Shown here: positions 1 to 64,000 of the stretch, piece by piece
Position numbering within the stretch: the stretch's first letter is position 1
How the letters are laid out: each line of letters opens with the position of its first letter
Assembly: GCA_947561715.1 (NCBI GenBank)
Contig: OX387205.1
Span: forward strand, 6,453,001-6,517,000
Length of the DNA: 64,000 bases
Source: Ascidia mentula
Lineage: Eukaryota > Chordata > Ascidiacea > Phlebobranchia > Ascidiidae
Reading direction: 5' to 3'
The notes under the pieces: generated by a model
What the model was told of the DNA's origin: nothing
Databases searched by the model: none
Seen by the model: the letters and a program-made list of their open reading frames with translations, nothing else
Program-made: the position numbers and the translations under genes

Positions 1-559
1 TAGAATTATTGGTATTTTACATATCAATGGAGTTCCCATCGTCTTTGAATGTGGTACAGCGTTGGGTGCAATTTTATAGGTCCCTTACATATTTAGCGCC
101 ATCGAACTTTTAACTATTGTTATTCACTAACTAAACCTTAACTTTGTAAGTATTACAAACATATATTGTTGCCCGTAACTTAATGCAATCATTATACTGT
201 TCGCTAATCTTTACCAGCACTTTGTTTACTGACAAAAGTTTTATTTGTGACAAACAAGCGTTCTTACTTTGATGAACCAAAACCTTAAAAATAAAGTCAC
301 AAAAAATGACATACCCGGTTAGTTTGGAGTTTTATTTTTGAAAAAGGGCGACATCAAACACATCAAATGCGAAAGTAATCATTCAGCAGTAATATCATTC
401 ACAAGTAACAGATGTAACAGATGATTTTTCCAATCCTTCTGATTACTTAATAGAAATTTGTGCAAACTTTTGAAGTTTATTTCACATTTTGCAACTACAC
501 AACATAAAAACGACCCAAGAAAGGTGTACAAATCGTAAAATGTCGCAAAAAGCTGAAAA
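1..559. other. No gene recognised
   Basis: AT-rich sequence with only short open frames. No exon with plausible splice sites, RNA gene or clear repeat was seen before the minisatellite that follows. Confidence 0.5.
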
Positions 560-672
560 AAGTCGTACAAAGCTGCACAAAAGCTACACAAAGCTGCACA
601 AAGCCGCACAAAGCTGCACAAATTCGCACAAAGTCGAACAAAGCCGCACAAAGCTGCACAAAGTTGCACGAG
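560..672. repeat. Minisatellite, 10-12 bp unit
   Basis: Tandem copies of a short unit built on GCTGCACAAA, with variants such as GCCGCACAAA and TCGCACAAA, about ten in a row. The long open frames on both strands here (lysine-, serine- and histidine-rich on plus; leucine-, cysteine- and alanine-rich on minus) are by-products of the repeat and are not taken as genes. Confidence 0.8.
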
Positions 673-679
673 CACAGTT

Positions 680-3470
680 TAGAAGTACCGCATTCAACAT
701 CCTGTTTACCACATAAAATGTTCTCCTGTGCTTATGTTACACTGCACCTTTGTTCTTGTATTATGATGTATAACAGCACGTGACTAAACCATAAGCTTCC
801 GATAGTCCAAGTATAATGGTCATGTGCGCCTGTTAATTGGGTTCTTTGCATTGGGCAAGATTCTACTCTATTCGGAATCATCGTTTTATCTTTGATGGTG
901 ATAAGACACTGCTATTATTACTGAGGCTCTACAAGCTATTCGCCGGCTTGGTATTTATTCCCCACAGCCTGATAATAAACTGTTTATTCGGATTGAACTG
1001 TTTGCTGGTGAGGGAGATGAAACCTAACAAGATAGGGAGTACTGTAAAAGAAATGTGACCCATAATAGTTATACGTCTTCCCAATTTTTTAGCCTCAGAT
1101 GTTTAATTACCATAAGGCCAACGGCAGTTTTATTTCCAGGGCAAAAAGTTTTTCCCTGGGGAGTTTCTCGTTAGAGTAACCATGCTGGACTTCCGTTGCT
1201 TGCACAATTAGGGTGTTGTACGATCAGGCTGGTTGAGTATCGTGATAAAAGATGTGCAATATTTCAGCTCGAGTTTATGCATGTCCTTTATGTCTAAAAA
1301 AGGGCATCACATGTTAATTAAACGGACTGCGAGTTTTTGCGCGATGTATGTTATTGTGAGTGACGTTTAGTTTACTGAAAGAGCTGAGATTCACCACCCT
1401 GTATTCAGGATATCAACGCCACTTTCACCTCCGACATATACATGGTGGCTACTATTTTGGTTGTAGCCTATATAATCCTAAACCGCGCGATCCTCAACCA
1501 TTCTTCTTATGACCCTTGTAATTCTCCTGTAACAATTATCAACGCGAGTGTATACAGTGCGGGATTGGTCACTATATAGGCAAACAAGACAAATACCTCT
1601 GGGAAGGCCAAAAATTCCGGCTCGCACTCAAATAACTTTGTGACTGAAGTTCAGGATTAAAGAGGTCAAGCGGTCAACAAAATCTCCTAAATTTCATCAC
1701 AAGCCTGACTTATAAAAATATTTTTACATATCACCCTTGGCGTATCACTCTTGCATAGAACTTCACGTAGTGGTACAATGACCTGTCAAAAGTGTTTTAA
1801 CCAGGGAATCCAATTGGAACTGAATCCGAACCCTTCTTGGCCGATTTGAGCGTCTTTTTTGTAAACCGGCGCTGAAACCAGTATAATTTGCAAACTGAAA
1901 AAAAAAACAGAAACGGAACTGAACCGGATGATATGAACCGAAACAAAACCTGTTTCAAACTAATGTGACGGTTATCAGCTTTCCCCAGAATAGTGAACAA
2001 AATCGTTTGTGACATCACATTACAGATTAAAATTGCACAAGCAAACGATTGTTTGAAATTTACTAAAATTCTTGTAGTGTATGTAGCGGTTTAAAAAGTT
2101 TTGTTACTTATTTACTGATTTAGTTGTATGTTTTTGTCATGAAATTATCAGCAATCCAGGATCCTTATTTCGGTCTATCATACATCCCTAATCAACAATG
2201 AAAACGTAAAGACAGTCAGCATAAGAAATATTCATTGCATATCAGAAAAATGCAAAAGGATCATATGAAACGTGAAAATCCTCTGAGTCGAAATCTTTTC
2301 AATGTATGACTTTAATGACCTAAAAATAGTGTTTTATGCCCCAATTTTTTGTTGGTCACCCAGGAACATAAATAATTTGTGCGTAATTTGTAACTGGATG
2401 TAACGTAAATAAAAAAAATTGTAACGTAATTTGTAACTACACTATAAAAACTATGCTTTTGTTACCAAAAATAATGCACAACAGGGATAAACTGTAGTTG
2501 AAATGGTGTGCAAATGGGCTGAGATGTGAAGTTTTGTCAATTAATAATAATTTATGAAATGTTGCAGTATACGTTGTGAAATCGCCAACTTGCAAGACCA
2601 GCTTACCAAGGAACAATGGCTTCCAGTGACGAAACAATACCAATAGCTTTCAAAAAAAGACTTTTTATACAGCTTTCTCTCTTCAAACTTTGTAATAAAT
2701 GTATCACGAGCATGTTAATCGGTTGCGAATAAAACGATTAACTTAAATTTAAATTGGAATTTTAAAATGCTTCACGGGCCGCACAAAAAGCTTCGAGGGC
2801 CGCGTGTTTGAGGCCCCTGATCCAGACCTTGAGGAGAGACATAAAATGGTCCTAATGATAGACAAATGAGGTGCAAATAAAAGGAAACCATGCTACGGTC
2901 AAACACGAAAAATGTTCTGTTAATTAGCGATTACAAAGTAAGAGGTCTTCTGCACTTGCTGTTATAGTTTATTTGGTAGTTGTGCAGAACACGTTGTTTA
3001 GTTACGGTTTAAGTTCAAAATAAACTATATCTGAACCTTTAAAAACCCTGAATTTGCATAAACCGCGCGGAACTGATTCTAAACCCGCCAGGTGTAAATT
3101 TACGAATCGCTAACCGGAACTGAAACGATTAATGAATTAAACCCGAACCTGAACTAAAATGCATAATAAATAAATGATTTATTCGCTTCAAAAGTATTGT
3201 TATAGTCAATAAGTTGAAAGTTTCAGAATAAAGTCTGCAGGTTTTATTAAACTTCCAAAAGTTTAAAATTAATGCTTTCCTATCGGAATAAATTGGTGTC
3301 GCTGGTAGTAATGACAATTAAATGCTCAGTAGAGGGATAAATTCTGGAAAAATTAAGGAACTTAAGTTATGTTAGATATTTTCAACGCACTACACACCGC
3401 ACGTTGATTGTTTATTGCTGCTCTTATAAAACTTGTTTCCTTTTCCGCCTCCGTCTCACGTTACACCGAT
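680..3470. other. Long stretch without a recognised gene
   Basis: AT-rich sequence read on both strands; only short unsupported frames were found. The 5' exons of the INPP5E-like gene could lie here or before the window, but I could not identify them. Short AACCGRAACTGAA-like words recur near 1.8-1.95 kb and 3.1 kb and may be a degraded repeat. Confidence 0.45.
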
Positions 3471-3480
3471 GGGCCACTGT

Positions 3481-3969
3481 TTACTTTTTTCGTGTTGTAA
3501 ACCGTAATGATTGTATGTTGGGATTTTGAAGTTTTATACAAGTAAAGCAAAGTTGTGTAAATCGCCGTGCTGGAGCATGCTCGTTGTCAGCCGTTAGTGC
3601 TTTCTCGGATCCTGGATATAGGTGTTTTGAGAAGGGCAACGTGTCTGACGCCTTCGCTATAATTATCTCGTTTTGGGTTACGTCTTTCATCATGCGTTAC
3701 TTCTTCTGAGTCTCCGTAATCACAAAATTACCTCTTTGTTTCTGCCTCGTATTTGATATCGCCCTAATCCTATTGCATCTCTTTCCACAAATAAAGAAAT
3801 CATGGTTTTCGGTCCAACGGATCGCAATTTGGTCCTCGGTTTTGGTTTCAGAACGAACTTTGGTCCATGAACAGATCTTTGCGGTGTTGATGTCGGGTCT
3901 TCGGCGATGATTGAGTCTCTCAAACAAAAACGTCCATTCCGGATCCTTCACCATGTTATCGTTAAACAT
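3481..3969 (-). other. GC-richer block with overlapping minus-strand open frames
   Basis: This block is visibly less AT-rich than its surroundings and stays open on the minus strand in several overlapping frames. One covers 3697-3969, one 3720-3923 (a basic, proline-containing peptide) and one 3481-3693. No family is recognised. It could be a decayed coding exon or processed copy, or part of the repeat that starts at 3973. No splice sites were found that join the frames convincingly. Confidence 0.25.
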
Positions 3970-3972
3970 TAC

Positions 3973-4076
3973 AGTATGCCTACGATGCCTACACTCAATG
4001 CCTACGATGCCTAGAATGCTTACAATGCCTACGATGTCAACAATGCCTACGATGCCTACAATGGGTTTTTTAGAGG
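3973..4076. repeat. Minisatellite, GATGCCTAC family
   Basis: Array of about 9-10 bp units reading TGCCTACGA / TGCCTACAA, bounded on the right by CTACAATGGGTTTTTTAGAGG. The same unit, with nearly the same right boundary, makes up the arrays at 34.2-36.1 kb, so this is a smaller copy of that element. The left boundary is unclear. Confidence 0.75.
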
Positions 4077-4293
4077 AACAGAGCGGTTCGACTCTGTAGA
4101 AAATAATGAAAACTGTATTTTATCGCCTTAAATTGTTTAATCACATTCGTTCATTAACGCATTTAACTCATCGCCATCATTGGATTTACTCGAACTGCAT
4201 CATTAAAATTGTATAGTACTCGAAATCTCGAATGCTTTACTAATTTTAATACAACCCAGTAATTACTTATGTGCAAAAAAGCCATATTATTGC

Positions 4294-4348
4294 AAAGCTG
4301 CAGACAGGGTGAGTACACGCACTGTTTCGACCTGTAAGGTCTCATCAA
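4294..4348 (-). ncRNA. Degenerate inverted copy of the hammerhead core
   Basis: Read on the minus strand this arm has TTGATGA, a good stem II (GACC/GGTC, with the usual closing G-C pair), GAAAC, an ACAG/CTGT stem III and TGCAGC. The first core base is T instead of C, and the 5' side of stem I no longer pairs, so it is probably inactive. It shows that the ancestral core had a canonical stem II. Confidence 0.45.
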
Positions 4349-4405
4349 CTCAAAGTGGAGACTAGTGTGCCTGCTAGTGTGAAAGCTAGCACAGTGCCAC
4401 TCAAC

Positions 4406-4465
4406 AGCTGCACTGATGAAACCTTACAGGTCGAAACAGTGCGTGTACACACCCTGTCTGCAGCT
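4406..4465 (+). ncRNA. Hammerhead ribozyme candidate (open at stem I)
   Basis: Stem I is a perfect 7-bp pairing of AGCTGCA (4406-4412) with TGCAGCT (4459-4465). The core CTGATGA is at 4413-4419. Stem II is ACCT/AGGT around a 3-nt loop (4421-4431). GAA is at 4433-4435. Stem III is ACAG (4436-4439) with CTGT (4454-4457), closed by a 14-nt loop. C4458 is at the expected cleavage position, after the A15.1-U16.1 pair. All invariant core bases of the hammerhead fold are present. One flaw is an A-C opposition at the first position of stem II (4420/4432), where the inverted copy next door has G-C. Hammerheads of this topology are known from Penelope-like and other retroelements. Activity is an inference. 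Confidence 0.6.
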
Positions 4466-4752
4466 TTCCAGTAATTACTAATTGCACAGTGTTGGAGTCT
4501 TTTTGGAGTTATAGTTAGGTTTTGTGTTATCACAGAGTAAACATAACATAATTCCTACAACTCTCTGAAAAAAAATATTCTGTTCCTTACTTTGTAGAGT
4601 GTATTTCCTCGGATTCCTTACGTTCGAGTTTTCCTCAGATTCCTTACATTTCTTGTATTGCAGATTGTTTGCCAGAAATTGTTTCTGACTTTTATTTTCT
4701 GAAAATTTCATTATAGGCTACCCTGTTATTTGCCTCTTTATTACAACTGCAG

Positions 4753-7700
4753 CAGGTGCTACATTTGTATGGTGGCAAACGTTGTGTTTTCCGCATGTCA
4801 TTGCATGCAGACAGTTCCTATGTGATCAATGATCAAAGTTCAAATAATACAATGGGAATTTTATCAGCAATACCAAGCAGTTCTGTACGAGAAAGGTTAA
4901 TTTTTTTTAATATTATTTGTTTGTTGTTTATGTGGTACATTTTTAAACCAGTTGATTGTTGGAATTAGGAGAAGGTGTAGTGTATAGCTTACTTATAGGC
5001 CTACTACCAAACTTAGCACTATATTTTCGTTTATAACTCAATAATCAACAGTTGTTTTCTCTTGCAAAACTAGTTGCGAATAAGACTTCTGTTGTACCCA
5101 TGAAATTTTTATCAAGAAAGTGTTTACCTAGCCTAAATTAGGAAGTTGTTGTTATTTATGTGCCGCCAAATTGGCATTTAAAAAAACTTATCCAATATAG
5201 CGGATATATATATGCACATTAACCTGCAAAAAAATTTTCCTTGCCTGTGCAATCAACGGCCTTTATATGCACAGGGTGTCGATTTATGCCTTTTTCGCCA
5301 TTCTAAGTGTTCGACATGCGACGACACTATTCGACACAGGTGGCGTGAATAAATTTTAAGTAAACCGGTATACAGTACTTGAACAGATCAACTCTATTGT
5401 TATCTACCAAAGTCCATAAATTGAATTACTACAATTACTCAATTTAGCCTAACGTATCGGTCACACCAATCTTGCAACATTCACATCGATCTTCCTAGTT
5501 TTCTTTTTTTAAAGATTGGACGGCAACAATTTTCCTATTGACATATATTTGTCAATTTTTTGCTGTACATGCTGGTGGCAAAAGTGGTTCGAAGATGTTG
5601 GTGCCAGTATAAGTCGTTTAATTTCAAAACGCAAAAAAATTTTTGTGGAGAAATATGTATGTCGAATCTCTATCAAACAACAGCTTTTAACTGAACGGTT
5701 ACGTAGTGTTGAAAACTTAATGGCATCATCGCTTGGGATCCCCAACAAAAATAAATTTGTCTGTTTAGATTGCTAAATAAACGCAGCTGCAATAAATTTT
5801 TAGACAAAATCCTTGCAAAAACCAGCCAAAGCTTTTATGTTAAGTGAATAAGCGCGTTAAACCTAAAACTAACCATTGTTTCAAAACATGGAGCGTTGTT
5901 ACCGAACACATGGTTACAAAGAAAGTACCATTTTTCGTTTAATTGGACCTTAAACGAGACATAGCAGCCTACAACATGCAGGTTTTTAAATATTTTGTTG
6001 TTATTTTTATGTGTATTCAAAACTTATGCAAGTACAAGAATCCTGTAACCGAAATAAGCCTGGTTGTTGTCATGGTTAGTTACCAGATATGACATGTTTA
6101 CTATTCGACACGCTCGACAATTTTTTCAAGATGTTCTACACGCAGAAAAAAATCGAAGCCCTGTATATGTATATTATGAACTTTCCTATCTGGTAGGCTA
6201 CCAATGTTCAAGCTATTCAAAAATGTGTTTAGTGTCAATATACATATTAATACAAAAAACAATTATCTTGATAAAATGCTGTTGTTTTAAGGAACTTCTT
6301 GGTTGGAAATGTAACAGTTTCTTCATCAAAACAAAATGAAGATCTTGATCAGTATTTTCCTCATCGACAAGTGCAGATATTTATTGGTAGGAGACAGATT
6401 CAACATTTTTACAAAAACCATAAGTGTTTCTTCGACTATTGGTTGTGCTGGCAATCTGGAGCATATGTACCGTGAAAATATACACAAAAATAATTGTGGA
6501 ACAAAGTCTGACTTGTCTTGTGTAACAACAACAAAATAATTTTTGTTTAAGGTTAAGTGTTGTGTTTTGTGATCCGGACTGCTAGATTTCCAATGTGGCT
6601 ATAAAAATAAGAGAATGTAAAATACCTTAAACTAAAAAAGCACCATTGCCCAGTGGCAGAAAAAATGGTCTGTGGAGACAAAGGTTTAAAATTTGCTATT
6701 TATTAGACATACTGATGTCTAAATAGACTAGTTTTGTTGATAATGCCATAAATGGATAATTTATTTTTGATACCTGGGTATGTTTGTTTGGTTGATAATA
6801 TTCCTCTTATTTACATCAGGTACCTGGAACATGCAACGCTGTGACGTTCCTCAAAGTATTGATGACTTTCTCCTTCCTCCTGGAGATCAATACGTTCAAG
6901 ATATTTATGCCATTGGCATTCAGGAAGCAACTTCGAATTTGTAAGTAAATCATTCAATTTGCATGTTCCATGGTGCATGAATAAAATGAGTGCGTATCAA
7001 ATCTACTTTTATGTAATTTCTTGTTGTTACTAGATTCATTACTACAAAATGTTTTTTGACTTGTCACTCATGTTACAAATTTAGCAGGGCAGTCTTTGGT
7101 TGAAAATTTCTATTGTTACAAAACAAAACTTGTAAATGCATTGTGCTGATCTGTCTGGCATTAGTTTGGATTAACAGTAGTGTTGTCTTACGCCGGATCC
7201 GGGTACCCGATAATACACTTAATTTTACCGGATAGTTGGGAAAGCATTTTTGTCCTAAAACGGACAAACATTTTGCAAATTACTCGTTTTTGGGACCCAG
7301 TCTGTGGTACTCGCCGACTTCCGATTTTTCTGTTGTTTGTTATTAAGGTTTTTTGTGACGTACTATACCATATTAATAAATGCCCACATTTATTTGTTCC
7401 ACTCATGATAAGCTGACCTTAACATAGCATTCTGTTGGGCAATCAAACATTTTTGCCGTAAAATACACAAATCGGTGTTAACAAACTGCCGGATCCAAAT
7501 TACCCGGCCGGATTTGATTGATAACTATCCGGATCCGGCCGGGTCGGATAGTTTGGAACTGGGAACATCACTAATCAACAGGTTGTCCAACTATTGCAAT
7601 GTTAGAATTTGCCCCCAGTATAAAGTTCTTCATAAGTTAGAGTAACACTGGGGCACACCTGATGTTGTCTTATAGGAAATAGAACACTGAAGCTGAATAG

Positions 7701-10700
7701 TAATGTTCAAGTTCACCTCATAGTTCAAGTTTGGTTCATTTATCAATGAGTTTCTTTGTAAAAAACAAGCATCTATCTTTTTAATAGTCATGTTAGCCTA
7801 GTCCTACGTTACCTACTGACCACTGCAAAGAATTAGACCAGAATAGCAATTACATTAGAGAGCTTAGTCTGTATGAATGTAGATTTGTAGATACGACAAG
7901 TGCACAAGAAACTGTGTTGTTATTAACACTGTATTTGTATAACTCTAATTATAACATAACAAGCCCTTTTCTATTCTAATAAAGCAGTGTTTCCCAACCG
8001 TAGTTAGCAAGCACTTTTCCATAATTTGCCGATATAGTTCAAATTAAAAAATTTTTAAATAATATCAAAATGTTTGTTATTTCATCCTAGGTTACTTTAT
8101 AACACTCAACTAGATGGAACACATCAAAATTGTTTTAGTTTAAAGTGGTAAGCAACTACAAAAAGGTTGGAAATCACTGTAATAAAGGGTGATAATGGTC
8201 ACAACACCCTGTTTACTTAGCATCTGAACAGGATGAATTCAACTCCTTTAGTAATATTTTTAATAAAAATATGCCTGCAGGTAGATTTGGTTTGTAAGTT
8301 GAAAACTTAAACAGGAGCTATAACTTAGTTTACTTGTATTATTTGCTTCAGTGACATTTGTCCTGAAAATTGTTTTTGTGGAATCATTGGAAACCTATAG
8401 ACTTACAATTCACAGGTGTGAAAATAAGGCTAAAGTATTTTACCTTTTTTTGTAGAAAAGATTGGGAGATTAAACTTCAAGAAACATTAGGTCCCAATCA
8501 TGTGCTTATTCATTCAATATCACATGGAGTGTTACATTTGGCAGTTTTTATTCGAAGAGACCTAATATGGTTTTGTACTGGTATGTTCACTTCATTTCCA
8601 TGTTTTTGGGTGTTACAAAAGTAGTGTGAACTGATAAATGTTTAGGTTTTCAGGAAAATAAAATAACGACAAGACTTATATCCCAAGTTAAAACGAAGGG
8701 TGCTGTTGCTGTTTCTTTTCAACTTTTTGGAAGTCGATTTTTATTTGTGACTGCCCACTTCCATTGTAAGTACGCATAAGTTTCTATTACCATGTAAATA
8801 TGTAACCTTGTTTGTTGCATTTTGTCTCAAACTATTTCTTGGTCATCTGTCAGCAAGATATAAAAAAAAAATTCGAAAACAAACAAATCTAGTTTTTGGA
8901 ATGATAAGTTTTAAAATATTTAGATACTATTTTTGGACATCTTTCTGTATTTATTTTTAGCTGGAGAAACTAAAGTCAAGGAAAGAATTGAAGATTATTA
9001 CAAAATTGTAAATCAGCTACAATTTCCATCAAGCTGTTCCTCCAATTCTTATCAGAAATGTGACAAAGAATTTTCTGGGTAGAATAAGCTTTATTCTTAT
9101 TTTTATTTAGGAACTTAACAGCGAATGCAAAAAAAACAATAGGCGTATCCATCGGGCAAATACTTTTGTAGCTAAATAAACATAAAGAAACAATGATAAA
9201 CTTTTTTATCACAAATTTATAAAAAAATCCCTAATAAAGTTTTGTATAATGTTCATCAAAAACTGCATTCTGCGTAAATTTGTTACCAAACAAGTGCCAT
9301 ATTTTGTTATTGTAAAAACTTTTTTTTTTCATAGCTATATTGTTGCAGTGGCATGCAGTTTTCCAAGTCTTATAGACATGCAACGTATCACTTTCAGAGC
9401 ATACAAATTTACACAGAGGAACCGTGGGCTACCACATACAAAACAGATAAACACACATTTATCAAATATTTGATAGGAGCACTCATAAGCATGACTTAAT
9501 GAAATCCTTGGTTTCTAATATATATTTAGGACCTTTCTTAGAAAGTTAAGCTAAGAAACCATTATACCACAAAACACGCATATGAGTCTTCGTAATATTG
9601 TAAAATTATGTCGCCTTTTATCTAGTGATGTACCGAATCAAATTAAGACAGTTCGTAATGGTTGTATTATTACGTTACTGGACAATCATAAGGCGTTGTT
9701 GTTTTGGCATTGGTTTTAGCGCAGTGTGTAAGATTGTGTGATTTGCAATTAAGCGAAAAAGGCGCGTTTTGCGCCAACTATCATCTTTTAAGTATTGAAA
9801 TTATCCATGAGGTCCAAACGCTATTGTTGGTATTCCAGAACGTTTTTCCTTAGCGTAAAAGTTCGGATCAAAACAAATCGGCCGAAACCGAATCTTGTCA
9901 AAATCGCTGATTCGGCCGATTAAATTTGTTAAGCGAAGCTTCAGTACATCACAGTATTGTGCAAAGCTCTACCACAAGCAACAGCAATTTTAAAGTAAAT
10001 AAATAAGGGAATCCTCTTGGATGCTTCCTACAAATACTGGATACTACTATATCTAAACATTTAAAAAAACATCACGCATTGTTTTTTTATCAGTTAAACC
10101 TAAATTTTTTTAGATTTGATTGTGTCTTTTGGTTTGGTGATCTTAATTTTCGGATAAATCAACCTCATGAGTTTATGCAAAAAGAAGTGGAAGATCCATC
10201 TACTTACAATATTTATGAGGCACTGAAATGTGACCAGCTTAAAAGAAATATGGAGAGAGGTATGTTGACTATAGGCCCTATGTCACAATTAAATCCTAAA
10301 AATTGAGTTGTGGAGATTAATTGCCCTCATGTACCTGGTGACCGTTTCTCTTGTTTGCTAAAAGTAATTGCTGGGTCTTACTTAGGAAGGGGGACTACTG
10401 TTGTTCAACATTAAAAAAAATTGATTGCAGAGATCTTATGTCCTATAGGATAGCAAAAACAGTCCCAGGGGGCAACCAAAGCAACTTCCCTGCAACAATT
10501 TTTTTTGCCATTGCGTAGATAAAGGTTGGGGCCAACAATAAATTGCAAATTGGATGAGGTTTTTGTGATTCATTTTTTCACAAAACCAACTTACATTTTT
10601 CGCAGCCTATTTAGCTAAGACAATGTCTGACCAGGGGGTAAAATGCCCCCTGGGGGGGCGCTTTAAGCAACTATCCTGCAACTAATTTTGACCTGAATGT

Positions 10701-12438
10701 GTGGACAAGAGGCTGGCCTAACATAAAATCATGAATTAAGGTATACTTATGTGATTCAATTTTAAGCTACATACCCTTGGACATTTTGAAATGACTAGCT
10801 AACTGAGAAGGGCAAAAATGCACTAAAACTGCACCAAACACGCTGAAACAGCCCTGGCAACAGCATGTGCCTTCCTGTTTATTCAACCTTAAATTTGACC
10901 CTAATGCATCACCAGTTGCCTGGTGACGTAACTGAGTTTCTCTGTGACAGAGGAGTACAATACGGGCATTCCCTGTGGGTGAAACTTTTTTAATAGAAAT
11001 ACTGATATGCGGCCTTAAAACAGCACATGGTGAGGTTTTGCACAGGCATACCTGGAAACTGCCATACCTATGGGGGGTACAAACAGTCCTGGGGGGGCCC
11101 AAAAACAGTTGTAAGACATCTAATTTTGAATGCATTGCATAGTGGAGGAGGGTTGGTGACTTTGCTTAATTGCAAATGAATGGTACTTATTGTTACTGTC
11201 ATTTATTTCTTTACAAAACAAACCTACACTTTTTTTCTGTTTTTAGGCCAAAAATAATGTCCAAATGCCCTTGGGGGAGCGGTTAAGGCAGTTGTCTCAC
11301 TAATAATTTTGACCAGAATTTATAGATAAAGGTTGGGACCAACATTAAATCACAAATGGAGTGTACTTCTGATAATATCAAATACTGTCTTTATCATTTC
11401 AATATAATATGCAGGCAATGTGTTTCATGGTTTTCAAGAAGCTCAAATTACGTTCTTGCCAACCTACAAATTTACACCAGGATCTGACAAGTATGATGTT
11501 TCAATGAAACTTCGTGTACCATCATACACTGTAAGTACGATTTTCTCTTATTGTTTTCCATGTTAGCATCTATCACACCACAAGGTCACAGAAAGGGTTG
11601 TGCAATTATTAGTTGATAAATTTACACAGCTTCATTGCATGTGTTTTTAAGTATAAAGCCCATACATCAATCTTTAACAATATTTTTCCTTACTTTTTCT
11701 GACATCAGTATCTATCTAAGTCAGGGATAACCCACTTTAGTAGAGTATTGACTGCAATGCTACAAAACCTTATGATATGTTAGGGTTTCTATCGATCTAA
11801 AACTGAAATTATGTATTTAACATTGTTGGCGCTAAATCAAATTTGAAAAGGAGGATGTCCAGTCACAGAAAAATATTTCTTAGAAGTACAAAGTAAGGAC
11901 AAAACTTAGAAATATATCTAAGCTTTCCAGTATTTTGCCTGATGTTGAATGAATTTGTTTTGCAACTTCTTACTGTTTGTCTGTGTCCTTTGGTAATTAG
12001 AAATTGAATATGACCCCACTACTCCATATACAAAAAATAATTTACCTGTGACATTAACGAGTTTTATACACATTTACATGAAGATTACAACTACCTGTTC
12101 ATTATTTAAGGCTTTTTTTTGGCAGGACCGTGTCTTACACAAATCTGGTAAATCTACAGTTGTAAAATGTTGCTGCTATAACACTGCTAGCACTGTGAAA
12201 CAATCGGATCACCGGCCAGTGTATGGCTTGTTTGAAGTTGGCCTAAAACCAGGCCGTAACAAGTAAGTTTTATGTTCGAACCAGACCTTAATCGCAACTA
12301 ACATTTTTAAAATGAAACAGTGCTCCAATGGGGAAAATTGGCTTCAATCATGAAGTATACATGGCTGCGGCAAAAAAAAGAGCAAACTGTACAAGTGTAG
12401 CACAAGCACAACAAAGCTCTGTCTGTGTGCTGCTGTAA
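4753..12438 (+). CDS. INPP5E: INPP5E-type inositol polyphosphate 5-phosphatase (5' end unresolved)
   Basis: Removes the 5-phosphate from phosphoinositides such as PI(4,5)P2 and PI(3,4,5)P3; the vertebrate enzyme acts at the primary cilium. Exons: 4753-4895 (tentative, serine-rich), 6292-6386, 6820-6940, 8456-8580, 8646-8765, 8961-9078, 10114-10259, 11415-11530, 12126-12262 and 12321-12438. All phases match and the sum is 413 codons including stop. Catalytic signatures in order: [60 protein letters not shown] (split by an intron) and [10 protein letters not shown]. The protein ends in CVLL, a CaaX prenylation box in the same place as in vertebrate INPP5E. The proline-rich N-terminus of the family was not found; it is probably encoded upstream in exons I could not recognise. 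Several introns carry MITEs. Family assignment is firm; the first listed exon is less certain. Confidence 0.9.
5516..5776 (+). other. Open frame inside an INPP5E intron, function unknown
   Basis: An 86-codon frame, basic in its middle, ending in CLDC before a stop. It lies in the intron between the first two listed INPP5E exons, whose phases join correctly without it. No family was recognised and no splice sites support it, so it may be chance, a lost exon or an alternative end. Confidence 0.15.
7178..7573. mobile_element. hAT-type MITE, CCGGATCC family, copy 1
   Basis: A 396-bp non-coding element with ends TAGTGTTG and CATCACTA and subterminal CCGGATCCGG-rich inverted blocks. It is flanked by 8-bp sequences ATTAACAG (7170-7177) and ATCAACAG (7574-7581), matching at 7 of 8 positions, as expected for a hAT target duplication. 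It sits in an INPP5E intron. A second, older copy is at 16606-17097. Confidence 0.85.
7985..8179. mobile_element. hAT-type MITE, CAGTGTTTCCCAACC family, copy 1
   Basis: A 195-bp element with ends CAGTGTTTCCCAACC and GGTTGGAAATCACTG and a perfect 8-bp target duplication TAATAAAG at 7977-7984 and 8180-8187. Intronic in INPP5E. Related copies lie at 58439-58649 and 60675-60895. Confidence 0.9.
9623..9954. mobile_element. hAT-like MITE with TAGTGATGTAC ends
   Basis: The left end TAGTGATGTACCGAA and the right end, complementary to CTGTGATGTACTGAA, form imperfect inverted repeats around a non-coding 330-bp body that also contains the word TTCGGCCGA. No clear 8-bp target duplication was found, so the exact ends are uncertain. 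It lies in an INPP5E intron. Confidence 0.55.
10440..11345. repeat. Dispersed non-coding repeat, copy 1
   Basis: Sequence with runs such as CCCTGGGGGGG, recurrent GATAAAGGTTGG(G) words, and a stretch around 10.8-11.0 kb that matches 59.88-60.08 kb at many positions (CAACAGCA followed by a TAAATTT segment, a CACC/TGGTGA segment and GGGCATT). The body appears internally duplicated (10.48, 10.66 and 11.28 kb). The minus-strand frame at 10767-11135 has no recognisable domain. Intronic in INPP5E. Class unknown. Confidence 0.55.
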
Positions 12439-13254
12439 ATGCCAAGTTACATCTTTTACCTTGTTTTTATTTTTGTATGTAAACATGATTTTTACAAAAA
12501 GCTTATCCTTCTTGCAAACTGTTGCTCAAGTGTCACTGTGATAATATCTTAAAATTTGGTCTTACACTTTGAAAAACCATTACAGGATAAAATGTTGTCA
12601 TGATCTTTCAAAAAAACTACGAACTTACGACCAAATATTTTGGATTTTTGAAGACGTTTTTTACAGACATTGATAATGTTTGGATGAACTTGAATCAATG
12701 ATACTGAATTTACCAACACAAAATTACCACCTCTTGATTGTACCTGATACTATAACTTTTTATTATTAATACCTTGTAAAGCTTCATAGAGCTGTGCCCA
12801 AGTTACGAAACAGTACTTCATTGCAATACATTTATATTGTAATTTTGCGTGCTTATCAGTTACCTTTTTGTCACTGTTGTCAAAACTATTTTAGATAATG
12901 CCCAAAGTTACTGTGTGCAATTTGTGTGCTGTTGCTGCCTGTCTTGTCATGTTGAACATTTTTGGTGTAATCCTATTTTTTGTTACTTTGTTATATTTCA
13001 CATTTCCTTTCCTACCTAATTTTTGTCTATTAAACTTGTTCTTGATCTTGTCGTAAACATTTGTTTGTAACTCTGCTGTCTATTTATTTGTTTATTTTTT
13101 GAATTTCACTTCAAGCCGTACTTAACGTGTCAACAATGATAAAACGCAATTATTTTCATAATTCAAAATTTCAAATAGTACCATGATGTCAATCTGATTT
13201 TGAAAAAAAACAAAAAACAACAGTAGCTTTTTACTACAGGATCAGTCTGGCTTA
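12439..13254. other. 3' flank of INPP5E, no further gene seen
   Basis: AT-rich sequence following the INPP5E stop codon; it should contain the 3' UTR. No coding exon or repeat with clear ends was recognised. Confidence 0.5.
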
Positions 13255-13260
13255 TAATCA

Positions 13261-14600
13261 GTAATATATATTTCGCCCCATGTGCATCTTCAGTTCCTTG
13301 CAGTAAACACAATATATGATTTTAAAAACGTCTGAAAAACAACAACAGTAAAGAAAGGGCAAGTGATAAAAAACAACAACTTCGACCTCTTGCAATGCTG
13401 CTGTGCCAAGGCAAAGCACTGAGTTACCAGCCGTGCATGAAAAGGTAAGATGATTGCGCACACGGTGGAGAAACAGCATCAGACGCGGGTAGAGATAAGG
13501 TTCGCGCCGATAAGACAAACGGCTTGAAACCACCTTAAAAACATAGAACCAATAAAACGATCAAAATCGATCTTAAAAGCATCAACGCACCCCAGACAAT
13601 ATCATTTTCTGTATGTTAATGGTGGCACCTGTTAGATGAAGCCATTTTGCCTCGCACATGTCTAAATCCCGAAAATGTGGTTGTTCAAAAAAAAAATTAC
13701 ACAAAATCGCAATCCGCAATGTTCGGTTGATTTACAAAAGTGGACTTGTGCTGGGTTGCGTAGTGCTTTAGCAGAGCTACGTTTTCATCCCCTTTGTCAA
13801 TGGAAAAGCTCCTCCACTCTGTAGCCACGACATCCTTACGGCGAAACTATTTTTAGTTTGGCCCACGTATTTAATTCCACACAGCGTGCACATGGCTACG
13901 TATATGCCATAGTTCTGGCAAGTCAACTTTTGTTGGAGGTTTGTAGTGCTGGTCTGGAGGAAGATAAAGGACATTGCCGGAACCATGTCTTTTCCTGCAC
14001 CCACATAAACTACAATGCCCACAAGGGCCAGAACTACCTCGAACAGTAGTTTGATCTTCAAAAAGTGCAATTCGCTTGTAGTTTGTCAATATGCAAGATG
14101 GTGTCGGTGGTCTTTTGTAGGCAATCATTGCACTATGATTAAGTGTTCTTTCTTTTTCTGTAAGCTTAAAAAGTTTAGGAAACCACGTAGCCCACACGCA
14201 GGGATCGTCCTTTTTGTGTGTAGTGCGGATAATTGGGTTGGTATCATCTTCCATCCACTGCAGTACCTTCGTTATCCCAGTCTGTCAACGTTTTTGGGGA
14301 AGTGTGATTGAATATATTTACGTTGCAATGTATGTAGGCAGTGGCGGAAATCCTCTTCGCGTTCATTCGTCCTGCGGAGTCTGATTGCCTCATTTTACGA
14401 TCGCCCTGTAGACCGACAAGGGGTTGTGTGAGGCACCGCGGAGGAACTTCCGGTGTGCTGCTGTTGCTTTCGTGATTTTTTTTGTAACAAACCCGAATGG
14501 ATGCATGGTCTGTGCTTGTGACATGCTTCACATCTAAGAACTCCAATTCTTCTCCAGCATCCGCAGTACAAATGGTGCGGAAAGGTAATTATAAATTATG
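13261..14600 (-). mobile_element. Penelope-like element fragment
   Basis: The minus strand encodes the C-terminal part of a Penelope-type retroelement protein: an EFLDV reverse-transcriptase thumb segment near 14.5 kb, a CGHC-x-LCGC cysteine cluster near 14.0 kb, and a GIY-YIG-type nuclease segment with CTLCGIKYVGQT near 13.85 kb. More than one frame is used, so it is decayed, and the reverse-transcriptase core is absent (5' truncated). Just past the coding part, at 13261-13293 on the minus strand, is a CTGAAGATGC...GCGAAAT stem-loop of the hammerhead-like type discussed in the findings, consistent with Penelope termini carrying such RNA motifs. Confidence 0.7.
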
Positions 14601-14860
14601 TTTGGCCAGTGCTCTCCCCACAGATGATTGAATGCTGCGGTTGACAGGGAGAAAAGGCGGTCGCCCAAGCACCTCTGCCTAATTTCTTCCAAACCTTTCT
14701 TTGCGTTCTTTTTTTTATTAAACTTGTTTCCAGCTTTAACATCGTGGGCTATTTGATGCCTTATACAGGCTAAAAATGTACGTCGTCAAGCAAGAACAGG
14801 CGTATTTTAGATGCGAATTTACAACCAAATATCGACGCAACGAACATATTTGGACGTTAA

Positions 14861-15987
14861 CCCTTTAGAGCCCCAGGGGTCACCGGTGACCCCATGACTT
14901 TAAAGACCCATACAAAAAAGGTTTCTGCTTTTTCAATTTTTTTTTACCTTTAAAGCCCAGAGTCCCCCTTTGCCCTGATCTACATAAAATTTTAAAGCCG
15001 GTAGATGTCGCTATAGCATTTTTTTAATTGACACAGCAAGCACCCCGGAAGGAAACTGCTTCTTATTTGTGAATTGTGGTAGCGTAATTGTGTAAAATAA
15101 AAAGTGAGAAAAAAAAAAAAAACACATCGGAAGGAAACGTAAAAGTGCTTGATAAGCTACATCTAAATATGTAAAAATACCATTCATTTGGTGAACAATT
15201 TGCAAATAAAATTGGTAATCCTTTAGCTAAGGCCTTGTATAGTATCTATAAAAAAGTTTTAGGCTATTCGTAGCACGTATTTTTAAGAAACGGCACACCT
15301 TATCATTTCATGGGGTCGTGTATGGGACATAGGGCATTGGTAACAAGTACAATGAAATTTTGTGAATCATGTTTTTAAGCTTTTCAATGAATATTATTAC
15401 ATAACAGCATCACATGATACTAGAAATAATACGTGCATCATTTATTGTCTCGATTTCGGGTCAGGTTTTTATTTTATGCACTGTAATATAGCTATTTGCG
15501 TAGGTTTTTCCCAATTTTATCAGTGTAAATAATCATTGACCAGCAAAAGCTGTCAAATATTGCTGTTACAACTTGTGCAGCATCAACACGGATTTAAATA
15601 AGGCGTTGTGTAGCTTTAAATGCTGAAAAACAAAGTTTTCTGCCCATATGAACCTGCGAAACACGAAAATCACACGTAGTGGGGGTCGAAAAATTAGTTG
15701 TTCGACCAAACGTAGTAAAATATTACATCGATTTCATTCAGGATGTTACTTGCACTACTAAAGAAATGCATAGCTTCACTAGTTTCAACAAAATTAGAAA
15801 CTTAATTTTTTTTATTGAGAATCCTCCAGCGCCCAATGGGTCACAGGTGACCCCACCAGAAAATGGGGGCTGGCGGTCAAACATCTCAAATTTCTTTCAT
15901 GAAATTTGTTATTGGACCCATCAACGCAACAAAACGCTATACATTAATTTTTTTCTGTTGCTCAGTATACCCTTGGGCTCTAAAGGG
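14861..15987. mobile_element. piggyBac-type non-autonomous element
   Basis: Inverted ends CCCTTTAGAGCCC and GGGCTCTAAAGGG are flanked by TTAA on both sides (14857-14860 and 15988-15991), the typical piggyBac target and terminal pattern. The 1.13-kb interior has no recognisable transposase. An internal GGGTCACAGGTGACCCC block near 15.84 kb echoes a similar block next to the left end. It splits a tandem-repeat tract. Confidence 0.85.
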
Positions 15988-15999
15988 TTAATAGACCGT

Positions 16000-16250
16000 C
16001 CAGCTAACCAAGTCTGATTAGGGTCAGGTTTTGACGTCTTTTGAATTTGCACTTTCTACCAAAAAGTGTACCAGATATCGACCACTGGTAAAAAAGGAAC
16101 ACATTTGGGCGCAAATACAACGTCCAGCTAATCACGTCTGATTATAGAGTCTGGTTTCGACGTCTTTAAAGTTTGCACTTTCTGCCGAAAACTGTATCAG
16201 ATTCCGACCCCTGGTCGGTACTACAGTTTGGCGTCTATACGACGTACTTT
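16000..16250. repeat. Two tandem units of about 118 bp
   Basis: Two adjacent copies each start CGTCCAGCTAAYCA and contain GACGTCTTT and TTTGCACTTTCT. A partial related unit lies on the other side of the piggyBac-type element, near 14.78-14.86 kb. This suggests the element landed in a tandem array next to the Penelope-like fragment. Confidence 0.65.
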
Positions 16251-16311
16251 TTTCTATTAATTACAGTCAACTTTTTATTTTAATCCCCTTTGTATTGTTT
16301 TTTTATGGACA

Positions 16312-16336
16312 CTGAAGATGCTTTTCAAAGCGAAAT
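16312..16336 (+). other. Hammerhead-like CTGAAGA...GCGAAA stem-loop
   Basis: CTGAAGA, one unpaired T, the stem GCTTT/AAAGC and GAAA. It fits the CTGANGA/GAAA core pattern except for the extra T. A homologous sequence occurs at 33792-33818 with matching flanks. No stem I or III could be closed with confidence. Confidence 0.4.
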
Positions 16337-16605
16337 AATTTGTCTAAACTGACTAATTCTAACCTGGAAATAAATAGTTTCGTGATTGCGGAAGGAATCA
16401 GTCGCATTGAATAGGCTGTGTTATACTTTTAAAAATCATTGCTGTAATGTTCATTGTTGCACCTAACTAAAAATAAAATAATCAACAACGTATGATCATT
16501 CATGCGTGAATATTCTTTTAAATGTTGTGTTGCGTTGAATTTGAAATTGCTTTGGAAAGAAGTTCGCGGTTTGATTGCGTAGACGTGTTGCAGGTGTCAT
16601 GTTGG

Positions 16606-17097
16606 TAGTGATTTGCTAAACCGGACCTGTCCGAATAATACACTTAAATTTACCGGATAATTGCTTTGCCATTTACAACGTAAAAACACACATATATTTT
16701 GCATATTAGGCTACTCGTTTCTGGACCCTTTTGCGTGTAACGATACTCTTCCGATTTCACAGTGGGTAAAAAAGATTTTCCTAATTTGTGACGTAATTTT
16801 ACAATATCAGTACATTAGTCTCGTTATGAAAATGCGCTGTAGGCCATTTACTTGGTCAATACTTTGAAAAGACTTCCGCAATGAAGATAATTTATACAGA
16901 GGCTAACCCACATCACAAATATAAGCTTTTAGTACAATTATAAACGCAATGCTCTTTGGTAAACTTGCGTTTGGTATGTGGGTGAAATGCATGCTTTGAT
17001 TGTTATTAGCAAATTGTATCCAAATTATCCGGCCGGATTTGAATGATAACTATCTGGATCCGGCCAGACCGGATAATTTGCAACTGGGACATTACTA
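16606..17097. mobile_element. hAT-type MITE, CCGGATCC family, copy 2
   Basis: Same family as 7178-7573. It shares the AATACACTTAAWTTTACCGG block after the left end, GGCCGGATTTGA and a TCTGGATCCGGCC block before the right end, and ends TAGTGAT/ATTACTA. The flanking 8-mers agree at only 5 positions, so it looks older than copy 1. Confidence 0.8.
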
Positions 17098-17344
17098 CAT
17101 TATAGTAAAGTTGTATAAGAATAATTACAATCTAGTAATGTATAGAACGTCATTCTCTTGTTCTCCTTTACCGTGCTCTGGTAAAACTATGTATAAAGAG
17201 AAAAACTTCAGTTTGGCAGCGCAAAATCCTCGCAATTAATATTCGCCAAAATAACATTAATAGGCAAATTAAAACTTTTCAATCTGGTCTGCATGTGTGC
17301 AAATAAACCTTTTGCAGTGCAGTTCAATTGATTTTTAAGGCATA

Positions 17345-24162
<6,818 letters not shown>

Positions 24163-24501
24163 AAAAGGTCAACTTTTATCTTAGTGTTGTCCATTTAATG
24201 TGTTCTTTGCAACTGCTTCATGTGCCTTTTTTTTAAACATTTTTACCCACTTTATGACTATACTCTCACAACAAAAAAGTTAATATATTTCTATTCATAT
24301 AAAGAGTCAGTTATTTCGTTTACACTTCCCACTGTGTCATATAAAATAATTCACTGTTAGTGTGTTCACAGACAACACAACCACTATAATTCCATTTTAC
24401 CTCGCATTAATGTGTTAAGTTGTTGTAGTTTGTTTGTTTTTAGTTGAAATATAGAGCTGTGTGCTTTTTACCTGCGTATCGACTATTTCATATTGAAGAT
24501 C
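24163..24501. other. 3' flank of SHCBP1
   Basis: AT-rich downstream region that should hold the 3' UTR. No canonical AATAAA was noticed close to the stop codon and no other feature was seen. Confidence 0.45.
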
Positions 24502-24509
24502 TGTTCAGT

Positions 24510-24948
24510 CAAGGGGCGCCTAGTCCGGAGGGGGGGTGGGGCAGAGGTGGCGGCGCCCCCCCAGGTTTTTCCAAAACAAACGAGTGGCTTTTACGCGCGT
24601 CTGTCCGCACCATGTAACTCATCGCATTTGTAACGTTCGAAGGTAAAAGACCTAAAAACAATGTGTTTCTTACACTATGTACACAAAATGTGTTGACATA
24701 GTTTTGCTTGCGTAGCTGACATTGGTTGTTGCAACGCCTGTCTCGCAGTATGATATGCCAACAGCTACTTGGTTTCGTCGTATACACCGATCTCGTGTGT
24801 TTATCGATAACGTCGCCCTTTTGGCTAATACGCCTCGTGCATTGAAACTCAAACACAGTGTTTCGATACTTGATAAGATCATAGTAATAAATTATGACGT
24901 CACAATATAGCCGCCCCTCCTGAAAAAAATAAAAACGAGGCGCCCATG
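24510..24948. mobile_element. hAT-type MITE, GGCGCC family, copy 1
   Basis: A 439-bp element with ends CAAGGGGCGCCTAG and GAGGCGCCCATG and a perfect 8-bp target duplication TGTTCAGT at 24502-24509 and 24949-24956. It contains a GC-rich GGGGGGG tract near the left end. The open frames inside it are not recognisable as transposase. A longer relative is at 35130-35817. Confidence 0.88.
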
Positions 24949-25162
24949 TGTTCAGTAGTAATGTCAGCTTTTCTAAATAGTTTCATGCGATCTTACAAAA
25001 ATACGAAAACTATTCTGGCCAAAAATTTTATGGTCGCTCAAATGTTTAGAACTGACGAGTTTTACTCAAAATCTTTATTGGCATGTTTTTTTACCATATT
25101 TGGGTTTTATTTGAGCACAAATAAAGAAGGGAAAACTATTTTGTACAAGGGCTCTGTGTAGT

Positions 25163-25390
25163 GAAGGACCTATATGGGCATTAGATTGGAGAAATCCTGT
25201 GCTCAAGGCTCTCAGTTGTAATACATCTAGCGACTGTTCCGCTTGTTTCCCAATGACCGTTGATGGGTCTTGTGACTTACATAGGGACCTAAAATTCTTC
25301 AAAGTTGAAAAAAATTGCTCCTGGATGGGACTGTACAGAGCAAGGACTTGTTGGCCCTCCAGGAAGATCATATGACCAACAGGGGGGGCA
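25163..25390. repeat. Dispersed repeat, about 230 bp, copy 2
   Basis: Nearly the same sequence as 59258-59480: shared runs include AGGACCTATATGGG, TCTAGCGACTGTTCCGCTTG and GATGGGTCTTGTGACTTACA, with only scattered differences. It marks a recent dispersal. At 59 kb the same block is continuous with the longer repeat also present at 10.4-11.3 kb. Confidence 0.8.
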
Positions 25391-26613
25391 CAAGTATGAA
25401 TGGTCTTGAATTGCGATCACCAACAAACCCAAAAGTTAAGTCAAATAACCAAGACCGAAAATGAGTTTGCGCTGAACTCCCAAGAACGCGACAATTTCAA
25501 CCCGCGAAACTTAACTAGAAAAAATATGTGTATATATATGGTCATTCCTTTTGCTTGTCTGGTAAACAGATTTTCCAAAATCAACCAACTATGAGAGAAA
25601 TGTAATTCCGACAACACCAGGAATGACTCTGTTTTGTCAAACAACTAGCCTATGGTTTCTGCAGCACATTCGAACTCAATTTAATCATGCAGATAAAGGG
25701 AATGGTTTGTTTTACGTTCCATGCTGTTTTTGTGATAATTTGTGTCCATATGGTTGTCAAATGTTATTTTGAGGCTTAGTGGGGCGAAAAGCTAATCGAC
25801 GGGTTGGTCAAAAGAACTGAAAATGTTTTGTTTTCATGGAAAGATTATTGGTAATTCCGCCTGGGGTATTAAAATAATGTCAATTGCTCAGTTTTATCCA
25901 TTTTCAAAAAGGAAGTCTAATAAAATATCCGGGACTAAAAAGTCCGTTTTTACCCATTACGTTTGGCAAGAAAACTGTGTTGTGTTGAGGTAATTTTTAG
26001 CCTTTAAGACCACAGGGAGAATTTTAATTCTGTATGTATTGATATGAGCTAAATCATGGTAAAGAAAACGTAAAAGAGTAGGCCTAAACATTGAAATAAA
26101 TACAATAGATTTTAGCATCACAAACAGCGATGAAAGTACAAAAAAATTCTTACCAGGACAATTGAATTTGTAAAAAAACATGTGTTTTCGTTTACTAGGT
26201 GAGATTTCCTAAATAAGTAAATACATTTACTAAATTAAAGTTTCTCATAAGTATTTGGAACACACCGGCAGCCGTTAGGGTCACTTGGATACTCATAATA
26301 GACCAAACTTTAGTGTTATTTCGAGATTTAGATGAAGCAAGAACGACTACATTTAACACGAATTATGGATATGCATCTAACCATGGTTTAGGTGAACAAA
26401 TGGCTTTGATTCGGGTCTGAATGTGTAAAAAACACGCACTTGCAATTTGCAAGCGCTTGTAATTCATGTTCCAATGATTTACAACTTTACACAACGTATG
26501 ACGAAACTTTCTTGGTAAAATATTATTGAAGAAAATTTTTGGCATACCTGACCCCGTTTCACGGCACACCTGTTTTGCGCGACAGCCAATTTAAGAAACT
26601 CAAATGTTTGCTG
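25391..26613. other. No gene recognised
   Basis: AT-rich intergenic sequence between the dispersed repeat and the palindrome. Short open frames only, none with splice context or a recognised motif. Confidence 0.5.
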
Positions 26614-26781
26614 TTAAGAATTCAATGAAACTAGCGGAAGTTTCGAATTGAGTCAGCTGATTTATTAGTAAAAAATCTATTGAATAAGAAACTGAGGATG
26701 CCAGTTCAGGCGAAATCGATTTTTTACTAATAAATCAGCTGACTCAATTCGAAACTCCTGCTAGTTTCATTGAATTCTTAA
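26614..26781. mobile_element. Near-perfect palindrome (foldback element)
   Basis: Arms of about 65 nt, TTAAGAATTCAATGAAAC... and its complement ...GTTTCATTGAATTCTTAA, differ at only a few positions and both contain TCAGCTGA. The short loop holds CTGAGGATGCC...GGCGAAA (26692-26715), a hammerhead-like stem-loop. It lies about 275 bp upstream of the RPL35 start codon. Confidence 0.85.
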
Positions 26782-27055
26782 TACTAAATAGGAGATTGGT
26801 GTCGCTGATTAGTAAACAATGCCAACCAGAGGGCTAGATTCGGAAAAAAACTAAGGGAACAGTATTGTTTGCTGTTTATGTAGAAACAAATTGTTGACTT
26901 TTGTTTGTCTGAAAATATATTTAAATCCAAAATATTTTAATTGGATAAGTCCCCTACAAAAAAGAAAACATTTGTTGCGACACCACGTGGAAATAGGCAC
27001 ATTCGCAGCGTTCCCTGTGTGTACGTCCTTTTCGATTTTTGAGGTTCAGGTTGAG

Positions 27056-28736
27056 ATGGTAAGTAATCGAAAGAAATCTTCTCCATGTTCGAACGAAGAT
27101 GTTTTTTTATTTTACGGTGTACAAATATTGTTACACATCTTTAATCGTACTTTATGTGTACATTTTAAGGCTAAGATCAAGGCCAGAGAATTGAGGGGGA
27201 AGTCAAAAGAGGAGTTGTTAAAACAGCTCAATGACTTCAAGCAAGAACTGTCCAATCTTCGTGTAGCAAAAGTCACTGGTGGAGCTGCATCTAAGCTCTC
27301 TAAAATGTAAGTTTTGTATAACCTGCAAGCTGAAGAGGGTTGGTGTTTCATAATTTGTCCGGTGTTTGTGTGTACCGTTTTGGCTGAAAATGCATTGATT
27401 GCATTGGTTTAGATAAAAGTTCTTTGACAAAAAGCTGTAGCACAGAGGAAAATCCTTTTTAGTTGAAACAGAACTTGTCAAAAATACAAGTATATACCAA
27501 GCACCAAAAGGAACATTTTTATGTAGTTGAAGAAAAAACGTTGGGGACGGTAAAACTTCTGGCAGCTACTGTGCACTTTTTCAGTGGCGATTATGTCTTG
27601 ATTGTATGGCAAAAAACCCAGCAGATGAACATTTTAACTTATCTAATATGGTTCTTTTTAAGTGTGTACAACTAAAAGAAATTTTATGATCTTTAGCATG
27701 ACATTCTAAACTGATAGAGAGAATTAGGACACATTGTCATATAAGTTGTTTTGTAGCTGTCAGATGTCCTAGTTAGTTTTTTGCTTTGCCAAAAACTACA
27801 TATTTAAAGTTGATCTACACACTCTTATCCAAACCAATGCATTTTCAACTAATCTTTACCTTCAGCATTGTTACATCAGACACATTGATAACGTGAAGGC
27901 AAAACCATGAATTGAGTAACTATGTTCATCCATGGAAAAAAATAATTAATTCTTGTTGCAAACTCATACCTATATACAAAAAGCGTTTGCTGGTGCCCAT
28001 CAAAGATTTAAAAAAAATGTTCTGTGTAAATTACAAACTTTCTAATATAGATTTCATTAGTTCAAAACTTGATTACCAACTGTTATCTGAATCCTGTTTC
28101 ATTTCTCTGTCCTATTAGAAATATTTTTTGGAAAAAGCATTACCATAAAAAAAAATTTGTTGTCTAGGGCAGTAATTTAAAAAAAAATCATCCTTATTTG
28201 AGATTATTGACTTGTAATTTCGTTCCATAAAAATCCATTTCTTATCTTTCTTTTTGGTTGCGTTGGCATTTGTTTTAACATAGCATTTTTTTTTCAATTT
28301 AGCCATATTCTTGTATGTAAACAAACATTTTTTTTGCAGTTGTCTTGTTCGAAAGAGTGTAGCTAGGGTTCTGACTGTGATCAATCAAACCCAAAAAGAC
28401 AATCTAAGAAAACTTTTTAAGGTACGTTGTGTTTAATATTTTTTTTTTTAAATCCGGCTCAGTTTATGATGGTATACTTGTCCTTGACACATGGAATCTT
28501 GCAAATTTTTGACCTTATGGGTTTACATTTTCAGGATCCTGATATGTGTTGCTTATTTCTCAATAACGGTTTGAACAAATTTTTAGGGCAAGAAACATAA
28601 ACCAAAGGACCTTCGTCCAAAGAAGACCAGAGCTATGCGCAGAATGTTCACCAAACATGAAGCAGGCATTCGGTCTGCAAAGTTTCTTCGTAAACAAAGG
28701 CTTTATCCTGCTAGGGTGTATTCAATAAAAGCCTAA
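27056..28736 (+). CDS. RPL35: 60S ribosomal protein L35
   Basis: Structural protein uL29 of the large cytosolic ribosomal subunit, located near the polypeptide exit tunnel. Four exons: 27056-27058 (the ATG codon alone), 27170-27306, 28340-28421 and 28587-28736; 123 residues, the usual family length. The product starts [20 protein letters not shown] and contains [29 protein letters not shown] and [10 protein letters not shown], all family signatures. Exon 1 containing only the start codon is typical of animal ribosomal protein genes. A pyrimidine run, CCTTTTTC, about 28 bp before the ATG could be the TOP element. An AATAAA overlaps the stop-proximal end at 28736-28741. The assignment is certain. 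Confidence 0.98.
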
Positions 28737-29019
28737 ATAAAAGAACGTTTAATGGTGTTTTGTAAACATGTTCTTTTGAAAAGGGAGTGAGAGTTAAGGA
28801 AACAATGAACAGTTGGTACTTGCAGCATTTTGCGCACATTTTTTATTCAAAAGAAATGATTTAGTTTGTTTGTGTGTATGTCCAAGGTATTTTTCAAATG
28901 ACTGCAAAAAAAAGATGCACAAACTGTCAACCATTGGGGTATGACCAATCATGTGAGAGAGGAGGAAAATAGGTGGCGCTGATTAACAAAAATTACAGTA
29001 AAATTGTAATCCCTGAAGT

Positions 29020-29125
29020 ATGGGGAGGATTGGTCAAGCGTCCGACCCATATACAAAGAAGGAAACCTGATCGGGATTCGTGCCCAAGATATCCTGGGTT
29101 TAAACCCCGGTGTGTAAAAAAGGCT
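29020..29125 (+). repeat. tRNA-like fragment, possible SINE
   Basis: TGGTCAAGCG at 29031-29040 fits the A-box pattern of tRNA promoters, and GGTTTAAACCC at 29097-29107 fits the B-box. The spacing suits a tRNA gene with an intron or a tRNA-derived SINE. I could not fold a full cloverleaf, so it is listed as a repeat and not as a tRNA. Confidence 0.3.
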
Positions 29126-29129
29126 GAAG

Positions 29130-30656
29130 TACTTTATAGTAAAATACGAGTTTCACAGTATGGAATAGGGCTACTTTAAAATGTTTTCAAAATTATTGAA
29201 CAAGAAATATTTGTTTATAATTTTTAACTTTTCAAATCAATTAGCCTAATTAATTCAAGGTTGAATTGTGTTAAAAAGAAAAAAAAATATGACCAACTTC
29301 TCCTCTAACATCTTTGTTTTGTGCATGGATATCGACCAAAGATAGAGTCAACAGCCTAGTATATTCACTAGAGCGTCATTGTGAGTATTTGTTTCAAAGT
29401 TACTACCACTGTATTTCTTGTTGTTTGTTCGGTTACAAAATGTTTGTTTATATTAATGACGACAAAAGTGTACTAAAACAGATGCACATTCAAGTATGGG
29501 TTCTGGACTTTTTTTTTCTGTGACGGCAACTTTGTATAGAAAACGCGGACCATTTCTTCTTTGCGTCTCACGTTACCATATTGCTTGCCAGAGTTGTTTT
29601 TTTACAGAAAAATCCGGTAATTCAATATTTTGGGTTGTTTGTCGTGTGGAAACAAAATTGTGCAAAAATTTTTGTATGGTCGTTTTTATTGGCGAGGAAA
29701 ATGATTGAATGTGACAAGTATCGGCCGCCCCTGCAGATCTCGCAACTCCAGCATAAAATCTAGTTAAGAAGCTATGTGATCGAGAAAATACTCTGGTTTT
29801 CAGAGCTATATGCACGAACACTGAAATATTGTCTTTGCGTCCTATAATCTCTACATAGCAAAACGAAAAATTTGCGGAATAAATTATTTTGGCAAAATTA
29901 GAGTCAACATTGCTGTCTTAGGCCTCTATTTATGTTCATTTAGTTGTGTCTTAAAAACTAAATTTTTTCAAGTTTTAGCTTGTAACCAGCACCCCTCCCC
30001 TAGATATAATTTATGCATTGTTTTTGACGAAACACCAATAGTTACAGGTTTTAAAACATGTATTTGATCGGTTGACATATTAATTTAAAAGTAGCATAGC
30101 CTATAATGTTGATTTTTTCAAATAATCAAATATTTGTTTGTTTGGCAATTAACAACCCTAGTATATACGAAACCCTGTAATATAATAGTGCCTAATTCAT
30201 TCATGCCTGCAGCTACATACTCAATTTACTTAAATACTTAACTTTATATTTTAGGTAGTATTAAATCGCCAACCTACTGACTAAAAATAACAGGTTAGTT
30301 TTTTACGTTAATTGGGTAACACTAACCAATAGCAAACTCTCGAAAGTATTTCTACATAGTTAAACCAAACCAAATCAATCTGTGGAGCTGTTTAATTGCA
30401 TTGGTGTTTTTTGAAGTTAAATTAATTTTCCGTTTCATCACGTTCGCTCTTGGCGGCGCCAAGGGTAACAACAGCACTTCGGCACACACGGAGACACATA
30501 TTAAGTAACCTATATATTGACTCAATTTAATTAAGTGGCTACATCGATCCAGTAAACAAAACAACACTAATTCGATATATCGGCAGTTATACTTCAGTGG
30601 ACGATAGCGCTTTGTTGATTTTACAGAAACTTAACCATTAAGCGCATTGAAACAGG
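29130..30656. other. Region between RPL35 and the K+ channel, no gene recognised
   Basis: AT-rich. The stretch 29.5-29.75 kb ends in GGCCGCCCCTG, reminiscent of the GGCGCC-family MITEs, but terminal repeats could not be confirmed. The last few hundred bases should include the K+ channel promoter and 5' UTR. Confidence 0.4.
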
Positions 30657-33479
30657 ATGGAAATAAATATTGGTGGCAAGGTATTTCGAATTACCGCCAA
30701 TCAACTCGATAGATTACCAGCAAGCAAGTTAACAGTTTTGTACAGAAATGGGTAAGATGTGTTGCCAATATTTATGTAGACATTAAACGTGTGCATTTAT
30801 CAACATTGTGTTTTACTAGCCTATACTGATAATTCGTCCACATATTACGACATAGCCTAATAACGATGATTATCCTATGCAATTCTATGTGTTAGCCTGC
30901 TATAAAAAAACATTATATTTGTATACTTCACCCGCAAAAAAACATTTTAATTGTGATTTTTTTGTGTCTAGGTCCAAATCTTGTTCTGAAAATAGATCAA
31001 GTTTATTGTATTTCGACCGGGACCCGGAATCATTTTCTTGCATATTGTCTGCATATAGCGGATGTAAGCCATCAACAAACACACTTTTGAATAAATTAAA
31101 ACGTGAGTGCATTGTAGGCTTGGTGCATGCACCAAAATCAGTCTGCCCAATCCAACTTAAGGAAGAAATGATGTTCTGGTATATTGATGAATCATTGTTG
31201 GATGTATGTTGCAATGAAAGGCTTGAGGTGGTTGATTGTAATCGTTTGTTATTCATCTTTGGGGTGTTTTGGTTTATTTAACAACTTTAATATGTTTATT
31301 TGGCGACACACAGGCAGCATTAAACATAATTGAGCAAAATGAAACAAATATGGCCGAACAAATGCAACGTTATTCGATAAAACAACAGAAGATTCAACTT
31401 TTAACAAAAATCAATTCTTGGGAGGATTTTCGTAATAATTGGAACGCAGTAAGATAATGGGAAATAATAAGTTAGCTAACTTGACATTTTTAATAAAAAA
31501 CACAAATGGCCTTTTTGAAGATGAGGTTTCGTTTGTGGAGTGTTGCTGAGGATCCATCATCTTCAGTTTTGGCAAAATTATGGATGCTAGCTTCAATAAC
31601 ATTCATTTTAATATCACTAGCTGTGTTCGTCCTGGGAACAGTCGAGGGTTACTTTATTAAAGATGAAAACGGAATAGAGCACGAAATTGCAATATTGTCC
31701 GACATTGAAACGGTGAGATAAAACTTGTTTTTAAATTACTGTGCTGTATTATATATATTGTCAACGCCCATTATTTAAACACGCTTTATCTTATCTATCA
31801 AACTAACGCATTTTGCAATTTAAAAATAAACTGCTCTTCTGGCATAAAATATACGTGCGATATTTCTTTGACGTTTCGTCGAAGTGGTGTCAACGTGTCC
31901 TTTTTTCTTTTGTGTCCCCACGTGTTTTAGTGTGGTTCACTTTTTGCGTTATACCTGATGAAGTCTCGCCGCATGTCAGACGAAACATTGAAAAAATACA
32001 GCACGTATATTTATGCCAGAAGAGCAGTACATTTTGAATTGCAATTTGCCTGGCAGCAACAGGAATTTCATACTTATGCATTTTGCTCAGGTGTGCATGA
32101 TTTGGTTCACATTGGAATATACCACTCGGTTTATTGTTTCGCCGAAAAAATGGACATTTATTCGGCAGATTTTAAATATAATTGATTTGCTTAGTATTAT
32201 TCCATTTTTTATTGAGATGTTTAGTCACACCTCAGAAACATTTGGGACCTTGGATACATGGATACACATGACTCAGGTAAACAATGCGATATTGGTAATG
32301 ACACAGAGGCCTTTCATTTGAACTAGAGTGTGATTGAATGTCTTACGGAAATGGTCATACCGAGACCAATAAACTGATTTATGTTCTTGTACCTGGCACA
32401 AAACACAGCCCTGCCCAAGAATTGTATTGGTGGAGAATGTTGCGTGCTGAGAGTCATATGTGGGCTATATACCCTTAAATTCAAGTAGCAGTAAACGCTT
32501 CCACAGGAGATTCAGCTTTGCGGACGACTGATGTTTTTGTTTTTTTCTGCAGCTGTTGCGGATTTTGCGCATCGTTCGGGTTTTTCGTTTGGGAAGGCAT
32601 TCGGAAGGTTTAAAACTGCTTTGTTTAACATTATTCCAAAGCGCCAACGAGTTAATCATGCTTTCCATATATCTGTTTATTGGCATCGTACGTATATTTG
32701 CAAATACCAACGGTTTGGACCTTTTTGTCAATTAATTTCAAAAAAACGTTTTAGATTATGTTGGCAACATCACTTTACACACTGGAGGGAAACCTTTTTT
32801 CTAACCTATGTGACGCCCTATGGTTTTCTGCAGTAACTATCACGACGGTTGGCTACGGTGATATAGCACCGAAAACAATTGCAGGTACTGGTTTCTCAAC
32901 ATAATTCTTGAAAATCAGCTGGCTGTTTTCAGGCAAAATTGTGGCATCAATGTCTTTTCTGATGGGAATAATAGCGATAGCCATCCCTATTCATCCAATT
33001 ATAACTAACTTCTCCCACTGCTACAGGACGAATAAAGACATCGAACTAGCGTTTAAACGGTCCTTACAAATTATGGTGGGTTTCATGTTTATTTTGTTTT
33101 TCTAACCTTTCCAAACACTAATAAGCGGGATCATTGCTCGACCGTTTGCACTAAGACGTTCACAGGTGCGTTGTTCATTTCGTTTTAACCTTCCTAATTT
33201 TTCCAATCATACACCACACTTACAAATTTAACATGGCTATTTTTCAAATTTTAGAGGTTGGACGGGTTTCCAAACAACAATGACAAAAATGAAAAGTTTG
33301 CAAATGAATCCATCACATCCAGAGGTACAGACAAAGGACTTCACAAGAAGCACAGTATAGGTCTGAACAAAACGTCGGTGACAAAACTAGCAAGTTCAAT
33401 TGCATCTGTATCAGAGCTTTTACACACCAGACACACATGCCAACATGAGCACTGTCCCTGCGTGTTTTGTAGTGATTAA
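30657..33479 (+). CDS. Voltage-gated K+ channel alpha subunit, Kv2/silent-modifier-like
   Basis: Six-transmembrane K+ channel subunit of the plasma membrane. Exons: 30657-30751, 30972-31227, 31314-31448, 31521-31712, 32091-32276, 32553-32687, 32755-32884, 32933-33075 and 33255-33479; 498 residues with consistent phases. The N-terminal T1 domain (MEINIGGKVF..., YFDRDPESF) carries an exact H-x5-C-x20-CC zinc site, the Kv2/3/4-type signature. S1-S3 follow (residues about 165-285), then S4 TQLLRILRIVRVFRLGR with Q at the first charge position, as in Kv2-related subunits. The pore has the intact filter TTVGYGD. S6 reads IAIPIHPII where functional Kv channels have PVP or PIP; loss of the second proline is a feature of electrically silent Kv5/6/8/9 subunits. 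The C-terminus is short and cysteine/histidine-rich. An AATAAA lies at 33575-33580. Family certain; subfamily inferred. Confidence 0.92.
31811..32047. mobile_element. Foldback element in a K+ channel intron
   Basis: Arms of about 70 nt (about 31815-31886 and 31970-32045) share CTGCTCTTCTGGCATAAA, ATATACGTGC and the TTTCGTC/GACGAAA block in inverted orientation. The right half contains CTGATGAAGTCT...AGACGAAAC (31955-31986), a hammerhead-like stem-loop with one extra A. The right arm ends about 45 bp before the acceptor of the exon at 32091, so the hairpin could affect splicing. Confidence 0.8.
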
Positions 33480-34183
33480 CATGTTCGTCTTGCAGTTCAA
33501 TTATTGTCAACTTCGGAAGTGCACGAAGTGAACTTTTCTTGGAAGATAACCTAAATATTAAATTCTGCTGGTTGAATAAATTAAAAAGAAGTTGGAAAAC
33601 TCCACTATTAAATACAAAACATTGTTCAAAAACTAATTTATTCATTTGTTTAAGAAAAAAAGATAATACTCTTCTCTAATAATGTTCTTGATCAACTTAT
33701 TTACAAATATGTATAAAAAGAGATATGGCCCTTTCCTTGTTGTAGCAATCATAACATTTTGAAATTATCAAACAGTGTGCTCTTATAGACACTGATGATG
33801 CTTTTAACGAAGCGAAATATATATGTCTAATTAAAGAAGACTGAAAGATTTTAACCTGAAACGAAAGTTTCCTAGACAGTTGTTAATTATTTTGCATTGT
33901 AACAAAGTATTTCTTGAGTTGAATGGATATATTATTGGAAATTAGCAGCACAGAGGCACAAATAAACGTTGTTAACAGTTTTTTCTGTAATCTCCCCTTT
34001 GCAGCTGCATGCATTTGTTGTGAAATGTTTCATAGTGCATTATGCAGTAGGCATAGAATTTCAATCAGTATCGGTGTGAATTACCATTCTAAACTGACCA
34101 GAACCTCTAAGATAACACAAAACTCACATATAAACGCACCGCTTTAGCGGATCGGATTTGAAAATCATATGACCTCGTTTTGG
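33480..34183. other. 3' flank of the K+ channel gene with a hammerhead-like motif
   Basis: Contains the presumed 3' UTR and, at 33792-33818, CTGATGATGCTT...AAGCGAAAT, homologous with flanks to 16312-16336. No gene was recognised. Confidence 0.45.
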
Positions 34184-34508
34184 GGTGCCTCTAAAATGCC
34201 ATTGTAGGCATTGAGCCTAGGCATTGATCCTAAGTATTGTAGGCACAGTAGGCATTGAGCTTAGGTATTGTAGGCATTCTGCACATTCAGTCTAGGCATT
34301 CTAGGCATTGAGTCTTGGAATTGTACGCATTGAGTCTAGGCATCGTAGACATTGAGTTTAGGCATTGTAGACACGTCACACGAGTCTCGGCTTTGTTAGC
34401 ATTTAGTCTGGGTTTTGTAGGCATTGAACACATTGAGCCTTGGAATTGTACGCATTGAGTCTAGTCATCGTAGGCATTGATTCTATAGGCATTGTACATT
34501 GTCTAGGC

Positions 34509-34935
34509 CAGGGTTTCCCAAACTTTTTTGGCCGCGGACCCCATTTTGTATAACTGTTTTTTCTCGGACCCCCTGTCTTACGTCACATTGCATTGTAATC
34601 AGCGTTGAAAATACTACAAACAATATCAACAATAACGAATATCAAAATAGCTATAAGTGTGAATTCTTTAGACGCGTTGTAAAAGAAACGATAGAAAGAA
34701 ATAATTGTAAACAACTTTGAAATCGTAAGATACAACTATAGTGTAAAAACCATTCAAAAGTGTTTTGTGCAATGAGTAATTGTGCAATGCACATATTGTT
34801 AAGCTTACAAAACCAATCCAGCTATGAATTACTGCAGTGATTACTGCTTACACACTGTATAAAACGTACTAATAGTTTTTTGAGGTATCATTACGGACCC
34901 CCAGGGGTCCGCGGACCCCAGTTTGGGAACCCCTG
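34509..34935. mobile_element. hAT-type MITE, CAGGGTTTCCCAAAC family
   Basis: A 427-bp element with ends CAGGGTTTCCCAAAC and GTTTGGGAACCCCTG and subterminal GCGGACCCC repeats. A perfect 8-bp target duplication GTCTAGGC lies at 34501-34508 and 34936-34943. Non-coding. Confidence 0.95.
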
Positions 34936-35129
34936 GTCTAGGCATTGAGTCTTGGAATTGTACGCATTGGGTCTAGGCATTGTAGGCATGGCATATAGTC
35001 TACAGGCATTGTACACATGGAGTTTAGGCATTGTAGGCATTGAGTCTTGGAATTGTACGCATTGAGTCTAGGCATAATTTAAGCATTAAGTCTATAGGCA
35101 TTGTACGCATAGAGTCTAGGCATTGCAGG

Positions 35130-35817
35130 CATAGGCGCCAAGATTTCATAACAGCCAGGGGGGCGGTCCCATTGTGAGGTCACAACAATAATCATATTTC
35201 GGGGTTCTAATTTTCGGGAAAAATTCCTCTATTTTTCGCTATTATAGTACGGCAAATTGGGGGTCGAGCTCAACAAATTACGAACGTCCGTGTTTACGAT
35301 AATGAAAACAGACACAAACATGAACGGTGGTTTGCGAATTCGCATTACATTATGGAAAACTTAAATGCGAGATTTTTCGGCAATGCATGTACCGTACGTT
35401 TGGACGAAAAGGCTTGCAAAAACATGGTGCTAAAATGGATTAATTGTGCGTTAATGTGGTCAAGATAACATATAAAAAATTACATGATGTAGCCCAGTAA
35501 GCCTCTGCACATTGGCGCAATGTGTTTGAACACGAAAGTATTTTTATTTTTTATTCCGCAGCGCAAAAAATGGTTTACACTGAGAAAAGCGCATGCTATT
35601 GCAACTGCGAGACCACTTTTTTCCCAGTCTCTTAAAGTTGAGCAAATAAAAATGGCACTTGTTTGGTAACAATGCAACATGTTTGGCAACAATGGCAAAC
35701 TTTAGGACGACGATCTGATGCACTCGTACCAAGCGCGTCAGCGTGATGCAGCGTAAAATTGCAATTGTGACCAAAAAACTGAAAATTTGCCCCCCCCCCC
35801 TGGACTTGACGCCTCTG
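35130..35817. mobile_element. hAT-type element, GGCGCC family, copy 2
   Basis: A 688-bp insertion with ends CATAGGCGCCAAG and CTTGACGCCTCTG, GGGGGG/CCCCCC tracts inside both ends, and a perfect 8-bp target duplication ATTGCAGG at 35122-35129 and 35818-35825. No transposase was recognised. Confidence 0.92.
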
Positions 35818-36183
35818 ATTGCAGGCATTGAGTCTAGGCATGGTAGGCATTGAGCTTAGGCATTGTAGGCGTTGAGTCTAGGAATCGTAGGCATTGAGTC
35901 TCGGCATTGTAGGCGTTGAGTCTAGGCATTGTAGGTGTCGTAGGCATTGAGCCTAGGCGTTGTGGGCATAATATGCTGAGTCGATGCCTAGACTCAATGC
36001 CTTCGATGCCTAGACTCAATCCCTACAATGCCTACGATGCCTAGACTTAATGCCTACGATGCCTACAATGGGTTTTTAGAGGGACCTCTCGCTTCGAGAT
36101 TGATTGAGTGTAGGATCAGATTTGAGCATGTAAATGGGGTTACTGTTATAAAACCCAATGGAATACTTTATTAATTTGTTTTT

Positions 36184-37932
36184 TTACATACCGTATTTCA
36201 TTGCCAGTTCTACAGACTCAACAAGTTGTTTTTGTTTGTGCTGACATAAACCCGTTCTAAGTTCACTGTGAACTTTTTTTGTTTCTTCATCAATAAACTG
36301 CTTCATCAAAGGAATGTTCTGCAACAAAATGTAAAAAATTGCAGTTTAATTTTAAAATCCAATTTAAAAGAAAGATTGGATTTTGGTTCCAAACTTTAAC
36401 TAACTTGTTCTTGAGAAAACTGTTCCCAAAAAGATTTGTTTTTTAAAGGCTCAAAAAAGATGTTTTTGTTTGACCCTTAGAAAACAACGCAAAGTGTGAA
36501 ATAATGTATTGCCCATACACAAGACACTTTCAGCCACAACCCAAGAATTACTTTTGGTAACCACAAATGGTGTCGTGACTCGTGACCTATAGTTTGCCCA
36601 GCTGAAAATGAACTGACAGCAAGCATTGAACAACAATTTTACCGGGCTTTAGTGAATAGATCTTTTGTAACAAATAGTAATTTGGTACTGCCAATGATGT
36701 TATTTTAACAGTTCCAGGGAATGGAATCTGAGGGGTGTTTTTCAGATTCTATAAAATTACTATTAACGCATGCAGATGTGCTTTGTGGTTTCAGAACAAT
36801 GGTAGATGTTTATTTGAATAGGACACTAAATCAAACATGTAGGAAACATTAAAATTTGTGTGATTTAAAAAAATATTTGTGTTATTTTGCTTACATTGTA
36901 TAATAGCAGCAACTTTTCATCTCGACAAATTGGGCAAGGTGATCCAGTGGCAATAACTCCCTTTCTCTGTACAACCACATTTGTTTAATAAAACTGTATC
37001 ATGTCACTTTTACAGAAGTTAATATAATAACAAAAGTTAAATTACCACACATGTCTTTCTTGTCTTTTGTTTTTGTATACCTCCTTTTTTGTTTCTTACA
37101 TAATTGCTCCACACAACTTCTGTTTGGTAAAGTTCCTTATAATCTAAACATAATGACTTATTTTAAATTAATCAGATCTTAAGCAGTCAGGCTAATTTGT
37201 GTATAATTGCATGAACAGTTGTTTTTCAGGGTTTAAAGTGTCGAACCTATATTATAAGGGGAGGGGGACTATTAGTCTAAACAACTAAAGTTGCCTAATT
37301 GTTTAAAAAAGCTCATCGCACATTGTTTAAATGACTGCCAAAACACTCTGGGTTTTTTTAATATGCCTATTTTTAAGCTTTTTATCAGCAAACTGTCCCA
37401 TAAAAATACCTAATACATTGGCTAGTCCACACAAATAACAATTGCAAAACAAAAACTGTATGCAATATATATAAAAAAAATTCTAACCTGTGTGGCTGAC
37501 TAGTATTAACCATATTCTGTAGTTTCATTACACACAACACAAGGAAATTTATACATTTAAAATATCACAAAAATTAAGTTTGAATGTACCTGCGGTTGTC
37601 ACATAATCAACTGGCGAATAACCATGTATCTTTACATACTCTTCCCAAGCATCATCATGCCTTGTTATATCCTCCGGTTTTAACTTTGATTCTTTGTAAG
37701 GTACCCACACTCTTGCAAAAAATCCTTTTTCCCAAACAGGACCTGCTGCAACATTTCTCCATTCAGGAAATGGTTTAAGTGTTGAAATGTCAAGTGTTGT
37801 AGATTGCTGGTTTTGGGCACTGGAGTAACATCGTGCTGGCCATACACGCGTTAACAAACGCGGTCGACAAAAGATACTTAAAATGGTTGTTTGAGTTTTA
37901 CACGCTACATTCATTACATTTGAACTTGCCAT
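36184..37932 (-). CDS. MRPS18B: Mitochondrial ribosomal protein S18B (bS18m)
   Basis: Component of the small subunit of the mitochondrial ribosome. Four exons on the minus strand: 37932-37590, 37143-37046, 36966-36895 and 36318-36184; 215 residues, phases consistent. The N-terminus (MASSNVMNVACKTQ..., with R and S rich and no acidic residues in the first 45) looks like a mitochondrial presequence. Family segments: PVDYV, VVWSNYVRNKKGG, QKTRKTCVRKGV, the zinc-ribbon-like SPCPICRDEK, and ELRTGLCQHKQKQL. The reading frame stops right after AMKYGM, with AATAAA (minus) at 36172-36167, so the protein ends where bacterial S18 ends and lacks the long tail of the human protein. The alternative is a donor at the same place leading to an unseen last exon. 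Identity is firm. Confidence 0.9.
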
Positions 37933-38031
37933 AGCTGTATTTGCCGAAATAACCTTACTTTTTCATAGATTGTGCCTGGAAATTTGGAACTACAGTAACA
38001 GAAACTTCGCTCAAACTCAGACGCAAACGGT

Positions 38032-38871
38032 CAGTGTTGCCAGATCTTTTTTACCAAAAGCGCCAATTTTTTTGATTCAATCCGCCCAAAAGCGCCAATT
38101 TCTGCAAAAACAACGCGCCCAAATGCGCCCATGTGAAGTTTACACAATACACATATCAGGTACGTACCGGTTTGACTAAAATCCTGACTGCCTGACTCGC
38201 CTGACTTGCCTGACTTCAACAGCAGTGTTTCCAAAACTATTTTTAGGAAAAGTCGGTTGATTGCCTGACTTTCGTGATTATGTGTTGCAATTGCCTGGTT
38301 TTCGTGAATGTGCGTTGCAATTGCCTGACTTGCATATGTTTGTATTTTAAATGCATGACTTTTGTTTTAGTATGGGCGCAGGAATTGCGCAGCTTTTGTG
38401 TGATTGGGAGTATTTGCGCTGTTACTTAGACCCTTGAAAGACCTATAGAAAGTCTGAAGATGAGAATGTTCTGCGAATCCAACACACAAAACACAATCAC
38501 GAAAGTCAGGCAATTCCAAAACACAATCACGAAATTCAGGCAATTGCAAAACACAATCACGAAAGTCAGGCAATTCCAAAACACAATCACGGAAGTCAGG
38601 CAATTCCAAAACACAGAAGCCAGGCAATTCCAATACGCATTCACGAAAGTCAGGCAATTCCAACACACATTCACGAAAGTCAGGCAATTGCAACACACAA
38701 TCACGAAAGTCAGACAATTGCAACGCACAATCACGAAAGTCAGGCAATTGCAACGCACAGATTGCATGGCTATTTTTCCTGAATTTTTTTTGGAAACACT
38801 GGTGCTGAAGTCAGGCAAGTCAGGCAGTCAGGATATTAGTCAAGTACGTACACCCATGGTGGGCAACACTA
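38032..38871. mobile_element. Foldback element with inverted minisatellite arms
   Basis: The two ends (CAGTGTTGCCAGAT and the complement of TAGTGTTGCCCACC) and longer inner arms (ATCCTGACTGCCTGACT..., CAGTGTTTCCAAAA) are inverted repeats. Each arm carries a roughly 30-bp tandem unit (CACGAAAGTCAGGCAATT and its complement); three copies are on the left (38.25-38.34 kb) and about ten on the right (38.48-38.76 kb). The long frames across it are repeat artefacts. The terminal sequence resembles hAT ends, but no target duplication was clear. Confidence 0.75.
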
Positions 38872-39125
38872 AAAGGAGGGAAGGAGGGACGATGTACACT
38901 AAACGGAGGGACGGAGGAAAATTGCACTGTACATTGTTTGTTGCATGTACTTTTTAGTTTATTCGGTCATAATGGTCAACAAATTCTTCCCTCCATCGAA
39001 ATGTGCGACAAATCTTTCCCTCCGTTAAATTCTGCGACAAATCCTTGCCTCCATAAGCGCCTGTACATCGTTTGTTGCATGTACTTCTTCGACAAATCTT
39101 TCGCTCCGGTAAATTCCACATAGGG
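38872..39125. repeat. Imperfect short repeats
   Basis: Words such as GGAGGGACG and its complement, TGCGACAAATC and TGTACATYGTTTGTTGCATG each recur two or three times within 250 bp. This looks like a decayed local duplication with no coding content. Confidence 0.5.
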
Positions 39126-39405
39126 CTGTAACGTTACGGCCAACATAGGTAAGCGTCCAAGATCAGTAAACTGAACAAAATCGGTAACCCAAACCCTGTT
39201 TGCCGCGTGAAAGTTACCCATCATGGACATAGTGCAAGTTATAGCGTGACTACTCTAACGTTTAACAAACTTACCTATGATGGACATAGTGCAAGGTATA
39301 GCGTGACTACCCAAACGTTTAACAAACTTACATATCATGGACATAGTACAAGGTATAGCGTGACTACTCTTAACGTTTAACAAAGTTGCCTATCGCGCTT
39401 AAGGA
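39126..39405. repeat. Satellite of about 58-bp units, copy A
   Basis: A head segment, GTAACGTTACGGCCAACATA, is followed by three to four units containing ATGGACATAGTGCAAGGTAT, AGCGTGACTAC and AACGTTTAACAAA. The same head and the complement of the same unit occur at 60.35-62.26 kb, so the two loci are related, with the units reversed relative to the head. Confidence 0.75.
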
Positions 39406-40086
39406 TTTCAGCGGGAATCGATGTTTACGTATGGTTATGACACAGCAAACATATCATATTCGAATATGAATGTAATTTTTGGTTTAATTTTTCTCTCGTT
39501 GCAAAGTTCAGCCTGTGATCTATTTTTGTATGGAAAAAGTAAGTCGCTACCTCGTAAGGCGGCCGAGTAACCCGCGTTCAAACTTTTGTCAACTAACATC
39601 CCTCTAGTCATCGACTATATAGCCCAGTGTTTCTTACATTTTTTTCCCGTACTGCTCATCAAAAACCTTGTTGATTTAAAAAACAACCTTCCACCGGCAA
39701 AAAATTATGACAAATTTATTTCTTTAACTTTGATAACTCAAAACATATGACATTTATTCAACCTTACATCATATAGGTCGTACAAAAAACAACACAAGAG
39801 TTTTATTCATGAAAATATACATAGGCCTATGTGAGATAACATACAATTATGTAAAAAGAATGTATTGAAGTAATGTTGACTTTACATTTACACAAGGCCA
39901 AAATTAACTTCTAATACAATTTTGGCAACACTGCGACCTTAGCCCCAAGTCAGTATTTGTCAACCTTTTTGTGGTTATGCAAGTACCATCTGGAGGTATA
40001 ACACAACGTCGCTGCGTACCACTAAGTTCTTTGAAATTAATTTCGATCAGATATCTGTTTAATTTTTTTAATCGAATGATATAAAT
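39406..40086. other. No gene recognised
   Basis: Sequence between the satellite and the LTR element. No supported exon, RNA or repeat ends were found. Confidence 0.5.
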
Positions 40087-40091
40087 GCAAC

Positions 40092-40640
40092 TGTAACGTG
40101 CTTTTTCTGCGGATCGGCGGCGCTACACGCTACACAGCAGTTTTTTGGCCTTTAGCCCAAACGCGTCCCATCCAATCTTCTAGGTAGCCGAGCCCGCGAA
40201 ACACAACAGACACTTGTATTCGATACAGGAACGACCAGCACAACAACGCGCCAGAAATGGAACGGTTTCTAGTTAAAGAAACACAATTGTACATTCAATA
40301 TAGACAAATTCACATTATGGCAAATTCAATCGCACTTACCGAACTGTTTTGCGACCGATCTTATTCCGTAAATTATCAGTAGTGACAACACATCTTTTAG
40401 TTGCATTAGTAATCCAGTAAACTTTTCAATTGTTGCAAAGCAGTCAACAAACTATTTCGCGTTTTGCAACTAAAACCTTATTCAAATAGAATCAGTATTA
40501 TTTTATGTACCACAATAACTGGCAACACAACTACCAATGAAAAACATAACTATGCGGTCTGCACGCGCACGTCTACTGCGCAGCCTTTGTCACATAATAA
40601 CGAGAGTTTGTGCTAACGAAATTGGGTTTGGGAATCTACA
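40092..40640 (-). repeat. 3' LTR of the BEL/Pao fossil
   Basis: A 549-bp terminal repeat, TGTAACG...ATCTACA as read on the plus strand, nearly identical to 44991-45569. The TG/CA ends and the adjacent GCAAC target duplication define its limits. Confidence 0.92.
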
Positions 40641-43600
40641 TCCTCCCCCCGAAAATTGGGCATTGTACCAATTTTACATCGACGCAAAGATTCACAACTC
40701 AGTCTCATTCTCCTGCGCGGGGATCACCAAGCAGAGTTTAGTGATGGGTCTCCTGAGGAAACCGCCGGCCGTCTTCACTGCAACGCTCCTCACCACCTGG
40801 TGTTTATCATGGAATAGTTCGGTGACTTTTCCAAGAGGCCATCGACATCGTGGAGCAGAATCATCGACGAGTAGCACAACATCACCTTTGGAAAAATTAC
40901 TTCTCCTGGTGTGCCATTTTTGTCTGGAGATGATTTCGCGAAAATATAGGAAAGTTCTTGCTGTCGGTGTGCAAACTCTGTAGCACGATGGATGAGTCAG
41001 TCCCAAACAGACAAGGACAGTCTTCTAAATCAAGTTCCTCCGTCACTGTTCGTGACAATTTTACTGCATCCAAAGCAGCCTCCAGTTCCAGTCGTGGTAT
41101 GGTTTGCCTTCCCGAACCGGAAAGCAGTGATTTGCCCATCACCAGAGAGCACGTAACGTTCGAGCGGTCATCTACTGACCTCAGGTAACAAGCACAACCT
41201 CGTGCTTCTGACGAAGCGTCAGCAAAAACATGTAACTGTACTTTGGACGCATTGGTGGTCATTCGATAAAAACGAGGTATTCTTACCTCACAAAGGTCAC
41301 AGAGGCTTTCTCGCCATTTTCGCCACCTGGCTTGATCCGTGGTCGGCACGACATCGTCCCATCCAATCTTCTGTTGACACACGTCCCTGTAGATCAATCT
41401 GGCTTCTAGGACCACGGGTGCAACGAGTCCAAGGGGGTCAAACAGGGAGTTTGTCACGGAGAGCATTCCACGTCGCGTAATCGGTTTGTCCGGCAGGACG
41501 ACATTAAATCCAAACTCGTCCACCGGCAGACGCCAGCTGATTCCCAGAACACGTTCCTGTACCTCTCCGCCAAGAGGAATGTTCTGGATTAGTTTGGACC
41601 TTTCTCCGTTAGGAACAGAGGTCATCACAGCATCACTCGATGACAACCATTTTGTCAGCCTGAAACCTCCCATGGACAGTAGACTTCTCAAATTTTCCAC
41701 CATTTTAATTCCCATTGTTTCTGTGGGGATTGATAATAAACAATCGTCCACATAAAAGTTTTTTCTCACAACCTCGGCAACACGAGGATCAAAAAACTTC
41801 CCAAATTCACGTGCGGTTTCACGTAGGCAGAATGTGGCGCAGCTTGGGGACGACTTCGCGCCAAATAAATGAACAGTCATTCGGTGAGGCACAGGATCCT
41901 TCAGTGTGTCGCCTCCTGGCCACCACAAGAATCTAAAGGCGTCACGATCCGGCTGCGTGACGCGTACTTGATGGAACATGGCTTCTATGTCCGCAACCAA
42001 AGCCACGGCTTCTTTGCGGAATCTCAGAAGCACTCCAACTAACGAGTTCATGAAGTCTGGTCCTTTCATCAAGTGATCGTTGATAGAGTTACCGTCGCAC
42101 TTTGCGGCACAGTCAAAAACGATTCGAAGCTTATCCGGCTTCTTTGGGTTTACCACGGGTGGTGAGGAAGGTACCACTTCCGACCATCAGTACTAATTTC
42201 TTCTTCTGGTACCCGTTCGGCATAACCCTTTTCCAAAAGGATTTGCATCTGCTGAACATACTTTTGACTTAAACTTGCATCACGTGACAAACGCTTCTTA
42301 AGACCAGACAGTCGTTTCTGTGCCAATTTCAAAGTATTGGGAAGAACATCTGCCGAATTTCGCCACAACAGCGGTAACTGGTAATGTCCATCTTTGTGTT
42401 CCACTTGCTTGGCCATGATGTCATATGCAGTGACGTCTTCTGCAGAAAACTTTAATCCAAACTCCATTGCTTCTCTGTTGCTCCGGAGCCACTGAAGGAA
42501 GGATTCAGCATCCCCCAAATCACCACTTCGCATGGGGTAAGTTTCACCATCATCAGTCACGATGACGTCATCGATGTTATTAAAAGAATTGAAACGTTCA
42601 ATTCCTTGCAACAGAAAACTACAGCCCTTGAAGGTTTTCTGTGGAGCATAACCTTTTTGCAACCAACCTAGAGGCGTTTTGACAGCGTCCGGGTACTCCG
42701 GATCAGGAGAGAACCGACTCTCCAAACATCGATGAACTAAGTAGTTGTCTGTACCAATAAGTAATGTGACAGACCCACTGTTGATTTGCGGTAAATGTAC
42801 TCCCTTCAGATGCTTGGGGCGAACAGGTGTTCCAAACTTTGGGACATGCTCAGGCGGGACAGGGATTTCGTCAAGTAACGTCACTTCCGGTAAATTGAAC
42901 TCCTCTCCTCCCATCAAGGGCAGTACTGACATGGAGATTTTCACGGTGTTCAGCTCCTTTGCACCATTGATCGACCCGAGCTGCATACGAACGGGTTCGC
43001 CTTCTACCTCAACATCCAACATGTTGATCAGTCGTTTCTCACAGAAGGTTTTGTCCGAACCAGTGTCCAACAGAGCATATGTTTCAATTTCCTTGTCCCC
43101 GACGCGGACTCGAACAGGAACAATGTCTAACCAAGCGGACAATGAGTTGCTACCATGACAGCCCACGGTATTCAAGCAACTACTCTGCGTCAAAGACGCC
43201 GAGCCATTTCCATTTTAGTCGTCCGAAGATGCGTCCGTCGGTCGAGGTCTCGCCGGATTGTGCAGTAGCACATGATGGTATGCACTTCCACAACCTTCCT
43301 CATGGCAAACCGTCTTACTGCTACAATCGACAACCATGTGTCCCACTTCAAGACACCGGAAGCACAAACCTTTCGCTCTCACCAATTGTCGTCGCTCACG
43401 ATGCGATTTTCGTTTAAACGCATAGCAGACGTCGAGGTCATGCGGCTTTGCACAACAAGGACACGGTTTCTTTCGTTGTGTTGACTGTTGTTCGTTCTGC
43501 ACCGATTTCTGTGCACCAGTAGAAGCAATGGCGTTGTATGACGTCGCCTTTTGTCGCTTGATACCTTGATTCTTTTCGGGGCCCGAAGGAAAGAGACCTT

Positions 43601-44990
43601 TCCCATATATCGAGTTGGCTTTCTCACTCAGCTCTACAACGAAATTCGCAAAATCCACGAAACGCGCGACTCTACCCGTTTCCCTTTGCAATGCAACAGA
43701 TGCAGAAACCCATTTATAACTCCACAGGTAGCTTGCTGGCAATAGCAACAATAAAACCGACGGAATCAACAGTAGACATACCAGTGATTTCCTCCAATGA
43801 TACGCAGCATCTCTTAAGGAGGACGGCTAACTTTTCCAAACCGTCGGGGTCGTTTCGTCCAATCTTCGGACTTTCTTACAACTTCCTTTCGCAGCAACGA
43901 GCGATGATATGTGGTTGACCATAGCGTTCGTACAATTCTTTCCAAGCAAGTTCGTAGCTGACTGCAGGGTTTGAGGATGACGTATGGTGTCTCAGTTTTT
44001 CATTGACACTCGGCGTGCAATGTTGAAGCAAGTACGTAAGTCTTAAATCATCACAGTCTAATCTGCTAGCAATATGAATTTTGTATCGATTTGCAAATGA
44101 CCAATAGTCCATAGGGTCGCCATCAAACTTTGTTATTTGTGGTTTTGGCAGAAAACGTTCACCAACCTCCGTATAATGAGATCTAAACTGTGTCGTAGAG
44201 GTATGTCTGTTATGTGGCGAGTAAATATTATCACGTGGTACCTTTTGGCGACTTGGGTGTTCGAATTCCTTGAACTTTGTTTCATTTGGCTTAGGATCTT
44301 CGATCACTAACTCTTCAGGGTTCTTGGGACACACTGTGTCTTTTCGGGGTTCGTAATTTAACGAACAAACACTCCCAACTTCTTCCCATGCGTTTAGTTC
44401 GGCTTCTGCCAATTCTTACTTCCGTTGAGATTCGCGATCAGCGATTTCAGCCTCCAATTTTCTTTCTTCTTTTCTTTCTTCATCTTGCTTGCGTGCTTAT
44501 CGCGCAAGGTTTAGCTTCACACGACTTTCCTTTAACTTAATACTGTATGTCGAGCTCCTAGAAGATCTTACGCTCCCAGTGTGAATAGTGGATTCGCATC
44601 GTTTCGACGTTCTACTTGGGGGCGGTGAACGGCTACCAGCTTCCGAGACAGGCACCGGTGTTGAAATGTCTCGCAGCCACTGCCTGACGCGAGTGTCAAA
44701 TTCGTTCTTGCCTCGAACACAATCCCTTTTTCGAGACACACTTCCCGGCATCGTGGCCTCATCGGACATATCTTCACATAGGTTCATAGCCTCGGTGTAG
44801 CTTGCTTCTACGGCAAGCAACGCTTCTTGCAGTTTTTCCTTTTCGCGGTTGAGCATTACCCTCTCAGCATCGAGGTAATCATCTTGTAACTGTTTTAATG
44901 CACAGCCAAGCCGTTTTCTCTTCTTCTTTGTCAGGACAGGCATGTTGTGACGTCACAAACGGTTGTAACAATGACAGTTCGAAACTTGTA

Positions 44991-45569
44991 TGTAACGTGC
45001 TTTTTCTGCGGATCGGCGGCGCTACACGCTACACAGCAGTTTTTTTGCCTTTAGCCCAAACGCATCCCATCCAATCTTCTAGGTAGCCGAGCCCGCGAAA
45101 CACAACAGACACTTGTATTTGATACAGGAACGACCAGCACAACAACGCGCCAGAAATGGAACGGTATCTAGTTAAAGAAACACAATTGTACATTCAATAT
45201 ATAGACAAATTCACACTATGGCAAATTCAATCGCACTTACCGAACTGTTTTGCGACCGATCTTATTCCGTAAATTATCAGTAGTGACAACACATCTTTCA
45301 GTTGCATTAGTAATCCAGTAAACTTTTCAATTGTTGCAAAGCAGTCAACAAACTATTTCGCGTTTTGCAACTAAAACCTTATTCAAATAGAATGAGTATT
45401 ATTATATGTACCACAATAACCGGCAACACAACTAGCAATGAAAAACATAACTTTGCGGTCTGCATGCGCACGTCTACTGCGCAGCCTTTGTCACATAATA
45501 ACGAGAGTTGTGCCAAACATAGAAAACATAACGTGAAAGAATTAACGAAATTGGGTTTGGGAATCTACA
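44991..45569 (-). repeat. 5' LTR of the BEL/Pao fossil
   Basis: A 579-bp terminal repeat matching 40092-40640 with few substitutions and a length difference of about 30 bp. Because the element reads on the minus strand, this is its upstream LTR. Confidence 0.92.
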
Positions 45570-45756
45570 GCAACAACGAACGCTGTTCAATTTAATACGC
45601 GATCTGTATCTTTTTGTTTTCCCCCAGCCGGACTGGCTATTTAGTAATGTATTGAATATTTATTGGGAACATTCCTGGTGCATTTCCTTTGTAGTATTGT
45701 CAGACTAAAAAACAATGAACATCTTTTGTTCCCCAGTCCTGACTGAGAAAGGATTA

Positions 45757-46154
45757 CCGTATTTTACGGACCATAAAGCGCACCCGATTATAAGGCGCAC
45801 TGTCAATAAATTGCTTTGATTAGTTTTTTGTTCATACATAAGGCGCACCGGGCTATAGAACGCAACGTATTTTAAGGAGTATGGGTTACCGTATAAAGCT
45901 CATCAAACAAAAACTTGTTACGTAATAAATGTAAGCAAGTCACAATAGTATGAATATCACAGTTGCTAGTTGCTTTTACCGTAGTTTATTGTGTAAGACG
46001 GTGGTTTATTTATAATAGTATCGGTACTGGTTTTGAGTGTAGGCAATAAAGCACTACTTGATCCATACATTAGGCGCACCGGCTTATAAGGCGCACGATC
46101 AATTTATGAGGAAAAAAAGGATTTAAGTTGCGCCTTATGGTCCGTAAAATACGG
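45757..46154. mobile_element. MITE with CCGTATTTTACGGACC ends
   Basis: The inverted ends CCGTATTTTACGGACCATAA and its complement are flanked by TA on both sides. The interior repeats TAAGGCGCAC words in both orientations. Elements with this terminal sequence are widespread in animal genomes. A TA target would fit a Tc1/mariner-type mobiliser, but the superfamily is inferred only. It sits 180 bp from the BEL/Pao LTR. Confidence 0.8.
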
Positions 46155-46156
46155 TA

Positions 46157-47160
46157 GAAATGTAGGCAGATCATTCCACGTCCGGAACGTAATGCAAAAA
46201 CGCAAGCTTTTGTAGTAGTGTAAGGTGACAGATTATTTCTTCGTCACTTAAATCATAGTGGGCTTTTCTCTAAAATTACGTTTTTTATATTAAATAAAGA
46301 ACGATAAATGGCGAATTGAGAGAGCAAGAAAAGCAACAATTTATACCTACTGGCAAAAAATTATCTCAAATAGATAAATTACATATGGGTAAACGTAAAG
46401 CAGCGTACGGCCAATTTCTTTTACATATATTCAGTCTGTTTTTCCGACCAGCGATATTCAGTTCAATAGTGCTTGTCGACTGTAAAGCTATCACAAACTT
46501 TGTTATGGCCGGTTGCCTGTTTGCATATTTGTATCTATATATAGATGGTAAATCGGGCACAAAGTAGCGCACAATTTAAAAAACATTCGTACATTGTTTC
46601 TTTGTTATGCACCCCAAACAACAACTCGGAAGTGTAAAGTGCAGCGGAACCAGAAGTTTCGCACTACGCCAATCGCTAACATTTTCCCAGTATTGTTGTA
46701 CCACTGGACACTCAATATATGGTGTGTTAAGCTCGAGACCAAATTTCGCGTCGTTTTTATTTTAAGGATTGATTTCGAGATACTTAAGTATCTCTAATCT
46801 ATTTTGTTGCAAGAATGGTGCTTGGAGTTTGGTTGCGTTGTTTAGCTTTCAATAACGTTTCCATTCTTTTATGCTTTCCAACACGTGTGGTTTGCCGGTT
46901 AGCTTACGCTTTAGTAAGGCCACGAATCAGATCGATTCTTTGCATCCCACCTAATTTGTGGATTTGTGTCTATCGCTGGATTTCCGAGGAAAAAAACTGT
47001 TTTTTTATTGTTTCTTTATACTATTCGTGTTTTAAGAAGCATGATATTAAGTTTCCAGTAGCCCCCTTCCCTCGGAGATGGATTTATAGCGACATCCAGA
47101 GTAAGCATCTTACGGTCGGACATGGTTCCGGATACGTCGACGTAAACCACGTCCCTCACT
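46157..47160. other. No gene recognised
   Basis: Only short open frames on either strand, none with a recognised motif. The 46815-47162 plus-strand frame is hydrophobic but has no splice or homology support. Confidence 0.45.
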
Positions 47161-47184
47161 AGACTGTTAATATATGAGAAAAAA

Positions 47185-47805
47185 TCAATTCGGGATTTTG
47201 ACAGTGGCGATTTCTGAGCGTAAAAATATCGTTTGTTTTGAATGTTTCATGTAGTTTATTAACGTATACCTTGCTCGTTTGTTGGGGTGTTGGGTGTTTT
47301 GGCTCCTATCAAGCCTTGTGACAAATGCTAAATTAAAGTCCCCTCCCATTATAGTTGGTGCGTACGATGGAAGTATTCTGAGGAATCTTGGTTGGGTGCG
47401 TATACAGACTAATGTTTTGGAATTAATTTCAATCTCTGCCAAAATGAATTGGCCTTTACGATCACATAGGGTATTTTTTATCTCGCTGGGCAGACCTTAA
47501 TTAAAAAGGATTCCTACATCTCTGATATTACCGTTGACATGTGACCAAAGCTTCTCGTTGACTGGACTAGAATGGGTATCTTGCAAAAAGGCTATGTGAC
47601 ATTTACGGCGCAAAAACATAAATACCATCCTCATATCTATGTCCTTGTTTGAACCATGGACATTAAAGGATACAATATAGGACACCATTGCAACATAATT
47701 TAAGACTTTTTTATTCCAATATCGATATCCCACTCGAATTCCATAATGCACTGGCAATAAAAAGGTTCGCTGGGGTTTATGAGCTGTGTGAACACTTAAC
47801 CACAA
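47185..47805 (-). mobile_element. LINE remnant: AP-endonuclease N-terminal part
   Basis: The minus strand encodes pieces of the endonuclease of a non-LTR retrotransposon ORF2, L1/Tx1-like in style. There is an early FNVHGSNKDIDMR segment, then FLRRKCHIAFLQDTHSS (the LQETH-type motif), and, after a shift to another frame, the MGGDFN motif. The reverse transcriptase is absent, so this is a short, frameshifted 5' fragment. Confidence 0.65.
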
Positions 47806-50072
47806 TCACAATTGATAACTTTACGATTACACGTGCATTACAACAATTAGTTCTCATAGTTGCCTTCGAGGCGCTATTATTTAAATTACACATTCCCTTT
47901 TCATAGGACACATTCGAAGATGCCCCTCTCGCTTCGTAATTCTGGGTGGTAGTCTTCGCAACATGACATAAAGCGCATTGCGCTTTGGCATGTAGGACAT
48001 TCGCAGACTTAGGTATCCATTTTTAGTAGGAACAGTTCATCTCTGCAGCATTGTATACAAGAGTGTAAGAAATGCACTTTGCCTGGAAAACGTCTTATAC
48101 ACATATTTGCTTGTCATTTCCCGATTGAAATGCGGCAGATACGCCAACAACCACTGGACAGTTAGCATAGAACGATTTGCTATGACGTAACAATGCCGAT
48201 GGCTATGCAGTTACCGGTTGTGTTTTGACCTATCCAGCCCACGCGTTCTCATTCCTTTTACAACTGCGTTGCATTAATTTTTATTTTGTTTGCTTCTAGG
48301 AAGACAATGTGACAACGCCTTATCCTTGCATTTTGGCGACTGAGCATGCCGGCCCATCTGTATATGTGCAGAACCGTTGGTTTTGCAATTGCGCAACGTA
48401 TGATGATGCACTCATCGTGCTTATTACATCATATTGGATATTCGACATACAGTTTCCAAAAGCCCTTACGTGCGCACTGCATCTGTTGTCGCACATTCTT
48501 AAAATTTCAGAAAAAATTGTCAACTCGACAGTACAAAAGTTCGTTAACTCGCTTTAGAGTCGACACTCGCTTGTTCGTTTTTTTAATTCTTTCTCGTTTC
48601 CGTTCTGCTTGTTCTGTTTATGCGCATTTTCTTCAAGCGTATTAAATAAACGTGAAAGGCAAGCAATTCGCCGAGTGCAAATATTAGCCATGGCATTCGC
48701 CATGTAACAAAAAATATAGATCGTCATTTCCACCAATAAACGTAAAAACGTTAAGGATGGAAATTACCATCATTGATTTTTCCATCCTTAGGGTCTCCAT
48801 ATACCATGGTAGCATGGAAAAAACCATCCAATCGTGGACCATCTAGGGACTGGACGAATTCCACCCTCTGGGTAGTTTTGCGATTTACGGTATACCGCCA
48901 TGCACCGTTCTTTCGAGCAATCACAGCCCGTGTTGTATGGATTTGGACGCGACTATATTGGATTTCTTCATTGTACTCTGGACAGTTTGAAAAAATATAT
49001 TTTCTTTTCCGCTGGTCCTCGGGGCTTATGGTCGTTTCATAGTGATTTACCCATCAATAGGCGTACTTAATTGAGGCATCACATCGATCGGTCTTAAGCC
49101 CACCAGTCGACAACTCACAGGCGTTTGTGTTGGACTCTTATCTAGAGTAATAATGATGCTATTCTTTCAGCTTGTTCCAGACCCCCACCTGACGCACAAG
49201 CATTGTTGCCATTTGTTTTTCGATTTGGGCAATCGTATTGTTGTACCCCTTTTATTCACAATATTTGCACGTTGCTTAATTCCTATCCATGATATTATGA
49301 GAGATGATAATGTCAAAGCTGCCGCCTCTCATTTCTGCTATTCCAGTGGGTATATTAACAAAATACATGTCAATTCTTGTTTGTGTATGTGAATAGTTTT
49401 GAGTATTTTACACTTGTTAATGTGATTTGGCGTAGAATCAGGTTCGTCGATTTCGCTTTTGTGCAGCACAAATCATGTATATAACAAGTTATTTACAGTA
49501 CCAAATTTTGTTTCAGTATTATAAATTAGGTTTTGTAATATGATGAACAGCATATATTATAATTATTACTGTTCAACCTAAAAAACACAAACATGCAAGC
49601 CGACAATTTTAAAAGATAAATTACTCACCTGTAAGAAAGACTAAGCATCATCAGGAACGTTTGTTTTATTCACCAAATCTAAACTAATGGCGGACAATTT
49701 GGAGTTTTGTAGGTCGTTGGTTTGCTTCTTTGCAGTTCGAAGGCCTTTTTCCCATTGTGCCGTGATGAAAAGAAGAGAAAGGGCAGCCTCTTCGCCTTTT
49801 TCTTGTGTTTCGGACGAGTAACCGTGGCGTGCACAGAGTCATCAGTGTGCAAGTAGCGTAGCGACAGTTTACTGCCGCTTAAAGTGACTTGGGGATCACG
49901 CTTTTCGTGACAGAGGAAGATATTAGCATAATATTTTATTTACTTAAGCCACCACTGTTGCACAAGAAACGAAAATTTAATTAGGGAGTTATTAGTGCTG
50001 GCACAGTTTGGTTGCAGTTGTTACACAGCTTAATGCCCTCTGTTCAATTAGGACTTCGGAGCAAAACTGAGA
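47806..50072. other. Long stretch without a recognised gene
   Basis: Read on both strands with no supported exon. A short hairpin lies at about 48752-48790 (TAAGGATGGAAA against TTTCCATCCTTA). The last few hundred bases, with a less AT-rich tract at 49.68-49.92 kb, should contain the promoter of the downstream lipoxygenase-like gene. Confidence 0.45.
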
Positions 50073-53000
50073 ATGATATTATTTTTGGTGAGTACTTTTT
50101 TTGCTAATAATGTTTAATTATCTGCATCAGCTCTTCGAATGATGTTATATTTGTTGTGAGTTTCGTCTTTCTGGTCTCTATAGAAACTTACAAACTGTCG
50201 AAAAACTATTGGTTAAACCGTTATAATGATTCACACTTACAATGGATGTTGGCCATAAATACTTTGCAAATGCCATGGCTTGACCCAAGCAATATGTTGT
50301 TGTTACTGTGACTCATACCTGCCAAAGCAACAGGAAATGACTAACGAATAAATAGTGATTTGATAATCTGTTGTCAACAACCCAGTACACATAAAACATT
50401 TGATATTAGGTTTAGTCAAAGTGCAACTGGTTTGTGCCCACAAAACGCTTGTGGTTATGCCTATTAAGATTTTTCCCCCCAGATTACGGAGTTCTTCGGA
50501 ATCCTTGTGTACGGTCTACTGCTCTTTGTATACCTACCCATATATATCCTCGGCTATGCTACCATTAAAAAAAACCTGGTCGTACTGAAAGTGAGAAGAT
50601 TTTTCGGAGTTAAAACGACCACATCCAAGTTGGGACTGGTTAGCCGAAGAAGTAGGGTAAGATATAACGCTACAATATAAAGGGTGATTGTAAGACTTTT
50701 TTAGATCAAAATTTTATATTAAACTTACTTCGTTGCTTACATTGAATCGAAAATATAGCCTGAAAGGCTTTGGCAGTGATATAATAAATGACCGGTTCGT
50801 TGGCTAAAATTTGTCAAATTGTATACTTATGCTGAGACAATTGGCGATATGTTTCAATACTCATTGAATTTATTTCTGCCACAAAATATGGGCCTGCAAA
50901 ACTTACCCCAACTTATCATTGTTTCACGTCTGAAGACAACCCTGGTGTAATTCGGTACCTGGTAACAGATGACATTTTCCGCAACGTATCTGTACGCAAC
51001 ACTGGAGGCTTCGTATTAGTATGTCACGGAAGTAATGGTGATCTACCACGTTTAACCTTAACTTGCCTCTGCCTTTCGCCAATTTTCAGCTTAACTGTTG
51101 AGTACATTTTTTTCGAGGCAATATATATTGCACATCAATTATGTTTGATTGTCACACTTTGTGGTTTAAGCAAACTACAATAAAGAATGTTCTTTTCTTA
51201 ATAAAATATGATGTTTCACATATTTTGTATGTTTAAATATTAACTATATAACGCTTCATAGATGTTTGTTTAAATGATTTCTTTAATGTCAACTTATGTA
51301 CCTGTCAAATAGGTCACTGATGTTTTGCAAGTATCAACAGAAGAAGAAATAGACTTTCAAGCTAACCGGAGTTTAGCTTACGTTCACAGGATGACGCTTT
51401 GGACACCAAAAGAACTTGTTCGTACTCTACTTAGGTTGTTTGATTATGAAGCTCTGTATCACAAAAAAACGAATAAAAGATAAGGTGTAATAATTATTTA
51501 TAAACAACAGACGACAGACGATTGAGCTAATCTCTGATGAGCAGCTTGCATTTGTTATACTATCAACGGTATTCGCCCATTCGGTTGTCTGGGATGAAGA
51601 TCGAAACATGTTTCGATTAAAAATGGAAGGATTTGAGGACCTTTTTCTTTTTGAAGTATTGTTTGACCCCCACGTATTTATTACAATATTTCGGGTGAGA
51701 AAGCGTTCCTTTTTTCAGGGTTTTTATTGGGATGCCCGACATGTACTGGTCAGTCCAGATGGTAAGGCAATTATCATTCAAATGGATGGTGGGGAAGAAT
51801 TTCATTCGGATTGTTCTCAAAACACCCTGGAGGATTATAACTTAGCAAAGTTACATGTACAAGTAAGCACATGTTAGAAAATTTTATGAATAAATATTTA
51901 TTTTAGAGCATGCCTAATAACGCATCCCCTTTACTTCCAGACGAATTATTACCGGAAAGTCAATAACATTTCAAATATTTTAGGTATGTCTTTCTTACTT
52001 TGCTCCTGGTTTGTCACACAACCATGTTCATTTTGTATTTCCGAGTGCGGTTTGTCTCTTAAGTAAGCAAATCTTAAATCGCGAGGGAACGCTATACAAG
52101 TTGCTTTCGCCGCATTTTCGTTTTACTGAGAGGATTAATTACCAAGTACGTTCAGTCACATTTTGGTTTATTACTATCTCTTTTAAATTGGCATTGATTA
52201 AAAGGCTCTTCGGGTTGGAAAGGCCACCAACAACAAAAGATCTATGTTGGATAGACTCTTTTTCTTATGGCAACCGTTTCCAGTAACTAAAGAACAATTT
52301 CTGGAAGGAGTTGCTCGAAAATGCAAAAAACATTACGTGGATCGCGGGTCTATTGACATACACGGAGAAGAGGAAGTAAGTAAACAACAGTCAGACCTCG
52401 TTAATCCCATCTCGTTGTTTTTGTCACTCAATGTCGACTTTCCGGGGTATCCTAAGTCACTAAATTGAAAACATAATAGGGTCGATACTTCCCAACGTGA
52501 CTGCGAACAGCGCATACACGACATCATATGCGAAGCAGAACTTGTCCTCGAAAGGGAAGGGAAACAAAAAAACCCTGCAGACTTATTGGAAAACAATAGA
52601 GTTAGGCAAATCGGTACACTACTTGTACATATCACAACTAGACATAAGACTTTCACTCTATCCCTGTTTATTTGGCTAAAAAGTGTGTTGTTAAACGATT
52701 GTATGTGCATGGACAGTAACGTCAACATTTATTGGTTGAAAGCCTTTATCATTGACTTGGCATGATTTGTGTAAGAACAAAGGAAAGAAATGCTCGGCAA
52801 GAAACATACTTTCAGAAGTTTGTGTCGGATAATGGGGTTTCCGAGTGTTCGAGGTTCGCATTAACGAGTTGTGACTGCAATATAAACATATGCCATTGAT
52901 TCTAATACCTGCGTTGAATATTCAGTCAAATCCAGAGCGAACGTTTACAAAAAACTCACCCACCATTCGTATTTTCTTTGCAGCGACATAATTCTTGTTT

Positions 53001-55056
53001 TAAACCCAATTTTTCAGTGTTGGTTTTGTGCAATACTATTTTCGGACATAAATCCCTACGACGATACACTAATCCAAGTGCCATCATTTAAATTCAAAAC
53101 ATTGCACGTAGGATATGCCGTCAATACCTTCTATCGGTGTAACAAATTCGAACTCAGCCGAATAACAAATTGTTGGCCACGCGCTATTCGGATGAATTCG
53201 AAGTTTTAAATCAGGTCCTGGACTAAAAAGTATATTTTCTGATGAGTTTGAATGCATTAACAGAATGTCAGAGGAAATGAAGGAGAAGGTGAACATATTA
53301 AACGTGGTCACACTTTGTTCCCTCCAGAATATGTAACTGATCCACAACTAAGGAAAGTAAGTGTGGTGTTTGATGTGGTAAAACATTTTGTTTGCAAGAC
53401 GATATATTTGTTCAGATTCCATACCTTGAGTTCATTCGACAATATTACATTGTCGTCAGAGAATTTGTAAAATCTATGTTGCCTTACATAGACAAGTGAG
53501 TATATCATGAATACACTATTTATTACGAATCTGCTTGGAGGTGATTGACTGTGACGTTTATGTGTAATTTACTTTTGAGTTTAGTTGGTAGAAATAATCG
53601 TGATGCTTTCGCGACGTTTAACAGAAAACTTGTCCGAAGTATGCGCTTTTATATGATATTTACAGGTTTGTAGGAGCTACTCGAAAAGTAATCTAAATTA
53701 AGTTTTCTTTTGCACAAAAATAAATAATTTGTTGTTTGAAGAAACTCTTTTACCAACGCCTGCAGTTGCGTATGCATTAAACAATCAATTTTTAATTTCA
53801 GTTTCAAACAGAAAACAAATGTATGCTATTGACTTACACATATTTACCATTTCAGAGACGAATGGAACCAATTGGCTCATGCTGTAGCTGCACACGTTCC
53901 AAGGTTTGACAAAGTGAACATGGTTGATGCAATAGCTACGTTTATTCACCAGGTAATGTCCGTAGTATATTTCGCAAGAAATTTGTGCTTTAATTCTTCA
54001 CAACATTCTTGTTTAAGGTGGGAGTTGTACATTTCTGTGATCACAACAGCTATACTCGGTACTTTGCGTATTCATACGGATCAATGGCTATTCGAACACC
54101 GTTTGAAACGTTTGGAAATAAGGAACATTGGCAAGACATAGCAGATCAAATAAAAGTTGATGTAGAGGCAATTAAAAAGAACCCCCTACTCCTCATACGA
54201 CAAAGGGATATAATGAGAACAAGGTTCACAAATACTTTTGTTGTATTGAAAGCATTGCAATGCTCGCCACCTTTATTTTACCTCGCCCGTTTGTACTTAT
54301 AATGCGTAAGTGAGAAACTAATGGATCAGCCTGCAGACAGTGCACAGACTGCTGCCCGTTCATTATTTCGGAAATAGGCTTTTAGGTGGCAGCCACTAGC
54401 ACTATATATGATTAATTGTACTATCCGGTGGAGTAGCGCCTCTGTTAGTAGCTTTTGTTAGTGCTACTGAAACGGTCACTTTTAAAATTGATAAACTGAA
54501 GGTGTCACTTAAACAATAAGTCTATTTTATATACCTGTTCAGCTAAAAACAAATGGAGTTTTAATATGTCCAAGTTTATAGCAACTTATTGAAATATTTT
54601 TGTTTTATAGTTGGATTAAGCGTTACGTTTCGGTTCATAATGTATTGTATTTTGTTTTTTCTTCGTTACGTTACCTAATATACCTGCACATTGATACAAT
54701 TTTATATACCTTTCAACGCCTTGCTTCAATCGATCTAGGTGCTTTTTGAACATTTTTGTGGATTATATCCCGAACCCAAACTGCAATCTTCAGCTGTATG
54801 AGACACAGTATGATTTTCAAAAAGCAGGAGCGAAACAAGCCTCCAAGGAGTTTATGTTGCAATTGCGACGTCTTGATGGAAGTCTGAAAGTATGTATTCA
54901 TAATAATTTTTACTTGGGACATTCAGTATTACGTTTTCCTTTTCTGCTTAGTTACAGCAGCATCCTTTGAAGTGCAGTCAGAAGACAAATGAAGTTCGAA
55001 GTGTTGGCATGCAGGTTGTTCCATTACCTGACATTGTTAGATCAGTTTGTTACTGA
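50073..55056 (+). CDS. Membrane-anchored lipoxygenase-like protein
   Basis: About 580 residues. Exons: 50073-50087, 50483-50656, 51313-51434, 51511-51694, 51719-51862, 51941-52145, 52205-52375, 53264-53356, 53416-53495, 53856-53952, 54018-54223, 54739-54889 and 54958-55056. Residues about 1-32 form one hydrophobic anchor (MILFLITEFFGILVYG...), with no PLAT domain. Lipoxygenase-like features: HNHVHFVFPSAV then YKLLSPHFRFTERIN (compare the family's FKLLVPHIRYTLEIN); IATFIHQVGVVHFCDH, which gives a second H-x3-H at the place of the iron-binding helix; and a C-terminal VRSVCY aligned with the usual NSVxI end. The first site also reads H-x3-H, as in fungal manganese lipoxygenases. The exon at 51941 changes frame near 51983: NISNIL continues as CLSYFAPG only after a one-base shift. 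Either the sequence has an error or the gene is damaged. The family call is an inference from patterns. Confidence 0.65.
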
Positions 55057-56085
55057 ATTTTAGGATGAACTATTGGTCACTAATTATTTTCACACATTTG
55101 TAGGAAAACACAATCTCCGGGTTTTTTTGCACCAAACTGCACTTTTTATCAAATCATTAAAATGTTCTGTTTTACTTTAAATTACAAAGACTTGTTGTAA
55201 ATGTATCGGCCCTATAGTAAACCACACTGCTGACTTTATGTAAAATTCTTGTGTATGCGGAAGTGGTTCCTTTATAAATACAAATATGCAGTAAATGGAT
55301 AATTGTGTGAGTAAAGTAGATATTTATTTTGGTGGTGGTGTTGGCTCCTCAATTCTAATGCTACAAGCCAAATGAAATCTAGTAAAAAGTAACTACATGT
55401 AGGCAAAAATTGTAAAATATGGTCTTAGTTTTTAATCCATATTAAATGACACTTTTTAAAAAGTAGCCTCAATACATAACTTACAACGTAAGTCAGGAAA
55501 CGACAGTACACTGAAAAACAATAATTTACAAGACATGACAAATTAAAGTTGTTGCACAAGAACGGCACACTAATTTTTGTGTTATGTCTTTGAACAAAAA
55601 ATACTGGAAACACAATGGTGTAACAAGGCAAGGTGCTTTATTGCAAAAGCTAATCGAATTGGGAGAACATGAACAGCACAAAACACATGTTTATAAAGCG
55701 GCAACTACGAAACGAGGAAAAGTCATCGGTACGCTTCAATGAACAGGCAAATATATACAGTAGGCCCAAAAGAGGTCAAGTTCAACGCTTGGTAACGTTA
55801 CGGGAATCAAGCGTTGCGTCTTGGTCCTTCTCTTGCCGCAGGTACCACGACAGGAACAGACACCGTCAAATCGACGTGCGCCGTCTGGTTTGTGGAAGTC
55901 GGTGAACGTCACAGTGAACAATTACATATGGGATGTGCTTCAGAGTTGAAGAAATGGGCGCCCATAGGATATCGTGACGTGACATCGGTTGCTGCAGTAT
56001 TCGCTGTATGGTATACTGCAACGACGTTGGCGGTGGAATCCACCTTAAAGCATTTTGCCATACACCAGCTCGGGATGCCCAACAA
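55057..56085. other. No gene recognised
   Basis: The 3' flank of the lipoxygenase-like gene followed by a less AT-rich tract from about 55.65 kb that probably already belongs to retroelement debris. No domain was recognised in either strand. Confidence 0.4.
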
Positions 56086-56089
56086 CAGA

Positions 56090-58400
56090 CAATGCCAGTC
56101 AACTTAGACGTAGCTGAGAGCTACGGTCTGACGGTTCGTGATTTTCTATCGGTATAGCTTCGGGCCATTGGGTGAAGTGGTCGACCAGTGTCAGTTAATA
56201 TGGGGCGATCGCACCCAGATTATGTTATAATACTTAAAAAGCTACAGTGGTAGACTAAAAGGTTGTTTTTCGTTTATCACTATAGCGTGAGACAAATAGA
56301 CCTACCAGCGAATTTTGCGCACGAATACGAAACTTAAAGTAAACTTATAGATGTTTCTACCGCAAAACTACGCACCGCTACTTGCAGTTGAACAATTGTT
56401 TTACGGTTTTTGGAAATTATTGACACCATTAAATATTCGCATTTGTGTTGGCACATCCCTACTGCCCACAATATTGTGCAACGGCAAATAGGCTGCATGT
56501 GAAACTTGATTCGCCGTAAGTAAGTTTTGTGAAAGACTGTTAATTGCGTCACAAAGCTTTTGTAAATATGGTGAGTTAATTTCAAACAGGATTATTTCCA
56601 TTAATCCTCAAAAGTTAAATTTTAATTGGTTTCAATTCGAAAACAATGTTTGTAATTCTGTGAGCTGCATACAGGTGGCCATTGTTTCGACCGAACAGTG
56701 CAGCTTGGTGTGACTATAGACAATCTTGCCGGCCAAACGGCCAGGCAAAGACTTCGCCCAGAAATATGATAAAGAAACTTTATGATACGACTGCAATATA
56801 CAAGATGTGTTAGGCTGGGGTAGTTAAGCAGGTGAAAATGCACCCATAACTATTTGTTTCACTTCTTCCTCGTTTCACCATAAATGGACCAAAATAGTCT
56901 ATGCCAACGTAGGTAAACGGCGGCTCGTCGGGCTTCATTTGGGCGAATGGCAAGTCAGCCATTTGTTGTTGTCCGCGCAAAACAATCCTTTTGCAACACA
57001 GCATACATTTGTTGAGTTCCTTCCTCACTGCGGCGCCACCTTTTAGGATCCAAAAGCGCTGACGCATCGAGGTCCATGTATGGGCAGCAGTTCCATAGTG
57101 GCCAACCTCGATGGTGGCGCAAAATACTGTCTTGTCAAGTTGTGATCGTACGCCAGTGTAGTCGGGTGTTTTGCGTCGAAGGCAATCGGCGCAGAATTCC
57201 ATCAAACAGCTGGGGGTTAAGCTTCGCCAACGAACTGGCATATTTCGACTTCTTCAGTTTCTTCTGCAACTCCCTTTCAGACTTTCCAACCTGTGACAAA
57301 ATGCCAATAACAGGAGCGAAGCACTGACGTTGTACGTACTTGATTATTTCCAATTTCGCATTCTTTAATTCATCCATTTGCCAGTGATTGCAAAAAACCT
57401 TTGAACGCAGGAATGACTTAAATCGTAGCAGCCATACGACCACTTTATGAAAGGATGAATAGTGATTCATCAGACAATCGGTTGACTCGTACAAACATTC
57501 AATAATCTGCGGGTTTTCCAGAGAATGTCATGTGGTCGGACTTCGGCATACACATGCCTACACTAACTGCCTTGAATACATGGTAATACAGCAGGACTCT
57601 CCTCTTTTTGCAAGTCCTGGTGTGTATTCAATTCAGGAGGACGTAGAAGAGGACTAAAGTTGTAATGCGGTACTTTCCCTTTCCCGTTTTGGATTAGTGA
57701 CGAACAAACCTCGAGTAGCAGAAGACGTCGTCGAAACTTCTTCGACAGCCGGAACCGAGGAAGTCGATTCTTCTTCTGGGCTCTGGCTGTGGTTGGACCC
57801 CTTGTCCGAAGTCGGCAGATCATTGGGTTCTTCATTCAATATTCTAGCCCTTGCATCTGCAGTCTGGAAATCGTATTTTGCCTTTAACTTCCGCCTTTCT
57901 GCTTCTAAAGCAACCTTTTCCAATTCTGCCTTCCTTTGCAGAGCTGCCCTTTCTAGTTCCGCCTTTTGTTGCAGATCTGCTTTTTCAAGTTTCGCCTTCC
58001 GTTGCCCTTGAACCAGATCGTTTCTTCCTGTTGTAGACAAATCAATGCCAAATCTCAGTCCATTTTTGCCTCTAGACGACTTCTTTCTGTGGCAGATGAG
58101 CTCGCCACAGACGAACGTGAGCAGCTGGACCGTGAGGTTCTGTGGTTAGAAGCCACAGTTGGTGCCCTGTGCTTAGCACAAGTTCGGGCAATACATTTGG
58201 TAGTTCAAATGGCGTTAACTCCGCAATTCTGGTTTCGAACTCCTTCTTACATTGTTCGATGGACTTTAACTCGTCCTCGCATACAGCGCGGTTCTCTGAG
58301 TCTTTGCAAGAGGCAATATACATGCCGTACATATTTTGTAATTGTGAGTAGCATTCGTAAATTTGGGACTTATCTACTTGCAGCAGGGAGTGCAAAATAC
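56090..58400 (-). mobile_element. Retroelement fossils: Ty3-type integrase scrap and BEL/Pao remnant
   Basis: At about 56.1-56.2 kb the minus strand has a Ty3/gypsy-style integrase segment with LVDHFTQWPEAIP. From about 56.8 to 57.5 kb it has a BEL/Pao-style integrase region (FWILKGG, CMLCCKR, YVGIDYFGPF). From about 57.6 to 58.4 kb it has a Gag-like, charged coiled-coil region. No flanking LTR pair was found. These are old, broken remnants of at least two elements, with many breaks. Confidence 0.7.
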
Positions 58401-58438
58401 CTAACAGTAGTTTTAAAGCACAGTACTATACTATACAG

Positions 58439-58649
58439 CAGTGTTTCCCAACCGGTGAGACGCGACGGCATTCCAGGAGGTACGCGAGCACCTTTCCGCA
58501 ATTTATGGTGGTTCGAATTTAGAAAATCGTTAGTTATCCTAAAATATTTGTTACTTTATCGCCTAGGTTACCTTGTCACTTTCAACTAGTTCGTCGAAAT
58601 TGTTTTACCTCCAAGTGGTACGCGACCACAAAAAGGTTGGGAATCAGTG
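58439..58649. mobile_element. hAT-type MITE, CAGTGTTTCCCAACC family, copy 2
   Basis: A 211-bp element with ends CAGTGTTTCCCAACC and GGTTGGGAATCAGTG and a perfect 8-bp target duplication CTATACAG at 58431-58438 and 58650-58657. It shares CCTAGGTTACYTT and TACGCGACCACAAAAAGG-type blocks with the copies at 7985 and 60675. Confidence 0.93.
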
Positions 58650-58659
58650 CTATACAGCA

Positions 58660-59250
58660 CACACCTCAACAAATAAGTTTCCTAAGCATGGCAGAAAGAA
58701 ATGCTGGTTAAAGGTGAACCTGAATCAGTCAAGCGTTAATTCTCGCTGTAACAGCTGGGTGTTACGACCGCTTGTGCGCAGCCTGGTTCTGCGCCGTTCG
58801 TCCCACTAGGCAAAAACGCGCCCACCCGACTTTCCAAGACAACCCACTCCTGGCCTGAATGGGTCTTGTGTATTCTGAGCGTAGCGGTTTTTCTGCAACC
58901 TCAACAATCATAATAGCAGATTGCTACGTCACAATATAAGTTGTGAAACAATGCACAACGAAAATACGCTTCCCATCACAGTTTACAAATTGCATCTGCG
59001 TTAATCATTAACCTTTAAAATATTTAAGACTCGCTAACCACGTCGCCGAGTCAGGGCACATCATAAGATCAAAGCGCAAGTAAAAACTGAACATACGTAC
59101 TGTGGGGTAATCCAGGTCCTTACTAGCCTGCGGCTAGTGGCTTCATCAACGTTCCAAAATTCATGTGCATTAACACACGTCTTACTGGTGTCATATTCAA
59201 CAAAAGTTTAACAGCAGTACAACTTCTTCTGACCCTACAATACAACATGT
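58660..59250. other. No gene recognised
   Basis: Less AT-rich tract at about 58.73-58.9 kb followed by ordinary AT-rich sequence. A GGCTAGTGGCTTCATCAACGTT word near 59.13 kb resembles the foldback motifs, but no structure could be closed. Confidence 0.4.
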
Positions 59251-59257
59251 CGTCCTA

Positions 59258-60110
59258 AAGGACCTATATGGGTATTAGATTGGAGAATTCTGTGTTCAAG
59301 GCCCTCGGCTGTAATGCATCTAGCGACTGTTCCGCTTGTTTCCCAATGACCGTTGATGGGTCTTGTGACTTACATAGGGACCTAAAATTCTACAAAGTTG
59401 AAAAAAAAAAATTTGCTCCTGGAGACTGTACAGAGCAAGGACTTGTTGGGCCTCCTGGAAGATCATATGACCAACAGAGGGGTATACCCAGCCCTTGGGG
59501 GAGGGATTTGACACTTTTTCAGCACCTAAATTTGATGCCATCGCATAGAGAAGAGTTGGAACTTACAAAAAAATGCAAATGAGTGGGTAGTTGAACGATT
59601 CATTTTTCTGCAAAATTCAGTTCCATTTTTTGTTGCTCTTTTAACCAAAATACTGAGTAACAAGGGGGGCAAATGACCCTAGGGGGGTGGCTAAACCATT
59701 TTTTCGGAGACTAATTTCGATCAAACTTTGTAGATATGAAATAGATCTTTCATAAAATCACAAATGATTGGACACTGAAACGATTCACTTTTCCACAAAT
59801 ACAGCCTGATTTTTTTGCTCCATTTTCAACATAATTTTCAGCAGCACACACCAGCAAGTTACTACCTAATCGGAATAGTCCAAAACCCCACTAAAACTGC
59901 CCAAAACACCCTAAAATTCGCCATGACAACAGCACGCACATGTGCGCTCCTTCAACCGTAAATTTAACTTAATTGCGTCACTGCTTTGCTTGGTGATGCA
60001 TGACTTTGCATTGTGACACAGGTGGGCATTTCCCAGCACCAAAACTAATTTTCATAGAAATATCAATATGCGTCCTAAAGACGCATGCGCGGATGAATAT
60101 GAACACTTTA
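59258..60110. repeat. Dispersed non-coding repeat, copy 3 (longest)
   Basis: Its first 230 bp match 25163-25390. The remainder (blocks with GGGGGAGGGATTT, CGCATAGAGAAG, GCAGCACACACC and GACAACAGCACG) corresponds to 10.44-11.35 kb. The three loci therefore belong to one family of at least 0.85 kb. No coding capacity was seen, and its class could not be decided. Confidence 0.7.
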
Positions 60111-60674
60111 CTGATAAAGGGTGAAATCAGCCAATTATCGCTGTAACAAGCATTGTTACGTCTCTCAGGCCAAATTGGCATTGTAAGTGGTTTTGGATGT
60201 TACACAAGAAGTTCTGCGTTAAAGAACCTATGCTGTTGCTCGACCTGGTTTTAGATGTGGATGAAGAAAGTTCCGCATTATCGCTTTTATCTTCTTTTTT
60301 CGAAACCAACTGCACTACTATCGGTTTCCTATTGCAGCCATATTTAGCTGTAACGTTACGGCTAACGTAGGTAATCGTCCAAAATCAGTTGTATGGACAA
60401 AATTGGGTGCCAAAACACGTGACTGCCTCTGCAATCATGGATGGATTGCACACATTTTCATCCAAGGAAGGGTCAATCCCAATTACATTCATTTACCCAC
60501 GTACCTTGCAGTGTGTCCACGATATGTAACTTTGTTAACGTTAAAGTTGATTCGCTATACCTTCCACTGTGTCCACGATAGATAGCTTAGTTTGACGTTA
60601 CATTATATATCGCTATACCTTGCACTGTGTCCGCGATAGGTAACTTTGTAAACGTTAGAGTAGTTTCGCTAGAC

Positions 60675-60895
60675 CTGTGATTCCCAACCCTTTTGTTGTT
60701 GCGTACCATTTCGAGGTAAAACTATTTCGACGCGTACCACCTAGTTGAGTGTTACAAAATAACCTTGGGGATGAAGTAACAAACATTTTGAAATCACTTA
60801 CCTTACGATATTTTGAATTCAAACTATATCGGTAAATTACGGAAAGATGCTCACATACCGGTACCACAAAAAATGCCGTCGTTAGGGAAACACTG
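60675..60895. mobile_element. hAT-type MITE, CAGTGTTTCCCAACC family, copy 3
   Basis: A 221-bp element, inverted relative to copy 2, with ends CTGTGATTCCCAACC and GTTAGGGAAACACTG. The 8-bp flanks CGCTAGAC and CGCTATAC agree at 7 of 8 positions; CGCTATAC is the normal satellite sequence at this point. Confidence 0.88.
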
Positions 60896-60954
60896 CGCTA
60901 TACCTTGCACTGTGTCCACGATGGGTAACTTTGTAAACGTTAGAGTAATTTCAC

Positions 60955-61856
60955 TGCAACGTCCGTTGAACGCGCCCCGGTTCTTGGCGCGGAACGTCAC
61001 ACGAGGCGGAATTCCCGCAGTTAAAACGCGTATCTTTAACGGGCCTCAAACTCGCTCACTCAGTTGATGTTATTCTTGTTATCGAATGTGCAGTACGCAT
61101 TCGTACGCAAGATAGAATGTATTCGAAGTGTAGACGATACAGACGTCGGGAGGAGACGAAAAGACACGTGGACCCTTAGAACACGGTTTCTACACAGAAG
61201 GCAATGTGTCAAACAAATACACTTCACACGTAGATAATTACAGCAGAAGGCTCACTAACTATTTGGGAACCGGGAAACTCTGGACCACAAAGACGGTCCA
61301 AGCAGTTACTGTCGCCCACCTAAACGAAACAGGCAACATAAACTACAATGCGCCACTATGACGTAACACACACAATGCTTACCGATAACTTTGGGCGACA
61401 GAAGATTGAATACCACACGATTCACGTGTGTACAAATGCAAGAGAGACACTGCGAGTACAAAGACAGCCTCGACACCGTGTCTAAACTTAATCACATTAA
61501 CAAGGGCAGCTATACTGTTCAGCGAACTGACTTCTAAGTCATCGCAGTTAAATTTGCCAAAGTTACAATTTACACATTTCGGTTATTTGGTACTTCAGTC
61601 GTTTCACACATATGTACAAATAGACTCACCAGAAAATGCTCGCTCGCAACACAAAAAACTTTTGCAGAATGAAAATGACGTAGCACTGTGCTGCACAGTT
61701 GTCGGACACAAAAAGGACAAAACCACGTTACGTTGTAACTTAAAACTTGGTCTCTTATTATTGCGTCACAGACCGTATGAGATAGCAACACACATTAGTG
61801 TAGAGAAAAATGCGCATTCATAGAAATCTGCAATTACTGGCAAACAAGATGTAACA
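60955..61856. mobile_element. Solo LTR fossil
   Basis: A 902-bp insertion beginning TGCAACGTCC and ending GATGTAACA, i.e. TG...CA termini, with a 5-bp target duplication TTCAC at 60950-60954 and 61857-61861 inside satellite units. It has no coding region and no partner LTR, as expected after LTR-LTR recombination. The family is uncertain. Confidence 0.65.
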
Positions 61857-62269
61857 TTCACTATACCTTGTACGGTGTCCACGATAGGTTCCTTTTATAA
61901 ACGTTGAGTAGTTTCGCTATACCTTGCACTGTGTCCACGATAGGTAGCTTTGTTAAACGTTAAAGTTGATTTGCTGAACATTGCACTGTGTCCACGACAG
62001 GTAACTTTGTTAAACGTTGGAGTGGATTTGCTGAACATTGCACTGTGTCCACGATAGGTAGCTTTGTTAACGTTAAAGTTGATTTGGGTTGGAGTAGTTA
62101 CGCAATACCGTGCACTCTGTCCACGATAGGTAGTTTTGTAAAAAGTTGAAGTAGTTTCGCTAAACATTTTACTGTGTCCACGATAAGTAACTTTGTAGAT
62201 TTGCTGAACGTTGCATTGTATCCACGATAGGTAACTCGACAAACGTAACAGTAGATAACTTGATCTGCC

Positions 62270-63302
62270 ACACTATCATTGTTTACATACTCTCCCGTGC
62301 AGTAAAAAAAGGTTATTAACCATACATTAAAGTGTCCAAAACTCCACTTTCTATGCCTTTCGAACGAAGAGTTGGACCTTCCAAGTTCCAAGATATCTAT
62401 TGCCTGCCGCGTTTTCCAAATTTTTTTAAAAATCATTCATGCGTCACCGTAGAATGTTCAATCCAGCAATGTTGTTGTTTGTTGATTTCAAAGCGTAATG
62501 GAGACTGTGTTTGTTAATTTTAATCGAAGAGTTGGGAGTCCAAAACTCTCGACCTGAAAATTGATTTAAAATGTTAGTCAGGTCGCAGATTGGCCGCAAT
62601 TCTCAACCCTTTGGCCGCAAGTATTAAACGTTTTTTCGAGCACTTTACTTACGTATGGCGCATGTTGACCTTTTTCTGCAAACAGGAATCTCAAACGATT
62701 AGATTTGGCCGTGTTGTTACCAGCTGTTTCGACATTTTTTATCTAGGGTTGCTAAATCCTTACAGGCCCCATTGGTATTAAATCGTCAAATTCAAAATTT
62801 GAAGCCTCAATACACATACTGAGTGATTTGCTTTTTTGTCCGGAGTTATGGCTGTTTTAGCAACACCACAAATCATAAACAACACAAATTGAACTTGTCA
62901 TTCCCACAAGCAAAATTTTTTGTAATGGAAATAATGATATGCTGTCTACAATCAAGGACATTGACAAACTTTTTTACCTACCATGTGGGGGTTTCATACC
63001 TGTATAATCAGAAAATATTAAATGTCATACAAAAAAGAGGAAAACTGTTTTTTATTTTGCTGCAGTTAAAGCTCGTATGTATGAAGAATATGAAGTGTGA
63101 GGAAAATAATTTCTATTTTATTGAAAGGTTCATCAATTTTTAAACTAACAAATTAACGTTTTACCTTATACCCTTACGGCCCCCATTAGCTTAAAAATGC
63201 TATGAGCAAAATACACACTTTCAACATGAAAGGCAAGTTTCCTAACTTAATTTTGCACATATTTCTGTCATGTTTGTACATAATAGGTACAAATAAATAG
63301 CA
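62270..63302. other. Region upstream of PIN1, no gene recognised
   Basis: AT-rich. The 62823-63143 plus-strand frame is long for this region but has no recognisable motif or splice context. The PIN1 promoter and 5' UTR should lie in the last few hundred bases. Confidence 0.45.
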
Positions 63303-64000
63303 ATGGCTGATTGTGACTCTCTCAGTCCTCTTCCTGATGGTTGGATCAAGAAAGAAAGTCGCTCATCTGGTTTGTTTAATAAAAAATTATGGTTTTGCTG
63401 ATTTTAATATTATGAAACATGACTTTGTTCATAGTTACAACTACAGATTAAACAAGTTCCAAATGATAGTTTGAAGAAAATGAAACCGTCATGAGTTGAA
63501 ATTTCTTAAGTCTATATGTTATTGCCAAACTCTTTTCTTTAATCAACCTTATTAACTGCATTTGAGCCTACTAGTATACAAGTGTACATTTCTTGTTATA
63601 TTTTAGGGAGACCATACTATATGAACAAGTACACACATCAAAGCCAATGGACAAGGCCAACTGAATCTGCAAAGCGTCCAGATAAACCAAAGGTTGTGTC
63701 TGAGAGAAGCCTTTTTGTTTTAAAAACCCAATCTTTTATTATTTTTTTATGCAAAAATAAACAGAGTGTGCATTGTTTTCACCTGCTTGTCAAACACAAG
63801 GATGTAAGACGCCCATCGTCATGGCGACAGGATGCCATTACGCGAACAAAAGAAGAAGCATTGGAAATAATTGAAGGTGATCTGAATGGTTACTATAGAC
63901 ATGACCATGTTGAACAAGTATTGTTTACCAAAGCATTTTCAACATTTTTTGGGTCACTTCTTCAATTTTACAAATTCGATATATTTAATTCAGAGAAAAA
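63303..64000 (+). CDS. PIN1: PIN1 peptidyl-prolyl cis-trans isomerase (5' part, runs off the window)
   Basis: Parvulin-type isomerase that binds phosphorylated Ser/Thr-Pro motifs and flips the following peptide bond; nuclear, in cell-cycle control. Exons seen: 63303-63369, 63607-63692 and 63765-63876, with the next exon beyond the window. The ATG precedes a standard WW domain: [22 protein letters not shown]. The isomerase domain begins [20 protein letters not shown], containing the basic lysine-arginine-arginine cluster that contacts the phosphate, followed by [12 protein letters not shown]. Introns are 237 and 72 bp; the last donor reads GTGATC. Identity is certain. Confidence 0.96.

What the first reader, a model, noticed from the sequence alone, without database searches (positions are those of the whole stretch)
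4406..4465. A complete hammerhead ribozyme fold in 60 bases
A 7-bp stem I (AGCTGCA/TGCAGCT), the invariant CTGATGA and GAA, a hairpin stem II and a 4-bp stem III ending in T-C at the cleavage position all fall in the right order and spacing. The one defect is A-C at the first stem II position. Known biology: this topology is used by Penelope-like and other retroelements. Inference: it may still self-cleave after base 4458.
Basis: partly seen in the sequence, partly recalled or inferred. Interest (0 to 1): 0.75.

Follow-up and report, generated by a model that had tools for sequence, protein, structure and literature searches.

The report
Hammerhead retrozyme moved by Penelope machinery
The 60 bases are a slightly damaged hammerhead ribozyme inside one small jumping element of a many-copy family in this animal-like genome, and the way the copies sit in the DNA points to which enzyme moves them, a question that was open.

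Summary
It lies in the right arm of a 200-bp inverted-repeat insertion (4268-4467) flanked by perfect 12-bp target duplications. The same genome holds 588 exact copies of the intact 25-nt ribozyme core and 2904 within two mismatches. Longer copies are tandem 291-bp units, as in metazoan non-LTR retrozymes. The window copy itself is probably inactive: stem II is broken and its transcript is predicted to fold as a -121 kcal/mol hairpin.

Insertion anatomy goes further. Of 23 distinct insertions with a duplication of at least 10 bp and two recognisable ends, 23 are head-to-head and 23 have exactly one tailed and one untailed end. Six of six insertions from three resident Penelope-like (PLE) families, picked because they are head-to-head, have 12-14-bp duplications and exactly one tail. 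Retrozyme nicks prefer N-T-T (28/48 against 114/960 control). In print the tail is called unique to PLEs. I conclude that a PLE moves these retrozymes in trans, priming from both nicked strands. The partner PLE family is not identified; self-cleavage, circular RNA and mobility are untested.

The parts
4256..4267 (.). Left target-site duplication CCAGTAATTACT
   Evidence: Exact direct repeat with 4468-4479
4268..4467 (.). Whole insertion: 200-bp head-to-head retrozyme copy
   Evidence: Bounded by the 12-bp repeats; matches unit 167-87 antisense then 24-140 sense
4268..4347 (-). Left arm: antisense partial unit with the tailed end (unit 167 to 87); ribozyme here has TTGATGA and no stem I 5' strand
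   Evidence: pattern match on minus strand 4324-4347
4348..4350 (.). Inversion joint between the arms (3 nt in neither alignment)
4351..4467 (+). Right arm: sense partial unit with the untailed end (unit 24 to 140)
   Evidence: 99% identity to the unit
4406..4465 (+). Type I hammerhead ribozyme; predicted cleavage after 4458; A4420-C4432 breaks the first pair of stem II
   Evidence: Read; family
4468..4479 (.). Right target-site duplication CCAGTAATTACT

Best explanation
The feature is one short, head-to-head copy of a metazoan-type non-LTR retrozyme: a non-coding 291-bp repeat with a type I hammerhead. Shown: the hammerhead family and its copy number, tandem units, target duplications of 11-15 bp, head-to-head arms, exactly one tailed terminus in each two-ended insertion scored, and the same layout in resident PLE insertions. 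Inferred: transcripts of tandem copies, as circles, multimers or uncut RNA, are used by a PLE protein in trans. Its GIY-YIG endonuclease nicks both target strands about 12 bp apart, each before N-T-T. Each 3' end primes reverse transcription inside the RNA at one of two sites roughly 25 nt apart, one strand at the tail site and the other at the untailed site. The two cDNAs are joined at their 5' ends, giving a head-to-head insert. The window copy is a probably dead product of that reaction.
For: Family size: 588 exact cores, 2904 within 2 mismatches, 0 reversed control. Tandem 291-bp units. 23 of 23 distinct two-ended insertions with duplication of at least 10 bp are head-to-head and have one end at unit 159-170 and one at 134-146; chance duplications 4 of 150. 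One-ended copies with such a duplication use either end: 4 tailed, 5 untailed (L082 left out), so independent choice would give all-mixed pairs with probability about 1e-7 (value). Nick motif N-T-T 28 of 48 against 114 of 960, p 2e-13. Resident PLEs: 134 GIY-YIG matches, close neighbours -+ 19, ++ 5, -- 1, +- 0; six of six insertions read have duplications of 12, 13, 14, 12, 12, 13 bp and one tail. Published PLE protein cleaves and extends both strands at AT-rich sites with a 5'-ATT-3' preference and starts at two internal sites that define the tail (PMC11167929).
Against: The six PLE insertions were chosen as -+ neighbours, so their head-to-head layout is by selection (not their tail or duplication). 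Their nicks show N-T-T in only 1 of 12 (my count), and their tails are longer (32-42 nt against 17-32 nt in the retrozyme), so none of these three families is clearly the partner. Their hammerheads differ in sequence by eye. In vitro the published PLE shows no strand difference in start site, which by itself does not predict one tail per insertion. 32 of 80 rows had no duplication of at least 10 bp, and L022, L037 and L049 could not be classified. No RNA or activity data.
Confidence: 0.78

Rival explanations
1. A MITE-like DNA transposon with 62-bp terminal inverted repeats, moved by a transposase; the hammerhead is incidental.
For: The window copy has near-terminal inverted repeats and a duplication.
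Against: Termini differ between the two ends and vary by several bases; duplications vary from 11 to 15 bp; many copies are one-ended or tandem; two-ended copies always have one longer end.
Confidence: 0.04
2. Mobilisation by a LINE with occasional twin priming.
For: 5'-truncated one-ended copies with duplications of similar size exist; LINEs were named as candidates in PMC7229834 section 17.
Against: Both outer ends are copies of the 3' region in 23 of 23 two-ended insertions; as I recall, LINE twin priming inverts the 5' part and leaves one 3' end. No poly(A) or simple repeat end was seen in the ends printed. LINE copies of this genome were not examined.
Confidence: 0.1
3. Head-to-head copies arise by self-priming on an antisense RNA, as suggested for rotifer Penelope elements (PMC3846280).
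For: Head-to-head layout; some joints lie in a palindromic stretch (L016, L081).
Against: Self-priming does not by itself place both outer ends at the two start sites, one each (23 of 23), nor explain the same nick motif on both strands.
Confidence: 0.1
4. The window ribozyme is active in its native transcript and does something at this locus.
For: Core nucleotides and stems I and III are intact.
Against: First stem II pair broken; ribozyme sequestered in a -121 kcal/mol hairpin; no 7-bp-stem internal loop for a loop-loop contact is apparent by eye.
Confidence: 0.06

Closest known systems
Metazoan non-LTR retrozymes (Cervera and de la Pena 2020, PMC7229834; abstract, passages, sections 13 and 17 seen)
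   Same: Type I hammerhead, non-coding tandem unit of 291 bp (published range 150-450), GC 0.474 (published below 0.50), duplications longer than 4 bp, co-resident PLEs
   Different: Most copies read here are head-to-head or one-ended rather than plain tandems; ends carry the PLE tail signature, which the parts of the paper I saw do not mention; circular RNA not tested here
Penelope-like elements (Frangieh 2024, PMC11167929, parts 1-2 of 4 seen; Arkhipova 2013, PMC3846280, passages seen)
   Same: Head-to-head inverted ends, one tailed end, short AT-rich duplications, cleavage preference near ATT, hammerhead next to the start sites
   Different: No reverse transcriptase or endonuclease; unit of 291 bp; tail 17-32 nt against 32-42 nt in the resident PLEs; start sites 3-39 nt after the hammerhead cleavage site
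Schistosoma W elements and SINE-like hammerhead repeats (PMC8490949, passages seen)
   Same: Short repeats bearing hammerheads, some dispersed; a duplication noted for one element
   Different: No PLE-type two-ended insertion in the passages seen
Plant LTR retrozymes (PMC4918200, search listing only; features from PMC7229834 and PMC7761336 passages)
   Same: Non-autonomous hammerhead element
   Different: Plant ones have type III hammerheads, long terminal repeats and 4-bp duplications

Membership tests
Type I hammerhead ribozyme | CUGANGA and GAA core, H at the cleavage site, three stems, open end in stem I (motif and numbering recalled) | tested here: met
   rows were collected by a pattern that demands the core, so core invariance is partly built in
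Type I hammerhead ribozyme | Rfam gathering score | tested here: not met
   Window: none. Genome: none over cut-off for RF00163, 73 of 27659 candidates scored
Type I hammerhead ribozyme | Stem covariation | tested here: inconclusive
   96.1% of cells paired against 16.7-34.0% when slid, but one pair with a double change, and 24 of 500 shuffles reach the percentage (29 of 63 distinct matches aligned)
Type I hammerhead ribozyme | Self-cleavage | not testable with these tools
   Needs a transcript assay
Metazoan non-LTR retrozyme | Type I hammerhead in short tandem repeats of about 150-450 bp | tested here: met
   291-bp units in tandem in L089 and others
Metazoan non-LTR retrozyme | Low GC (below 50% in the text; a figure legend says below 45%) | tested here: met
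   Unit GC 0.474; above the 45% of the legend
Metazoan non-LTR retrozyme | Target duplication longer than 4 bp | tested here: met
   11-15 bp in 24 insertions
Metazoan non-LTR retrozyme | Expressed as linear and circular RNA | not testable with these tools
   No RNA data
Insertion by Penelope-like machinery | Optional tail between two start sites, on one of the inverted ends | tested here: met
   23 of 23 two-ended insertions; resident PLEs 6 of 6
Insertion by Penelope-like machinery | Cleavage preference near 5'-ATT-3' in AT-rich DNA | tested here: met
   N-T-T after 28 of 48 nicks, control 114 of 960; duplications AT 0.78. Exact cut position relative to ATT in the published assay not compared
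Insertion by Penelope-like machinery | Shared target preference with a resident PLE | tested here: not met
   N-T-T at 1 of 12 nicks of six PLE insertions from three families (counted by hand); other PLE families not read
Penelope-like element (autonomous) | Reverse transcriptase and GIY-YIG open reading frame | tested here: not met
   Insertion is 200 bp and unit 291 bp; no GIY-YIG match lies in the window; nearest ORF of at least 100 aa starts at 10767

The most novel reading that the evidence does not exclude
Animal retrozymes are the SINE-like parasites of Penelope-like elements, and their copies record a strict rule: each two-ended insertion uses both internal start sites exactly once, one on each nicked strand. 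This implies a coupled two-subunit complex reading one RNA, and it would replace antisense self-priming as the origin of head-to-head PLE structures.
Probability: 0.55. Interest if true: 0.75.

Novelty: new variant of a known kind. Interest (0 to 1): 0.6.

Why it matters
What moves animal retrozymes has been argued from shared hammerheads, tandem copies and coexistence with PLEs (PMC7229834 section 17; PMC7761336 passages). A family with thousands of core matches turns this into a testable question and gives an in vivo record of how PLEs integrate, including a one-tail rule that the published in vitro PLE system could test directly. In searches of the held library I found no report of the tail signature in retrozymes; most subscription papers and preprints are not covered, and the 2014 paper on PLE hammerheads is not held.

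Tried and rejected
Rfam: nothing above threshold. The MIR6457, MIR156 and uc_338 hits in E-value mode follow the long hairpin of the inverted repeat and lie far below their gathering scores. RF00163 over the genome: 32 weak hits, none over cut-off, and the same search also rings below cut-off in 11 of 14 unrelated control genomes. My first genome pattern was one base too long and found 2 sites. Covariation as proof of the fold was too weak to use. The host looks metazoan from a BEL/Pao element (that these are animal elements is recalled) and PLEs; not tested further. Five more loci, meant as a fresh test of the one-tail rule, turned out to be single-orientation copies and do not test it. One search crashed before its control; one search repeats it with a stricter duplication score and the chance control. 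It was badly formed, and it had said that L089 holds more than two antisense units, which the calls do not bear out; mended here.

Full report
Observation. Alone, the evidence would be modest: no Rfam family reaches its gathering score, E-value mode gives 18.7 bits (E 0.19) for Hammerhead_3, and the 60 bases fold no better than shuffles (z -0.71).

What surrounds it. The motif lies in one arm of a 62-nt inverted repeat (4286-4347 and 4414-4475), inside a 200-bp insertion 4268-4467 flanked by the perfect 12-bp repeat CCAGTAATTACT. The left arm is an antisense partial copy (unit 167 to 87), the right arm a sense copy (unit 24 to 140), with 3 nt between them. The ribozyme of the left arm has TTGATGA and has lost its stem I 5' strand.

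The family. The assembly (195.8 Mb, 79 contigs) gives 117 scored matches to the insertion, several per copy, with only 40 of 1584 first-look candidates scored; 2904 matches to the core within 2 mismatches and none for the reversed control; 588 exact copies with the intact closing pair and 11 with the window's A, this one included. The longest copy read, L089, has about 2.0 antisense units (two hammerheads) and then about 2.6 sense units (three hammerheads), with sense units 291 bp apart. A pattern for the hammerhead found 63 distinct sequences in the loci; four do not look like this family. Variants keep the core and differ in the stem II loop and in stem III. I aligned 29 of the 63: 96.1% of pair cells are standard pairs, but there is little covariation. 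The rows were collected by a pattern that demands the core, so core invariance is partly built in.

This copy is probably dead. Its first stem II pair is broken; that this pair matters for activity is recalled. The whole insertion folds as one hairpin at -121 kcal/mol (z -13.7, 0 of 200 shuffles as good), leaving no free ribozyme. A 291-nt unit folds at -103.5 kcal/mol, with stems II and III but not stem I of the hammerhead in the minimum-energy structure.

Insertion anatomy. I examined 80 loci: 50 taken without regard to structure from the start of the exact-pattern list on one contig (L033-L062, L073-L092) and the 30 best DNA hits (L003-L032). In the 50, 24 had no duplication of at least 10 bp, 6 repeated another row, and 20 were distinct: 10 two-ended, 8 with one recognisable end, 2 unclassified (L037, L049). 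In the 30, 8 had none, 4 repeated, 17 were two-ended and 1 was unclassified (L022). Three of these repeat rows of the first set, so the combined set has 24 two-ended rows, or 23 when L007 is counted with L005. All 23 are head-to-head with 3' ends outward, and all have exactly one end at unit 159-170 (tailed) and one at 134-146 (untailed). Three more with 8-bp duplications (L036, L011, L019) follow the rule but fall below the cut-off. L082, scored as one-ended, has a short antisense tail on inspection. The chance control gave a duplication of at least 10 bp in 4 of 150 trials. One-ended copies with such a duplication, L082 left out, are tailed in 4 (L055, L062, L074, L112) and untailed in 5 (L076, L085, L086, L087, L109), so the two end types are about equally common and independent choice would rarely give 23 mixed pairs (2 to the power -23 is 1.2e-7). 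The two ends of one insertion differ by 17-32 nt (from; L004).

Target sites. For 24 insertions (the 23 plus L082) the duplication is 12 bp in 12, 13 in 6, 14 in 3, 11 in 2 and 15 in 1, AT 0.78. After the nicks, T stands at +2 and at +3 in 36 of 48 each; N-T-T in 28 of 48 against 114 of 960 at shifted positions, p 2e-13.

Resident Penelope-like elements. The genome has at least 134 GIY-YIG matches at E up to 0.01 (150 of 382 candidates scored), several in open frames of about 800-890 aa. Neighbours within 6 kb are ordered -+ 19 times, ++ 5, -- once, +- never. I read the ends of six -+ pairs from three families: duplications of 12, 13, 14, 12, 12 and 13 bp, and one end longer by 32-42 nt in six of six. 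In two pairs a longer 14-nt direct repeat lies inside both arms and was set aside. Three PLE junctions read carry hammerhead-like motifs of their own, which by eye differ from the retrozyme's. The nicks of the six insertions show N-T-T in 1 of 12 (counted). So the partner is not clearly among these three families, or six insertions are too few.

Interpretation. [quoted passage not shown] it showed no difference in start site between strands (PMC11167929, parts 1-2 of 4). An earlier paper describes the tail as optional on one of the inverted terminal repeats and suggests antisense self-priming for head-to-head forms (PMC3846280, passages). The retrozyme copies carry this signature with a strict one-tail rule. 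Their ends lie 3-15 or 28-39 nt past the predicted cleavage point at unit 131, so the template must span that point: a circle, a multimer or an uncut transcript. Coupled priming by a two-subunit complex, and joining of the two cDNAs at their 5' ends, are inference.

Membership and novelty. The family fits the metazoan non-LTR retrozymes (PMC7229834: abstract, passages, sections 13 and 17) on unit size, hammerhead type, GC below 50% and duplication size; circular RNA is untested. Mobilisation by PLEs was proposed there and in PMC7761336 (passages) from shared hammerheads, tandem copies and coexistence. I found no report of the tail signature in retrozymes in the held library, which lacks most subscription papers.

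Noticed in passing
window 33782-33837 (+); L074 2770-2826 (+) and 1001-1056 (-): A second hammerhead-like motif (CTGATGA, short stem II, GAAA, TGTC) in a different repeat family, with one extra base before stem II; Rfam gives nothing at E up to 5.
   Followed up: partly
window about 40900-44943 (-): Broken BEL/Pao-type retrotransposon: Peptidase_A17 (E 2.6e-40), weak reverse transcriptase, aspartyl protease and zinc knuckle matches in separate frames.
   Followed up: no
L024 2565, 2850, 3135 (+): Hammerhead matches spaced 285 bp that share only the ribozyme part with this family: probably a second retrozyme family in tandem.
   Followed up: no
L093, L099, L107 (PLE ends): In three PLE families a predicted hairpin encloses the untailed start site, with the tail end beyond it; a possible protein-binding element. 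The retrozyme has no clear equivalent.
   Followed up: partly
window 3976-4063 and 34205-36070: Degenerate tandem repeats of 9, 22 and 31 bp around GCATTGAG/GCCTACA words on both sides of the window.
   Followed up: no
window 26891-27310 (+): Open frame whose end matches ribosomal protein L29 (E 4.4e-10), possibly an exon of that gene or a pseudogene.
   Followed up: no
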